Source of the DNA: Nannobrachium achirus
Taxonomy: Eukaryota; Chordata; Actinopteri; Myctophiformes; Myctophidae
Direction of reading: 5' to 3'
DNA: 64,000 nt
Assembly (NCBI GenBank): GCA_963921795.1
Contig: OY997647.1
Location: 60,662,357 to 60,726,356 of the forward strand
Under the pieces are notes generated by a model, which saw nothing but the letters and a program-made list of their open reading frames with translations, was not told the origin of the DNA and did not search any database. Positions within the stretch are counted from its first letter, which is position 1. Every line of letters starts with the position of its first letter. Shown here one piece after another: positions 1 to 64,000 of this stretch. The translations under genes and the position numbers were made by a program.

Positions 1-65
1 AAATGTCTGTGTAGAAATCCCAGTATTGACATGATTATGCTTACTTCGGGGTGGTATCTAGCATT

Positions 66-138
66 GAAAATAGCCGACCTCCAAGCTCACAACGCGTCGC
101 GCTGCGACGCGTTGTGAGCTTGGAGGTCTGCAATTTTC
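66..138. repeat. Hairpin module, copy 1
   Basis: Near-perfect inverted repeat. The arm GAAAATAGCCGACCTCCAAG continues into CTCACAACGCGTCGC and is mirrored on the right. It is the first of about 20 dispersed hairpins sharing the core ATAGC(C/A)GA..TCCAAGC or TCTACAAGC. The closest relative is at 51246-51323, which also has CCTCCAAGC arms in place of CTACAAGC. Confidence 0.8.
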
Positions 139-167
139 TATATTTTCACAAAAAGGCCCCTAACTAA

Positions 168-402
168 TTCCCAGCCAAATTTGATTTTATCATCTTTTTT
201 AGGAAGTCCCAGTCAGCCAGATCATCTTTCATCATCTTTTATCACATTCTGTTAACACCTGTGCAGAGGGAATAATTCAACAGATACAGATATTTGACTG
301 CACAGGTGTTAACAGAATGTGATGGAATATGATCGAAAAGATGATGAAAGATGATCTGGCTGGCTGGGAGTACCAGGAAATTAGAATTGGCTGGGAATGA
401 GT
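168..402. mobile_element. Palindromic MITE
   Basis: Arms at about 205-266 and 298-370 are inverted complements. They share CAGCCAGATCATCTTTCATC and AACACCTGTGCA around a short loop. An outer arm pair, AATTCCCAGCCAAATT and AATTGGCTGGGAAT, widens the element to about 168-402. No coding capacity; superfamily not assigned. Confidence 0.6.
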
Positions 403-1109
403 TTATTTCAGCTCCTGCCTCTCTAAAATTTTCTGTACGTCCCTGCAGAGCACAGATGATGTTGCGCATGAATCGGGTTGCACAAACAGAACACACCGTC
501 ATTGGATCCGACCGAGGCAGAATTAGAACCAACATGAAAGGAATGGAAAAAAATGAATCACACTTCAAAGGAGACCCTTGTTTGCTGCTCCACTCTGGGA
601 GTCCATCTGTAGAGAAATGGCTTCAAAAAGAGGGAAGCAAATGAGTGTTTGTTTTGCTCAATGACCACACCATCTGCGCAATATTTACACTAATTGTCCT
701 GGGTTCGTTTCAGGAAAAGCAGGCTTTCTGCTCTGAAGAGGTGAGAAATGTTTCTCCTCCTCGCCCACTGCTCTCTGGCGTGTCCTCTCTCTGTCTGAGC
801 CTCACTCATCAAGTTATTCTTAGCATGACAAGGCACAGGCACGGCAGGGGGGCTCTGGCCCCAGAGGAAAGCAGCAACATTTGGAGACGGACTTCTTCAG
901 TGAGCAAGAAAGGTATTTTTTTAAAGGGCCTGGCATGAAATTAGGGCTGAACAGTTAATCAGACAAATCAATCAATGTAATCGATTACTGTACAGTATAT
1001 AGCTTGTCTCTTTGTCAGTCCTTCAGTCAGTACACATTTTTACAGTCTATTGGTTCCCTTGTCACTGTGACATCACTCTGACAGAGCACAGAGCACATTA
1101 ATCAACATA
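403..1109. other. Unassigned intron sequence
   Basis: No gene, RNA gene or repeat recognised. Frames of about 97 codons on the plus strand show no familiar domain. On the host gene model this is intron downstream of the 10.3-kb exon. Confidence 0.5.
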
Positions 1110-1893
1110 CCAGTAAGACTCCCTAATCGGGAGATAAGCGACCGTTGGTCGCTTATCTCCACAAATAGGCCAAAAGTTTGTTTTACCAATTATTACACTC
1201 TATGTGAACATTTACATCAACAAATCCCAAGTACTATGCAGAACGACCCATTTCAAGTTTTTAATGTACAACAATATTTAGAAAATAGGTCTACAAGCTG
1301 ACAGTCCTCGTCCCTTATATTCCCATAGGTTATATGGAGATCTCAGTGTTTGTCAGTCCTTGTTCATTTATGCCCATATATGGACATCTCTATATCTACT
1401 GTAACAGTCCTTGTCCCTTTATGCCCATATATGGAGATCTCTTAACTGTAAATCCTTGTCCCTTTTATGCCCATATATGGATATTCCTGATGTCATCAGT
1501 ATATGAACATATATGGGCTTTCTGATATGCCCATATATGGAGATCTCTTAACTGTAAGCCCTTGTCCCTTTTATGCCCATATATGGATATCCCTGATGTC
1601 ATCCGTATATGCCCATATATGGGCTTTCTAATATGCCCATATATGGAGATCTCTGTATCTCCATATATGGGTATAAAAGGATACTTCAGGTCTGACATCA
1701 GGTTTGTTTATATTGGGTTGCTAGGTTTGACATCACAAACTCTATGGGCCATCTGACCTAGAAATCTATATTTGGGCATAGATGACTCATCGTGACCTCA
1801 TCACACGTCGACCGCACGTGTGACGTGCGGTCGACCGCACGTGTGACCGACGGACGGCCGGTGGAGGTTTTCATACTAAACTGCGACCTTACG
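1110..1893 (-). mobile_element. Helitron-like repeat with CArG array
   Basis: On the minus strand the 3' end reads as a GC hairpin (CTCCCGATTAGGGAG), then TCTTA, CTGG and T. That is the Helitron terminus pattern of hairpin plus CTRR before T. Inside, 1370-1670 holds eight CCATATATGG palindromes, several followed by AGATCTC. The 5' end is uncertain; 1893 is set where similarity to the 31.4-kb and 35.2-kb copies (TCGCAGTTTA) stops. Short frames here come from the repeat and are not genes. Confidence 0.6.
1807..1852. repeat. E-box palindrome cluster
   Basis: GTCGACCGCACGTG is followed by its inverse and then repeated directly. This gives two CACGTG E-boxes and two GTCGAC palindromes in under 50 bases. 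It lies near the 5' part of the Helitron-like repeat and could be a structural hairpin of that element. Confidence 0.6.
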
Positions 1894-2234
1894 GTCGCAA
1901 TCAGTTTTCACATCAATGTAAATGAGCCAGATTTAGCCATGAGCTAATTTTCATCTGTAGTCCCTGGGCAGGCTGTACAACAGTGAAGGTATGGCTATCC
2001 ATACAAAACAATCAATACATACAATACAGTACAGTACAAAACAGTACAATAAAACATTAAGGGGACAACTTCCTTATAGCAAGTTGAGTGACTTCAGTGA
2101 CAGATGGAGCAGATAGTTACCCATGAAAGTAGGTTTGACTTGCTTTAAGCCACCTCTAACGGTTGAAGCCGATAATAGTAAAATAGTAGTGACATCACAT
2201 CATCATCAATGAAGGAGAAGGATCTTTAGATGTA
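1894..2234. other. Unassigned intron sequence
   Basis: AT-rich sequence with short ACAGTACA reiterations near 2025-2050. Nothing else is recognisable. Confidence 0.5.
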
Positions 2235-2520
2235 ATTATAATCGGCATATATGGAAATGCTCATATACGGGCATGTTCTGACATGCGAATTAATTACGTC
2301 CTTGTCCGTTCTATGCCCATATAGGGAGATCCTGTCTCAATGTTATCAATATTAATGGCATATCTGGGAATGCCCATATTTGGTAATGCCCATATATGGG
2401 CATATTCTGCCAATCTCAACAGGCACTGTTGAGATTTGGTAATTGGTCCGATATACATCACTGGCCCGATAGCCAAGAATAAAGGGTGAGGTCGCATGTC
2501 GCCCTGAGGCGTCTTACTAG
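2235..2520 (+). mobile_element. Helitron-like 3' end with CArG site
   Basis: The right end has the hairpin CGCCCTGAGGCG, then TCTTA, CTAG and T, which matches a Helitron 3' terminus. The body carries CCCATATATGGGC near 2386 and phrases shared with 31.7-31.9 kb, such as GGTCCGATATACATCACTGG. The 5' boundary is not resolved. Confidence 0.6.
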
Positions 2521-2545
2521 TATAACTACAGTATGTTGTTTTAAA

Positions 2546-2605
2546 TTTACAATTTAGGCATTTAGCAGACGCTCTTAATCCAGAGTGATTTACAGTAAGT
2601 TGTAA
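2546..2605 (-). repeat. LINE/SINE tail fragment
   Basis: Inverted copy of the common teleost tail containing TAAGAGCGTCTGCTAAATG, also seen forward at about 14300 and inverted at 54329. A fragment only. Confidence 0.6.
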
Positions 2606-2660
2606 CACAAGGTAGTAAATCAAATGCACAGAGATAGTAATCTAGGATCATAGGTAAACA

Positions 2661-3502
2661 GACACTAAGGCTTGCCCACCTGCCCCTGGCAGGTAAATAA
2701 AACTTTCAGGCAGGTGATGTTGGCTTTCAGGTTGCCCGACTCATTTGAGAGGGAACGCAACAGTCTATAAACACAACACGAGATATGTCTAAACACTTGA
2801 ATGTGGCCAGCCCGCTCTGTCTGGTCTGGGGAATATAAAATAAGAGCACTGTTTACAGTACCTGCTATAATGTGCTGTTTCTACTGTTGCTACATTTAAA
2901 TATTAAAAATCAAACCTCGGTTCGAAGTGAAGCGGTGAACTTTTATTCTATGTGTTCTAGAGCTATGAACTCTGTGATCTATACATTCTTCCAATTCTGA
3001 ATGAACGAAGGATTTTATCTGGAGGGCCGAATTGTCATGTGAAGCTTGACCAATCCTCAAAGTATGGTCTCATTGGACATTTTTAATCATCCAATCATCA
3101 GACCGGGACGGACGTTACACACATATTCCGGATGTACGGGACAGATGAAACCTGTTCATTCTGGACTGGAATGACCATATATGGACATGAACGTGACACA
3201 CAAAGCCACTCCTTGGAAGCGGCTTTCACCGCTTCAAAAATAGAAGAAACCATAGACATATTCAATCATAGCTATGCAGGTATTTGGTATTTGTATTTGG
3301 AGGTATTGAGGTATGAGTATGACATTTTATCGCACAGCCCCAGAAAGTAAAGAAATAAGTGTTAAATTGAGCGGTAATTAAAATCGTACCTATCATCTTA
3401 TAATGGACGATTTACTTTTCGGGCAAGTTGGCATGACCTTTGGGCAAGTAGAACATGACCTATACTTGCCCGACGGGCAAGTGCCTCTGAGACCTTAGTG
3501 TC
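2661..3502. mobile_element. TIR element (GACACTAAGG ends)
   Basis: The left end GACACTAAGGCTTGCCC is mirrored by GGGCAAGTG..CCTTAGTGTC on the right. GGGCAAG motifs recur just inside the right end. The middle (about 2915-3250) is occupied by an inverted copy of sequence also present at 34.2-35.0 kb, so this looks like an old DNA element that took an insertion. Confidence 0.5.
2915..3250 (-). repeat. Inverted copy of the 34.2-35.0 kb repeat
   Basis: Shares with 34200-35000, in opposite orientation, the blocks AAACCTCGGTT, AAGCTTGACCAATCCTCAAAG, TTCATTCTGGACT and GAAGCGG..CACCGCTTC. It contains one CCATATATGG near 3176. No coding function is seen. Confidence 0.55.
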
Positions 3503-3534
3503 AACCCCTGGGTAAACCAATAACCTATCATCAG

Positions 3535-3957
3535 TCAACAAGGGGTCCTCAGAGTTACTACAGGGGGTCCTCCAAATCTTTGTGTGATAGAAACTTTTTT
3601 CTCCTTCTTTATATTAACCACTTGAATCCTAGCGTCCATATCCTGAGAACTTAAGCCAAAAACAGCAGATCTACAAGCTCACAACACCATGAGCTTGTAG
3701 ATTGGCTATTTTCGGCAAAGACGTTTGGCGTAGAGGGGAAAAAGAGCAGACTAAGTAAAAAAGTGAAAGGTCAAGTTAAGTATTGACGGTTCAAGAGGTT
3801 AAATGCCCATCTGAAAACACAAATTGACATGAATCCAAAATGCAATGATGATTGTGCTGTCAAACAATGAAACGATATGGAATCTATAAGGAGGTTGTGG
3901 GGGTCCCTGCTTCATCTCTTTCTCAACTAAGGGGTCCTTGGCCTGAAAATGTTGAAC
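3535..3957. mobile_element. hAT-like MITE, GGGGTCTTCAAC family, copy 1
   Basis: Body shared with copies at 4840, 12494, 45150, 53137 and 62025: AAGGGGTCCTCAGAG, CAAATCTTTGTGTGATAG, the central hairpin, GAAAGGTCAAGTT, and GGGTCCCTGCTTCATCTC. The TIRs are eroded in this copy. A hairpin module sits at 3655-3715. Confidence 0.7.
3655..3715. repeat. Hairpin module in the MITE core
   Basis: ACAGCAGATCTACAAGCTCA is mirrored around a short ACACCA loop and flanked by GCC..GGC. It forms the centre of the surrounding MITE. Confidence 0.75.
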
Positions 3958-4102
3958 ATTGAAACTTTACAAACTATAGGATGCCAGCAAGGTCAACACA
4001 TGAACCTGGAATCCATCTTATAACATCCTAGCTAAATTACATTTTAACCTTTGCATAAGCTTGAAAGGTCGTCCACGCTAGGGCAAGTTCCACGGCAAGT
4101 GC

Positions 4103-4141
4103 TAAGGACTAAGGTGGAGTCTGAAGAGGTGAGTCTTCAGA
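4103..4141 (-). repeat. LINE/SINE tail fragment
   Basis: Contains GGTGGAGTCTGAAGAGGTGA, the inverse of the LINE 3' block at about 14075-14105. A short relic. Confidence 0.45.
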
Positions 4142-4314
4142 TTATTGATACGATTCTCGGTTAATGGAGAAATCCAAAAAGTAAAGGTCGTTAATAGGGC
4201 ATTCACGAATAGTGATTTCTAGTATTCTAATTATTCGACCTCAAAGTATTCGAATAGTCGAATATTCGACAGGACTGGCGAAACTGTCAAATATTAAGTA
4301 AGCAAGAGGCGATT

Positions 4315-4380
4315 GTGAAAATAGCCGATCTACATGCTCACAACGCCTTGCGTTGCGAGGCGTTGTGAGCACAGTATTTT
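4315..4380. repeat. Hairpin module
   Basis: GTGAAAATAGCCGATCTACA leads into GCTCACAACGCC and its mirror GGCGTTGTGAGC; the outer right arm is lost. The rest of 4150-4839 shows no other feature. Confidence 0.65.
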
Positions 4381-4839
4381 GTATCCTCAATACGTATTGT
4401 TCTGTTTTTTATAATAATGTACTAATAAACCAAACTAAACTAAAGCCCCTCTACAGGGGAGCGCTCAGGCAAACAAACGGTCATAATAGCGCTCTGTAGT
4501 GTCAGTTCTTAGGTCGATTCATGGTGCTAACATCCCATTGTGAAGCTCTGATTACACGATTAGGTTATTAGCTTCGCTGCAACCTATTGAACTACTGTTT
4601 GGTGGAGTACAGTACAAAGCTGCTTTGTCCCAAACACAGCCCTCTAAATGAGAGCTGCCGTTGTTGCAGTGCCGCCTGCGTGAGGACAGCCGGTGTCAGG
4701 TAGAAACTGGAGAAAGGATTCCTTCTGACTGCTGTGCCCTTTAGCGACAGAGCAAGGTCAGCACTGAGCCAAACAGTGTTTCTCTACCATGGAGAAAACA
4801 GTTTCATTCAATTTGAGCTGTAGAGCTTATGTATTAGAG

Positions 4840-5289
4840 CAGGGGTCTTCAACAAGCTCTCAAGTTAACGCCTCGCGCTGCAAGGCGTTGAGAGCTTGTA
4901 GATCGGCTATTTTTGGCACATAGGTTTGGTGTAGAGGTAAAAAAAAAAAGAGCAGACAAAGTACAGAGTGAAAGGTCAAGTTAACTAAAAACACGATCGA
5001 ACATAGACTGATGACAGTGCTGTCAAACAAGTCTATGAATCTATCTGTGAAATCGATGAAAATTGGCATGACGCATTCATACAATATGTAGAGGGGGTCC
5101 CTGCTTCATCTCTCTCTCAGCTAAGGGGTCCTTGGCCAGAAAACTTTGAAGTTATCACTATTTATCTGCTAACTTCAAGCACTTAACTCCAGAGGGGGTC
5201 CCTGCTTCATCTCTCTCTCAGCTAAGGGGTCCTTGGCCAGAAAACGTTGAAGTTATCACTATTTATCTACTAACCTCAAGCACTTTACT
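4840..5289. mobile_element. hAT-like MITE, GGGGTCTTCAAC family, copy 2
   Basis: Begins CAGGGGTCTTCAACA, has the hairpin module at 4851-4917, and runs into GGGTCCCTGCTTCATCTC and AAGGGGTCCTTGGCC. The right end is tandemly duplicated: about 101 bp beginning near 5091 repeats from 5192 with few differences. Confidence 0.7.
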
Positions 5290-5607
5290 CCTCAAACTTT
5301 TTACTTCTCCTCCAAAAATGACTATTTGTTTGCAGAAAATCTGGCCTTGCAAAAATAATAATGTTCTGCATAAAACAACATTTCAGTGTTGTCCCTCTCT
5401 CTGCAGTGAGTACATAACATATTACAATAGTTGCAAAGCAAGTTCTCTCTCTTTCATTCTCTTTCCCTCCACAATAAGCTTGGTCATCACCTTTGAACGT
5501 CTTTCCATCAGCTAAGAAAGAATTCAAGTCTTCTTATCTACATAGTTCAGTAGTACATTACCTCATTGTCAATATTCCAAACAAGTCCATGACTAAACAG
5601 AATGTTT
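5290..5607. other. Unassigned intron sequence
   Basis: No feature recognised. Confidence 0.5.
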
Positions 5608-5666
5608 TTAACCCATTTAGAACGGGTACACAGTATGGTGTATTATTATTTTATGCTTTAACTATT

Positions 5667-5741
5667 GAAAAATAGCAGATATACAAGCTCACAGCGCGGC
5701 ACCGAGTGCCGCGCTGCGAGCTTGTAGATCTGCTATTTTTT
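5667..5741. repeat. Hairpin module
   Basis: AAAATAGCAGATATACAAGC, then CTCACAGCGCGGCAC, is mirrored with a two-base turn. It looks the same as the copy at 61013-61087. Confidence 0.85.
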
Positions 5742-6093
5742 AAGTCGTGAAAATGTGTGCAAATCTTTGAATATAATTATGTATTTTTAAAGCGAACGTT
5801 TGTAACTCAAATTTTGCTTCTGGGTGGTCCCTGGAACTAGATATTTTGAGATGGGGGTCCGTGGCCAAATACATATAATTTTGGGGGTCCTTCACATGAA
5901 AAGATTTGAGCACCACTGACACAGTAGTCTCTCAAGAACAGACTAACTGAGCTCCAGTGAAAAGGACCTTTTCTTTGACGATGGCTAAGCCAGATTGCTG
6001 ACATAGAAACATACTGTAGGTTTTTAAAAAAAAACTTAGAAGGATTCAAAAGATTATAGAATCGGGTCAAAATTCTAATTTTCAAGATTTTTC

Positions 6094-6167
6094 TAAAATA
6101 GGAGATCTACAAGCTCACAGCGTGGCACTCGGTGCCGCGCTGTGAGCTTGTATATCTGCTATTTTTC
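6094..6167. repeat. Hairpin module
   Basis: AAAATAGGAGATCTACAAGC then CTCACAGCG.GGCAC, mirrored on the right. It pairs with 5667-5741 at the other end of the same MITE. Confidence 0.85.
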
Positions 6168-6229
6168 AATAGTTAAAGCATAAAATAATGATACACAAAT
6201 AATGTGTGCCCGTTCTGAATGGGTTTTAA

Positions 6230-6559
6230 TCATATGGAAGCAGTCCAATCAAGCCTTTATAATCAGTCATTTACCCATAAACCCTGCATCGCATCTAATC
6301 TGTTTCAGTTAATCATTAGAAGTAAACTTCTGACAGGCAATTAGTTAAGGGGGGGGGGCTGGGGGATAGCTCCATGTTAATGGAAGATAAGAAGCCATCA
6401 GTGAATGGCTCCATTGGTGTATGAACATGTAGTAGATGAGGACTTTGTGCTAATCTGAACTGACGGGTCCAGTAAGTGACTGTCTGTCTGTCAGTCTGAC
6501 TTGAGGGAGCGGTGGGACATTCAGAAAGGAGGGGTTTTAAATGTCTTACGATTAACACT
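6230..6559. other. Unassigned intron sequence
   Basis: A G-run near 6350 and CTGT reiterations near 6480; otherwise nothing recognisable. Confidence 0.5.
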
Positions 6560-6866
6560 TAAAGGGGCACTCCACCACTTTTCAACCTATGTTCATATAA
6601 TTGGTCCTCACTCAAAAATAGCTTTTCTATTTTTTTTTTCTTTTTTTGAGCGGTGGTCACACCGTCTCCATAGCGTGGCCGTGTGTGTAGGTATGTATGT
6701 TTGTTTGTATGTATGTATGTATGTATGTATGTATGTGGGTGGGTGGGTCTGTATGTAGCCTCAAGCCTGTGGTGTAGTACCTTTTCTGACCACACATGTT
6801 AAGGGAGGGGCGCTGTTGTTCAGGCCAGGCCAGAACAGGCAAGGCACACTCACACTCACACACACG

Positions 6867-6901
<35 letters not shown>

Positions 6902-6955
6902 GCGCGCGCACAGACTCCACCGCTCAGTTCACACGGGTGTGATTTTTTTCTCAAA
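6560..6955. mobile_element. GAGCGGTGG / CACACC MITE carrying microsatellites
   Basis: GAGCGGTGGTCACACCGTCTCC on the left and CCACCGCTCAGTTCACACGG..GTGTGATTTTTT on the right frame (GTAT)n at about 6690-6733 and (CA)n at about 6858-6900. The same outer blocks, inverted, frame a (TG)n tract at 37618-37858, and a third copy is at 46805-47130. The GT-rich interior seems to seed the microsatellites. Confidence 0.55.
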
Positions 6956-7901
6956 GGAGGGCTGTGGGCAGGTCAGAAACCCATAGTCTTGTGACATCAT
7001 CGATCTTATAGAAACTGCAGGCTTTCTATTCCTGAAAAGTTGCAATTTTAAAGTGGAAGCCATTGTTCTCGCGATAATAAAAATCTAAATATTTTTTTTC
7101 AAAAAAATTGATTAATTTTTTTTTTGGGAAAATGATGACGTCACAAGACGATGGATTGTGACGTCATCCTTTAAGTTGCAATCAATTAAATCTCTTTCAA
7201 GGTCCAAGATGCCATGGTCTCCATAGACTTCCATGTAATTCATAGTGCACGGATCGTGCACGACCATGCCTAGAGCATGCACCACGTGTGTGCAGCACGC
7301 TGTTCACAGCTTTCAAACAAAAAAAATCCACTTGGAAATCCGTTCAGGCATTCATGATATAGCAGCCATTATGTTTTCTTCAGTTGTAAACAAACATGGC
7401 TGCCATGTTTGATAGAATGGGTTGATATGGGGGTTAAACATGCAATTTCGCGATCACGAGCATGCCTATTACATTTCTGGGGGTCCAAAACAACATTTTT
7501 GAAATATTATTTTTTCTTCAAAAACGGCCCAAACTCGGGAAACTCGGGGTTAGCACAGGTAGGGTACCTATACAAACTCGGGAAACTCAGGGTTGGCAAC
7601 AGAAGTGTTAAGGCAGAGAAGCCATACACATAAATAGGCCCCACTCGATGCATTCCTCAAGTCATAGAAATAGCAATAGTTTCTGTGCGTACCTGCATTT
7701 ATACCGGTTTCCAGTTCATTTTCCCGTAGAGTCACTTGATTCGTGCGGCAGCAGTTATCAACCCTAAACAGTCCTATGCGTTTCCATTTTAAAATCTGCT
7801 GCCTCACCAATGAAGCAAAGCTATGGGACACTGAACCGGAACCAGAAACGCGTATGCCACCTTCAGGAAACCGGGACTACGAAATACCTATGTTTCTATG
7901 T
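6956..7901. other. Unassigned intron sequence
   Basis: Contains an ACTCGGGAAACTCGGGGTT-type direct repeat at about 7530-7595 and the inverted TGACGTCACAA/TTGTGACGTCA pair near 7135-7165. No gene is seen. Confidence 0.5.
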
Positions 7902-8204
7902 CAGTGGTGCTCAAACTTTTTCATGTGAAGGACCCCCCAAAATGATATGTATTTGGCCACGGACCCCCATCTCAATATATTTAGTTCCAGGGACCCCCCC
8001 AGAAGCAAAGTTTTAGTTACAAATGTTCGCTTAGAAAATACATATATTCAAAGATTTGCACACATTTTCACGACTTTTCAAAAATAGCAGATCTACAAGC
8101 TTGCAGCACAGCACGCCATAGCTAAAGTATAAAATGATTAAGGCCCCTCCACCTTGGGCCCTAGTAACTCAGTCCCACTTTCCCCCCCCCTTGTGACGCC
8201 CCTG
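7902..8204. mobile_element. hAT-like MITE (CAGTGGTGCTCAAAC)
   Basis: Starts CAGTGGTGCTCAAACTTTTT and ends in the outer block TTGTGACGCCCCTG. Its sequence is found inverted inside 60933-61460, and half a hairpin module remains near 8085-8110. Short CAG..CTG ends fit hAT. A clear target duplication is not visible. Confidence 0.55.
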
Positions 8205-8748
8205 ACAGAGTAGCTACAGTACAAAGTGATTCAAATGGTGTGAGAGCAGTAGGAAAATGAGACGGTAGCTGTCGTCTCTCCTTCATCAATTACTGTACAG
8301 TTCTTGGAGCCTCCAGGGTGAAGTTTATGTTCTTGGCAACCAGTAGTGTTGCATTTATCTCAGTTTATCTCTCACAGAGTCGGGTATATCAGAGGATACA
8401 CCCGTAGGTTCAATAATATATCCTTTGCCAGATCTGATCGCTGTCATCTGCCATGTTACACTATAGATACAGTATGTACAGGAAAATGCTAACCAAGCTA
8501 AAGTTACTGACAGACATTGAACGTACCGCAGTGTACAGCAGGCCAGAAATATTTGCTGAACTCACTGCACCAGGCAGCGACCCACCTGACACTAGGGCAA
8601 ACACTGAGAACAAAGGCCATGGAAAATGCAGTGCGACGCCATGGCAAGAGCCTGAGAGGGAATTCCACAAAAATCGACAGTTTCCAGCGTTCAGGCATTC
8701 ATTCACCTGGGGAATGTGGAGATTCTCACAGGTTCTACCTGGTTCCAG
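8205..8748. other. Unassigned intron sequence
   Basis: No feature recognised. Overlapping short frames on both strands at 8450-8786 do not resemble known exons. Confidence 0.5.
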
Positions 8749-9262
8749 TTAAAGGGATATTTCACTTTCAAAAAAACTTTTGGTAATTTTATCATCTAAT
8801 CAGGCTTTTATGAACACCCTGAACAGTTTTTAATTCGCTTGATTGAATATTTAGATATTTGATGTAAATGTTACCAGGCCCTCCAGGCCCAGGGCCTCTC
8901 CCCACACACACCCATGGAACTTCAAACTTCATTTTAACCATGATAGATTCATTAAAAACACCCATTATTTTTTCTGGTGAGTCATACTACCCTCCTAATG
9001 TGAGCAGGCCGTGTTTTTTCGATATTTATTTTTTTTTTCTTTTTTTTTCATTTTCCCAAATAATTATTAAAAATAAATGAAAAAGGTTATCGAAAAAACA
9101 CGGCCTGCTCACGTATTAGGAGGGTAGTATGAGTCACCAGGAAAAATAATGTGTGTTTTTAATGAATCTATCATGGTTAAAATGAAGTTTGAAGTTACAA
9201 TGGGTGTGTATGTGGAGCGAGGCCCTTCCACTGCTCCCTGTTGAAAGTGGAATATCCCTTTA
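8749..9262. mobile_element. TTAA-flanked palindromic MITE
   Basis: TTAA, then AGGGATATTTCACTTTCAA, mirrored by TTGAAAGTGGAATATCCCT and TTAA. The whole element is a long imperfect palindrome; CGGCCTGCTCAC, CATACTACCCTCCTAA and GTTTGAAGTT blocks pair across a T-rich centre. The TTAA duplication suggests a piggyBac or Kolobok relative. Confidence 0.7.
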
Positions 9263-9544
9263 AGCCTGACCATCGCTATTTTGGGCAGTAGTTAAAATAT
9301 TGTATTGACGATTACTCATCAAATGACATTTTTATTGACATTACCCCTTGTTTGTGCCCTTCTCTGTATCCTTTTAAAGACACTTGGAGCATAGATCTCT
9401 CCCCAAAACAGTTATATAAATATTTAATATTTTCTTATTTGTTTTGATTCCGGCGGGCGAGCGAGCAGACCTCTGACGTCACACTCAAGTCACTAAGTCG
9501 TTACGCTCATCTCAATACGTCGTCACGTTCACGTCACCATGACA

Positions 9545-9893
9545 CAGCCATAACCATATAGGGAGTTATCAATGCAGCTACGCCCAAATATGAAGTGTGT
9601 TGTCCAACCTCAACGTGTCCTCATGGCATCAGGAGCTAACAAATCAGTCAGCTCCTATATATGGGCACAAAAGGCCCATATATGGGCATATACTGATGAC
9701 ATCAGGGATCCCCATATATGGGCACAAAAGGGGGCATGCTCATATATGGGCACATACTGAGGACATCAGGGATCTCCATATATGAGCATAAAAGGGACAA
9801 GGACTGACAGATACAGATATCCAAATATGGGCATATCAGTCAAATCGGCGGCGCAACGTAGGTGTGAGGGCCGCAAAGTGGCCCGAACTCTAG
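9545..9893 (+). mobile_element. Helitron-like 3' end with CArG sites
   Basis: Ends in the hairpin GGGCCGCAAAGTGGCCC, then GAACT and CTAG. The body at 9650-9830 has CCCATATATGGGC twice plus the variant CCAAATATGG, and shares GGACATCAGGGAT and ACAAGGACTGACAG phrases with 1.3 kb and 35.4 kb. The 5' end is unresolved. The 9263-9544 gap before it shows nothing recognisable. Confidence 0.6.
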
Positions 9894-10076
9894 ATGTGTG
9901 GGCCTGAACCTCAAGTTCATTTTAAATGAATGGAATCCATTCATTCAAAGCATTAAAAAACACCTCCACTATAAGAAAAGGTTGCGAGATTAGCAACCTA
10001 TAACGAGCAATCGTTAGTTTGAAAAAGTATAGAATAAATTACATATTTTTTTTGACAGGAACTGAACACAGTACAG

Positions 10077-10263
10077 CAGTGGTTCTCAAAGTGGAATTCA
10101 GGGACTAGGTTCCTTTAGGGGGGTCTAAATCGACCCTTACAAGTCTGTAACTTTTACAGCGTACAAATGGAACCAAATGGACCCTAACGGGTCCATTTGG
10201 TTCCATTTGTACAATGTCAAAGTTAAGGGGAGACCTTCAAAGTTCAAAGTTTGAGAACCACTG
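10077..10263. mobile_element. hAT MITE (CAGTGGTTCTCAAAG)
   Basis: CAGTGGTTCTCAAAGT..TTTGAGAACCACTG ends, with the central inverted repeat AATGGAACCAAATGGACCC. Flanking octamers CAGTACAG and CACTAAAG match at 6 of 8 positions, a decayed 8-bp target duplication. It lies only about 40 bp beyond the 10.3-kb exon on the intron side. Confidence 0.75.
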
Positions 10264-10301
10264 CACTAAAGTAAGTGACATCATTAGCCAACAACAGCCA
10301 C

Positions 10302-10529
10302 CTCTTTGACCTCCGTGAGTCTTCCTGGGTACTGGTTCTGGCTCTGGTACTGGTTCTGGGTCTTGGCCCGCCGGCCCGCGGCGGGAGACTTGTGGTGCGT
10401 GATGGTGACGATGTTGCAGGGCGCGGCCGGGTGGCCCAGGTGTCTCTGGGACCCGGGGGAGGACGACGACGAAGGGGGAAGGTGAGGGAGGAGGGAGAAA
10501 CTTCGGGTACGACTAGAGGATGAAGAACC
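10302..10529 (-). CDS. osbpl10: Internal exon of an ORP10-like gene, post-PH linker
   Basis: Seen: a GC-rich block in an AT-rich region. Its minus strand opens after a pyrimidine-rich acceptor ending CCCTAG and reads 76 codons in phase 0. The protein starts [16 protein letters not shown], then [32 protein letters not shown] and [12 protein letters not shown]. Known: ORP10 carries a very similar segment (S-rich, [28 protein letters not shown], ..EVREMMNQ) just after its PH domain. ORP10 is a lipid-transfer protein that works with phosphatidylserine and PI4P at ER contact sites. Inferred: the donor is GAG|gtggct at 10302; GAG|gtcaaa nine bases earlier in the transcript is an alternative. A small internal duplication (QNQY..QNQY) looks lineage-specific. 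ORP11 is the alternative paralogue but lacks the THHKSPAA block. The frame stays open five more codons past the donor, so the exon is not forced to end by a stop. Confidence 0.8.
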
Positions 10530-10970
10530 CTAGGGAGGAAGAGAGATGGAGAATTAGAGTGCAACGGGCACGGAGCACAGAACAGGTGAGTAGAGAGGGG
10601 GAGATAACTGAGTCAACGCCACAGTGAGTCATCCATCACGGAGACAGAAAACTCCAAACAAATAAAATGGGTCATTTATGAACCAGGTTGAATAAATAGC
10701 ACATTGGAAAGTTTCCAGACAGCTGACCAGACTGTCAACAATGCAGGCATACAAACAAAATGGAGCCATGTGTCTGAACCAGTGACTGAATGAATGCTTT
10801 AGAAACTCACCATAAAGGCAATTCCTATCAATAGGACGTGAAAAATCTGTCTTAAGGCCCATTCCCACAGGGACAGATAAACAGATAAAAAGATTCAAGT
10901 GGATGGTAAGATACAGATAAAAAAAATATCTGTTACAGATGGGGGTTTGGCCAGCCGCTCGGTAGCTCAG
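10530..10970. other. Intron sequence next to the exon acceptor
   Basis: Start of the 36-kb intron as read on the plus strand. Apart from the acceptor tract at 10530-10555, nothing is recognisable. Confidence 0.5.
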
Positions 10971-11312
10971 TAAAGCCCCTATCAGAGTCGGTACCGCGGT
11001 ACAGAGCTATCCACCGCGGTGTAGTCTTTTTGAGTCATAAAACTACAACGTTACGTCATTCCTCGCGGTGAAGAGCTTTCCACCGCGAGTCCCGACACAT
11101 CTCTCTGTTTTTACTATCAGACAGATAGGCTCTTCACCCCGTTCACTGATTGGTCGATCTAGACCAGTCAGTCACGGTGAATAGGACTTCACCGGCCTAT
11201 TCACCGTGACTGACTATGATGGCCTTCACTTATTTCTGACTTGAGGTGGAAAGCTTTCCACCTAAAATTTGCGGTGGATAGCTCTTCACCTTGGACTCTG
11301 ATAGGGGCTTAA
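10971..11312. mobile_element. Harbinger-like MITE with TAA target duplication
   Basis: TAA then AGCCCCTATCAGAGTC..GAGCTATCCACCGC, mirrored by GCGGTGGATAGCTC..GACTCTGATAGGGGCT and TAA. The interior holds TCACGGTGAATAGG inverted repeats. A 3-bp TAA duplication is characteristic of PIF/Harbinger. Confidence 0.75.
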
Positions 11313-11454
11313 GTAGAGCACGGTGGCCACTATCACCAAGGTTCGCCTGGTCCGGGTTCACCTCCCACTCAGGGGAGATGACTACTAGAGTCAACATGTC
11401 TCGGCGCATGCGCACTAACACTCTCCCTGCGCGTCAAGGGTGCGACGCCGTCGG

Positions 11455-11810
11455 GGTGAGAACGGGTTGCCATATATGGGCATATCGACCACGCCACTCT
11501 GACTCAGACATATAGGCCTACCCGATACACCCATTTATGCAATATGCAAGGTAAGGGTATAATAATGGGGGATCTCCATATATGGGCAAAAAAGGGACAA
11601 GGAGGACTGGCAAATACAGAGATCTCCATATATGGGCATAAAAGCACAAAGGTAGACAGACAGATGCAGATAGCTCCATATATGGACACAAATGAGACAG
11701 ACAGACGGGTACAACGGGTACTCTGACAAAGCCCCAAACACTATGATTCAGACAATATCGGTCGGATCGGTAGAGCAACGTAGGTGTGAAGGCTGCGTAG
11801 TGGCCCAAAC
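11455..11810 (+). mobile_element. Helitron-like repeat with CArG array
   Basis: Four CCATATATGG sites at about 11470, 11576, 11626 and 11677 with AAAAGGGACAAGG spacers. The end sequence GCAACGTAGGTGTGAAGGCTGCGTAGTGGCCC is a decayed version of the Helitron end at 9890, and the CTAG is lost. Boundaries are approximate. Confidence 0.5.
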
Positions 11811-12493
11811 CTGTACTTTATATACAGTATAACACTTCCCAATGCATTCTACTATAGGCTACTCAAGAGCTAAGTCTACAAAGTTGCCATTTAAAACTTT
11901 TTTAAACCAGGTCTTTTATTTCTGCTTATGCCTGTAATGGTTTTAGCCTCTTCGTCTCAGAGCTTTGGTAGTCCACAATCACTGAAGTGTTTCCAGTGCT
12001 TTTAATACATAAAGCCAGTGTATTTACACACAGTACGCTGGCTGGCTGCAGCATCAGACAGAATCTCAATTTCCTTTTCTATCCTCCCACTCTCTCTGTA
12101 CACTCCAAAGCTGGGGGGAATGGCATGAAAATGTTATCATGCTATTTATAGTTCAAATATTGATATTCAATGTCTGCATTCATTTTGTTCTGTCTTTATT
12201 TACTGGCCTGTGAATCATAACGCTTTAAAAGGGTAAGTGAAAGACAGAGAGGATGACTAGGGTGAATTGGATGATTAGAATAATAGATAAGAATAATTAC
12301 GGTAGATAAGAAAATAGGAATCTTAAATATGTAGATATGTTTTTGTTATCATCCTACTGTATATTAAAATCGCCTAGTGCATTTACATCCAAAGTATGCA
12401 CAAATAACAACACATGCCAAGGGGAATCCAACTCGCTACGTACACTTTGATTACGCAACATTTTCGACCGGAAGGGCGAAGGAAGTGCTACAG
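11811..12493. other. Unassigned intron sequence
   Basis: AT-rich; no feature recognised. Confidence 0.5.
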
Positions 12494-12954
12494 CAGGGGT
12501 CTTCAACAGGGGGTCTGGGACCCCTAGGGGGTCCTCAGAGCTACTACAGGGGGGCCACCAAATCTTTGTGTGATAGGATCATGTTTTTTACATTAACTGT
12601 GAACCCTAGCATCCCTATTCTCAGTGGAACAAAAAATTGCAGATCTACAAGCTTACAACGCCTCGCGCTGCAAGGCGTTGTAAGCTTATAGATCGGCTAT
12701 GTTTCGCAAAGAGGTTTGTAGAGGGAAAAGAAGAGCAGACTAAAGTATTTGACGGTTCCAGTGGTTAAATGTTTGAAAATACACATTAGCCTACTCCTTG
12801 AACATGATGACAGTGCTGTCAAACAAAAGCTGTCTAAGAAATCTATGACATTTTTTTATCTGCAACACAATTTTATACAATATGTAGTGGGGGTCCCTGA
12901 TTCATCGCTCTCTCAGTTAAGGGGTCCTTGGCCTGAAAACGTTGAAGACCCCTG
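12494..12954. mobile_element. hAT-like MITE, GGGGTCTTCAAC family, copy 3
   Basis: Well-preserved ends CAGGGGTCTTCAACA..CGTTGAAGACCCCTG, with the family body and hairpin module at 12633-12705. Flanking octamers agree only over TGC, so the target duplication is decayed or a boundary has shifted. It directly abuts the GATA microsatellite of the next LINE. Confidence 0.8.
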
Positions 12955-12960
12955 TGCACT

Positions 12961-13045
<85 letters not shown>
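12961..13045. repeat. (GATA)n microsatellite, LINE tail
   Basis: About 21 uninterrupted tetramers. It directly adjoins the 3' end of the minus-strand L2-like LINE and reads (TATC)n in that LINE's sense, as does the relative at 58865-58920. It is the expanded 3' tail of the retrotransposon. Confidence 0.85.
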
Positions 13046-13495
13046 CTTTATTATCCCACGGGGGAGATTCAGTTGCCCAGAGGCAGCACAGCAGTTAAGG
13101 TTACAAGTTACAGAGAAGTAAGAAAAAGAAAAAAGAGTACTGTAGTGTACAGTCCAAAGAGCAAGCACAAAAAAAGATAAATAAAACATAAAGTGTCGAA
13201 AGCTATTGCAAAAAAAAGAAGAAGAATATATACATAAAATGACCACGAAACATTCAACGCTCATAAGTGACACGTCACACACACAAAAAAGCTATACTCA
13301 AAGCATAACTTAACAAACAGTGCCAAAAAAAAAGAGAAAAAAAAGTGCACATAACAGTCACTGCTAGTCAATGCAGTCATGCAACACAAGTATTACACCG
13401 CCATATCAACACTGCAATAGTACAAAGTACAACCAACACAACCCAATAGTGCAGGGCCAGAAAATAAGTGACCAAAGTCAGTGCAAGTAAGTCAA

Positions 13496-13560
<65 letters not shown>

Positions 13561-13930
13561 TTCTTTTTTTCCTTTTTTAAGCATTAATGGGAGCCACAGC
13601 AAGACGCCACAGCAACCCTCTCAGGGAAAAGTACGTTAGAGGTCAGAGTCAGTACAACTTTTGTTCCAGTAGTGCAAGGTAACAGTTGTCCTAGGTAATC
13701 CTATTAGGCCGAGGCAAGCGACCATCATGAGTCTCGTTGTATTGCTTGAGAGCGACCGGCACAAAGGATGCCAAATACGTCACACCACGCCCAGTTAGAC
13801 AGTCGCAGTGATCTTGTCCAGTATAAGGCGGCCCTACACTTCCACAGCATTCCAGATGTGATTCAGCAGAACACCCCAAAGCCCATGGCAGGACTCCCAC
13901 GGCACACAACCCTTTCACTGCTATGTTGCT
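13046..13930 (-). mobile_element. L2/CR1-like LINE 3' end
   Basis: On the minus strand the last part reads TGACTGAA/CTCCCCC.TGGGATAA before a (TATC)n tail, the same as 58865-58920. A minus-strand frame around 13691-13918 contains LASFVPVALKQYNETHDGRL, which looks like the end of the LINE ORF or its 3' region. 5' truncated. A (TA)n tract of about 60 bp at 13497-13557 lies inside. Confidence 0.6.
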
Positions 13931-13989
13931 GACAGAACCCTCGCTAAAAGCCCCCAGGACAAAAATCCACTCGTCCTAGAGAATTCACC

Positions 13990-14360
13990 CTCCTGGGCTG
14001 GCCCTCAAACTGTGGAATAAACTCCCTGTCGCACTTAGAACAACAGACTCACTCCCTAGCTTTCGCCGTGGCCTGAAGACTCACCTCTTCAGACTCCACC
14101 TTAGCCCATAGCACTTACCTCACCTACCCTCAATGACCATACATGAATGCTAGATAGCATTTTTAGGTTTTATATAAAGTTTTTACTGAATGGGTGCTTG
14201 GTCTACACGTTCTTTTTTTTCCCTAGATAATATTTCTATGCGTTTGATGTATTGATGTTGATGTATTGATGTCTTTATTAACTTGCTTATTGTATTGCTT
14301 ATTGTAAGTCGCTCTGGATTAAGAGCGTCTGCTAAATGCTTAAATTGTAATTTGTAAATT
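13990..14360 (+). mobile_element. Non-LTR retrotransposon 3' fragment
   Basis: Reads LWNKLPVALRTTDSLPSFRR then GLKTHLFRL and a stop. This is the usual C-terminal pattern of several fish LINE reverse transcriptases. A 3' UTR follows, ending in GTCGCTCTGGATTAAGAGCG and TCTGCTAAATG. Only the 3' end is present. Confidence 0.65.
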
Positions 14361-14723
14361 GCCTACAAACGCGTACGTAGCGTGCTTTTGTATTGCTGAC
14401 TTTTTCACTCTGCAGACCCACACCACACATCATGCACACGGACACACACTCCACAATTTAAATGAAATAACCTTCTAAATATGTACATCCATAACCCACA
14501 ACATATAGCACATTTTTGTCTTCACTTTCACGTTGCCTGTGCCTTTGCACGCGTCTACTGCCGCCTTGTGGAATGTGGCCAGTGGCAGACTATGTCAAGC
14601 ACGTGTTATGCACGCACGTCCGTGCACGCACCGCACACGCATGGCCGACCATGTCAATACCATATTAAATGTGTTGACCAATTAATTCATAACTCGATGT
14701 ACGTCTACTGTATGTACAAAAGT

Positions 14724-14765
<42 letters not shown>

Positions 14766-14872
14766 GATACGTTATATCTCACACCGGAGAGGAAAATTAT
14801 GTTTTTGTTTTATTATCTAGCCCAGTTATTATCCAAGGCAGTGTCACAGAGATAAGCCTTTCTGACACCAAT
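14361..14872. other. Intron with (TA)n tract
   Basis: A (TA)n tract of about 36 bp at 14728-14764. The 124-codon frame here is non-genic. Confidence 0.5.
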
Positions 14873-15063
14873 AAAGGCCCTTTTCCACCGGCAGCGACAA
14901 CGGTGACGATAGCCATAAAATATCACAGCGATAATTATGCCTTCACATTGATGTCCGATAAAGTTATCGGACATCAATGTGAAGAGGCGCCAATTAACAG
15001 CCGCTCGCGCAGAGCGCACCTCAAGCTGTTTGTCAGAGACCCAGTTCCATATCACTGTGATCT

Positions 15064-17592
15064 TTTTTTTTTTTTTTTTTTTTTTTTATCCCACGATTTT
15101 TGTAACCCATTTTTTCACCCGGTGCCAATTGCCTAAGCTGTGATCCTGGGCTCTACTCTCCCTCTGCCAACCTGGGGAGGGCCCCGAACTGAGCTCATGC
15201 TTCCTTCAATGCATGAGAAGTGAGCAGGCCGCTTCTTATCACCTGACAGGGGGAGCTTCCCCGGTTGGACGTAGCGCGTGGAAGGAACACGTTATTCCAA
15301 CCAGTTCCATTCCCCTCCATCAGGCGCCCCGGCGGGCCAGGGGGAGGCTTTATAGACAACATGCCTGGCCACGCCCCCTACTTCCGACCGGAAGCCCTTT
15401 TTTGGGCTTGATCGTAGCGCGATTTCCTGTTTACGTTCATCTGAATCTGATTCTCCTCTTAACTAACGTAGCCAACTGCAATGGGAATATTAGCCTATTA
15501 CTACACATGATAAAGAATGACCTTTTCCACCCTTAAAATGGACAAAACACGTTTGAAAACTATGCTTTACACATGCCACAAGACACTCGACCCAAACACA
15601 GGCATTGTCATCTTCTGAATGTTCCTAAATCAGCCACAATAAGCCCACTATGCCATCCTTTAAACAGACGTTTTTTTTTTTGCAACCAAGCTAATCTAGG
15701 CTAACAGATTACATCACGGATTCATTAAAACTGGAGCAAATGATCTAATTCCATTGTCGTTTTTCAGTCTAACCCCTAGCTACAGGACCATGACATCTTT
15801 GGTGGTTTTAATACATTGGCCGATTTTATGTATATATTTTTGATATCAAGCCTGCTCCTCTGTCTGGTCACAGGGCTAAGCAGCAGACATTAGCACCCTA
15901 ATAAACACATCAACCTTATCTCAAATGATCTCATCACAGCCTCGTGTTGTCACATAAGCCTTGCCTAATGGGGAATGTAAAGGTTGGCATGTTTAATCCA
16001 CTCTGCGATTTTATATGATTTTTTGAATGCCAAGTTTCCTCCTCCCTCCTGCTGCTAGCTACTGGCTACACACAGCTAACACAGTGGCAGACACACCACG
16101 CTGATTTTTGTTAATAAAACTTACACCTGATGCTCCCCTGATGACTGGCGAGTTGCAGTGTAGCCCTCTGCAGATGGAAAATGGCCAAAATGTATTTTTT
16201 AATCACTCACAGACGACATAGGAGCACTGTGTTCCTTTCACACTCTGCTGTTGTGCTGCACTGGGAAATGTAAACAAAAACTTTTCCCTTCAGAACGCTG
16301 GTTGATCATGTCAAACGTCATCTTCTCCATTCTCCACTCTTCTGGGATGTCACCATGAAGTCACAGTTGGCTTGTGTTGTGTGATATGCATTAATGTTTT
16401 TACAAATAGGCCTGTCAACAACTCAACGCACTCCAGAATAGACATAATACACATTAGCCCACCTATTATGTGCATCCTATGCCGTGTTCATTTCACTATA
16501 TCACTGTAAATCATCGATTTAATCCTAATCAAGGCAATATAAATATCCATTCATATTTAATGCTCATTTAATCATTAAATCCTAAACTGTCACGTCAAAA
16601 CAATGAATACATTTGGCTTTAATAGATACAAAAACAAACTGGATTAATTGAAAATGACAAGTGTTTAAAAGCATTCCTTCAAAGCATCATTGGGAACATT
16701 CCTTATCTCAATAACACAATATACAGTACAACATTTGAAACCCTCAACAGTTTAAAAAAAAGGCATGGACAAGTCAAAGAAAAGTGTGTATAAATATTTT
16801 ATTGCAATAAATATGATGAGGAGATCTCGACCCTCACATCTGGCTTCATTGGTCCTGCATGGACGTACAGTACAGGTCTGAAAGACAGAAAACAATTGCA
16901 TTCACAGATACAACACAACAGCGAAGAGCTTTTATTTCAATTATAATCAATGTTGTGTTGTCACAAGTGAAAATAACTTTTACTTAGTTGTAACAAGAGT
17001 AGTAGTCACCATACAGTAAAAGATCGTAGCTAACAATGCTAATTAGCTAGCATGAGAGTTTTACCTTGTTGTTGTAGCTGACAGCTGGAAAAAAAAACCT
17101 CCGTTGGTTTAACCCTTTCAGTTCATTGTCATAATCTTTTACTGCAGCGCTGGGCAGTGTTGCCAAAATTTGTGAGAGAAATAAGCCAAACAAGCCAACT
17201 CTTGCAATATAAATAAGCAAAAAAAACAAGATAGTTTAGGTAAATAAATTGACTTGGCAACACGTTTATATGCATGCCTGACAGAGAGAACCCGGAAGTT
17301 CACTTTCGACTTGGGGGCGGGGCGTCCCTCCTGCAATCGGCCAGGAATCTTGTCTATAGAGACCAGGATTACTGCATGTTTTTGTGAGGGTATCTACCCT
17401 AGGAGACACGGGGAGAACATGCAAACTCCACACAGAAAGGCCCTTTTGCCAACCCCACCTAGGGTGTGGGCACTGATGACGCGGAGGAGGGAACACGCCC
17501 CCAGCACCCACAGTGTCCCCCGGCGGGAATCGAACCCAGGACCTTCTAGCTGTGAGGCGACAGCACTACTGACTGCGCCACCGTGCCCCCTT
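15064..17592 (-). mobile_element. Retroposon with poly(A) and 16-bp target duplication
   Basis: ATATCACTGTGATCTT stands at both borders (15049-15064 and 17593-17608), and the left border runs into about 25 T's, which is a poly(A) tail on the minus strand. This is a textbook LINE-mediated insertion. In the minus sense it starts with a tRNA-like SINE head (17592 to about 17310) and ends with a SINE-like body at about 15090-15400 (CAGGCGCC, CACCTGACAGGG, GCCAACCTGGGGAGGG). The 1.9 kb between (15420-17290) is AT-rich and unrecognised. It may be a later insertion or a transduced segment. Confidence 0.7.
17310..17592 (-). mobile_element. tRNA-derived SINE head
   Basis: On the minus strand it begins GGGGGCACGGTGGCGCAGTC. 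An A-box-like TGGCGCAGTCAG and the B box GGTTCGATTCC lie about 50 bases apart, the internal pol III promoter of a tRNA gene. The common teleost phrase TGTGTGGAGTTTGCATG TTCTCCCC follows. It is the 5' end of the larger retroposon. Confidence 0.75.
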
Positions 17593-17966
17593 ATATCACT
17601 GTGATCTTAACCACATCGTTGTTGATCCTAACGATGTAGTTGTCGGCTATCGTTGTCTGTATCGGTGTTGAGTGGATGCTGCCGATCCACTTCAATTGAA
17701 AACCCACTTTTTTAAATCGTTATCATCATCGTTATCGCTGCCAGTGGAAAAGGGCCTTTAGTCTGGTCACGAGTAGAGTACACACAGACAGAAAACAAAA
17801 ATCAAATCGATGAAACAATTGTCTCCCTCCCACCGCTCTGCTCGCTGACAGAGAAACACCCAGGTTACTGTTTTAGAACACTCTTCCTTTCCCTGTGGCT
17901 TCAAATGAAAAATGCTAGAGCAGGATAACAAAACAAAAAAAACAGGATAGTGCTGCATCTAACTGT

Positions 17967-18846
17967 GGCCCTATCCAGACGACAACGTATTTTTAATCCC
18001 CGGGGGGGTAAAGCCACGAACGCCCATGGGTGTCCACATGCAGACGCATGCAAACGGAGGACTAGCCGAATAGTTTCCAAAACTCCGGCTGCAGAGCATT
18101 TTTGTTACCCGGGCGTATTTCTTTTACAATGTGGACACCGTAAACGGAGAAGTGCTTGCATGCTTACGTCACCTTGTGCTCCTCGCCTCCTCCTCCTGTC
18201 CTTGCTATGAGAGAATCCCGTGGCAGCATGGTGCTCTCTGTAGAATATCCCTATTTATCAGCGCATTCACGACATGTTAAGCTCGGCTGTCTTGTTAGGG
18301 ATGGAGCCCTAATGATTTATGAATGATTGTTTAATGATAGGCTATTTGTTACTCTTGTCAAATGTCATCTTCATAGATGGTGGTCACTGGTCAGCCACGA
18401 ACTCACAGTTGCAAAAGATACCAGTTATGTTCTGAATTTGTTCATATAGCTTTCCACCGGCTCAATAAGCTGGATCGATCAGGTGCTCATTATCAATAAC
18501 GAGATGCAGCCCTCGATCATCTTGTTAAAGGAGCATATCTGACGCGACGCGCTGCCTCTTCTCTTTGTCAAAGTTTGGATATCAAATGCCAATATCAAAT
18601 GATTTCAAGCATAATGGAGACATACGCATGAATGCAGGCATTACTCCAGTCCATTCTCATCAGTTGTCTGACGCTTTGAAGGTGAGAATATGTTGATTAT
18701 TCACGGCATGTGCCTCCTTTTAAATTATTTCCACGATCAGCGCAAGCTAAAACAAAAGTCCGTCTGAGAGAGCGCACCACTCTCTCTCTCAATACCAAGT
18801 GATGCTTGCTTGACCACGAAGTGATTGATAGAGTTACATTCGTTTA

Positions 18847-18894
<48 letters not shown>

Positions 18895-19209
18895 CACCAC
18901 ACTCGACGATTCCTCTCCCCTCTCCTGCTCTAGAAATAGTTAAATGAATGTTTAAATAGCAATTGTGCATGTTAAAGTGTGAAGATTGTGAAACTTGGAT
19001 AGATAGCCTATAGATAGATAGCTGCTGCAATGATTGCATGAGAGCAGGGGGACGCGCCACCCGCTTCGGTGACGCACAGACAGGGATTTATAGCGTTTTT
19101 ATAATACCATGTGGACACACATATTTTTCTACACGGGCCCGTGTGGAGGCGTAGAGGTTTCAAAACGAGTCAGAAACCCCCGGGGATTTTTTTATGTATA
19201 GACAGGGCC
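17967..19209. mobile_element. DNA transposon relic with GGCCCT ends
   Basis: GGCCCTATCCAGACGACAAC..AATCCCCGGGG on the left and CCCCCGGGGATTTTT..TATAGACAGGGCC on the right are inverted. The interior has no recognisable transposase, so it is non-autonomous. An (AG)n tract of about 38 bp lies at 18851-18889. Confidence 0.6.
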
Positions 19210-19436
19210 TGAGATGCCCTGTTAGCAGTGGGAAAACACCCACTGACACTCGATTAACATTTCTCATGCTTTAATGGAAGAAGATTGCTCATAACTGGTG
19301 CTTTTGCTGGGTCATACTGACAATAGTCTCGCGTGGCCAGACTGTTGACTCCCACAATTTGCAAATCGATTTGTCACTGTCGGGCAGAAACCTCGTATCT
19401 CCAAGTTTCAAATTTGAAATTTATTTCGCAAAGTAA

Positions 19437-19949
19437 GGCCATGGCTACACGGAGCTGGATATTTCTGAATCTAGACATTTTTTTGTGCTGTTGGGGCTTG
19501 CAGCCACATGAAGCTGGATATTTCGGCCGCAAAGCTGGATATTTTTTAAACCGGATAAATAAGTGGAGAGATTGAAAAATATCCGATTCACTGGATCCGT
19601 GTAGACATGGTAACCGGATATCTCTGAAGACTTTACTGTGTGTGTGCTTGTTAGACCTAGATATCTCTGTCGTGTGGACCTAGATATTTTTCTATGTGGA
19701 TATCTGAAAAACCGGGATATATGAAATATCCAGCTCCGTGTGGACCTAGATATTTTTCTATGTGGATATCTGAAAAACAGGGATATATGAAATATCCAGC
19801 TCCGTGTGGACCTAGATATTTTTCTATGTGGATATCTGAAAAACCGGGATATATGAAATATCCAGCTCCGTGTGGACCTAGATATTTTTCTATGTGGATA
19901 TCTGAAAAACCGGGATATATGAAAAATCCAGCTCTGTGTAGCCATGGCC
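19437..19949. mobile_element. Harbinger-like MITE with 66-bp tandem repeats
   Basis: GGCCATGGCTACACGGAGCT and its inverse AGCTCTGTGTAGCCATGGCC form the ends. TAA flanks both sides, and the empty site (GCAAAGTAAAGC) can be read in the 50.3-kb MITE copy. This indicates a 3-bp PIF/Harbinger target duplication. The interior from 19672 holds about four 66-bp tandem units; each contains GGATATATGAAATATCC and part of the TIR. As 66 is a multiple of three, long spurious frames result on both strands. Confidence 0.8.
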
Positions 19950-19982
19950 TAAAGCTTCATCATACAAGGCCGTCGCACAAAA

Positions 19983-20074
19983 GTAGTGAAAACAACTGTT
20001 CTACAAGCACACAACGCCTCGCGGTGCGAGGCGTTGTGTGCTTGTAGATCGGCTGTTTTCACTAGTTTAAATTA
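19983..20074. repeat. Hairpin module
   Basis: AGTGAAAACA..TCTACAAGCACACAACGCCTCGC is mirrored to GTTTTCACTA. This longer-armed form is also in the sister copies at 50234, 52463 and 59887. Confidence 0.85.
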
Positions 20075-20103
20075 TTTTTTAAATGATAAATACAAAACAA
20101 ACA

Positions 20104-20313
20104 GTTTATTATCATACCTCCAGACAAGGTCCCCCTATGGGATATCGGCGCCATCTGGCGGCGCAACAGAGTAAAACTCATATCCTCCCATACGAAAAAT
20201 GTCATTTGTCGGAAGGGCTGTCAATCACAAAACGAGGGCACCGCCCCCGAGTGTATATAAGCCCTGTGGGCTATCATAACTTCCTCTTTCCGCACCTCTG
20301 CCTTGCAACTAGA
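20104..20313 (+). repeat. DIRS left inverted terminal repeat
   Basis: Matches 30937-31175 in inverse, including GGCGCCATCTGGCGGCGCAA and the TATATAAGCCCTGTGGGC block. The TATATAA near 20256 could be a promoter element for the internal ORFs. Confidence 0.85.
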
Positions 20314-20550
20314 GTGTCGCGAACTCAGCCATATAGTAATTAAATTCTGTAAAGTTTAGCCTATAGCGACGGCTAGGAAGTCGGCCACTGGCCTTTATAG
20401 AATCCCTCCTGTACGTTTCTCTTCTATCTTCTCTCTACAGTTCGTGGTTTTCTCTTCGTTTGTCTTTGAGTCTTTACCTTCTTCTCTGTACGCTCTGCCA
20501 CGTGTTTCCCTGCCCTAGCTTAGCTTCGCCTAGCTTCGGTTAGCTTCACG

Positions 20551-22476
20551 ATGGCGGCTCGTCGGCCCACGGTTAGCAGCCTGCTAGCCAGGGTCCCTAA
20601 GAAGTGCGGCCTTCCCAGCTGCAAAGGACTCATCGCCAATGAAGACACCCACCCGTTCTGCATTGTCTGCATGGGGGTAGGACACGCCTTGGCCTCTCTG
20701 TCCCCTCCGGCCCCGGCCACGGGGGTGAACTGTGCTGAATGCCTCCAGTACGACGTTCCAGCCCTCGAGGCCCGATGTGAGATCGCTGCCGCAGGCTACG
20801 GCCTTCACACCACGGTCTCTGCCGGAACCCTCCCAGACACCTCTCCTCGTGTGCCGGACAGCGCTGTACGCCACAGCGCTGCTTCTCGCCACGTGGTTAG
20901 GCCTCCAGCGGCCTTGCCCTCAGCTAGCTTCGGTAGCCCCGATGCTAGCGGGCCTGCTACTGCTGCTCCCCCTACTGTTTCTCCGACTGGCTCGACTGGT
21001 GCCGTGCCCAAGAAGAGAACATGCAAGACCGCCCACGTTGCTCCACCGCCAGCTGCAACCTTGGCCGTCCCTTTCAAGGAATTCCACCCGCTAATCGTCG
21101 GTGACATTCCCCTCTCCTTCTCCGTCCCCCAGCTCCGGGCCATGCGGCCACCTAGCCCCGTCTCCTGGCATGCTAGCGACGGTGACGAACCGGAGCCAGA
21201 GGACTACGACATGTCCGAGGTGGACTCGGAGGGTGAGTACTCGGAAGAAGACGAGTCCACGCTTCCCTCCGGTCAGGGCGGAGGCGCGGCCGGGTCGGTT
21301 CCTCACGCCGAGGTTCCTACCTCCGCCGCGTCCTCCCCAGCCCCTTCTGCCTCTCTCCCCCCTTCCATGCCGGCTGGGGCGAGAGGGGCAGAGGCACAAG
21401 ACCCAGACTCTATCCCCATGGACGAGCTCTCGGTGCTGGAACGTGCTACCATCCGCTGCGGCCTGGAGCTGCCGCTCGGAGGCGCGCCACTCGGACCACG
21501 GGCTAGGGTTCCTATCCTAGGCCAGGATTTGGAACCTTCCCCCCCGCAACGCATGGTTAAGCTCCCACTAGTCCCAGGTTTTGCAGAAGCCCTGCATTCG
21601 ACCTGGACTACGCACAAGGACCCCCCCAAGCTCCCCTTCTTGGTCGACTGCCGCGACGCAGAGAAGGCGGGAATCCCCTTGTGCCCTCCCATGGACAAAC
21701 TGATGGCTCAGTCCCTCATCGGGAGCCTCAAGCCAGCTCATGAGCGGACCGGTCCTGGAGGCCGCAATCCCTTCAACTTGTCCGTGGGGAAGAAGCCTCC
21801 TGGTTTTGCCATCGCCTACGACGACAAGCAGTCGTCCAGGGTCAGGAACTCTTACAGAGCCTCCGCGCTGGCGGCCAGGACGATGAACGCCACCCAGCTG
21901 CTGCTCTCCTCCACCAGGCGCCTCCTTAGCGAGATGCGGGAGGTGCCTAACGATACGGTGGAGGAGGTGGACAAGTCGCTGCGCATGCTGATGGACCTGA
22001 ATGTCCACGCCATCGAGTGGCTTGGACACGGTATGGATTACTGCATCCAGGCGGAACGTGCCAGGTGGCTTGAAAAGGTAAAGTGTCCTGGCAGTTCCGG
22101 AGAGGAGACCGAGAAGGTCCTGCAAGACCTCCCCGGCCACCCTAACTCCCTCATGGGCGGTGGACTGGAGCTTCTCCGCCAGGAGGTGGCGGATAAGAAG
22201 ATCACTCTGGAACTCCTGGAGGCCACGACGGACCCCCAGGCACCCAGAAAGGAGAAGAGGCAGGGACGAAGCAAGGCCCCTGGTCAGGCTGACAGGGGGC
22301 GCTCTGCATCCAAGCAGGGGAAATCCAACAATCCCCCTAGGACCCCCTCCTCCTCCTCCGCGGGACCCCCTCGCACTACAGCGGGGGCTCCTACCCGCTC
22401 TCAATCCCGCCACCCTCCCAGGCACGGGATACCGGCCAGCTCCCACAAGGCCCGTGGGAAGCCGCCGCGAAAGTGA
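20551..22476 (+). CDS. DIRS gag-like ORF1
   Basis: A 641-codon frame on the plus strand of the element. The N-terminus has a Cys/His cluster (C19, C24, H34, C37, C40, H45), the pattern seen at the start of DIRS gag-like proteins. A Pro/Ser/Ala-rich and acidic middle follows, with a conserved central block and a basic, Arg/Lys-rich tail suited to nucleic-acid binding. It would package the element's RNA. GC-rich codon use stands out from the AT-rich flanks. It overlaps the next frame by a few bases. Known from the family; function inferred. Confidence 0.8.
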   Translation: MAARRPTVSSLLARVPKKCGLPSCKGLIANEDTHPFCIVCMGVGHALASLSPPAPATGVNCAECLQYDVPALEARCEIAAAGYGLHTTVSAGTLPDTSPRVPDSAVRHSAASRHVVRPPAALPSASFGSPDASGPATAAPPTVSPTGSTGAVPKKRTCKTAHVAPPPAATLAVPFKEFHPLIVGDIPLSFSVPQLRAMRPPSPVSWHASDGDEPEPEDYDMSEVDSEGEYSEEDESTLPSGQGGGAAGSVPHAEVPTSAASSPAPSASLPPSMPAGARGAEAQDPDSIPMDELSVLERATIRCGLELPLGGAPLGPRARVPILGQDLEPSPPQRMVKLPLVPGFAEALHSTWTTHKDPPKLPFLVDCRDAEKAGIPLCPPMDKLMAQSLIGSLKPAHERTGPGGRNPFNLSVGKKPPGFAIAYDDKQSSRVRNSYRASALAARTMNATQLLLSSTRRLLSEMREVPNDTVEEVDKSLRMLMDLNVHAIEWLGHGMDYCIQAERARWLEKVKCPGSSGEETEKVLQDLPGHPNSLMGGGLELLRQEVADKKITLELLEATTDPQAPRKEKRQGRSKAPGQADRGRSASKQGKSNNPPRTPSSSSAGPPRTTAGAPTRSQSRHPPRHGIPASSHKARGKPPRK

Positions 22477-25291
22477 CACTGGACTCTGGCGGGGTCCCGC
22501 TGATCATTCAGGGGACCCCCCCTCTCAAGCGCAAACGAGTGAACAATATGAACAATTTTTCTCATGCCAAGAAAATAATGTTGTTGTCTCCTCCTCTGTG
22601 CTCTCCTCCAGTGCCTGTATTAAAGTGTGTGTTGACAAAACAATGCCTGTTTCTTTCAAACCCACCTGCTCTAGTACAGACGACCCCATTTTGCATGAAT
22701 TTAGCCAGTGTAGAGAAGTCCAGGCTGGAATTTCTTTCCACTCAGAAAATATCGCTTTCTCCAGTCACGCAGACAGGGTACAAGCAGAATATTTCTCATT
22801 GCAAAATGTTCCCAGACAAGCTAATTCCTATTCACAATGGTATGGTTTCACTAGTGTGCAATACCCCTCTGTCTCCACTGAGCGGCACTGCTATGCCGAC
22901 TCTAGCTCAGGACAGGAGTTTGGTCTTAGCGTCAGGGAAGAAGCCAGCACTTTTCAACACCCAGGGTCGGCCTCGTCTTCCCGTAAGGAAGCATATAAAG
23001 GCCTTAGAACAGGTTATAAACGTAAATACAATTCCCCGAGCCGGGGATTTTGTTACTTATGCGATAAACCCTGTCGCCCGGGCTCCACGTTATGTGCCGC
23101 CTGTATTATTAACAAGCGAGGCTTCTCGGAGGTCACGTGTCCGTCTCCCACCGGATACGGAAATAAGCGTACCGGAAACGGAAACACTCTTTCCTCCGGT
23201 GTCTCCGCGCCTTCCGGCCCGGCGTCTAGCGGATACGGAAACGTGCCCGGATACGGAACCTCTCGGTCCCGTCCATCCTCTCCCTCACGGCCCAGTAGTC
23301 CCGCTCAGGCGGTACAACCCCAAGGCTTCTCCGTTGCTCAGCAACACGTTAGCACAGTATGCAGAGCAATGGAAGCGTTGCAATCCGAATCACTGGGTGT
23401 TTCGGACAGTGACACGGGGCTACAGACTACAGTTCGCGGAAATACCCTCCCTATCCAGCAAGGTTATTTACACTCGAGCCCGTGGCTTTAAAGCGGATGC
23501 CTTGAGGGAGGAGATAAGCTCACTATTGCGCAAGGGCGCTATAGTGGAGTTATCCCGCGACCAGAGCCGTTTAGGCTTCTGGAGCCGTTATTTTCTGGTA
23601 CAGAAAAAGGGGGGGGGGCTGCGTCCTATAATGGACTTACGTGCTCTGAACAAGCACTTGAAAAAGTTCAAATTCAGGATGCTGACGTCAGAGTCCCTGA
23701 TGAGATCAGTGAGACAGGGGGATTTCCACTGTTCAGTGAATCTGAAGGATGCTTATCAACACATCCTCATTTATCCCCCACACAGGAAGTTCCTGCGGTT
23801 CGCCTTCGAGGGGCGCCTGTACGAGTACACGGTCCTCCCCTTCGGTCTTTCCCTGAGCCCTTCAAATTCAGGATGCTGACGTCAGAGTCCCTGATGAGAT
23901 CAGTGAGACAGGGGGATTTCCACTGTTCAGTGAATCTGAAGGATGCTTATCAACACATCCTCATTTATCCCCCACACAGGAAGTTCCTGCGGTTCGCCTT
24001 CGAGGGGCGCCTGTACGAGTACACGGTCCTCCCCTTCGGTCTTTCCCTGAGCCCTCGGGTTTTCGTGAAAGTGACCGAGGCAGCCATTGCTCCACTGAGG
24101 CATCAGGGAGTCAGGCTCGCGAACTACATAGACGATTGGATGATTTCCGCCGCCTCCTGCTCAGGAGCGGCGCGCCATACCGATCTGGTGTTGTCACACC
24201 TGAAGGCCTTGGGTTTCAACGTCAATTTTGGCAAAAGCATGTTGTCACCCTCCCAGCAGATTTCCTTTATAGGGATATCTCTGGACTCGGCCACAATGTC
24301 CGCCCGCCTCTCACCGGAGAGGGTGGACAGGTTTCTGACTTGTCTCAGCTCCTTCCGACTGAACCAGGTGGTCAGGTACAAGGAGTGCATGAAGTTAGCT
24401 GGGCTGATGGCATCAGCGGTGCAACTTCTGCGTCTGGGCAGGTTTCACATGAGACCTTTCCAGCGGTGGACACTGGCGCTCAGGATTCCTTCCCTGCAAG
24501 GGTACAGGAAAGTGACGGTCAGCCAGGTCTGCATGGACGCTCTGGTCCCATGGAGGGACCAGGCGTTGTTGACGAGTGGGGTCTCCATGGGCGAGGTGAT
24601 ATCACGCAAGGTGATCACCACGGACGCCAGCCGCTCGGGGTGGGGCGCCACCCACGAGGGGCGTTCAGCCAGGGGTCTCTGGACCCCGGCCATGTTGGAG
24701 TACCACATCAATTATCTGGAGTTAATGGCGATCTACTTGGCGCTCAAGCATTTCGAACCATTTCTTCTGGGTTGTCATGTTCTGGTCAGGACGGACAACA
24801 CGGCGGCCCTGTATTATCTCAACAAACAGGGTGGCCTCTGCTCGCACCCGCTGGATCAGCTGGCGCGCGAGATGACCCTCTGGTGCTTGCCTCGTCTGAG
24901 GTCCATCAGAGCCTCCCATGTTCCGGGCCTTCAGAACGGCGGCGCCGATCTGTTGTCCAGGGGGGAGCCTCGTTACGAGGATTGGTCTCTCCACCCTGCG
25001 GTGGTGAGGCAGATTTTCTCCAGATTCGGTCAACCTCGAGTAGATCTCTTTGCCTCTCAGGAGAACGCGAAGTGTCCCCTTTACTTCTCAGTGAGGGGAC
25101 CTTCTCCTCTGGGGACGGACGCGTTTGCTTACGAGTGGCCAGAAGGCCTTCTCTACGCGTTCCCGCCCCTGGAACTGATCCTTCCCACTCTGGAGAGGAT
25201 CAGATGTTCCAACCGGGAGGTTCTTCTAGTAACACCGTCCAGGGGAGTGTGGAGGTCTCTGATCACCCCACTGCTCTCTCGACCCCTGTAG
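22473..25291 (+). pseudogene. DIRS reverse transcriptase / RNase H / methylase-like region
   Basis: Recognisable parts in order: a basic N-terminal stretch, RT fingers and palm (FLVQKKGGGLRPIMDLRALN, later the catalytic YIDD box), RNase H (TTDASRSGWGATH), and the C-terminal DIRS block with DLFASQENAKCP and FPPLELILP, which is usually assigned to a Dam-like methylase domain. The RT groups with Ty3/gypsy-type enzymes in the literature. The region is not intact in this copy. It ends just before the foldback insertion at 25287. Confidence 0.85.
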
Positions 25292-25873
25292 CAACTCATA
25301 ATGTAATAACGGCTCATAATGTAATAAGGGCTCATAATGTAATAAAAAAAATGTAATAAAAACTCATAATGTAATAATCAGCTCATAATGTAATAAAAAA
25401 ACGAGCGCATAACGTAATAACAGATTTTTCAATAATGTAATAATGTAATAATGTGTTACATTAAGAACCTCCACATAGGAGCCTCATAATGTAATAAAAC
25501 TTCATAATGTAATAATGTATTTTTTATTACATTATGAACTGATTATTACATTATGAGCTTTTATTACATTTTAATTATTACATTATGAGCTAGTTTTTTA
25601 TTACATTATGAGCTGATTATTACATTATGAGTTTTTATTAGATTTCTTATTACATTATGAGCTCTTATTACATATGAGCCGTTATTACATTATTGGTTGC
25701 TACACACCCTGCCAACTTTGTTGATGAAGAATGGAGCAACTATCTGCTAAACATGCAGCAAATGAATACCTATTGGGATCATTTAACTGTACAACGAATA
25801 TCCACAATGTTCAACGTACAGTTCGTGATTGTATCAACACTGGGTGTTGATGCAACATCGATAACACACACTT

Positions 25874-26237
25874 AATTCAAAGAGTCCAGGAAGCAGAGGA
25901 GAGCGCACCACTTCGATTTGTCCAGACTTAGGACCAGAGTGAGGTACAGGTCAGGGCCAAGGTGAGGTACCGGGTCAGGGCCACAGTGAGGTACTGGGTC
26001 AGAGCCAGAGTGAGGTACCGGGTCAGGGCCACAGTGAGGTACGGGTCAGGGCCATAGAGTGAGGTACCGGGTCAGGGGCTCAGGGCCACAGTGAGGTACC
26101 GGTCAGGGCCAGAGTGAGGTACCGGGTCAGGGTCAGAGTGAGGGCCAGACTTAGGGCCAGAGTGAGGGCCAGACTTAGGGCCAGAGTGAGGGCCAGATGG
26201 AAGTGGTGCGCTCTCCTCTGCTTCCTGGACTCTTTGA
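25874..26237. mobile_element. MITE with minisatellite interior
   Basis: ATTCAAAGAGTCCAGGAAGC..GAGCGCACCACTTC and its inverse GGAAGTGGTGCGCTCTCC..CTTTGAAT form arms of about 40 bp. The interior is a minisatellite of about 20-24 bp (AGTGAGGTACCGGGTCAGGG) with roughly ten imperfect units that grade into AGGGCCAGACTT units. Confidence 0.75.
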
Positions 26238-27803
26238 ATGTGGAGAGGGCTGCAGGCGATTACGGATTACAAACCGAAGCCGGCTGTTATTAACACCTCG
26301 GACTCTCTACCGGACGAATTGAATAACTTTTTCGCCCGCTTTGAATCTCACAACACGGACCCAGTTACACCGGTGCGGGGTACACCCGGTGCGGTGGAGC
26401 TGCAGGTGACACAACGAGATGTGAGTAAAACTTTTAAAAGCGTTGGGACTCATAAGGCGGCCGGTCCTGATGGGATTGCCTCACGTGTCCTTAAGTTGTG
26501 TTTTGACCAGCTTTCGGGAGTCTTTACTGACATTTTCAATATGTCCCTGTCATTGTGTGTGGTACCGTTGTGTTTCAAGGAAACCATAATTGTACCCATA
26601 GCAAAGAAAAAACCTGTCACCTGTCTTAATGATTATCGCCCTGTGGCTTTGACCTCTGTTCTTATGAAGTGTCTGGAAAAAATGGTTATATCACATATAA
26701 CGCACATTATCCCTGCCAATACTGATCCATTACAGTTTGCATACTGTGCTAATAGATCAGTCGATGATGCTATTTCTCTCGCACTACACATTGCCTTGAA
26801 ACATCTGGAGAATAAGAACTCTTATGTCAGACTACTCTTCATAGATTATAGCTCTGCCTTTAACACGATTGTACCATCTAAGCTTGTGTTGAAACTCAGG
26901 GGTCTTGGTCTGGGCAGTAGTATCTGCAACTGGCTGTTTGACTTTTTGACAGGCAGGCCACAATCTGTACGAATAGGGAACAAGCATTCATCTAAGATAT
27001 TGACCAGGACTGGAGCGCCCCAGGGCTGTTGCCTCAGTCCCTTGTTGTATAGTCTGTTCACCTATGACTGTGTTGCCAGGTGTGGAAATAATTCTATTCT
27101 CAAATTTGCAGATGACACCACGGTTATAGGACTAATATCCAACGATGATGAGAGGGCCTATAGGAGGGAAATTGAAGAGCTAACCCTATGGTGCCAGAAT
27201 AACAATCTCTCTCTAAATGTTAGTAAAACAAAAGAGATCATCGTTGACTTTAGGAAATCTGAAGTCAATCACAGTCCCGTAACCATAAATGGTTCACCTG
27301 TAGACATAGTGGACAGTTTCAAATTCCTGGGTGTTCACATAACAAACTCACTCACATGGTCTCAAAACAGCGAAGGTATCCTTAAGAAAGCGCAGCAGCG
27401 ATTGTACTTTCTGCGGCGCCTCAGGAGATTTGGCCTAAGCACCAAGGCTCTTGTTAATTTCTATCGCTGTACCATAGAAAGTGTATTGACAGGATGCATA
27501 ACAGTGTGGTTTGGTAACGTGACTGCTCAAGACAGTAAACAGTTACAGAGAATTGTGAAGAGAGCTGCCAAAATCATTGGCACAGAATTACCACAGCTAC
27601 ACACAATCTATAACACACGCTGTAAGAAAAAGACAGAGAACATCTTAAAGGACAGCTGTCATCCCGCCCATTCCCTGTTCTATCTCCTCCCTTCAAAAAA
27701 ACGTTACCAGAGCATCAAATCTCACACCACCCGTTTCAGTAATAGTTTTTATGCTCAAGCAATCAGGTTGCTTAACGAAGAGATGGAAGCGAGACGTAGG
27801 TAG
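26238..27803 (+). CDS. L2-clade reverse transcriptase ORF (endonuclease missing)
   Basis: An open frame of 521 codons. RT motifs in order: AAGPDGI, NDYRPVALTS, FIDYSSAFNTI, GAPQGCCLSPLLYSLF, the catalytic box FADD at residues 290-293 (F in place of the usual Y), NVSKTKEI and FLGVHI. The C-terminus HTTRFSNSFYAQAIRLLN is typical of L2/CR1-group elements. No stop interrupts it, so it is fairly recent. The N-terminal endonuclease was lost at insertion, so the copy could not retrotranspose alone. Family assignment to L2 within the CR1 group is from motif recall. Confidence 0.85.
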   Translation: MWRGLQAITDYKPKPAVINTSDSLPDELNNFFARFESHNTDPVTPVRGTPGAVELQVTQRDVSKTFKSVGTHKAAGPDGIASRVLKLCFDQLSGVFTDIFNMSLSLCVVPLCFKETIIVPIAKKKPVTCLNDYRPVALTSVLMKCLEKMVISHITHIIPANTDPLQFAYCANRSVDDAISLALHIALKHLENKNSYVRLLFIDYSSAFNTIVPSKLVLKLRGLGLGSSICNWLFDFLTGRPQSVRIGNKHSSKILTRTGAPQGCCLSPLLYSLFTYDCVARCGNNSILKFADDTTVIGLISNDDERAYRREIEELTLWCQNNNLSLNVSKTKEIIVDFRKSEVNHSPVTINGSPVDIVDSFKFLGVHITNSLTWSQNSEGILKKAQQRLYFLRRLRRFGLSTKALVNFYRCTIESVLTGCITVWFGNVTAQDSKQLQRIVKRAAKIIGTELPQLHTIYNTRCKKKTENILKDSCHPAHSLFYLLPSKKRYQSIKSHTTRFSNSFYAQAIRLLNEEMEARRR

Positions 27804-28017
27804 TCATGTGCAATATACGCAGTTTTTAAACTGTACACTGTCACACTGTATGGTTGTTTTGTTGTTTTTTGGGTTGTCCTGGGTGACCTGTTGTTGTCGT
27901 ATTGTTTTGTGTGCAATAAGGCTGAGAGTGCTCTTGGCACAAGCATTTCATTGTTTGTCTGTACTTGTATGGATACGCATTTGACTAATAAACCGAACCT
28001 GAACCTGAACCTGAATC
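26238..28017 (+). mobile_element. L2-like LINE, 5' truncated
   Basis: RT ORF (26238-27803), a short 3' UTR, then a (CCTGAA)n-type tail just after ACTAATAAACCGAACC. Its 5' border falls exactly at the end of the MITE at 25874-26237. The upstream apurinic endonuclease domain is absent, so it is 5' truncated. It lies inside the foldback element, which lies inside the DIRS element. Confidence 0.8.
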
Positions 28018-28204
28018 AAGTGTGTGACTGGTCCATCAAGGCTTACATAATGGTCCCCATGACCTTTGGCAAAGTGGCCCAGAACTAGCAATGGCAGACT
28101 GTCGTCATACTGACCACATGGGGATATTATCGATGTTGCATCAACACCCAGTGTCGATACAATCACGAACTGTACGTTGAACATTGTGGATGCTCTTTGT
28201 ACAG

Positions 28205-28722
28205 TTAATGGTTCTACACCATGCTTTTAAAAATAACGTAATCATTTTTAAATAATATAACATTGTTTGTGTCCCAAAAAAACGTTTTTCAAAAGGTTTG
28301 AGGCTAAATTACCACTCTGAATACAGAGCCCCTGTCATTTCTGCCTGGCTTTCAGAGCATTTTCAGCTGCAGTACCACCTTGTCCTGAGTGGGAGGACTG
28401 CGCTATTGAACCAGTTTTGGCCCCACACTCCTCCCCACCTCCTGCTCAGCAGGCCTGCCCACCCCTCCCCAAACCCTCTCCCAGCTCCTCCTGCCTCCTT
28501 CTCAGGCCTGCCCACCCCTCCCCAACCCCCACTCAGCACACAATCTGACCTAAAATCAGACAGCCCGTTCTGAAACCTGCTTAACGGTGCATAGATCTAC
28601 CCATAAACTGAGAAAGACACAATGGCCAGAAATAGGACTTTGTGAGGATAGAACCTGCTGGTGAGACACCAAAGAAATACATAAAAATTGGAAAAATTTA
28701 TATTCATGGTGTATTCCCTTTA
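28205..28722. mobile_element. TTAA-flanked MITE
   Basis: TTAA, then TGGTTCTACACCATG at left, and CATGGTGTATTCCCT then TTAA at right. It interrupts the right arm of the foldback element; the left arm reads TTAAATGATC uninterrupted, which shows the empty site. piggyBac or Kolobok type by target. The interior is C-rich with CTGCCCACCCCTCCCCAA repeats. Confidence 0.7.
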
Positions 28723-29145
28723 AATGATCCCTATATGTATTCATTTGCTGCATGTTTAGCAGATAGTTGCTCCATTCTTCATCAACAAAGTTGGCAAGGT
28801 TTGTTACCCACAACCAATAATGTAATAACAGCTCATAATGTAATATTTTTTTAATAAAAACTCATAATGTAATAATCAGCTCATAATGTAATAAAGAACA
28901 AGCGCATAATGTAATAATTAAAATGTAATAAAAGCTCATAATGTAATAATCAGTTCATAATGTAATAAAAAATACATTATTACATTATGAAGTTTTATTA
29001 CATTATGAGCCTCCTATGTGGAGGTTCTTAATGTAACACATTATTACATTATTACATTATTGAAAAATCTGTTATTACGTTATGCGCTCGTTTTTTTATT
29101 ACATTATGAGCTGATTATTACATTATGAGTTTTTATTACATTTTT

Positions 29146-29303
29146 TGCCAGACCCATGAAATGGGTAGGCCTACATAAGCAAATGTCTGTCGGTCCGGGT
29201 TTTCTATATAAAGGGTATATATGATGATGACATGATGATGACATGCCTACAAAAGGCATGATGTCATAAATGATGATGACAGACAGGGGGTCTGGCACAA
29301 CCA
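29146..29303. mobile_element. Small CCAGACCC TIR insertion
   Basis: TTGCCAGACCC and GGGTCTGGCACAA are inverted ends within the right foldback arm. The interior has GATGATGACA reiterations. No target duplication resolved. Confidence 0.5.
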
Positions 29304-29383
29304 GGTTGACCTGGTCTAGTTTTATTACATGAGCCGTTATTACATTATGAGCCGTTATTACATTATGAGTTGCTACAACCCCC

Positions 29384-30526
29384 TTGGCGGCTCCCCTTGC
29401 ACAGGGATCTGCTGCGCCAGGCAGGGGACGAGATCTTCCATCCAGACCCACGGGGCCTAGACCTGTGGGTTTGGCCCGTGAGAGGGAGAACCTGTTAGCA
29501 GCAGGTTTCTCACCAATGGTTGTAGCCACTATTCAGAGTGCTAGAGCCCCCTCCACTAGGGCTGTGTACGATGGAAGATGGAATGCCTTTTTGGACTGGT
29601 GTGAGCTGCAGGAGCCACCTGTGGTGGCTCACTTAGCTCCGGCCCAGAGGGTGTTAGATTTCCTGCAGGATCGCCTGGACCTTGGTCTGGCGTTCTCTAC
29701 ACTGAGGGGTTATTTGGCGGCTATTGATGCCTGCCACCTGGGGGTGGCAGGTAAAGGCCTTTCTAAAATCCCTGAGGTGGTCCAGTTCATGCATGGTGTT
29801 GACCATTTGAGACCTGTGACCAGAGCCTTGTTTCCTGCTTGGGATCTACAAGTGGTTCTTGAGGGCCTTTGCAAGGCACCCTTTGAACCGCTTGGGAGGA
29901 CCTCTTTGAAACATTTAAGTTTCAAGACAGCTCTTTTGCTTGCCTTGTCTACGGCTAAGCGTGTGAGCGACCTTCATGCGCTCTCTGTGAGCCCTGATTG
30001 TATGAGGTTTCTCAATAATGACTCCAAGGTTCTTCTTAAACCTCATTTGAGTTTTATTCCTAAGAACCGAGTGATCCCGAAGGAACCTGTGGTTTTGACG
30101 GCTTTCCATCCTCCTCCGTTTGCATCGGAGGAGGATAGGCGTCTTCATTGTCTTTGTCCGGTTAGGGCCCTGAAGGCCTACTGTGACAGGACGGTGGACA
30201 GCAGGTCTACTTCTCAGCTTTTCGTGGTCATGAATGCCCGTCAGCGAAAGGCGGTGTCCAAACCCACTCTGTCGAGATGGATTGTGGATGCCATTAGGTT
30301 GGCTTATACCCGTGCTGGGTCTGAAGTGCCAGAGGCACTTAAGGCCCACAGTACTAGGGGTGTGTCGACCTCTTGGGCTTTGTCCAAAGGTGTCTCCATT
30401 GAGGAGATTTGTGCGGCGGCGAATTGGTCTTCGCCGTCCACCTTTGCGACCTACTATCACCTGGACGTTGCGCCTTCTGCCATGGCGCATACGGTTCTGG
30501 GTGCTGCTGCCCCGCCTACGATGTAG
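29384..30526 (+). CDS. DIRS tyrosine recombinase
   Basis: A frame of about 380 codons resuming right after the foldback insertion. It has the tyrosine-recombinase signature: an Arg in STAKRVSDLHAL, then HSTRG (the HxxR box), then a Tyr in TFATYYHLD. In DIRS elements this enzyme inserts a circular double-stranded intermediate without making a target duplication, in place of a DDE integrase. The start of the protein is lost in the insertion junction, so the true N-terminus cannot be set here. Confidence 0.85.
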   Translation: MAAPLAQGSAAPGRGRDLPSRPTGPRPVGLARERENLLAAGFSPMVVATIQSARAPSTRAVYDGRWNAFLDWCELQEPPVVAHLAPAQRVLDFLQDRLDLGLAFSTLRGYLAAIDACHLGVAGKGLSKIPEVVQFMHGVDHLRPVTRALFPAWDLQVVLEGLCKAPFEPLGRTSLKHLSFKTALLLALSTAKRVSDLHALSVSPDCMRFLNNDSKVLLKPHLSFIPKNRVIPKEPVVLTAFHPPPFASEEDRRLHCLCPVRALKAYCDRTVDSRSTSQLFVVMNARQRKAVSKPTLSRWIVDAIRLAYTRAGSEVPEALKAHSTRGVSTSWALSKGVSIEEICAAANWSSPSTFATYYHLDVAPSAMAHTVLGAAAPPTM

Positions 30527-30829
30527 TGGGGCGGCTCTCTCCCCTTCCTGGGACAGCATGCTACTGTCTCTAGGATACCTGGGGGGGGACCCTGAGTGTT
30601 TCCCTTATACTACTGTAGTATTATAAGGCGGACCCGTGTCTGCCCTTAGTGCATAAGGCAGATCTCGGTCTGTCAGGGTCTCTTTTTCTGTCTGAACACG
30701 CCCAGGCCCTGTGGGTCTGGGTCGGGCCAGTCCTGGGAGGGGTCACGTCGGTTGACGAGACCTCCTTCCGGGGGTGGTCGGTGTACACGACAGTCTTGTC
30801 GGTTCATGACTTCTCGGGGAGTGTATGAG

Positions 30830-30922
30830 TCCCATAGGGGGACCTTGTCTGGAGGTATGATAATAAACGTATAGGTTCCGAACGGAACCCTGTTTATTTA
30901 ATACCGGAGGACAAGGTCCCCC
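30830..30922 (+). repeat. DIRS internal complementary region
   Basis: The first half (CCCATAGGGGGACCTTGTCT..) is the inverse of the element's left extremity. The second half (CGTATAGGTTCCGAACGG..ACAAGGTCCCCC) is the inverse of its right extremity. Such a region lets both ends anneal during formation of the circular intermediate in the DIRS1 model. Confidence 0.9.
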
Positions 30923-30936
30923 GAATTAAGCCCCTC

Positions 30937-31175
30937 GGTTCGCTAGTTGCGGGCAGAGGTGCGGCTTTTGAGGAAGTTATGATAGCCCACAGGGCTTATA
31001 TACACTCGGGGGCGGTGCCCTCGTTTTGTGATTGACAGCCCTTCCGACAAATGACATTTCTCGTACGGAAGGATATGAGTTTTACTCTGTTGCGCCGCCA
31101 GATGGCGCCGATATCCCATAGGGGGACCTTGTCCTCCGGTATTAAATAAACAGGGTTCCGTTCGGAACCTATACG
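30937..31175 (+). repeat. DIRS right inverted terminal repeat
   Basis: Inverse of 20104-20313, with its own extreme end (TATTAAATAAACAGGGTTCC..) that differs from the left extreme, as usual in DIRS. After 31175 the host MITE resumes with TTTTGGACATACAAGG. Confidence 0.85.
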
Positions 31176-31404
31176 TTTTGGACATACAAGGTTTCCACCC
31201 GACAACGACGAAATGCTCCTGTCTGAAGCAACGGAGGTCTGATCATGAATAGGATGTGACGCACACGCTCCCTTGGTGCAGCAGCGGTAACAAGTCCTAC
31301 TGGAAGCGTTAAGTCTTCTTTAAATATTTCTTGGGGCGTTATTTCGTCTTTCTCTGGTGTTGTTGGTGTTACTTGATGTTTACAAATGTTATTGTGATTT
31401 GTGA

Positions 31405-31937
31405 CTGAAGGTCGCAGTTTACCATGAAGTCGGTGCACATTTTTACAGTCTATGGGTTGGTTCCCTTCACTGTGACATCACAGGTGATATCACAGGTGAC
31501 ATCACCTATGTAAAGGTCCATATATGGGTATTCCCCAGAATCCCTTTTATGCCCATATATGAAGATCCCTGATGTCATCGATGTATATCACTGGCCAGAT
31601 GGCCAAGACATGGCCCGTATCTGTGTGGCTCCCCAGGCATCAAACCCAGGCCCTAACTAGCCAAGACCCTGCTTGGCTTTACTAATTAACATACGTTTTA
31701 TGCCCATATATGGAGATCCCTGTCCCAATTTCATCAATATTAAGGACATATCTGGGAATGCCCAAATTTGGTAATGCCCATATATGGGCATGTTTTGACT
31801 AACATTGTTGTCTATCATGCAGGGGTCTACATATACGGGATTACGGGTAACTGGTCCGATATACATCACTGGCCAGATGGCCAAGAATTGGTGCGACCTC
31901 GCCCTTTAGGGAGAGGTTGCATGTCGCGTCTTACTAG
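31405..31937 (+). mobile_element. Helitron-like repeat with CArG sites
   Basis: Begins near TCGCAGTTTACCATGAAG and ends with a long hairpin (GCGACCTCGCCC..GGGAGAGGTTGC), then CGTCTTA, CTAG and T. CCATATATGG occurs at about 31510, 31702 and 31768. GTGACATCACAGGTGATATC inverted motifs lie at 31475-31510. The base before the 5' TC is G rather than the usual A, so the 5' end is approximate. Confidence 0.6.
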
Positions 31938-32644
31938 TCTTAAACTATACACACACATAACAAGAATATGCCACTCGAATGACTCTATCCGTGCTAGTGT
32001 GTTTCTGTTATGTTTCCAATGGGACTACAGTTCAGTGCAGCAGTGACTACTTCCGTTACTCGCCTTTCAGGAGCTGTGGTTCCAAACTCTATATAGCATT
32101 CAGAGATTGTGGAATAGTTGTCTGGCTACACGAGACTATACTGACAAAAACACCCAATGATGAAAAGAAACAAATGTGTTCAATCGAATAATAATAATAA
32201 TCACCCATTATGGCCCAGAATAGCTACGCTAGGGTTCAGATGATTGAGTGGGCTAGTATTAGTCTGTGCTGCTTCTTAATAGCCTGGAATCCCAGATCGG
32301 GCCGCTACATTCAGCTTATTTTCTTTTAGACTCCATTTCTGGGATGCTTTCTATGTGATAGGAGGCGGGACCAGAAGCTTCCAAACGCAAAATTAAAGTC
32401 ACTTCCCTTCCTACTGTGATTTGTTGAGCACTATCCAATTGGCAATGAAGTGCAAAGTTGACATTCGGAAATCAGGCTCAAATGGAAGCCTCCCAGGCTG
32501 AGAAGTGGATTCCAGGCTAAATTGATCAAAGGGTCAAAAGAGTTCATCCTGGAATCTGCCCATTCGATTTTGAGATAATGTGTGTGCTACACGAAAGATC
32601 ATGAGGTCACCAAAATCAGTCAAAATCAATCTACAAGCTCACAA
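31938..32644. other. Unassigned intron sequence
   Basis: No gene recognised. The last 20 bases resemble one arm of a hairpin module (ATCTACAAGCTCACAA). Confidence 0.5.
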
Positions 32645-33326
32645 GTTAAGGAAACCCCACTCATATCACCATTGTAATATTCTTCAGAGGTTTCAGACCG
32701 TTTCTTGAGTTTTGCTAATTTTAAGGTATTTAAACAGGTCAGTATCATATATAAGACCCTAAATGGTCTATGCCCACCTCCCCTAAAGGAATTCATACAA
32801 AGGAAGCCTGATAGAGGACTCAATACTAGGCAATCACTAGAGGGGACTGCAAAGTACCTTACCGGGTAACCGCTTTTTGGAAAAAACACCCTTTCAGTTC
32901 AGGGCTGTTCAATCTGGAATGACCTACCTCTAACAATAAGAGATTGTTTGTCATGTCCATCCTTCAAGTACAATCTAAAAAAATGGTTAGTTGACAATCA
33001 AACCTGTGACCATGTATAGTCGTAATAGTATAGCTCATGTATGTATATTTTTAACTATCCTTTTTCTAATGTAGGCTATTGTTGGTAATATGTGTTGTTT
33101 TTTGTTTTTTGTTTACAGGAGGAATAGTATTTGTATGTATGTATTTAAACGCCCTCTCTTAATGTAGGGTTACTGTTTGTTGGTATGTGTTGTTTTGTCT
33201 TCATGTGGGGACTACGGATGAAATTTAGCATTCTTGCTCATTCCGGTGTATTTACATTGCAGTGTTGTAGTGTTCATTAATATGCATTGTCACGTCTAAA
33301 TAAACAAATAAAGTAAGTAAGTAAGT
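32645..33326 (+). mobile_element. LINE 3' end with (GTAA)n tail
   Basis: Encodes RT C-terminal sequence: TLNGLCPPPLKEFIQRKP, later SIWNDLPLTIRDCLSC and SFKYNLKKWLVDNQTCDH then stop. A 3' UTR follows with AATAAA and the (GTAA)n tail at 33312-33326. It is interrupted by at least one stop and is 5' truncated. It appears to have landed in a hairpin module, since TCACAA flanks both borders and GTCGGCTATGTTTGG follows. Confidence 0.7.
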
Positions 33327-33963
33327 TCACAACTGGTTGCACTGTGACACACTAGTCGGCTATGTTTGGTGTGCCTCGTCGGGGATCAACTAAGTATTTC
33401 AATCAACTTCAAACTACTGTACAAGTCGTGAGTAAGCAGAATAGAAAACAACATTTAGGAGTGCACACACACAAACTGTACATACTGGCTTTGTCCTCTA
33501 AACTTGGCAGACAAAGACGCTCCAGGCTCTTCAACAAAGTGGAACGAAGAGAAGACGTCTGACAGAGATAGAGCAGGAGGGCAGGGGACATTCTTGAGTG
33601 CATGACTGAGATTGTATCTTGTGTTCAACCCACTGACATACAAATGTTTGGAATTGTTGAAAATGTTCTGAAACGGATGGGGGATTTACCTGATATGCAC
33701 TTGACGTGCAATTTCTGGTTTTCGTGGGACGCCCACAGTATGAATGGGCTAATTAATTAAAAACACGGCTTGACATAAAATAGTGCTTTCTTTGGTAAAA
33801 TAGCAACTCATTGAAGAGCAACAACCTCGGATGAGATTGCGTTTACAACTCATTTAACTACATCTGTAAGCTGTATACAGCTTTGGAAAGATTTATTTTA
33901 GCTTAAATTCAGTGACTTTCTTGAAGCTTTAGATACACAGGGATAAAATGTAAGTATATATTA
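33327..33963. other. Unassigned intron sequence
   Basis: No feature recognised beyond the hairpin remnant at its left edge. Confidence 0.5.
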
Positions 33964-34990
33964 CCAGTAAGACGCCCTAAAGGGCGAGGTCGTGCCATCT
34001 GTCTTGGACATCTGTGTTGGCCATATATGGATTCTGTTAGTGTGGTTCTCCCTAGGGCATCACCTGGGATACAATCCCTTTAAAGCCCATATATGGAGAT
34101 CCCTAACAGAATCCCTTTTATGCCCATATATGGAGATCCCTGCTCTGAGTATCTGACATCATTGTGATGTCACCTGTGATGTCACAGGGGAACCACAGTG
34201 TCAGGCGTTTTTTCCATTTTTGAAGCGGTGAAAACCACTTCCTATGAGTGGCTTTGTGTGTATCACGCCCATATATGGTCATTTTAGTCCAGAATGAACA
34301 GGCTTTTTCAAAAACAGAATGTCCATTTAATTACCATATGGTGATCTCAGTCCAGAATGAACAGGGTTTTTCAAAAACACAATGTATGTCACCTCATGTC
34401 CATATATGGTCACTCCAGGCCAGAATGAACAGGTTTTTCCTGTCCCGTATGTGCAAAATATCAGTCCAGAATGAATAGGCTTTTTCAAAAAGCAAAATGT
34501 GTGTCCCATGTCCATATATGGTCATTTCAGTTCAGAATGAATAGGCTTTATCTGTCCTGTACGTCAAGAATATGTGTGCGGTGTCCCTCCCGGTCAGATG
34601 AATGGATACTTTGAGGATTGGTCAAGCTTCACATGATAATTTGGCCTTCAGGTTTTATCTGTCTTGTACATGCAATAGGTCTCACCTATTGCAGCAATGA
34701 CAAATAGCTGCATAAGAGCAAAAGCAAAGGCACAATAAGAATATACAGATGCTAACAGAATGGTAAAAAGGAGCATTAAGGCAGACAAGAGTAAATACAT
34801 TGAAAATCTAGCAGAAGTTGAAAAATTTAGTAGGCCACAAAGATAACAGAAACTGAAATAATTATAGAGGGATGCAGTTGACAAACAACTAAGAGACCAG
34901 CAAGCAGGACTTTTTATATATTTTTTTAAAACCTATTATACCGGCTCTCCAGACAATTCTATACTAAGATTCACCGCTTCACTTCAAACC
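33964..34990 (-). mobile_element. Helitron-like repeat with CArG tandem array
   Basis: Minus-strand 3' end: hairpin CGCCCTTTAGGGCG, TCTTA, CTGG, T. From 34020 to 34130 there are three CCATATATGG sites. From 34260 to 34560 a degenerate tandem array combines CCATATATGGTCA with CAGTCCAGAATGAACAGG and TTTTTCAAAAAC. The far end (34965-35005) matches 2915-2935 in inverse. The outer boundary is uncertain. Confidence 0.55.
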
Positions 34991-35214
34991 GAGGTTTGAT
35001 TTTTTTCATTCCATATCATACGTTCTTTGCGTAATGAGCTGTGAGTGTTCCTGCTCAGATAAGGCTAACCCCTGAACCCAAGCAGCTCTGACTGTCACCA
35101 TAAAGATCTGAGACTTCACTGTGATATAGTAATACGCTGTCATGGCAAATCTCCCAACAGTTACTGTGTTAAAACAGAAAGAAGTTATATAAGAACAGTA
35201 GCTGTACATCTCTA

Positions 35215-35780
35215 AAATACTTTACCAATTATTATACACCAGTTACCCATATATGGAGATCCATGTACTGTATATAGTACATCCCTTTTATGCTCATACA
35301 TGGAGATCCCTGTCTGAACCAGCCGCACGGATATGGGCTGTCTTCCTCCATATATGGGCATTCCCATATGAAGTCCTGTTAGATATGGGCTTAATATTGA
35401 TGACATCAGGGATCCCCATATATGGGCATAAAAGGGATTCTGTTAGAGTGGTTCAGATGACATCACAACATACAATATATGTTATGCCCATACATGGATA
35501 TCCCTATCTGAACCAGCCACACAGATATGGGCCATGTCTTGGCCATCTGGCCAGTGATATACCGGTATATCGATGACATCAGGGATCTTCATATATGGGC
35601 ATAAAAGGGATTCTGGGGAATACCTATATATGGACTTTTACATAGGTGATGTCACCTGTGATATCACCTGTGATGTCACAGTGATGTGTCAAGGGAACCA
35701 ACCCATAGACCGTAAAAATGTGTACACACACAGCTTCACGGAGACAAAGCAGTGACATTTCTCATGGTATACTGCGACTA
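35215..35780 (-). mobile_element. CArG repeat, Helitron-like, truncated
   Basis: Inverse relative of 31405-31937: GGTGATGTCACCTGTGATAT, AGGGAACCAACCCATAGACC and the 5' block CATGGTATACTGCGA. Three CCATATATGG sites at about 35247, 35350 and 35415. A Helitron 3' hairpin is not present. Confidence 0.55.
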
Positions 35781-35783
35781 GGG

Positions 35784-36075
35784 CAGGAATTTCATGGAGG
35801 CCATGAAGGCCATGGCCGCCGCTGCCCCTCCGTTTGGCCTTGTGCCCCTCAAAGAAATGGCATGACCTGAGGCCACAGTGGCCTTATAATGCCCCAGCTG
35901 ACTGTACCACATATTACATTTAAAAATCATCCCTAACCCTTAAATTCAACAAATTCTTTCAATGGACTAAAATCTTGTTTTATTTGATGGCATTCAAGCC
36001 CTGGCATTTGGCCCTTTGCGCCCTCAAAAAATAGACAACTCCAAAGGCCAAGTCGCAATTACTAAAACAGCCTAG
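35784..36075. mobile_element. MITE fragment (GGGCAGGAATTTCA)
   Basis: Shares AGGGCAGGAATTTCA, GGCCATGAAGGCCATGGCCG and GTTTTATTTGATGGC with 59143-59575. The right end is truncated relative to that copy. Confidence 0.6.
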
Positions 36076-36598
<523 letters not shown>

Positions 36599-36734
36599 CA
36601 CACCATACACTGCCATTAGAATACAGTAGAGGTCACACCAAGAGCCACACGTGACCCTCAGGGGCCACAGGTGCGCAGTTGCTCCGATCCGCACCAAACT
36701 TGGCACTAACAGTGTTCAGGGGTCTGCCATTAGA

Positions 36735-36957
36735 ATAGTCACATCGCTATTATCGTTTATCGTGATAAAAAGCACTCACGATAATCGTATCGTGGAGATT
36801 GAATTCGTCATGAAATTGTCCTCCGTCATGCACTGGGATCAATTCATCTGCGATTTTTTTGCAATATTTTGATTATCGCGATAATATCGTAAATCACTAT
36901 TTTTTGGTCACAATAATCGTGATCTGACATTTTCATCATTATCATCCCATCCCTACA
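36735..36957. mobile_element. MITE with GATAATCG inverted motifs
   Basis: ATTATCGTTTATCGTGATAA on the left and TGATTATCGCGATAATATCG, ATAATCGTGATCTGA, ATCCCATCCCT on the right. Same family as 58309-59143. Confidence 0.55.
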
Positions 36958-37617
36958 GTACACCAGTGCCCCTAGTGGTACTGGCACACCAATGCTACTG
37001 TACAATCTACACCAAACGTTATGGCAGTGTTACTGTTTTCCTTCAAATGGCCATAACTCTGTGACCATTGCTCTGATCAGAGCAGTGTAAGGCTGCGTAG
37101 CGGCCTGACAATTTAATAAACTATGGGTTCATGTTTTTAAACTGAGTACTGAATCTTTTAACCCAGGATCAGCTTGAAATTGTGACCCCCAAGTTGAGAA
37201 CCACTGTCAACACTTACAGACTAACATAGTGTTCACTTGGCTATTAGCTATGGGCTATAGCAGTCAAATGGCTTGTATCCATGCATCCATTGCATCCATT
37301 GCAGCCAAAAAAGTCATTTTCTAAAAATGAGCTCATGTACCAATGGAGAATGTACAGTCCTGCTCTCTCCTCAATAGAAGGAAGCAGCCTATTAGTGTGT
37401 TTTCCACAATCCTCTCTAACTCTAATGTGGGTGAGGTGCTGAAGCATCCATATGACATGTTGCACAGGGAGGCTTCTCTAAACCCAGAGATGCAGTATGT
37501 AGGATCTGAGGTTGACAGTATTTCTGGCAGATAAGGTGCAATTGGTAGAGTAGCACACATAAAGTCTGCTAGCCTGGAATCCGGACGGATTGCAAAAAGT
37601 GCAGGGCAAAAAGAAAG
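36958..37617. other. Unassigned intron sequence
   Basis: GGCTGCGTAGCGGCC near 37092 resembles a decayed Helitron 3' hairpin, but no CTRR follows. Nothing else is seen. Confidence 0.45.
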
Positions 37618-37655
37618 GAAAAAAATCACACCAAATGTGAACTGAGTGGTGGAGG

Positions 37656-37746
<91 letters not shown>

Positions 37747-37905
37747 TGTGACTGGCCTGAATAACAGTGCCCCTCCCTTAAAATGTGTGGTCAGCAAAGG
37801 TATTGCAGGTTACATACAGACTCAGCCTGTATAGGAGACGGTGTGACCACCGCTCAAAAAAAAGAAGAAAAATAATCACACCAATGTGAACTGAGTGGTG
37901 CAGTC
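37618..37905. mobile_element. GAGCGGTGG / CACACC MITE with (TG)n
   Basis: AAAAATCACACCAAATGTGAACTGAG..GGTGG, then (TG)n at 37657-37743, then CTCCCTTAAAATGTGTGGTC and GGAGACGGTGTGACCACCGCTC. This is the inverted order of 6560-6955. A second TCACACCAATGTGAACTGAG follows at 37877. Confidence 0.6.
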
Positions 37906-38116
37906 TGCGCAACAGCACTCAGGGTGGTTGCAGCAAGGGATTGTGATCTTAAACGCATTGTAAATCTTTTTGTTGTAGGAAATGTAAACATAGCTGTGTT
38001 TACACAAGGCTTTACCCCATCCAACTTGTGCTCCTAAGTTGAAACAGCACTATTGCAGCATGTGAGTATCCTACAAACATACAGACATAGTGTAGCACAG
38101 AGAGTCGTCCTCCCTG

Positions 38117-38119
<3 letters not shown>

Positions 38120-38210
<91 letters not shown>
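38120..38210. repeat. (GT)n microsatellite
   Basis: Uninterrupted dinucleotide tract of about 90 bp. Confidence 0.9.
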
Positions 38211-38212
<2 letters not shown>

Positions 38213-38541
38213 CGCTACAAACAGACAGACAGTGAGTGTACTACACACTCACTCCTAGGAGCATGCACGGCAAAAATCCGGCCCTTGGAAATGCAGGCTC
38301 AACACAGAGATTCCAGACTAATATCTACACAGTAATATTAGTCTGGTCGTTGCAGGCTAGAAGTCTGCATAACCAGACATTAATTAGGCAATTGGATGCC
38401 AATTACTGTTGTTTGCAGCTGTTCATTGACGGAGTCAGTGGACACGAGAAGGATACCAGCTTCAATAGTCTAATTAGACACTCCTACCATTCAGTTAATA
38501 TCTTTATTCACAACGATTTATAACAAGCACAGAATAAGCAA
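38211..38541. other. Unassigned intron sequence
   Basis: A short inverted pair, CCAGACTAATAT and ATATTAGTCTGG, at 38310-38345. Nothing else. Confidence 0.5.
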
Positions 38542-38842
38542 TTAAAGGAGTAGTTCAAGCCCAAAATGAAGTTTTTTCTAACAATTACTCAACCCATGGA
38601 GACTTTGAGTTCAATAATATCTTTTTGTTTTTTATCGCATTCCTAAGCCAAAGATTTGAGGAGACTCTTTGTAGGCCCATTGATTCCGGATGGGTCTCCA
38701 TCTGGAATCAATGGGGGGCAATTTATTATAATCAAATAGTTGGCTTAGGAATGTGACAAAAAACAAAAACTATTATTGAACTCAAGTGAGTAATCAATAG
38801 AAAAAAATAATAATAATAATTGGGGGGTGAACTACTCCTTTA
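38542..38842. mobile_element. TTAA-flanked palindromic MITE
   Basis: TTAA, AGGAGTAGTTCA at left; TGAACTACTCCT, TTAA at right. It is a near-complete palindrome including GATTCCGGATGGGTCTCCATCT at the centre and CTTAGGAATG arms. piggyBac/Kolobok-type target. Confidence 0.75.
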
Positions 38843-38987
38843 AACATAATTCACCTTTACTTCCTTATATTTAAAAACATATATTCATAACACTACTACC
38901 AAGACAGCAGCTCCTCCTTTTTAAAAAGTATAGTTATTTAAAAGACAAAATATAAAACAATTGAGAAAAATATTTAGGTCAGAAGAC

Positions 38988-39224
38988 ATAAAGCATAGCG
39001 TAAGTTTATGCAGGGCATGGGAGTCAAGTCGCCGCCAGTCTGAGTGTCAGTTGTCAGTCAGCTCTGTTCTCATACCTCATTAACATATCTGCTGGTCATT
39101 ATGTCACATGACTGCCATACTCCAATCAGAGCTCTCAATCAGTAGGGAAGGCTCCTTTAAATAGAGCTTGCTTTCCCTACCAATGCTTGGTTCCGAAGCT
39201 TCGGAATCATTTGCTGCTTGCTTC
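38988..39224 (+). repeat. Split direct repeat A1
   Basis: Starts ATAAAGCATAGCGTAAG and ends TTTGCTGCTTGCTTC. It contains TTTAAATAG near 39157 and the palindrome GAAGCTTC. Identical by eye to 44180-44416. Confidence 0.85.
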
Positions 39225-40934
39225 TGCGGCTGCTCTACTCTCTGGTTCTGCTCGAAAGCTTGGTGATACCATATGGTTCTGCTTTAGATACTGCTTACTG
39301 CCGTGCTGCTTCAATAGCAATGCTAGCCTGCTTTTATATCTGTTGCTATCACTATGCTACTGCTAACAGTATTATGCCTAATGTTAACTACAGCTATCAT
39401 GATGCACTACTTCATTTGTTCTCATTTACGTGTTTACTACTACTCATAACTTGAACAAGGTCTCATCTAAAATGTATTACTAGCATGCTTGCTTCTCAGA
39501 AGAGAAAACATTTCAACAGTATAGCATATGCTAACAGTGGTAGTAGTGGAAGCTTCAAATTGTTTGTAGCAACATAAGCTAACAGCATGCTTTGCTCTAC
39601 AGTGCACCCCGAACCATGATGGCATTGGCTGTGATTTGTGCTGCCTAGAACAGTATGTGAACTGTTGTTCCTGCCCAGCTTCCAGTGCTGTTTGTCTCCA
39701 GCAGATGCCACACTGGGTTTCTTAAATCCTTAATCGCAGGGCTACACTCTGCAAACACCAGCTAGTTCGGCAGCTAATCCAACATGTTGGCCGGTGTGGC
39801 CATACTCCCTTCAGATGCATGGCTCCATGCAGGGATTCCCATCCTGCTTTAAACAGGTGTAGCCTATGCTATTATTGATATCATGCATGGATGATATTCT
39901 GATGCTACTGCTCACTTCTAATATATGCCTCTTTTCCCAACATTGCTGCTAATCATATACTAATGCTACTTTTACTCTGCAGGCAGGTTGGAACTACTGA
40001 GTATATTTGTGTATTAAGATTAATGCTTTGCTCATTCAGGAATCATGTCAAGTGTTTACAGGAGTAGCACTGCCCCTTTAAGGGCAGAGCATAAAGGTTT
40101 GGCCATGCATAAGCCTGAGTCCGAGTGTTTGTTGGGGACCTGTCCTTGAGGAGTGGTTCAGCTAGTATTCGGTAAGAGTCCTGAATCAAATATTGATGCT
40201 TAGATAATTCAGTGGTACAGCATTTCAAGATGTTAGAAGTTTTATGGAGGGGGTTTAAATGTTTAATGGTTAACATATGCCTTTCATGGGTGTAAGAACT
40301 TGTTACCATGAGAGAGATTGTCATGTGCTACAGTTGAATTAGTCCATATTCAACTAACTGCCACTACTTGGAGTAAAGTAGGTGAGATTGCGGCATTCAA
40401 GCGAGGATCAAACACGCTCACTCTCACACTTGCTTAAGTATGGAAATGAAGGTTCTTGCACAGGTGATTATTTGGCTTTATAAACACCATAGTTAATGTC
40501 CTATGTGGTGGAATGGTGGAAAGTTGATAAGGGAGGTTGTTAAATGGGCAATGCATCATGGGTAGTGTAGTCTATGTACTGCTACCATACACACTGTTCT
40601 CAGTCTAGCAGTGTTGCCAGGTCTGCCCATTATAAGCAACTCGGTCTTGTTTCCCCATAACTTCTAGTTGTGGGTTGTTTGTTCGGGCTTGTTCTGAAGT
40701 AAAGTTGCTTATTTGGCTTGCTTTCAACATCCTTCCAACATGCTTCCTGTTAGAATCAGCCTAGTCTGTGTGCAGAGTGGGTTAATTCCCTTTTTGAGCC
40801 ACATGAAGTCAAGCAGCTACTGTGTGTGTAGTGTGGGGAGAGTTGAAGACTTGTTAGAAGGTTGCATGGGAAAAGTACAGTTGCATGATGGTACAGTTCT
40901 ACTAAAAGGAGATCCTAGGAAGCTCTCCCTATTT

Positions 40935-41200
40935 ACTCAGGAACCTTTGAGAGAGAGGTTTGAGTGAGAGGGATATTCCAGCATGGTGAGAGGCTTGTTC
41001 ACTGCTAAATGCTAATGTTAGCGCATTTGGAACCTTTGAGTTGTATAGCGTAAGAGGATACATTCCAGCATGGGGAGAGGCTTGTTCACTGCTAAATGCT
41101 AATGTTAGCGCATTTGGAACCTTTGAGTTGTATGGAGTAAGAGGATACATTCCAGCATGGGGAGAGGCTTGTTCACTGCTAAATGCTAATGTTAGAGGCT
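40935..41200 (+). repeat. Tandem array, about 87-bp units
   Basis: Three units with starts near 40981, 41069 and 41155. Each has CCAGCATGG.GAGAGGCTTG and TTCACTGCTAAATGCTAATG, and most of each is identical. Confidence 0.8.
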
Positions 41201-41534
41201 AATGTTAGTAACTCGGGGGTTGTCATGGGCTCATGCTACAACGCTATCATGGGAACACTGGAATGGCCATGTGAAAAGCTTGTTCACTGCTAAATGCTTA
41301 TGTTAGCGGCTAATGCTAGTAACACTCAGGGGTGCCATTGTCTTATGCTACAAACGCTAGCATGGTAACACTGAAGTGGCCATGTGAAATGGATAAACTG
41401 AGTTGATGTATCTATGCACAGCCAGTACATGCTGAACGTTGTTCGGAACAGCGTTAAACACTTGTTCTGTAATTTTGCACACGGTGGGAAAAAAAAAAAA
41501 AAAAAAAATACTGCATAGGCTGGCTGCTGCTTCG

Positions 41535-41959
41535 ATTCTGCCATTTTGCTGTATGCTCACCTTATGCTCATGCTAAAGCTGCTACATGTCTGTTGCTAAC
41601 ATCATGTTTCATTTCCAGGCTTCTGCCATTTTGCTGTATGCTCAACTTATGCTCATGCTAAAGCTGCTACATGTTTGTTGCTAACATCATGTTTCATTTC
41701 CAGGCTTCTGCCATTTTGCTGTATGCTCAACTTATGCTCATGCTAAAGCTGCTACATGTCTGTTGCTAACATCATGTTTCATTTCCAGGCTTCTGCCATT
41801 TTGCTGTATGCTCAACTTATGCTCATGCTAAAGCTGCTACATGTCTGTTGCTAACATCATGTTTCATTTCCAGGCTTCTGCCATTTTGCTGTATGCTCAA
41901 CTTATGCTCATGCTAAAGCTGCTACATGTCTGTTGCTAACATCATGTTTCATTTCCAGG
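41535..41959 (+). repeat. Tandem array, five 85-bp units
   Basis: Units start at 41535, 41620, 41705, 41790 and 41875. They are nearly identical and each ends in GTTTCATTTCCAGG, a good match to a 3' splice site. Looser units (TTTATCATTACAG, TTTATCTTTTCAG) continue to about 42440. Confidence 0.9.
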
Positions 41960-43959
41960 CTTCTTTCTTTATCAGTTGTGCTGCTATGCTACAATGATCA
42001 CATAATTGTGCTAATGGCTCTTGTTGCTGCTGCTTCAGTCAGATACTATCATGTGTCCTAGAATTTCAGCTATTGCTAGCTCCACTCAACCTGCTGCTGC
42101 CTGCTAGCATAACTGCTAATAATTACAGCTAATGCTACTGCTAGTTAATGCTAACATCATGTTTATCATTACAGCTCCATGCCGGAGCTGTGGCATGCCC
42201 ACTGCTACGGCATCAGGTTTTATCATTGCAGCTTCATGCTAAAGCTGCTTCATGTTCCGCTAAATCGTGTTTTTCTATATAGCTTCTTGCTGAGGCTGCT
42301 ACATGTCTGCTGCGAACATCATGTTTATCTTTTCAGCTTCGTGCTGGAGCTGCTGCATGGCTGCTGCTACAGCATGTCATTGCAGCGTTGTGCTGCAGCT
42401 TCTGTGTGTTTTCTGCTAACATGTTTATCTTTATAGTTTCGTCCACTACCGTATAATGCCATGAGGCCAGTCAGGAGTCGGTTGGCACTGCAGAGGGCAT
42501 TGCTACTACAGCTTCAGCTAACGCTACTTCTGCTGCAACCATGAGCCTGCCTGCCGGTACTCCTGCCTGCCTGCACGCCTGCCTGCCCACCTGCTGCACG
42601 CCTGCCCGCCTGCTGGCCCGCCTGCTTGCACGCTACAGATTCAGCAGACAGGGGAGTGGCTGCCTGCCTGTTTCATGAGCGACATCGATGTGTCGCGATG
42701 ATCGAGGATTCTGGATCGAGGATACTCACCTGGACCTCCTCCCGAAGCCATGAAAGGCAGGTCATTCGTTAATCAAACTGCATCTTCATCTAAAGGCATA
42801 ATTATATGGCTGATAAGTCAGATGTATTATATAGATTGCGTGGTTGTGGATGATAATAATAATTATAATAATGATGATCGTTGCAACAAGTCTCAAGATG
42901 ATTCTAAGTATATTTCAGCAGCACCTTATGCTTGTAGGAGTTCATTAATATTCAGCCGGGTGGTGCATCAAGGCAATCCAGACTACGTTCTCAAACTAAT
43001 ACTTCTTTCTATCCTCTATGTCATGGTATCTGCCTGGCGTCCTCTGGCGAGGCAAGCTGTATCGGACCTTGGAAGGATGGCTACCAGAGATGCTTCCTGC
43101 AGCATCGGGGATGGCTCCACACCTGTACATCTGTCTATGCATACAACCGGGCTGGCTCCAACTCGGAGGTTATGGACGCTGATCCTCAGCAGCTATGAAT
43201 GTTACTCGCCAGGAAGGAGGTCATTCTTGTTGCTCAAAAGCATGAGCGGCATTAAGTGAGGAGACGGTCGGCTAATTAATTGCTCAAAGGTGGTTGGCAC
43301 GGTTATCACAGCTGTTAATATCAACTTCCAATTGCAGGGTCACGTCTACCTAGCATGGTGGGTAACCTCAAACAGCTCGCTCCCCCTTTAAGGGATGGGG
43401 CACAACTCGGCAAGCGTAGCTGATTCACTCTTCTTCGCAGTGTAGGATGGCTTAAGACCAACTGCTTAATACAATTTGGTTCTGCGTTAGAACCGCTCGC
43501 ACGCACAGCAAGCGTAGCTGACCCACTTTATACACTAATGGTAGGATGGCCTTTTCTTAATTTAAGAACTGCTTCTTAACGGAATAATTATTTCAAAGGT
43601 CGGCAGCGTCGCTTCGCTGCCTCTCTTAGCTATTTCATTTCACTAATCATAGAATGGTCTCTCTTTTAAGATGCAGCATGTATCTTTTAGCATAAAATAA
43701 ATTTGTCAACGCAGAGATCGCAGCTAGCTGCTGCTACACATAGTTACTGCTAAGCTTAGGATGGCTTCTCATGGTTCAAGACTCTGCAGTCTTTTACTTT
43801 TAATCATGTAGAAGTCTGCAGTGGCGCTCTGCTGCTACACATAACCAGAGTCTGACTGACACAGGTTTTATGTGGCGTTGGGTTCCGTGTTTTGGGGGTT
43901 TTAAAGCGCTCTCTGGTTGGCCGAGCCCTGCCAAGACAGAGAGCAAGCTCATTAGTTTT

Positions 43960-44179
43960 GGGGGGTATTGCTGCGTTCCCTGATTTTGCTTAGCATGCTC
44001 AGAAATGCCTGCACAAAATTCAGGGAGCATCTCCGATCGCGGAGCCCTTCAAACGCCAAGTTTAACTGTATTCCATTTATGCAATAAATGGTTAAATATC
44101 CTTGCCAATATCTTGCCGAGTCTATCTGTTCATTATGTTATTAATTGTTATATTCTTGACGTGAATGTTCCTGCCTAAA
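43960..44179 (+). repeat. Split direct repeat B1
   Basis: Starts GGGGGGTATTGCTGCG and ends TTCCTGCCTAAA, joining A2 directly. AATAAA at 44083-44088. Confidence 0.85.
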
Positions 44180-44416
44180 ATAAAGCATAGCGTAAGTTTA
44201 TGCAGGGCATGGGAGTCAAGTCGCCGCCAGTCTGAGTGTCAGTTGTCAGTCAGCTCTGTTCTCATACCTCATTAACATATCTGCTGGTCATTATGTCACA
44301 TGACTGCCATACTCCAATCAGAGCTCTCAATCAGTAGGGAAGGCTCCTTTAAATAGAGCTTGCTTTCCCTACCAATGCTTGGTTCCGAAGCTTCGGAATC
44401 ATTTGCTGCTTGCTTC
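44180..44416 (+). repeat. Split direct repeat A2
   Basis: Second copy of A, directly after B1. The spacer to B2 (44417-44659) holds about three 43-54 bp tandem units with TTAAGCTCATACTGTGATTT. Confidence 0.85.
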
Positions 44417-44659
44417 CTCCTCCACCCCAGCCTCCACCTTTGCATGATCACTCTGGCTAAGCTCAAATACTTGTGATTGTCTGATTAAGTTACATGTCAA
44501 TGTGGTTAAGCAAGTACTGTGATCTTGTCTAAATTTCATGTCATGTTGTTAAGCTCATACTGTGATTTTGTCTAAGTTCATGTCAATGTTGTTAAGCTCA
44601 TACTGTGATTTGACTATGTTACATGTCACGGTTATTGCTATTTGCTATTCTATCCCTAT

Positions 44660-44879
44660 GGGGGGTATTGCTGCGTTCCCTGATTTTGCTTAGCATGCTC
44701 AGAAATGCCTGCACAAAATTCAGGGAGCATCTCCGATCGCGGAGCCCTTCAAACGCCAAGTTTAACTGTATTCCATTTATGCAATAAATGGTTAAATATC
44801 CTTGCCAATATCTTGCCGAGTCTATCTGTTCATTATGTTATTAATTGTTATATTCTTGACGTGAATGTTCCTGCCTAAA
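44660..44879 (+). repeat. Split direct repeat B2
   Basis: Second copy of B, ending TTCCTGCCTAAA. AATAAA at 44783-44788, then flanking sequence CTATTATTG. Confidence 0.85.
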
Positions 44880-45149
44880 CTATTATTGTATAGGATTATG
44901 CTAAACGACTGTCTCAATATCCCACTTGTCATTGCAGTATTACCATAAGGGAGAAAAATGAATTTATATAGGACTGTCACCAACTTGTGGTGTGGTTTGC
45001 AACCGCCACTGAAATGGATTCAGCTGCCATGCTGTTGCACCGAGTTGAGTGGAAGAGGTTACTTTAGCGTGACCGTTGACTTCAAAATATTAGCAAGGCA
45101 AAGAAAAACAAGCTGTGTGGAGTCTATGAAACGTTGCAATGGTTTAAAC

Positions 45150-45852
45150 GTTGCAGGGGTCTTCAACGTTTTCAGGCCAAGGATCCCTTAGTCGAGAGAG
45201 AGTTGAGCCAGGGACCCCCACAGCACATAGATAGTTTCATTGTTTGACGGCACAATCATCAGTGTATTTTGGATTATCATGTCAATTTGTGTTTTCAGAT
45301 ATTTAACCACTTGAACTGTCAATACTTAATAAACTTGACCTTTCACACTGTACTTAGTTTGCTCTTTTTCCCCTCTACACCAAACGTCTTTGCCGAAAAT
45401 AGCCGATCTATAAGCTCACAACGCCTCGCAGCGTTGTGTCAGAATATGGACGCTAGGGTTCAAATCGTTAATATAAAAAAGGAGAAAAAAGACCCCCCAC
45501 CCTGACGAGCACTTTGTATAACACGGTTATATTATGAAAACAGCAGAGGCGAGGCGTTGTAAGCTTGTAGATCGGCTGTTTTCACAGTTTCTGCCTCTAA
45601 TATTTGACAATTTGGCCAATGTTTAATTTGTCATTTAAGAGGTATTAAAAAGTCCTTAAATTGTCACTTTGGAAATGTGCATAAACCCGCTATAGACTTA
45701 AAGTTTATGCTGGTTTGTTTACTGTTGAGTGAGAAAACAATGTTGCACATTAGGTTAATCATCTGGGGACCCCTCAAAATAATTTGGGGACCCCCCACAG
45801 GTTGAGAACCACTTCCCATAGGGGTCCCGGAAACCCTGTTGAAGACCCCCAT
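45150..45852. mobile_element. hAT-like MITE, GGGGTCTTCAAC family, copy 4
   Basis: Inverted relative to copies 1-3. GGTTTAAAC stands on both sides (45141-45149 and 45853-45861), a target duplication of 8-9 bp. The central hairpin is broken into halves at about 45400-45440 and 45553-45590. Extra sequence near 45780 (GGTTGAGAACCACTTCC) suggests a further small insertion. Confidence 0.75.
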
Positions 45853-45861
45853 GGTTTAAAC

Positions 45862-46124
45862 ATCTGAGCTGAAAGTTTATCGTATACTTTTAAGATGGCC
45901 AGAATGAGGAAGACAGTGTAACTACTAGCAGGACTGACAACCAAAACAAAATGAGATGCGGTCAGGCTCCGGTATGCAACTCACTGAACCTCGCCTGGCT
46001 TTACCACAAGCGTCACAATGACATCTATAAACAGACAGAGAGGAACATGTGTCTTCAGTGAAATGTCACCTTCCTTCCTGAGTGAGCCATTCCAGCGTCT
46101 TGAACTGTCAACTCTCTCTGTGTG

Positions 46125-46168
<44 letters not shown>

Positions 46169-46190
46169 CGTGTGCGTGTGTGTGTGTGCG
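45862..46190. other. Intron with (TG)n tract
   Basis: (TG)n with interruptions at about 46118-46190; nothing else recognised. Confidence 0.5.
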
Positions 46191-46193
46191 TAG

Positions 46194-46590
46194 GGCTGTC
46201 ACGATTATGACATTTTACATGACGATTATTTGTCACTCAAATAATTGCGATTAACGATTTTATTGTGTTTTTTGTCGTTGACAATTACATTTCTGTTTGG
46301 CTTTTAGGCTTTGAAGTTGCACATGGTAGATATGACACATAACCTTATACAAAGAAATTACTGACATATTTGGCAACTTTATACTTAAAAAAGAACATTG
46401 ATAGTGGAAATAGCCGATCTACACGCGTCGCGATGCGACGCGTTGTGAGCTTGTAGATCTGCTATTTCCACTATTTTTTACTTTTGTTTTAAATATATGA
46501 ACATTTTTCAACATGGAAAGGATTATGACGCTTATGAAAAAGAATTACGATTATGTACACAAATCACGATATAATTGCGTGCGTGCGCAT
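46194..46590. mobile_element. MITE (AGGGCTGTCACGATTAT) with hairpin
   Basis: TAGGGCTGTCACGATTATGA at left, with ACGATTATGTACACAAATCACGAT at right as imperfect inverse. The hairpin module at 46401-46474 has arms ATAGTGGAAATAGCCGATCT. It ends within about 70 bp of the PH exon's splice donor. Confidence 0.55.
46401..46474. repeat. Hairpin module
   Basis: ATAGTGGAAATAGCCGATCT arm, CGCGTCGC/GCGACGCG centre. The flanks GTGGAAAT/ATTTCCAC differ from those of other copies. Confidence 0.8.
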
Positions 46591-46650
46591 GTGCGTGCGT
46601 GCACGCGTGCGTGCGTGCGTGCGTGTGTGTGTGTGTGTGTGTGTGTGCAC
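46591..46650. repeat. (GT)n/(GTGC)n tract at the splice donor
   Basis: Mixed GTGC and GT repeats that end about 6 bases from the donor of the PH exon. In the host transcript this is a (CA)-rich tract starting right after the 5' splice site (AAG|gtgtgcgtgcacacac). Confidence 0.85.
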
Positions 46651-46656
46651 GCACAC

Positions 46657-46736
46657 CTTGGCACTGCAGTCAGAGTGGCGTCTGGCGCAGGCTTGGAGTT
46701 GATTGATCCAGAACTGCTGCTCCTTGGCATCAGAGG
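46657..46736 (-). CDS. osbpl10: Exon of an ORP10-like gene, end of PH domain
   Basis: Seen: on the minus strand, acceptor TTCTGTGTCCCTGCAG, then 80 coding bases, then donor AAG|gtgtgc. It reads (A)SDAKEQQFWINQLQACARR then HSDCSAK. Known: DAKE.QFW...L.ACA is the C-terminal helix of the PH domain in ORP10 (human ADAKEKQFWVTQLRACAK); PH domains of this family bind PI4P and target the protein to membranes. The exon starts with two bases of a split codon and ends in phase 0, matching the phase-0 start of the exon at 10529. Inferred: same gene, next exon, across about 36.1 kb. ORP11 (DAKERQHWVSRLQIC) fits less well. Confidence 0.87.
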
Positions 46737-46804
46737 CTGCAGGGACACAGAATGCAACACAACACCATATAAGGAACATTTCATGATCCAGAAAATGAGA
46801 AATA

Positions 46805-47130
46805 ACACACTTTTTTTGAGCGGTGGTAAACCACTCCTAAGAGTGGCTGTGCGTGTGTCTGTAGCCGATTTTACTCAGCGTTTTGCCATAGCATTTTGTT
46901 TTCCTCAGCGTTTTGCCATAGCAATATGTGTGTGTGTGTGTAGCCATATTACATCATATTACATCACCAATTATCTGTAGCCACTATCTGTAGCCACTTT
47001 TCCTCAGCGTTTTGCCATAGCAATGTGCGTGTGTGTGTAGCCTGTATTACATCACCAATTACCAATTGAAGACGTTATGCAAGCACGACCACCGCTCACT
47101 TCACATTGGGTGTGATTTTTTAAGATATGT
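46805..47130. mobile_element. GAGCGGTGG / CACACC MITE, copy 3
   Basis: GAGCGGTGGTAAACCACTCC at left and CCACCGCTCACTTCACATTGGGTGTGAT at right. The interior has a direct repeat (TTCCTCAGCGTTTTGCCATA, about four times) and short GT runs. It lies about 70 bp upstream of the PH exon's acceptor in the host intron. Confidence 0.6.
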
Positions 47131-47250
47131 TTTGGGCTTTTATGCCTTTATTGATAGGACAGTAGACTGACAGGAAATGGGGAGAGAGATGGGAGTGACG
47201 AGCAGCAAAGTTGGTCGGGATCGGGAATCGAACCAGCGACACGCCGTCCG
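47131..47250 (-). repeat. SINE-like fragment with B box
   Basis: On the minus strand GCTGGTTCGATTCCCGATCC holds a pol III B box. The common teleost phrase GGCTTTTATGCCTTTATTGA is present on the plus strand. The A box is not recognised. Confidence 0.45.
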
Positions 47251-47433
47251 GCTACACTGAGTGGTATAACACTATTTTATCATTACAGCACAACACTACT
47301 ATTATATCACTACAATATAACAATATTTAAATCACAACAACAACACTATTATTACATTATAAAATATCACTATTTTACCATAACAATATAACACTATTAT
47401 TTTCCTACAGCATAGCATAATATTGTCTGTGTG

Positions 47434-47469
<36 letters not shown>

Positions 47470-48160
47470 TTTGTGATCGCAATGTCAACCACATTGAGTC
47501 TACTTACTAAATGTGCCATACAAATACATTGACTCGACAACCTGACAGACATGCCCATGGCATGTCTGCTTTGATATCCAGAGACAACATCCACACCCAC
47601 ATGCAGTGTGCGTGCACGCATACACTTGTTATGTTTATTCCCTTGTTTATTCGTACAGTTTTTGATCTACTTTCATTGGTCTGTGGAGGAACTTTGTGAC
47701 CAAATCGTTTGGGTTAAAGAGATGGTGCCATAGTTTTGTACTTTTTCTGTTTTGTATGTGTCTATGGAGTTACCATTACTCTAGTAGACCCCCTGGTGCG
47801 GTTATAATATGCAAATATGTCTTCCCTGTGTATTATTGGTTTCTTCCTGAAAGCTGAAAGCCTCCGAGTCAAAAGGCCCAATTGAAATACATCATAAAAT
47901 CATTCAATTCCCTTTTTACCATTCAACAACACTGTGGGTGTGGCTAACTTCAGCTGGGTCACCACCCACATGACAACCAGGCATACTTAATGAACAGGGG
48001 GTTGTGGCCACATAAAAACATAATTTTAACGATTTCTGTACACTTTTTTTGAAGAAAATCTTCCTCTAAGTATAATCATAATACCTGATGATTATATTGT
48101 AGGGGGGAGAAATCACGGCACCCCATCTTTAAAATAAAATACTGTTTGCTTCATACACTT
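47251..48160. other. Unassigned intron sequence
   Basis: 47255-47420 is a degenerate AT-rich array with ACACTATTATT-type units. (GTGC)n lies at about 47435-47470. The rest shows nothing. Confidence 0.5.
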
Positions 48161-48480
48161 GATCGATTGATTGATTGAAGACTTTATTAGAAGTATGCAT
48201 AGGAAAAGGTACAGTTTCATGACGGTACAGTTCACTGGTACAAGGTCTACTAAAAGGAGATCCTAGAAAAGACTAAGCTTATTTCCACAGGAAACCATTT
48301 AAGTATCTCAAATAACATTGAATGACAGACGAATAGAACACAGTACTATGCAGTAGATATGTAAATAAAATAAAATGAAAGAACAAAAAAAACAACAAAG
48401 AAAACAAAAAAAAAAAACAGTAAGTCTAAACAAACAGTAAGTATATACAAAGAAGGGGCAGGGGAGGGGAGGGCTGGGCT
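48161..48480 (-). mobile_element. LINE-like 3' end
   Basis: On the minus strand it reads TTCTAATAAAGTCTTCAATC followed by (AATC)n and a polyadenylation-like AATAAA. GAGATCCTAG and GGTACAGTT blocks are also seen at about 40880-40920. 5' truncated; clade unknown. Confidence 0.5.
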
Positions 48481-49571
48481 AGTTTTTTTTATTTTTTACC
48501 AGTTTTTAACAATCTGTCCTCTTATCCACATACAGCAGGCCAACTGGCAGAGAGAACTGTGGTTTAACCAGACATGGACCGGCTGGCTGCTAGCTCCAGG
48601 CAACACTATCCTTTCCTTCCATTCCATCGTGATCGATGAGCTCACCATGTTTTCGCCAAAACAGCTCTGATATCAAGAAGGTCAAGTCAGGCCGAAAACG
48701 TCAGCCCGACATAAATATGTACAGTAAGTCAAGTCGAGCTGCTGCCGGAGGCAATGAATGCCCTGATCTATAAAAGCTGCTTTACTGCGTCCTAAATCAC
48801 GCGTTTAGTTGGCCTTTAACGTTTCAGTCAATGGCACGAGGCCGCTTTAGACCCCGGTCCATTATGAGAGCGATTATGCCAGACAGCATCCAAGTACATT
48901 TTCTAAACTTATTTGCAAGATGGGGCACTTAACGACGACGGCCTGAGGCTTCACGGAGTTACACAGATCCAGCGACACAAGAGACCCGTCTCCATGGTAA
49001 CTCACAAGAGCGAAGTGAAGTGACATAATTCTTATTAATTAGGAACTGAATATAACATTGTCCTCAAGTGCCTGAAGGCAATATTGCTACAAAAAGAAGA
49101 AAAAAAAGTTGCAAGGATTGAACGCTTATTAATCCTTTACTGGAGGAGGCTACATTTCTTATCTATCCTATGACATGTTATTTGGACTAGAGAGAGATGG
49201 GACTTGCGTCACCAATAGGGTGAACACATTCACACTTGTCACGCTGCCCACAGCTGCGGCACCGGCGCGAACTCTTAGAAAAAGCTATCTTAGGAGGGAA
49301 GGAAATTCACAGAAAATGAGACGTTCGTTCAGTGGAGGTCTTTGATGAGCGCGGTGCACACACGCTGCGCTCAACACACTGAGGAGCGGCTGCTTTTGTC
49401 TCAGAGGGGAGCAGGTGGCGGGGAGGTAGTCATGCAGGAGGAACACCTGTACCCAGCTGTCATTGGCAAAGACCCCCCGACTGGATTCACACGCCTTCAA
49501 CCTCCCTATTATTCGCTGTATGCAGTCTTTCTGTTCCTTTGTACGGTACTCACATGGTTTATGCCGTTTAT
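48481..49571. other. Unassigned intron sequence with duplicated segment
   Basis: 49133-49280 is a diverged copy of 51502-51670 (GGACTTGCGTCACCAATAGG, CAGCTGC.GCACCGGCGC). Frames around 49285-49635 on both strands have no recognised domain. Confidence 0.5.
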
Positions 49572-50105
49572 AGGAGAGGAGTGGTGAAGAAAAAAGAGTT
49601 GAGCCGGAAGGCAAAGCTCTCCGTCTACCGGGCAATCTTCGTTCCTACTCTCACATATGGTCATGAAGTGTGGGTCATGACCGAAAGTATAAGGTTGAGG
49701 GTGCAAGCGGCCGAAATGGGTTTCCTCAGACGGGTGGCTGGTATCTCCCTTAGAGATAGGGTGCGAAGTTCAGTCACCCGAGAGAGACTTGGAGTAGAAC
49801 CGCTGCTCCTACACTTGGAAAGGAGTCAGCTTAGGTGGTTCGGGCATCTAGTACGGATGCCTCCCGAGCGCCTTCCTAGGAAGGTCCTCGATGCACGTCC
49901 CACTGGGAGGAGACCCCGTGGCAGACCAAAGACCAGATGGAGGGATTATATCTCCAAACTGGCTTGGGAACGCCTCGGTATACTCCCTGAGGGAGTGGAG
50001 GAAGTTGCTCGGGATAAGGAAATCTGGAGGTCTCGGGTTAGGGTTAGGGTTACCCCCGCGATCCGATTCCGGATAAGCGGTTGAAGATGGATGGATGGAT
50101 GGATG
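49572..50105 (+). mobile_element. Rex3/RTE-like LINE 3' end
   Basis: Encodes ELSRKAKLSVYRAIFVPTLT, EVWVMTE, AEMGFLRRVAGISLRDRVRS, SQLRWFGHLVRMPPERLPR and RPRGRPKTRWRDYI, the C-terminal part of RTE-clade reverse transcriptases in fish. Ends GGATAAGCGGTTGAAG with a (GATG)n tail at about 50086-50105. The last coding stretch holds three perfect GGGTTA repeats at 50035-50052. 5' truncated. Confidence 0.85.
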
Positions 50106-50156
50106 GAGGTTGACTGGAATAGCAGGCAGTCTCCATGCAAGAGACAAACAAGCATA

Positions 50157-50418
50157 ACGTCGTTGTCGGGTGCGAACCGTGTATTTATCATTTATCATTG
50201 TTTTGTATTTATCATTTTTAAAATGATTTAAACTAGTGAAAACAGCCGATCTACAAGCACACAACGCCTCACGGTGCGAGGCGTTGTGTGCTTGTAGATC
50301 GGCTGTTTTCACTACTTTTGTGCGGCGGCCTTGTGTGATGAAGCAGTGCTTTACTTTGCGAAAGAAATTACACATTTTGAAACTTAGAGATACAAGGTTT
50401 CTGCCCGACAGTGACGAT
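50157..50418. mobile_element. CGTCGTTGTCGGG MITE with central hairpin
   Basis: TIRs ACGTCGTTGTCGGGTGCGAA and ..TTTCTGCCCGACAGTGACGAT. The hairpin module is at 50234-50315. It is a compact sister of the element that hosts the 19-31 kb stack and supplies the empty sites for both insertions there. Confidence 0.8.
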
Positions 50419-51245
50419 AAGTATTGCCATGTTCCAGAATGAAGACGCAGCATAGTGTTTTACGTTTAGAATTTTTTTTTTCAGGTGCTCATCCCCCCCC
50501 CCCCACCCCCAATATCCTTCCATTTAACACATGGGAAGCCAAGGTTTCTAACATTTCTAGCTGTTGCTGCCGTTCACTCACGCTTTATTTTGAAGAGCCT
50601 CGGAAGCTTTGTGCGTGTGCACGTGAGTGTCCACTGACGATTGAGGAAGATAATCCATTTGTTTACAAACGCTCGCGAAACTAAAATCCAGACCGGGGCC
50701 GACCATCGCGGTAAAGTGTCACCGTGAAAACAATCAGATCTCTGCTTCCCTGGCGTTCTTTGCACCTCATTCATAGATAAAGCCCTTTTTATGTTTCAGC
50801 CTAGAATGGAAATCAATGCAGCCGAGTCGCGCCATTTTCTCTCTCTCTTCTGAGCCACGGTGTGACGTATGGACTAGGGTCATTCACAGGGCACACAGCA
50901 TGCACGCAGAGCTGTACAGTTAACCCTTTGTTGTCTCGTTGAGGAACGAGACAACTCCTTTTGGCAGAGTGACCCCTAGTGGCCTTATCTCGTTACTGAA
51001 CGAGTTTGGCCCCATGGGTGTTAATGCTCATTTAAAAAGGTAACGAAATGAGCTACAAAGTTGATGGACAGAAATAAAGTGGTTGACACGGATCCACCCA
51101 AACCGAAAATATCCAACAATACCCAAGACCCGAGACAGGGTTGACCATTATGCATAACACCTGAATCGATCTGCGCAACAGGGACGTGCAGAGAATGTTA
51201 GAGAGGCAGGGTCTGAAATTTCTAAAGGGGCCTTTTGGTGAAAAT
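50419..51245. other. Unassigned intron sequence
   Basis: Includes a C-run at about 50490-50503 and the inverted TCTCGTTGAGGAACGAGA near 50936. No gene is seen. Confidence 0.5.
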
Positions 51246-51323
51246 ATCGAAAATAGCAGTCCTCCAAGCTCACAACGTGTCCTAGCGCTACGCGTTGTGA
51301 GCTTGGAGGTCGGCTATTTTCGA
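51246..51323. repeat. Hairpin module
   Basis: ATCGAAAATAGCAGTCCTCC arm with AAGCTCACAACG.GT, mirrored. CTACACAG nearby matches the context of the copy at 66-138 in inverse. Confidence 0.8.
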
Positions 51324-51501
51324 TGCTTGATTTCTACACAGAGAGGGGAATTATTTCAACATAAGATGTTGCATTCACGTTCAGGAGAGTTTGGACAAGG
51401 CAATTCTCTTGAATGGTAGGGCATGGTGGAATTGAGGGCATTTGCATTTCTTTCAATAGTTTTCAATAGTTAAAGCATTCAATAATTCTAGGCCTAAATG
51501 G

Positions 51502-51670
51502 GTTAATCCTTTACTGGAGGAGGCTTTTTTTATCCATCCTATGACATAACATGATGTTATTTGGACTAGAGATGGGACTTGCGTCACCAATAGGGTGAAC
51601 ATAATATTATTCACACTTGTAACGCTCCCCACAGCTGCAGCACCGGCGCAAACTCTTAGAAAAGCTACCT
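51502..51670 (+). repeat. Diverged copy of 49133-49280
   Basis: Shared blocks TTAATCCTTTACTGGAGGAG, GGACTTGCGTCACCAATAGG and CAAACTCTTAGAAAAGCTA. Direct orientation, 2.4 kb apart. Confidence 0.75.
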
Positions 51671-51980
51671 TGAATGGTATGGCATGAAATGAGGGCATTT
51701 GCATTTCTTCCACCATAGTAAAAACGGCATTCATGGTCTGGAGAGGGCTCTTTTTTACGAACGGATAAAAAGGCAGGGGCTCAAGCCCCCTTTGATGTCT
51801 GTGTGCACATGCCTGCTGTGCAATGTTGATGATCAGCTGATGATCAGGAGAGAATAGTGTGTAGTTCCGTTTAATTTATGTGATGATTATGCTTGATATA
51901 TAGGATCAGATTACTGCAGCACAAAATAAGGAGGGAAAAGCTGACAAATGCATGGCAGGCTTCCAGCTGAGCTGAGAGAG

Positions 51981-52130
51981 CAGATGCTACGTAGCTTCAT
52001 TAGCATATCACTGACTGTCTACTGGTAGAACAGATGCTACGTAGCTTCATTAGCATATCACTGACTGTCTACTGGTAGAACAGATGCTACGTAGCTTCAT
52101 TAGCATATCACTGACTGTCTACTGGTAGAA
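51981..52130. repeat. Minisatellite, three 50-bp units
   Basis: Units at 51981, 52031 and 52081 look identical (CAGATGCTACGTAGCTTCAT..CTACTGGTAGAA), so the expansion is recent. Confidence 0.95.
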
Positions 52131-52274
52131 CAGCATTTTGAATGGCAATTGTAATTATTAGGTTTGTCAGCTCCATGTAATCTGCAACAGTAATAGTTGG
52201 TTCTGTAATATCGCTGAACAAATTGAATCTCTGAACAAATGTAAGCGGTTCATTATACTGTAGGATTTGGGTCC

Positions 52275-52843
52275 GCCTATTGCAGGGGTTCCCAAACTTT
52301 TATGTCTCAGGGCACCCCATGAATATTTTTTTAATCCGAGGCACCCCTACATTATAATTTTCAGTCTCCCAGCACCTTATATTTATAGTATATCGTCGTT
52401 GTCGGGTGGAAACCTTGTATGTCCAAAACTGTTTTGTATTTATCATCTATAAAATGTACTAAACTAGTGAAAACAGCAGATCTACAAGCACAAAACGCCT
52501 TGGTCTGCTTGTAGATCGGCTATTTTCACTAGTTTTGTGCGACAGTCTTGTATGATGAAGCAGGGCTTTGCTTTACCAAAAGACATACACATTTGAAACT
52601 TGGAGATACAAGGTTTCTGCCCAACAGTGACGATATTTTTGCGAGGAAAACGTTGAGATAATAGCCATTTTGGTTAGAACTGACTGAAAATAACTTTGTA
52701 CTTCAAGTTTAAAATGATACTAAATTTTTTCAAGTGTCCAAATAAATTCCAAATATTATCAAATGATCTCGCGGCACCCCTGGACAGCCGTCGAGGCACC
52801 CCAGGGTGCCCCGTCACCCACTTTCAAAACCACTGGTCTATTG
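52275..52843. mobile_element. hAT MITE (CAGGGGTTCCCAAAC) with nested MITE
   Basis: Element 52283-52835, CAGGGGTTCCCAAACTTTT..CACTTTCAAAACCACTG. Flanking octamers GCCTATTG and GTCTATTG match at 7 of 8. A CGTCGTTGTCGGG MITE is inserted at 52392-52634. Confidence 0.85.
52392..52634. mobile_element. CGTCGTTGTCGGG MITE with central hairpin
   Basis: ATCGTCGTTGTCGGGTGGAA..CTGCCCAACAGTGACGAT ends. The hairpin at 52463-52533 has a partly deleted centre. Its GTATTTATCAT..AAACTG stretch shows the uninterrupted DIRS target. Confidence 0.8.
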
Positions 52844-53128
52844 GACCTGTGAAGACCTCTAATGCAGGGGGAATTTCACTCCAGAAATCATTTGAATCCC
52901 TCTCTAATGATAATGCTATATTATCTTCATTTAAAAACACATCATAATATTTATTTATGAACATGGGGAGCACGCCAATAAACTGTGCCATCAACTAACA
53001 CAGTGGGCAGGTTTTATATCGGCAATAAAAGATGGGGAAGGTATGGTAATATTGTTATGGACAAAAGGGCCATTAACATTACATTTTGGACAGGTGAATT
53101 TAATACCTTTTCATATAAGGTTATTGAT
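52844..53128. other. Unassigned intron sequence
   Basis: Nothing recognised. Confidence 0.45.
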
Positions 53129-53606
53129 CCCTAAGCCAGGGGTAGGGGTCTTCAACATCTTCAGGCCAAGGACCCCTTAGTTGAGAGAGAGATGAAGCAG
53201 GGACCCCCACAACCTGTTCATAGATATAGTTTCATTGTTTGACAGCATGATCAACAGTGTATTTTGGATTCATGTTAATGTGTGTTTTCGGATATGTAAC
53301 CACTTGAACGGTGACGGTCAATACTTAATAAACTTGACCTTTCACTGTACTTAGTCTGCTCTTTTCCCCCTCCAAAGCTCTTTGACGAAAATATATTTAT
53401 ATTTTTATATAATATATGATATTAAATATTATTATATTCTTTTGGCTAAAGTACTCAGAATATGGACGATAGGGTTCAAGTGGTTAATATAAGAAAGGGG
53501 GAAAAAAACAAGTTCCTATCACACAAAGATTTGGAGGACACCCTGTAGTAACTCTGAGGACCCCCTAGTGGTCCCGGACCCCCTGTTGAAGACCCCTGCC
53601 CTAAGC
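53129..53606. mobile_element. hAT MITE, GGGGTCTTCAAC family, copy 5, with clear TSD
   Basis: CCCTAAGC at 53129-53136 and 53599-53606 is a perfect 8-bp target duplication. The element (53137-53598) starts CAGGGGTAGGGGTCTTCAAC and ends GTTGAAGACCCCTG. The hairpin is missing here; its place (about 53385-53445) holds AT-rich TATATTTATATT-type sequence. This copy fixes the family's ends and superfamily. Confidence 0.9.
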
Positions 53607-54328
53607 CATTGATTCCATTGTTTGGTGTAGTCCTACAGGAGTCACCAATAACAACTTGTAAAGCCGACGCATTTACTACGTTATGTAGACCTTTATTAAT
53701 TTCTTCAGGTTACATCTCTACCCACTAAGCCCTGGCGTCCATATTCTGGGCCTGTGAGTAGTCGAACATTCAGCGAAAATAGGCTAACATTAAGCGTGTT
53801 TTCTATGAAGAGATTAGGTGTAGAGGGAAAGAACGAGTGGGCCAAGGATAAATCCCTGGAGGACTCCAGTCAATAGAGTTTATAGCTTCAATGATTCTAC
53901 CGACAGATTCAACGATGGTATTGTATAAGACACAGACTCGAAAGTGAGCTTCAAGTGATTCATTTGATGAATGCCTCAATTGAAAAGGAACTAATGAGAA
54001 ACTACTAACGACAGCCTGTTCTGCATATGTTCATTCACCAGGAGCTACAACAGACTCTCTTTCCTGGTCGGTGAATTGCATTTATGCCAAAAACTAATTC
54101 TAGGATGTGGCTTGGATGCTGGCTGAATGCTATAGCATTATTGTTTTATCCCTTTGTCAGTCTGTCTGTATATACAGACAGACAAAGGGAGAGAGAAAGA
54201 ATGAGACAAGAGAGAGCGAGCGAGACAGTGAAATAGACAGAACTACTACCACGTAATTGCTAGTCAATTGTAGTACCACCATCAGCACATAATCACACTG
54301 TTATTGATTACAGTGATGTGACCATTTA
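53607..54328. other. Unassigned intron sequence
   Basis: No gene recognised. A short inverted CAGACAGACAAAGGGA pair lies near 54150-54190. Confidence 0.5.
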
Positions 54329-54535
54329 CAATTTACAGTTTAGGCATTTAGATTCTTATCCAGAGCGACTTACAAATGCAGGAGTAAATGGTCACATACT
54401 TAAGTTACATGTAGTGTTTTAATAGCCTAAACGATACAGTATCTAATTCTTAGCATTTCTGGAAAAGCAAAACAGTGCTAGCAGCTAGGGGGTGAGATGG
54501 AGTCTGAAGAGGTGAGTTTTCAGACTGCAGCGGAA
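54329..54535 (-). repeat. LINE/SINE 3' fragment
   Basis: Inverse of the 13990-14360 repeat: AATTTACAGTTTAGGCATTT, AGAGCGACTTACAAATG, and GTCTGAAGAGGTGAGTTTTC. Confidence 0.6.
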
Positions 54536-55107
54536 AATGGGCAGTGAGTCTGCCTGAAGCAGACAGAAGCAGTTAATTGGTCCTGGTTTTGATACGCATC
54601 AGAATCAATGCATGTACAGTACCAGCCAGGGACATGTAATTCATTTAAGGAGATACAAATGTGATATCAGAATGAATGGAGGCCATTCTACAGAACAGAA
54701 CTAGGTGCACTGTTGCACCTAGCCAAGGACCCCCAAATGTATAGCCTCTGGCTGCGGCCCCCCTATTGCAAAATGGCTTAAAAACAAGCTCACAATGCAT
54801 CTCATAGCAAAAGAGCAGCTTGAACATTTTCATTATTTTTGAAAATGCTTGACAATAATGACCCCGGAAAAGGGAATTGGATTTATGTTTGAAATTCTTT
54901 CTATATATACCGGTACGTAAATTCGCTCACCCTGAAGAAGACCTATTGTGTCGAAACGAAACTACAAGCTGTGCGACCTCTTTTCTTTGAAACAGTTATA
55001 TATCTCCCATGGTCAGCACCTACTTACTACTAGTGTGCAGTCCTGTTCCATTGTTTGCCTTATATAAATACACGCACATACATATTATTTATAGATTCGT
55101 CTCCAAA
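54536..55107. other. Unassigned intron sequence
   Basis: Inverted AGGTGCACTGTTGCACCT near 54702 next to CAAGGACCCCCAAATG, which resembles an eroded hAT MITE end. Nothing else. Confidence 0.45.
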
Positions 55108-55634
55108 ACTATGTTTTGCACCGTGTCCATCTGTCTGTCGGTGTGTGTGTGTGTGTCCGTCTGCTACCAGCTAATCTCCGGCACCGTTGCCCTGATCGCA
55201 GCGAAACTGTGCTTGCACTCTCCCTGGACGCCAGAGCATAACCTCTGCCCTACATTTTTCACATCTGCCTTTTATAACGGTACCAGGAGGGGAGGCCGAC
55301 TTCCATTAAACCTTTTTTTTATATTACTCAGATTTTGTCCAAACATTACGCAAATCGGTACACAGTATCTAGTCGTGTGATCAAGACGGGTCGGTCCGAT
55401 TTTTGAGCGGTGGAGCTGCTTCTCCGAGTGGGTATGTCCGTATGTCATATTCCAACCTGCTGGCTAACACTGGCTTCCAAAATGTGCAGGATTGGTCAGT
55501 TTTGGACAAAATGCATCAAATCATGAACGCACGGTGCAATTTTTTCGAGCAATTTTACATTTGCATTCCCAATAGGCCATTGGCCTGTTATAACGCCACC
55601 AGGAGGCCACAATAACCTACTTGACCTGGCGTAG
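55108..55634 (+). mobile_element. Helitron-like fragment
   Basis: Shares TACCAGCTAATCTC.GGC, CTCCCTGGA, AACCTCTGCCC and GATTTTGTCCAAA with 56876-57635. The 3' hairpin is not preserved. GAGCGGTGG at 55406 overlaps a MITE fragment. Confidence 0.5.
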
Positions 55635-56082
55635 ACCTGTAGCCTGACACACTCAATTATTCAGTCTGAAAACCCTTCCTAGTGCAGCCTTTTCTGGGCT
55701 GGGCGTTGCCAAAGAGGCAGTCTTCAGCGATTGCTTCACCCCCCAATCAATCACAATAGCAGCAAATCAGATGACGTTGTTGTTAAGCGACCCTGATTCA
55801 TATTGTTATGTGGCTGGCTATTTGGCTACTTGCTAACCAAAGAAACTGTCAGAATAGGAGCGCTACTAACTAGTAATCAAACACGGTAAAATATGTCTGC
55901 TACTGTTGTTTCATAGCAAGATCGATACGATCACAAGTTACCAGCGGGCGACGCCTTGTTTGTTTATGTTGTTTTTTTGCCGTCGTCGACGTTGAAACGA
56001 CGCTGATTTGCCGTAAAGATTGTCACCAGACCCCTGAATCGCCTGAACATTCGAGCGATTCAGGGGCTGGAGCCAGGCTAGG
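55635..56082. mobile_element. TAGCCTG MITE
   Basis: TAGCCTGACACACTC at left and GAGCCAGGCTA at right. Relative of 57765-58256 at the ends only. No clear target duplication. Confidence 0.45.
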
Positions 56083-56376
56083 AGACCTGCTCTCCTTTCC
56101 TTTCCTTTTTCTACTCCTGTCCAATTGGCTACCCTCGCGGCCCCCACTTTGAATACCTGTGGTTTAATAATCATCATTATCTTTTGGACAGGCAGGATTT
56201 AATTATTCAGACCCGTAGTGCGGTTGGGAAGATGGAGGTTGGCATCCTAATCAGCGTGTTCAAAAATGACTTGACCTCCCATCAACACACAACTGCTTTC
56301 AGCGAGGTGGAGAATTGATGAACAGCTCCAACCCACGTCTAATCGTTCAAGCATGATTTAAATCCTCTCCCTCCAA

Positions 56377-56435
<59 letters not shown>

Positions 56436-56543
56436 TGGCCAACAGTAAAACACAAGGCCAACCATTTGTCCTGCACCGTGGTAATACAATTCTGGGGTTG
56501 TATTTCACTACAATTAAACATTGACCAAATTTTAGAGGCAGAA
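56083..56543. other. Intron with (TC)n tract
   Basis: (TC)n of about 50 bp at 56381-56430; nothing else recognised. Confidence 0.5.
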
Positions 56544-56605
56544 ATTGTGAAAATAGCCGATCTACATGTCGACCTACATGCTAGATCTGCTATAGATCTA
56601 TCATT
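56544..56605. repeat. Hairpin module, degraded
   Basis: TTGTGAAAATAGCCGATCTA then short CATG/AGATCT remnants. The right arm is mostly lost. Confidence 0.5.
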
Positions 56606-56875
56606 TTGGGGGTGAACTACTCAAGTACCATTTTTGAGTTAATTTACTTTACTGGAGTATTTCCAATTGTCTGTACTTTTACTCCACTACAATTATTTGA
56701 AAACTTTAGTTACTAGTTACTTTGTAGATTTTGATTATTACTACAAAACATGATTAACCACTTCAGCCCTATTTAAACTTTGGCTATTTTCAAAAGATTT
56801 TTTAGAATACATTTTACACATACAGTATGATAACTTGTGAAATGGGACATCCTACATAATGTGTACTTTTAATTG

Positions 56876-57635
56876 TCTCCACCAGCCGAAGGCATGGGGG
56901 AGAGTATGTTTTCGCCCCTGTCCGTCCGTCCGTCCGTGCGTGTGTCCGTCCGTTACCAGCTAATCTCTGGCGCCGTTGGCCCGGTCGCTGCCAAACTGTG
57001 CACACACACTCCCTGGATACCAATTCAGAACCTCTGCCCCACATGGGCCTGATCTAGCGCCACCAGGGGGCCGTTTTTTGCAAAACTAACTATTGCCAGT
57101 ACTCCTACAGATTTTGTCCAAAAATCACGCAAATCGGTAGACAGTGTCTCTACAGTCATGTGACCGACATGGATCTGTCCGATTTTCCATATTCCATCCT
57201 GATTGGCTAAAACTGGCTTCCAAAGTTAGCAGGATTGGTCAGTTTTGAATAAAATGCCTGAAATCATGAACGCAGTGTGCGATTTTGGTGAAATTCAGCC
57301 TCATGGTGGCGCTATAACAGGCCTATTTGTTTTTTTTGTTATTTGTTTTTTTACCTATAACTCCACTGATCAGTGTACAACTTTGTATGTGCACTCCCTA
57401 GAGGCCAAGGAAAAACCTTTGCCCTGCTTTTTTCATATATGCCTTTTATAGCGCCACCAGCAGGTCGACTTTTTCCAAACACATTTTTTGAACAAAACAC
57501 CTCAAGTCATGCATGCAGGGTCAGGTCACATTGCCGTTAAAGGCCAAAGAAGACATGGCACCCTTTTCACATTTAGCGCCACCAGGACCTACCTGACCTG
57601 GTGGAGACCTGTGCTCGGAAGAGCACTGCTTCTAG
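56876..57635 (+). mobile_element. Helitron, second family
   Basis: Starts TCTCCACCAGCCGAAGGC. The body has GCGCCACCAGGG repeats and GTCCGTCC runs. It ends with the hairpin TGCTCGGAAGAGCA, CTGCTT, CTAG and T. The 3' end is a clean Helitron terminus. The base before the 5' TC is G rather than A, so the start is less sure. Non-autonomous. Confidence 0.65.
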
Positions 57636-57755
57636 TTATAACAGTGTTTCTACAGTACATTGCAGTCTTGCTCTTGGTACTTTTACTTGAGTAAAATAAA
57701 CACACATGGTGTGAAGTGAGTATTTATGAGTTTTCATGTGTCTAGGTCTCTAGGA

Positions 57756-58265
57756 GGTTGACAGTAGCCTGATCTCAGACTCAGCTCACGCAGTAGTCTG
57801 AAACTGTGCCTATTCTGAGCGATTTACAGGGGAGGGAGTCGAGGGACTTTTTTGCGAGCGTGCACGCATCGCGACGCACGGTGATCGAGACGCACGGTGG
57901 ACGCGACGCACGGTCGCGGAGTGTGTGTGTGATTGTGTGTGTTTGTCTCTGTCTGTGCCAGTGACTGCTTCTACACAGAACTGCGACCAGAAACATGTAA
58001 TCAACATTAACAGCTTGGTGAAATCAGCGCGCGCGTGCGTGTGTGTGTGTGTGTGCCTTCCTCAGCCTGCCTGTGTGTGTGAACTTCGTTTGAATCGTTT
58101 CAACTTCTGCGCGGATTGGATATTCGTTAGACCCACCCCCACCCCCCGCGCTCATTGGACGGGCCGAAAATAAATCCTGATTCATGTACTCAGCTCCAGA
58201 CCAGAGAAAGAGTCCACTCTGAGAGTGGGCGGGGTCTATGGTCTGGAAGCAGGCTAGGTTGACAG
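57756..58265. mobile_element. TAGCCTG MITE with 9-bp target duplication
   Basis: GGTTGACAG at 57756-57764 and again at 58257-58265 flanks TAGCCTGATCTCAGACTC..GTCTGGAAGCAGGCTA. The interior is GC-rich with ACGCACGGT repeats and GT runs. 8-9 bp duplications fit hAT or Mutator-like elements. Confidence 0.75.
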
Positions 58266-58679
58266 TACTTCATTAGAAGTTTCCAGCTTTGAAAAAGGTG
58301 CTTTGCAGGGACGATACGCGATATTATCGTTTATCACAATAAAAAAACACTCATCACACAATAATCGTATCATGGAGATTAATTTATCGTGATATCGTCC
58401 TCTGTCAGCACTGGGATCAATTCACCCTTTATTTGCCATGCTACATATCCGGTACCACTTAAATCCTCAATTGGTCAAGGGATGTATAGGCCAGGCCTAC
58501 TGTATATATGTGTACATTCTTTGGCACTGTGTTGAGTAGTTCCTAATGTTTGAATGAATGGACCATTGTAAGTTTTTTGAGTTTGCAATATGCTTAGAAA
58601 AGTCCCTTAAAATTGCAATCCATTATAGAAACGTTAAGTACTACTATTTTATTGTTGTGTTGTGTTTTTAACTGTTCTT

Positions 58680-58761
<82 letters not shown>

Positions 58762-58779
58762 TAACTTAATTGCTCTGTA

Positions 58780-58920
58780 TGGTTGATTCTCCTGTATTGT
58801 TGATTCTTCTTTCTTGTTTGTTTCTTTTTCTTACTGTCCTGTATCCTGTAACCTTAACTGCTGTGTGACTCTGGGTGACTGAATTTCCCCCTTGGGATAA
58901 GGTATCTATCTATCTATCTA
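58780..58920 (+). mobile_element. L2-like LINE 3' tail
   Basis: GTGACTGAATTTCCCCCTTG then GGATAAGGTATC and (TATC)n. It is the forward counterpart of the minus-strand LINE at 13046-13930. Confidence 0.7.
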
Positions 58921-58979
58921 AAGGTACTTATAATATAGGTACTTGATACAGCCTTTTTTTCACCCTATCAAATGTCTTT

Positions 58980-59033
58980 GCCAAAAAATAGCCGATCTAC
59001 AAGCTCACAGCTTGTAGATCTGCTATTTTTTGG
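58980..59033. repeat. Hairpin module, short form
   Basis: GCCAAAAAATAGCCGATCTA, CAAGCTCACAGCTTG centre, and mirror. The GC-rich inner stem is missing. Confidence 0.8.
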
Positions 59034-59142
59034 CAAATGTTCCGCCCCAGGATAATGGATTTTGATTATCGTGATGATATCGTAAATCGCGATTTCTTTC
59101 GTCACAATAATCGTGATATGAAATTTTCATATCGTCCCATCC

Positions 59143-59575
59143 AGGGCAGGAATTTCAGGGAGGCCATGAAGGCCATGGCCGTCGTTGCCCCTCAGTTTGG
59201 CCTTGTGTCCCTCCAAAAAATGGCAGGCCCTGAGGCCACAGTGGCCTTAATGCCACTATTTTCTCCTCTGTCTCTGGCTTGTCAATTTAGACATGTAGAC
59301 ACCGGTGTCTTGAGTCCTCATTTTTAAACCAATCCAGTATCTTTGATTGGTGCAGGGCTGAGCATCAGATTGTATACCATTTATTTATTTCACAGCAGAT
59401 ATTCAACATATTAAATGTAACCCTTAAATTCAATTAATTATTTCAATGGACTAAAATCTTGTTTTATTTGATGGCCTTCCTGCCCTGGCATTTGGCCTTT
59501 GTGCCCTCAAAAAATGGAAAACCCCAAAGGGCAAGTAGCCTTGCCCCTAAAATGATGAAATTCCAGGCCTGGTCC
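59143..59575. mobile_element. GGGCAGGAATTTCA MITE
   Basis: CCAGGGCAGGAATTTCA at left and TGAAATTCCAGGCCTGG at right form a TIR. Family mate of 35784-36075. Confidence 0.65.
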
Positions 59576-59886
59576 CATCCCTACTAGTATGAACACTGAG
59601 AGGCCAACAGGATAGCAGCGACTGCCACTTGGACATTGAACTTTTATCTTTCCCCACCAGGAAGGCCTTTCTGAGGGTCACCATGGTAACCAATGTCAAA
59701 TCTGAGCCTACCTACTTATCTAAATAACTGACTGTGAGGGGGCTTTGTTCCTCCCCTGTGCCGTTTGCAGGGGTTAAAGCCAAAAGAAATCCCACGACTG
59801 AAACAGGGACGTGCTGGGCCCCTGATTCAGCCCGGGAAAAAGAATTGGAGAGGCCCTCATTGGCACTCATTTAAAAAATTATTTAA
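59576..59886. other. Unassigned intron sequence
   Basis: Nothing recognised. Confidence 0.45.
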
Positions 59887-59970
59887 ACTAGTGAAAACAG
59901 CAGATCTACAAGCACACAACGCCTCGCACCGCGAGGCGTTGTGTGCTTGTAGATCGGCTGTTTTCACTAC
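59887..59970. repeat. Hairpin module, long-arm form
   Basis: ACTAGTGAAAACAGCAGATC, ACAAGCACACAACGCCTCGC and mirror. The flanks (ATTATTTAAACTAG, CTTTTGTGCAAACGG) match the inner part of the CGTCGTTGTCGGG MITE, so this may be an internal fragment of one. Confidence 0.85.
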
Positions 59971-60190
59971 TTTTGTGCAAACGGTTAAATTTTTACTTTT
60001 GTGCAGACAGTTAATTTTTTTCCTAATGGCCGGCCTGGACCGGCCGGGAATGAACCGGCCGTTCGGGAGTTGTCCCGCTTTTCCCAATGGCCAGCACGTC
60101 CCTGGACTGAAATGTATTTTCAGACCATGTCCCAATATGTGATTTTTGAAACGTGGCTGTTTCCCTGAAGTTCTGAACTGCCCTCACTGA

Positions 60191-60924
<734 letters not shown>

Positions 60925-61012
60925 AATACAGGCAGGGGCGTCACAAGGGGTAGGAAAGTGGGACTGAGTTACTAGGGCCCAAGGTGGAGGGGCCCTAGTA
61001 ACTTTAGCTATT

Positions 61013-61087
61013 GAAAAATAGCAGATATACAAGCTCACAGCGCGGCACCGAGTGCCGCGCTGCGAGCTTGTAGATCTGCTATTTTTT
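61013..61087. repeat. Hairpin module
   Basis: Looks identical in its arms to 5667-5741. Confidence 0.85.
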
Positions 61088-61308
61088 TAAAAGACGTGAA
61101 AATGTGTGCAAATCTTTGAATATGTATTTTTTAAGCGAACATTTGTAACTCAAATTTTGCTTCCCGGGGGGGTCCCTGGAACTAAATATTTTGAGATGGC
61201 GGGGGTCCGTGGCCAAATTCATATCATTTTGGGGGTCCTTCACATGAAAAAGTTTGAGCATCACTGACATGGAAACATAGGTTTCTTGCACACATTTTCA
61301 CAATTTTT

Positions 61309-61382
61309 CAAAAATAGCAGATCTACAAGCTCGCAGCGCGGCACTCGGTGCCGCGCTGTGAGCTCGTATATCTGCTATTTTT
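61309..61382. repeat. Hairpin module
   Basis: AAAATAGCAGATCTACAAGC, CTCGCAGCGCGGCAC and mirror. Partner of 61013-61087. Confidence 0.85.
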
Positions 61383-61468
61383 CAATAGTTAACATTCATG
61401 GGGGGCCCGCAGTGAATCCTTGTACCCGGCCGGGGCCCAGAATTTGGTTTGACGCCCCTGAATACAGG

Positions 61469-62024
61469 TCGGTGCCAAGGTGCAGTAGGCCTGTAGCACA
61501 GTGACCAGTCTCCAGTCTAAGGGTCTGGGAATGACATCCCATTTTAGTAACGCTGATAGCTTTGAAGGCAGTAGGCCTTGCACATTTTTGGACCCAAAGT
61601 ATTTAATCATGAATCATACCTCTTTCGATCTCTATTTCTAATTTTGAAATGTCATGTTTTTATTTTTATTCTAGGTGCCGAGCCGTCTAAATGAGGGTCC
61701 ATAGACTAGTCTATCCGGGGATAATCTTGCAAACCATTCGACCCGGCCGCTCAGTTGATCTAAATGTCTAAAAGAAAGTAGCTCCCTGAAACGTTTAAAA
61801 TCTTTTGACAAATTTAACATACTAAAACCTACATTTCATACTGGAAGTCAACGGTTAATCAAGCTGAAACCGTGCCCAATTACAGAGAAAAAACTGACCT
61901 ACGGTAATAGTAGGTCATAGTACTGACATGACATCATAGATGGATGACATCATAGCCTGTCCACATGAAGTCCGAGATCCACATGGAAGCTACACCATTA
62001 TTAGACCCCATCTTGTTAAATGTG
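61469..62024. other. Unassigned intron sequence
   Basis: No feature recognised. Confidence 0.5.
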
Positions 62025-63609
62025 GATCAAGAGTCATCAATGTTTTCAGTCCAAGGACCCCTTAGTTGAGAGAGAGATGAAGCAGGGACCCCCCAAAACC
62101 TTTTCATAGATTCCATGTAGTTTCATCTTTTGACAGCACAATGACAGCACAATCATCTGTGTATTTTGGATTATTGAACCGTCAATAATAAACTTTCACT
62201 CTGTACTTAGTCTGCTCTTTTTCCCCTCTACACCAAAGCTCTTTGCCGAAAATAGCCGATCTACAAGCTCACACCTTGTAGATCTGCTATTTTTGGCTAA
62301 AGTTCTCCGAATACGGACGCTAGGTTTCAAGTGGTTAATCTATCTATAAATGCGACAAATCTCTGTCTGTCTGTCTGTCTGTTTGTTTGTTTGTAATCCG
62401 CGTATCTCGAGAACCGTTCGTCCCACCGGCTTCAGATTCGGCACGCGCGTTCCCCGCCGCCGCGCGGAGTGCAGTGCCAGGCCTCGACCCGACCCGACTC
62501 GCGGTTTTCCGAAACCGGCGCGAAACGTTCGGAATCTCCTTATGCGGAGCTGATTGTTGACATCAGGCTGTTCCGGAGGAAATCGGCGCAAGCGCTGAGT
62601 CATTGTGACATCACTTCATAAAAGGCTCTGACATCACGTACGCCACATGAGTCAACACAAAATCTCTGTGAATGTGTATGTATGTATGTAATCCGCGTAT
62701 CTCGAGAACCCTTCTTCCCACCGGCACGCGCGTTCTCCAGATATGGGCATAAAGTCTGACATCAGAGTTTTCCGCAACCGGTACTGTGTGTGCAGAGATC
62801 TTCATATATGGGCATAAGTGGACAAAGACAAACAGATGGTCAAAACGGGTCCTATGACAACAGGTATATTGGGGTTTGCATTAAAGGGTGGGGCATTCAT
62901 GGGGTTTGCATTAAAGGGTGGGGCATTCATTCCCTATTTCAAATTCGGCACGTGCGTTCCCCACCGCAGCAGGTAGTGCAGTGCTCGGCCTCAACCCGAC
63001 CCGACCCACGATTGTTTGAAAAAGCGACAGAAATCTCATATATGGGCATAAAATGGACGCAGATAAACAGATATCTCCATATATGGCATATATGGGCATA
63101 CAATGGATGCAGAATCACAAAGATCTCCATATACGGGCATAAAAGGGACACAGACAGACAGATACAGAGATCTCCATATATGGGCATAAAATGGATGCAG
63201 ATAGACAGATATCTCCATATATGGGCATATATGGGCATAAAATGGACCCAGAACTATAACTGCAGTGATCTCCATATATGGACATAAAATGGACACCGAC
63301 AGACAGATACAGATATCTCCATATATGGGCAAAAATGGACACAGGCAGACAAATGGTCAAAACGGGTCCTATGAAAACAGGTATAATGGGGTTTGCATTA
63401 AAGGGCGGGGCATTCATTCCCTATTTACATTGTTCCGAGTTGGCCAGGTCGCCGACTAGACGCTGGGCCGCCCGAAGGGCGGCCCAGCTTCTAGTATAAA
63501 AAATTAGAAAAAAAAAGTTTCTATCACACAAAGATTTGGAGGACCCCCTGTAGTAACACTGAGGACCCCCTAGGCCTAGGGGTCCCGGACCCCCTGTTGA
63601 AGACCCCTG
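62025..63609. mobile_element. hAT-like MITE, GGGGTCTTCAAC family, copy 6, split
   Basis: The left part 62025-62338 (CAAGGACCCCTTAGTTGAGA, hairpin 62244-62297) and the right part 63495-63609 (ATCACACAAAGATTTGGAGG..GTTGAAGACCCCTG) are separated by a Helitron. Copy 5 reads across the join as GTGGTTAATATAA. Confidence 0.85.
62339..63494 (+). mobile_element. Non-autonomous Helitron with exact ends
   Basis: Host A, then TCTATCTATAAATGCGAC at the 5' end. The 3' end is the hairpin GGGCCGCCCGAAGGGCGGCCC, then AGCTT, CTAG and host T. Insertion between A and T with no duplication is Helitron behaviour, confirmed by the empty site in the MITE copy at 53137. The body has (CTGT)n, CGCGTATCTCGAGAACC blocks, GGTTTGCATTAAAGG.. 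duplicated, and five CCATATATGG sites in 63060-63330 with TAAAATGGACACAGA spacers. Confidence 0.9.
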
Positions 63610-64000
63610 ATGTAGATGAATATTTAACCTTTTACTACAGTATTTGTAAGGACACATTGAATGAAAATACAAAATCCCTTTTAAAGGCTAGTGGCTAAAG
63701 AGCCTCAGTTCTACACTGTATGTACACAACTGATGTTCTTTAGCAGTGTTTTTTAGCAGCGGTCATTGGATTCCTCTCTACTAATGAAAGACCAAGCAGC
63801 AACCAGCGATATCCACCATTCAGCGGTTCATTCACACCGAGTGGTATCTGCATCCCCACAAATAGATTCGCAGCACAGGGGGAACATTAATCTACCCTTG
63901 TAATGAAAGTTAGAATCCGCGACTCAACCCATTGTGGCTCACGTAATCCTCCACCACGCAGCAAGAATCAATGACGCAATCCCAGTCTGTTAATGCACCT
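63610..64000. other. Unassigned intron sequence
   Basis: No feature recognised. Confidence 0.5.

Follow-up and report, generated by a model that had tools for sequence, protein, structure and literature searches.

Layout and coding content of the element

The region between positions 38988 and 44879 of the 64-kb window (the whole stretch of DNA analyzed here, to which all coordinates refer; features are on the plus strand unless stated otherwise) harbors a 5.9-kb element with the order A1-interior-B1A2-spacer-B2. Repeat A1 (38988–39224), which forms the left end of the element and would hold its promoter, is identical to A2 (44180–44416) at 237 of 237 bases, and B1 (43959–44179) is identical to B2 (44659–44879), which forms the right end, at 221 of 221 bases, as determined by pairwise repeat comparison. 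B1 ends at 44179 and A2 starts at 44180, with zero bases between them. Both pairs were recovered with the same limits in repeat searches, one run of which gave B three bases longer. The two identical pairs, the abutment of B1 and A2, and the outer limits described in the initial annotation are all present, as is the 237-bp length of A, whereas its length of 220 bp for B is corrected to 221 bp. Exact repeats as long as these greatly exceed what chance would produce.

Comparison of the outer flanks with the repeat bordering A or B within the element showed agreement at 3 of 20 bases in one case and 5 of 20 in the other, and inspection by eye of the flanks at this single locus revealed no visible target duplication. 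Exact pattern scans of viral and genome contig collections returned 0 matches, and a distant blastn search of 43700–44900 against phages returned none, although these misses carry little weight because the collections consist of viral or prokaryotic sequence. Within the window, blastn of the element against the remaining sequence (E up to 1) identified no further copy of A or B. No test supports the earlier suggestion that the element amplifies through satellite-rich cargo.

The interior (39225–43958; 4,734 bp) was examined by repeat, Pfam, tblastn, and blastn searches and includes several tandem arrays as well as a single fragment derived from a different repeat. An 87-bp array with 2.5 copies (40975–41195) was identified by the tandem-repeat search, followed by an 85-bp array with five copies and 99% matches (41536–41964), each unit of which carries a stretch resembling a branch point and 3′ splice site according to the tandem-repeat and motif searches. 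A degenerate 54-bp array with approximately four copies and 71% matches (42149–42367; repeat searches) has motifs in common with the 85-bp array. The fragment (40843–40943) is 73% identical to positions 48175–48293 by blastn within the window and is probably a piece of another dispersed repeat, namely its end, that was taken into the element. Tandem sequence accounts for 23% of the interior, counted over four stretches listed by hand; the description of the interior as built of satellite-like units therefore applies only in part and is an overstatement. The spacer between A2 and B2 (44417–44658; 242 bp) contains a degenerate 43-bp tandem repeat.

All 46 stop-to-stop ORFs of at least 50 aa in the region 38500–45500 were scanned in Pfam at E-values up to 1 without any match reaching the cut-off of its family; the lowest E-value was 0.0096 (DUF4590, with 16.3 bits where 27 is required). 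In addition, tblastn searches of five ORFs from the DIRS and LINE sequences of the window against the element gave nothing below E 0.62. By these two approaches, no RT, recombinase, or gag is recognizable in the 4,734-bp interior, and the initial annotation's statement that the element has no recognizable genes is borne out at the sensitivity used. An autonomous Ngaro element was rejected, as RT/RNase H and tyrosine recombinase were not recognized in the Pfam and tblastn scans. The element contains seven ORFs of at least 80 aa, compared to 5.3 ± 2.0 expected from Markov shuffles. One stop-to-stop ORF of 185 aa (42702–43256) has no Pfam match and is somewhat longer than expected by chance, as its length was reached in 4 of 300 Markov shuffles; its coding status is doubtful, and it was counted against a gene-less split-direct-repeat (SDR) reading of the element.

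The window also contains a DIRS-like element (20104–31151) with Pfam matches to RT, RNase H, and tyrosine recombinase, a Dam-type methyltransferase match below the cut-off (E 0.0078), and inverted ends of approximately 0.2 kb at 92% identity. This neighbor represents the same tyrosine-recombinase class as the one considered below for the A/B element, but it has inverted ends, is coding, and has a left end unrelated to A or B. When A and B were compared with its left terminal repeat in either orientation, 124, 170, 198, and 200 of 200 shuffles scored at least as well, and the DIRS-like element is therefore not an evident helper. The same DIRS-like element carries a 650-aa ORF without a Pfam match, which is a possible gag, and an exact tandem duplication with a period of 194 (23667–24055) within its RT region. 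Also located inside it, at 25287–29146, are inverted arms of approximately 440 bp (93%) that are themselves partly palindromic and are built of units like CTCATAATGTAATAA. Between these arms lies an RT ORF with a match to ALKBH8_N (26238–27803), which is probably a LINE. A UnaL2 LINE 3′ element (14291–14345; RF00436), which scores 55.4 bits where the gathering score is 55, is the single Rfam match at the gathering threshold in the whole window, with none located inside the A/B element.

Transcription signals, splice-like motifs, and the B1A2 junction

Repeat A1 contains a CCAAT box (39122–39129) and a TATA-like box (39156–39165), both of which are upstream of a perfect 16-bp palindrome (39191–39206) that starts 26 bp past the TATA-like box and is predicted to form an RNA hairpin; A ends at 39224. 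The fold of the palindrome region (39186–39230) has a z-score of −3.9, with 1 of 200 shuffles equally stable, and the fold of the 5′ part of B has a z-score of −2.0, with 5 of 200 shuffles equally stable. The motif AATAAA is located at 44083 in B1 and at 44783 in B2, as well as at 44179 across the junction of B1 and A2 and at 43696 in the interior. A TATA-like box in A and an AATAAA in B had both been pointed out in the initial annotation and are found as described. Judged from these motifs, the promoter-like and polyA-like signals are placed as the SDR model requires. However, since AATAAA also occurs in B1 and across the B1A2 junction, a full-length transcript must read past both, which argues against the SDR reading.

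Combinations of CTAAC/T, a pyrimidine-rich tract, and YAG occur 11 times on the plus strand of the element and once on the minus strand, although the 85-bp array contributes five of the 11 as copies, which are not independent, and the criteria are simple ones of our own. Second-order Markov copies of the element contained 3.0 ± 1.7 combinations (maximum of 9 in 500 copies), and same-size overlapping windows across the rest of the 64 kb, on both strands, contained a mean of 0.99 and a maximum of 4. Over the whole element, GCTAA occurs 35 times on the plus strand, where 4.8 would be expected judging by the remainder of the window (reverse complement, 7 compared to 4.4), and GCTGCT occurs 24 times compared to 1.7 (reverse complement, 3 compared to 1.7). 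The module recurs in the array units between 41536 and 42440, where, as predicted from its motifs, it looks like a branch point with a 3′ splice site. The acceptor-like sites have their ends at 41618, 41703, 41788, 41873, 41958, and 42174.

An imperfect inverted repeat (44155–44220) spans the junction of B1 and A2, with arms at 44155–44179 and 44197–44220 separated by 17 bp. The final 10 bases of B agree at 9 of 10 positions with an inverted segment of A (44197–44206, corresponding to 39005–39014 in A1), and the inverted similarity reaches approximately 25 bases with one gap. Statistical evaluation gave mixed results: in a test anchored at the junction, the score was matched at 267 of 18,068 background positions (1.5%), whereas in an unanchored test the similarity was unremarkable against the window background, where 595 of 4,534 positions scored equally high, and moderate in comparison with shuffles, 85 of 3,000 of which did so. 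The fold of the junction strand was equalled in stability by 1 of 200 shuffles. The inverted repeat might be a recombinase site and is regarded here as a candidate, a lead rather than proof.

Split-direct-repeat reading and alternative origins

The element can be interpreted as a non-autonomous tyrosine-recombinase retroelement with an SDR (Ngaro-like) design and without recognizable genes, a reading to which we assign a probability of roughly 0.68 on the basis of its sequence. The SDR reading had already been put forward in the initial annotation and remains the best fit to the layout, as the published order of Ngaro and VIPER is matched and the repeat pairs are identical. It is preferred because of the combination of identical A1/A2 and B1/B2 pairs, the exact abutment of B1 and A2, a spacer that is not derived from the interior, and the absence of a recognizable coding core. 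Weighing against it, the window offers neither a second copy nor an autonomous partner with A and B ends, its own recombinase-coding element is of the DIRS type with inverted ends, and the junction inverted repeat does not stand out in the unanchored test.

Under the SDR reading, an RNA would start in A1 approximately 25–30 bp past the TATA-like box, near 39190, and would end shortly past the AATAAA of B2, near 44800, and would thus be without the outermost stretch of A1 and the terminal portion of B2. The proteins would be borrowed, with an autonomous relative supplying the enzymes for reverse copying into DNA. Both missing ends would be rebuilt on the internal B1A2 block as template, and a circle would be closed in this way at the junction of B2 and A1. 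Such templated end repair would also keep the repeat pairs identical. A tyrosine recombinase, perhaps bound to the inverted repeat at the junction of B and A, could then insert the circle without a target duplication. As A ends only 30–40 bp past the expected start site, the overlap left for annealing would be short. The end-repair and circle steps are modeled on published schemes; to our knowledge, the way in which B1A2 rebuilds the two ends and the site of recombinase action have so far mostly been inferred.

The observed order could also arise from two separate non-autonomous elements that belong to the same family (A-4.7 kb-B and A-242 bp-B) and lie head to tail with common ends and different interiors, for example after a precise insertion at an end. 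The unrelated spacer and interior are consistent with such an arrangement, and A2-spacer-B2 alone has the layout of SIRE, as given in excerpts of its description (PMC6681497), and is similar to the AB repeats that occur in isolation in Cafeteria, as described in the available portion of that report (PMC8547959). It nevertheless needs both an exact end-to-end insertion and full identity over 458 of 458 bases, which a single SDR element would explain together, and we consider it rather unlikely. The same spacer weighs against a tandem dimer of A-interior-B in which the interior of the second copy was lost by simple deletion. A dimer would account for the presence of A and B twice each in the right order, but its spacer must derive from the interior, and comparison of the 242-bp spacer with the 4,734-bp interior gave nothing but short chance matches, the best of them 10 bases long with an E-value of 1.6. 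A search of similar type with a word size of 7 does detect a match of the interior elsewhere in the window at 73% over 119 columns. The dimer, which the initial annotation had named as the main rival, is contradicted in its simple form and was rejected as such; it could be rescued only by a deletion and a later insertion of foreign sequence, and we consider it very improbable.

There is likewise little to recommend an LTR-type element with rearranged LTRs, in which the B1A2 block (458 bp) would be one complete LTR. Although B begins with TG and signals resembling a promoter and a polyA site are present in the block, the block ends with TTC rather than CA, inspection by eye found no primer site or purine tract beside the block and no target duplication around the element, and the outer ends consist of a single A and a single B with the other half of the LTR absent. 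An LTR retrotransposon is thus disfavored by its missing CA end and the lack of matching halves at the outer ends, and its probability appears very small. An assembly artefact, or a local rearrangement without mobility, would be in line with the single copy seen in the 64-kb window. It seems highly unlikely, however, given a spacer without an interior match, flanks that are unlike A or B, and an SDR layout that is already known from other elements. A DIRS1-like element was rejected because the repeats are direct and not inverted terminal repeats.

Going beyond this locus, the preferred SDR element may belong to a family of long non-coding SDR elements in vertebrates. Its members would retain just the four repeats required for replication and integration and would tolerate any interior, including tandem arrays and captured repeat pieces, and their strand-specific, RNA-sense splice-like array could let their own or neighboring transcripts splice in. 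This broader proposal is speculative, and we regard it as unlikely.

Relation to known split-direct-repeat elements

If mobile, the element would help to define the minimal cis-requirements of SDR retroelements, and a gene-less natural substrate would allow both end restoration by B1A2 and the recombinase site to be tested. Split terminal repeats, internal tandem repeats, and little coding capacity are also features of TOC1, a PAT-type element of Chlamydomonas. The host of TOC1 is a different one.

According to excerpts of the respective publications, PAT elements have been described with A1-B1-A2-B2 repeats (PMC4157794), and the order reported for Ngaro is A1-[ORFs]-B1A2B2 (PMC8547959). The parts consulted of a curation guide give A1-internal-B1-A2-B2 as the commonest form and treat missing target duplications as characteristic of DIRS elements (PMC8969392), and in a further source, available in part, VIPER and TATE are said to generate no target duplications (PMC12278014). 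DIRS and Ngaro elements together make up 2.1% of the zebrafish genome, as stated in an excerpt (PMC9341512), and are thus common in at least one fish. Judging by the repeat families present, the host of the element described here is probably a teleost. In the portions of the literature available, the closest agreement in design is with Ngaro-like elements: DIRS-53_XT of the frog Xenopus has an A repeat of 236 bp and a B repeat of 152 bp with 100% identical pairs (PMC9210276), and Cafeteria harbors Ngaros without ORF1 as well as isolated AB repeats (PMC8547959). The present element has the same A1-interior-B1A2-B2 order, similar repeat lengths, and identical pairs, but Ngaro-like elements, as described in these excerpts, encode RT/RNase H and tyrosine recombinase, none of which was recognized here. 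In the literature searched, which consisted largely of freely accessible papers and included the founding Ngaro papers only as references, no long non-coding SDR element of a vertebrate was found.

The VIPER/SIRE pair of T. cruzi has similar SDR ends. As given in the portion consulted of its description, VIPER has an A repeat of 173 bp and a B repeat of 219 bp at 100% identity, and its A2-B2 block, with approximately 30 bp between the repeats, also stands alone as SIRE (PMC6681497); the corresponding gap in the present element is 242 bp. SIRE is the sole gene-less SDR form described in the parts of the literature examined (PMC6681497), and a gene-less SDR relative is accordingly already known. 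Whereas SIRE consists of A-30 bp-B only, the present element keeps four repeats and a 4.7-kb interior, and this long form would represent a variant of the gene-less SDR design.
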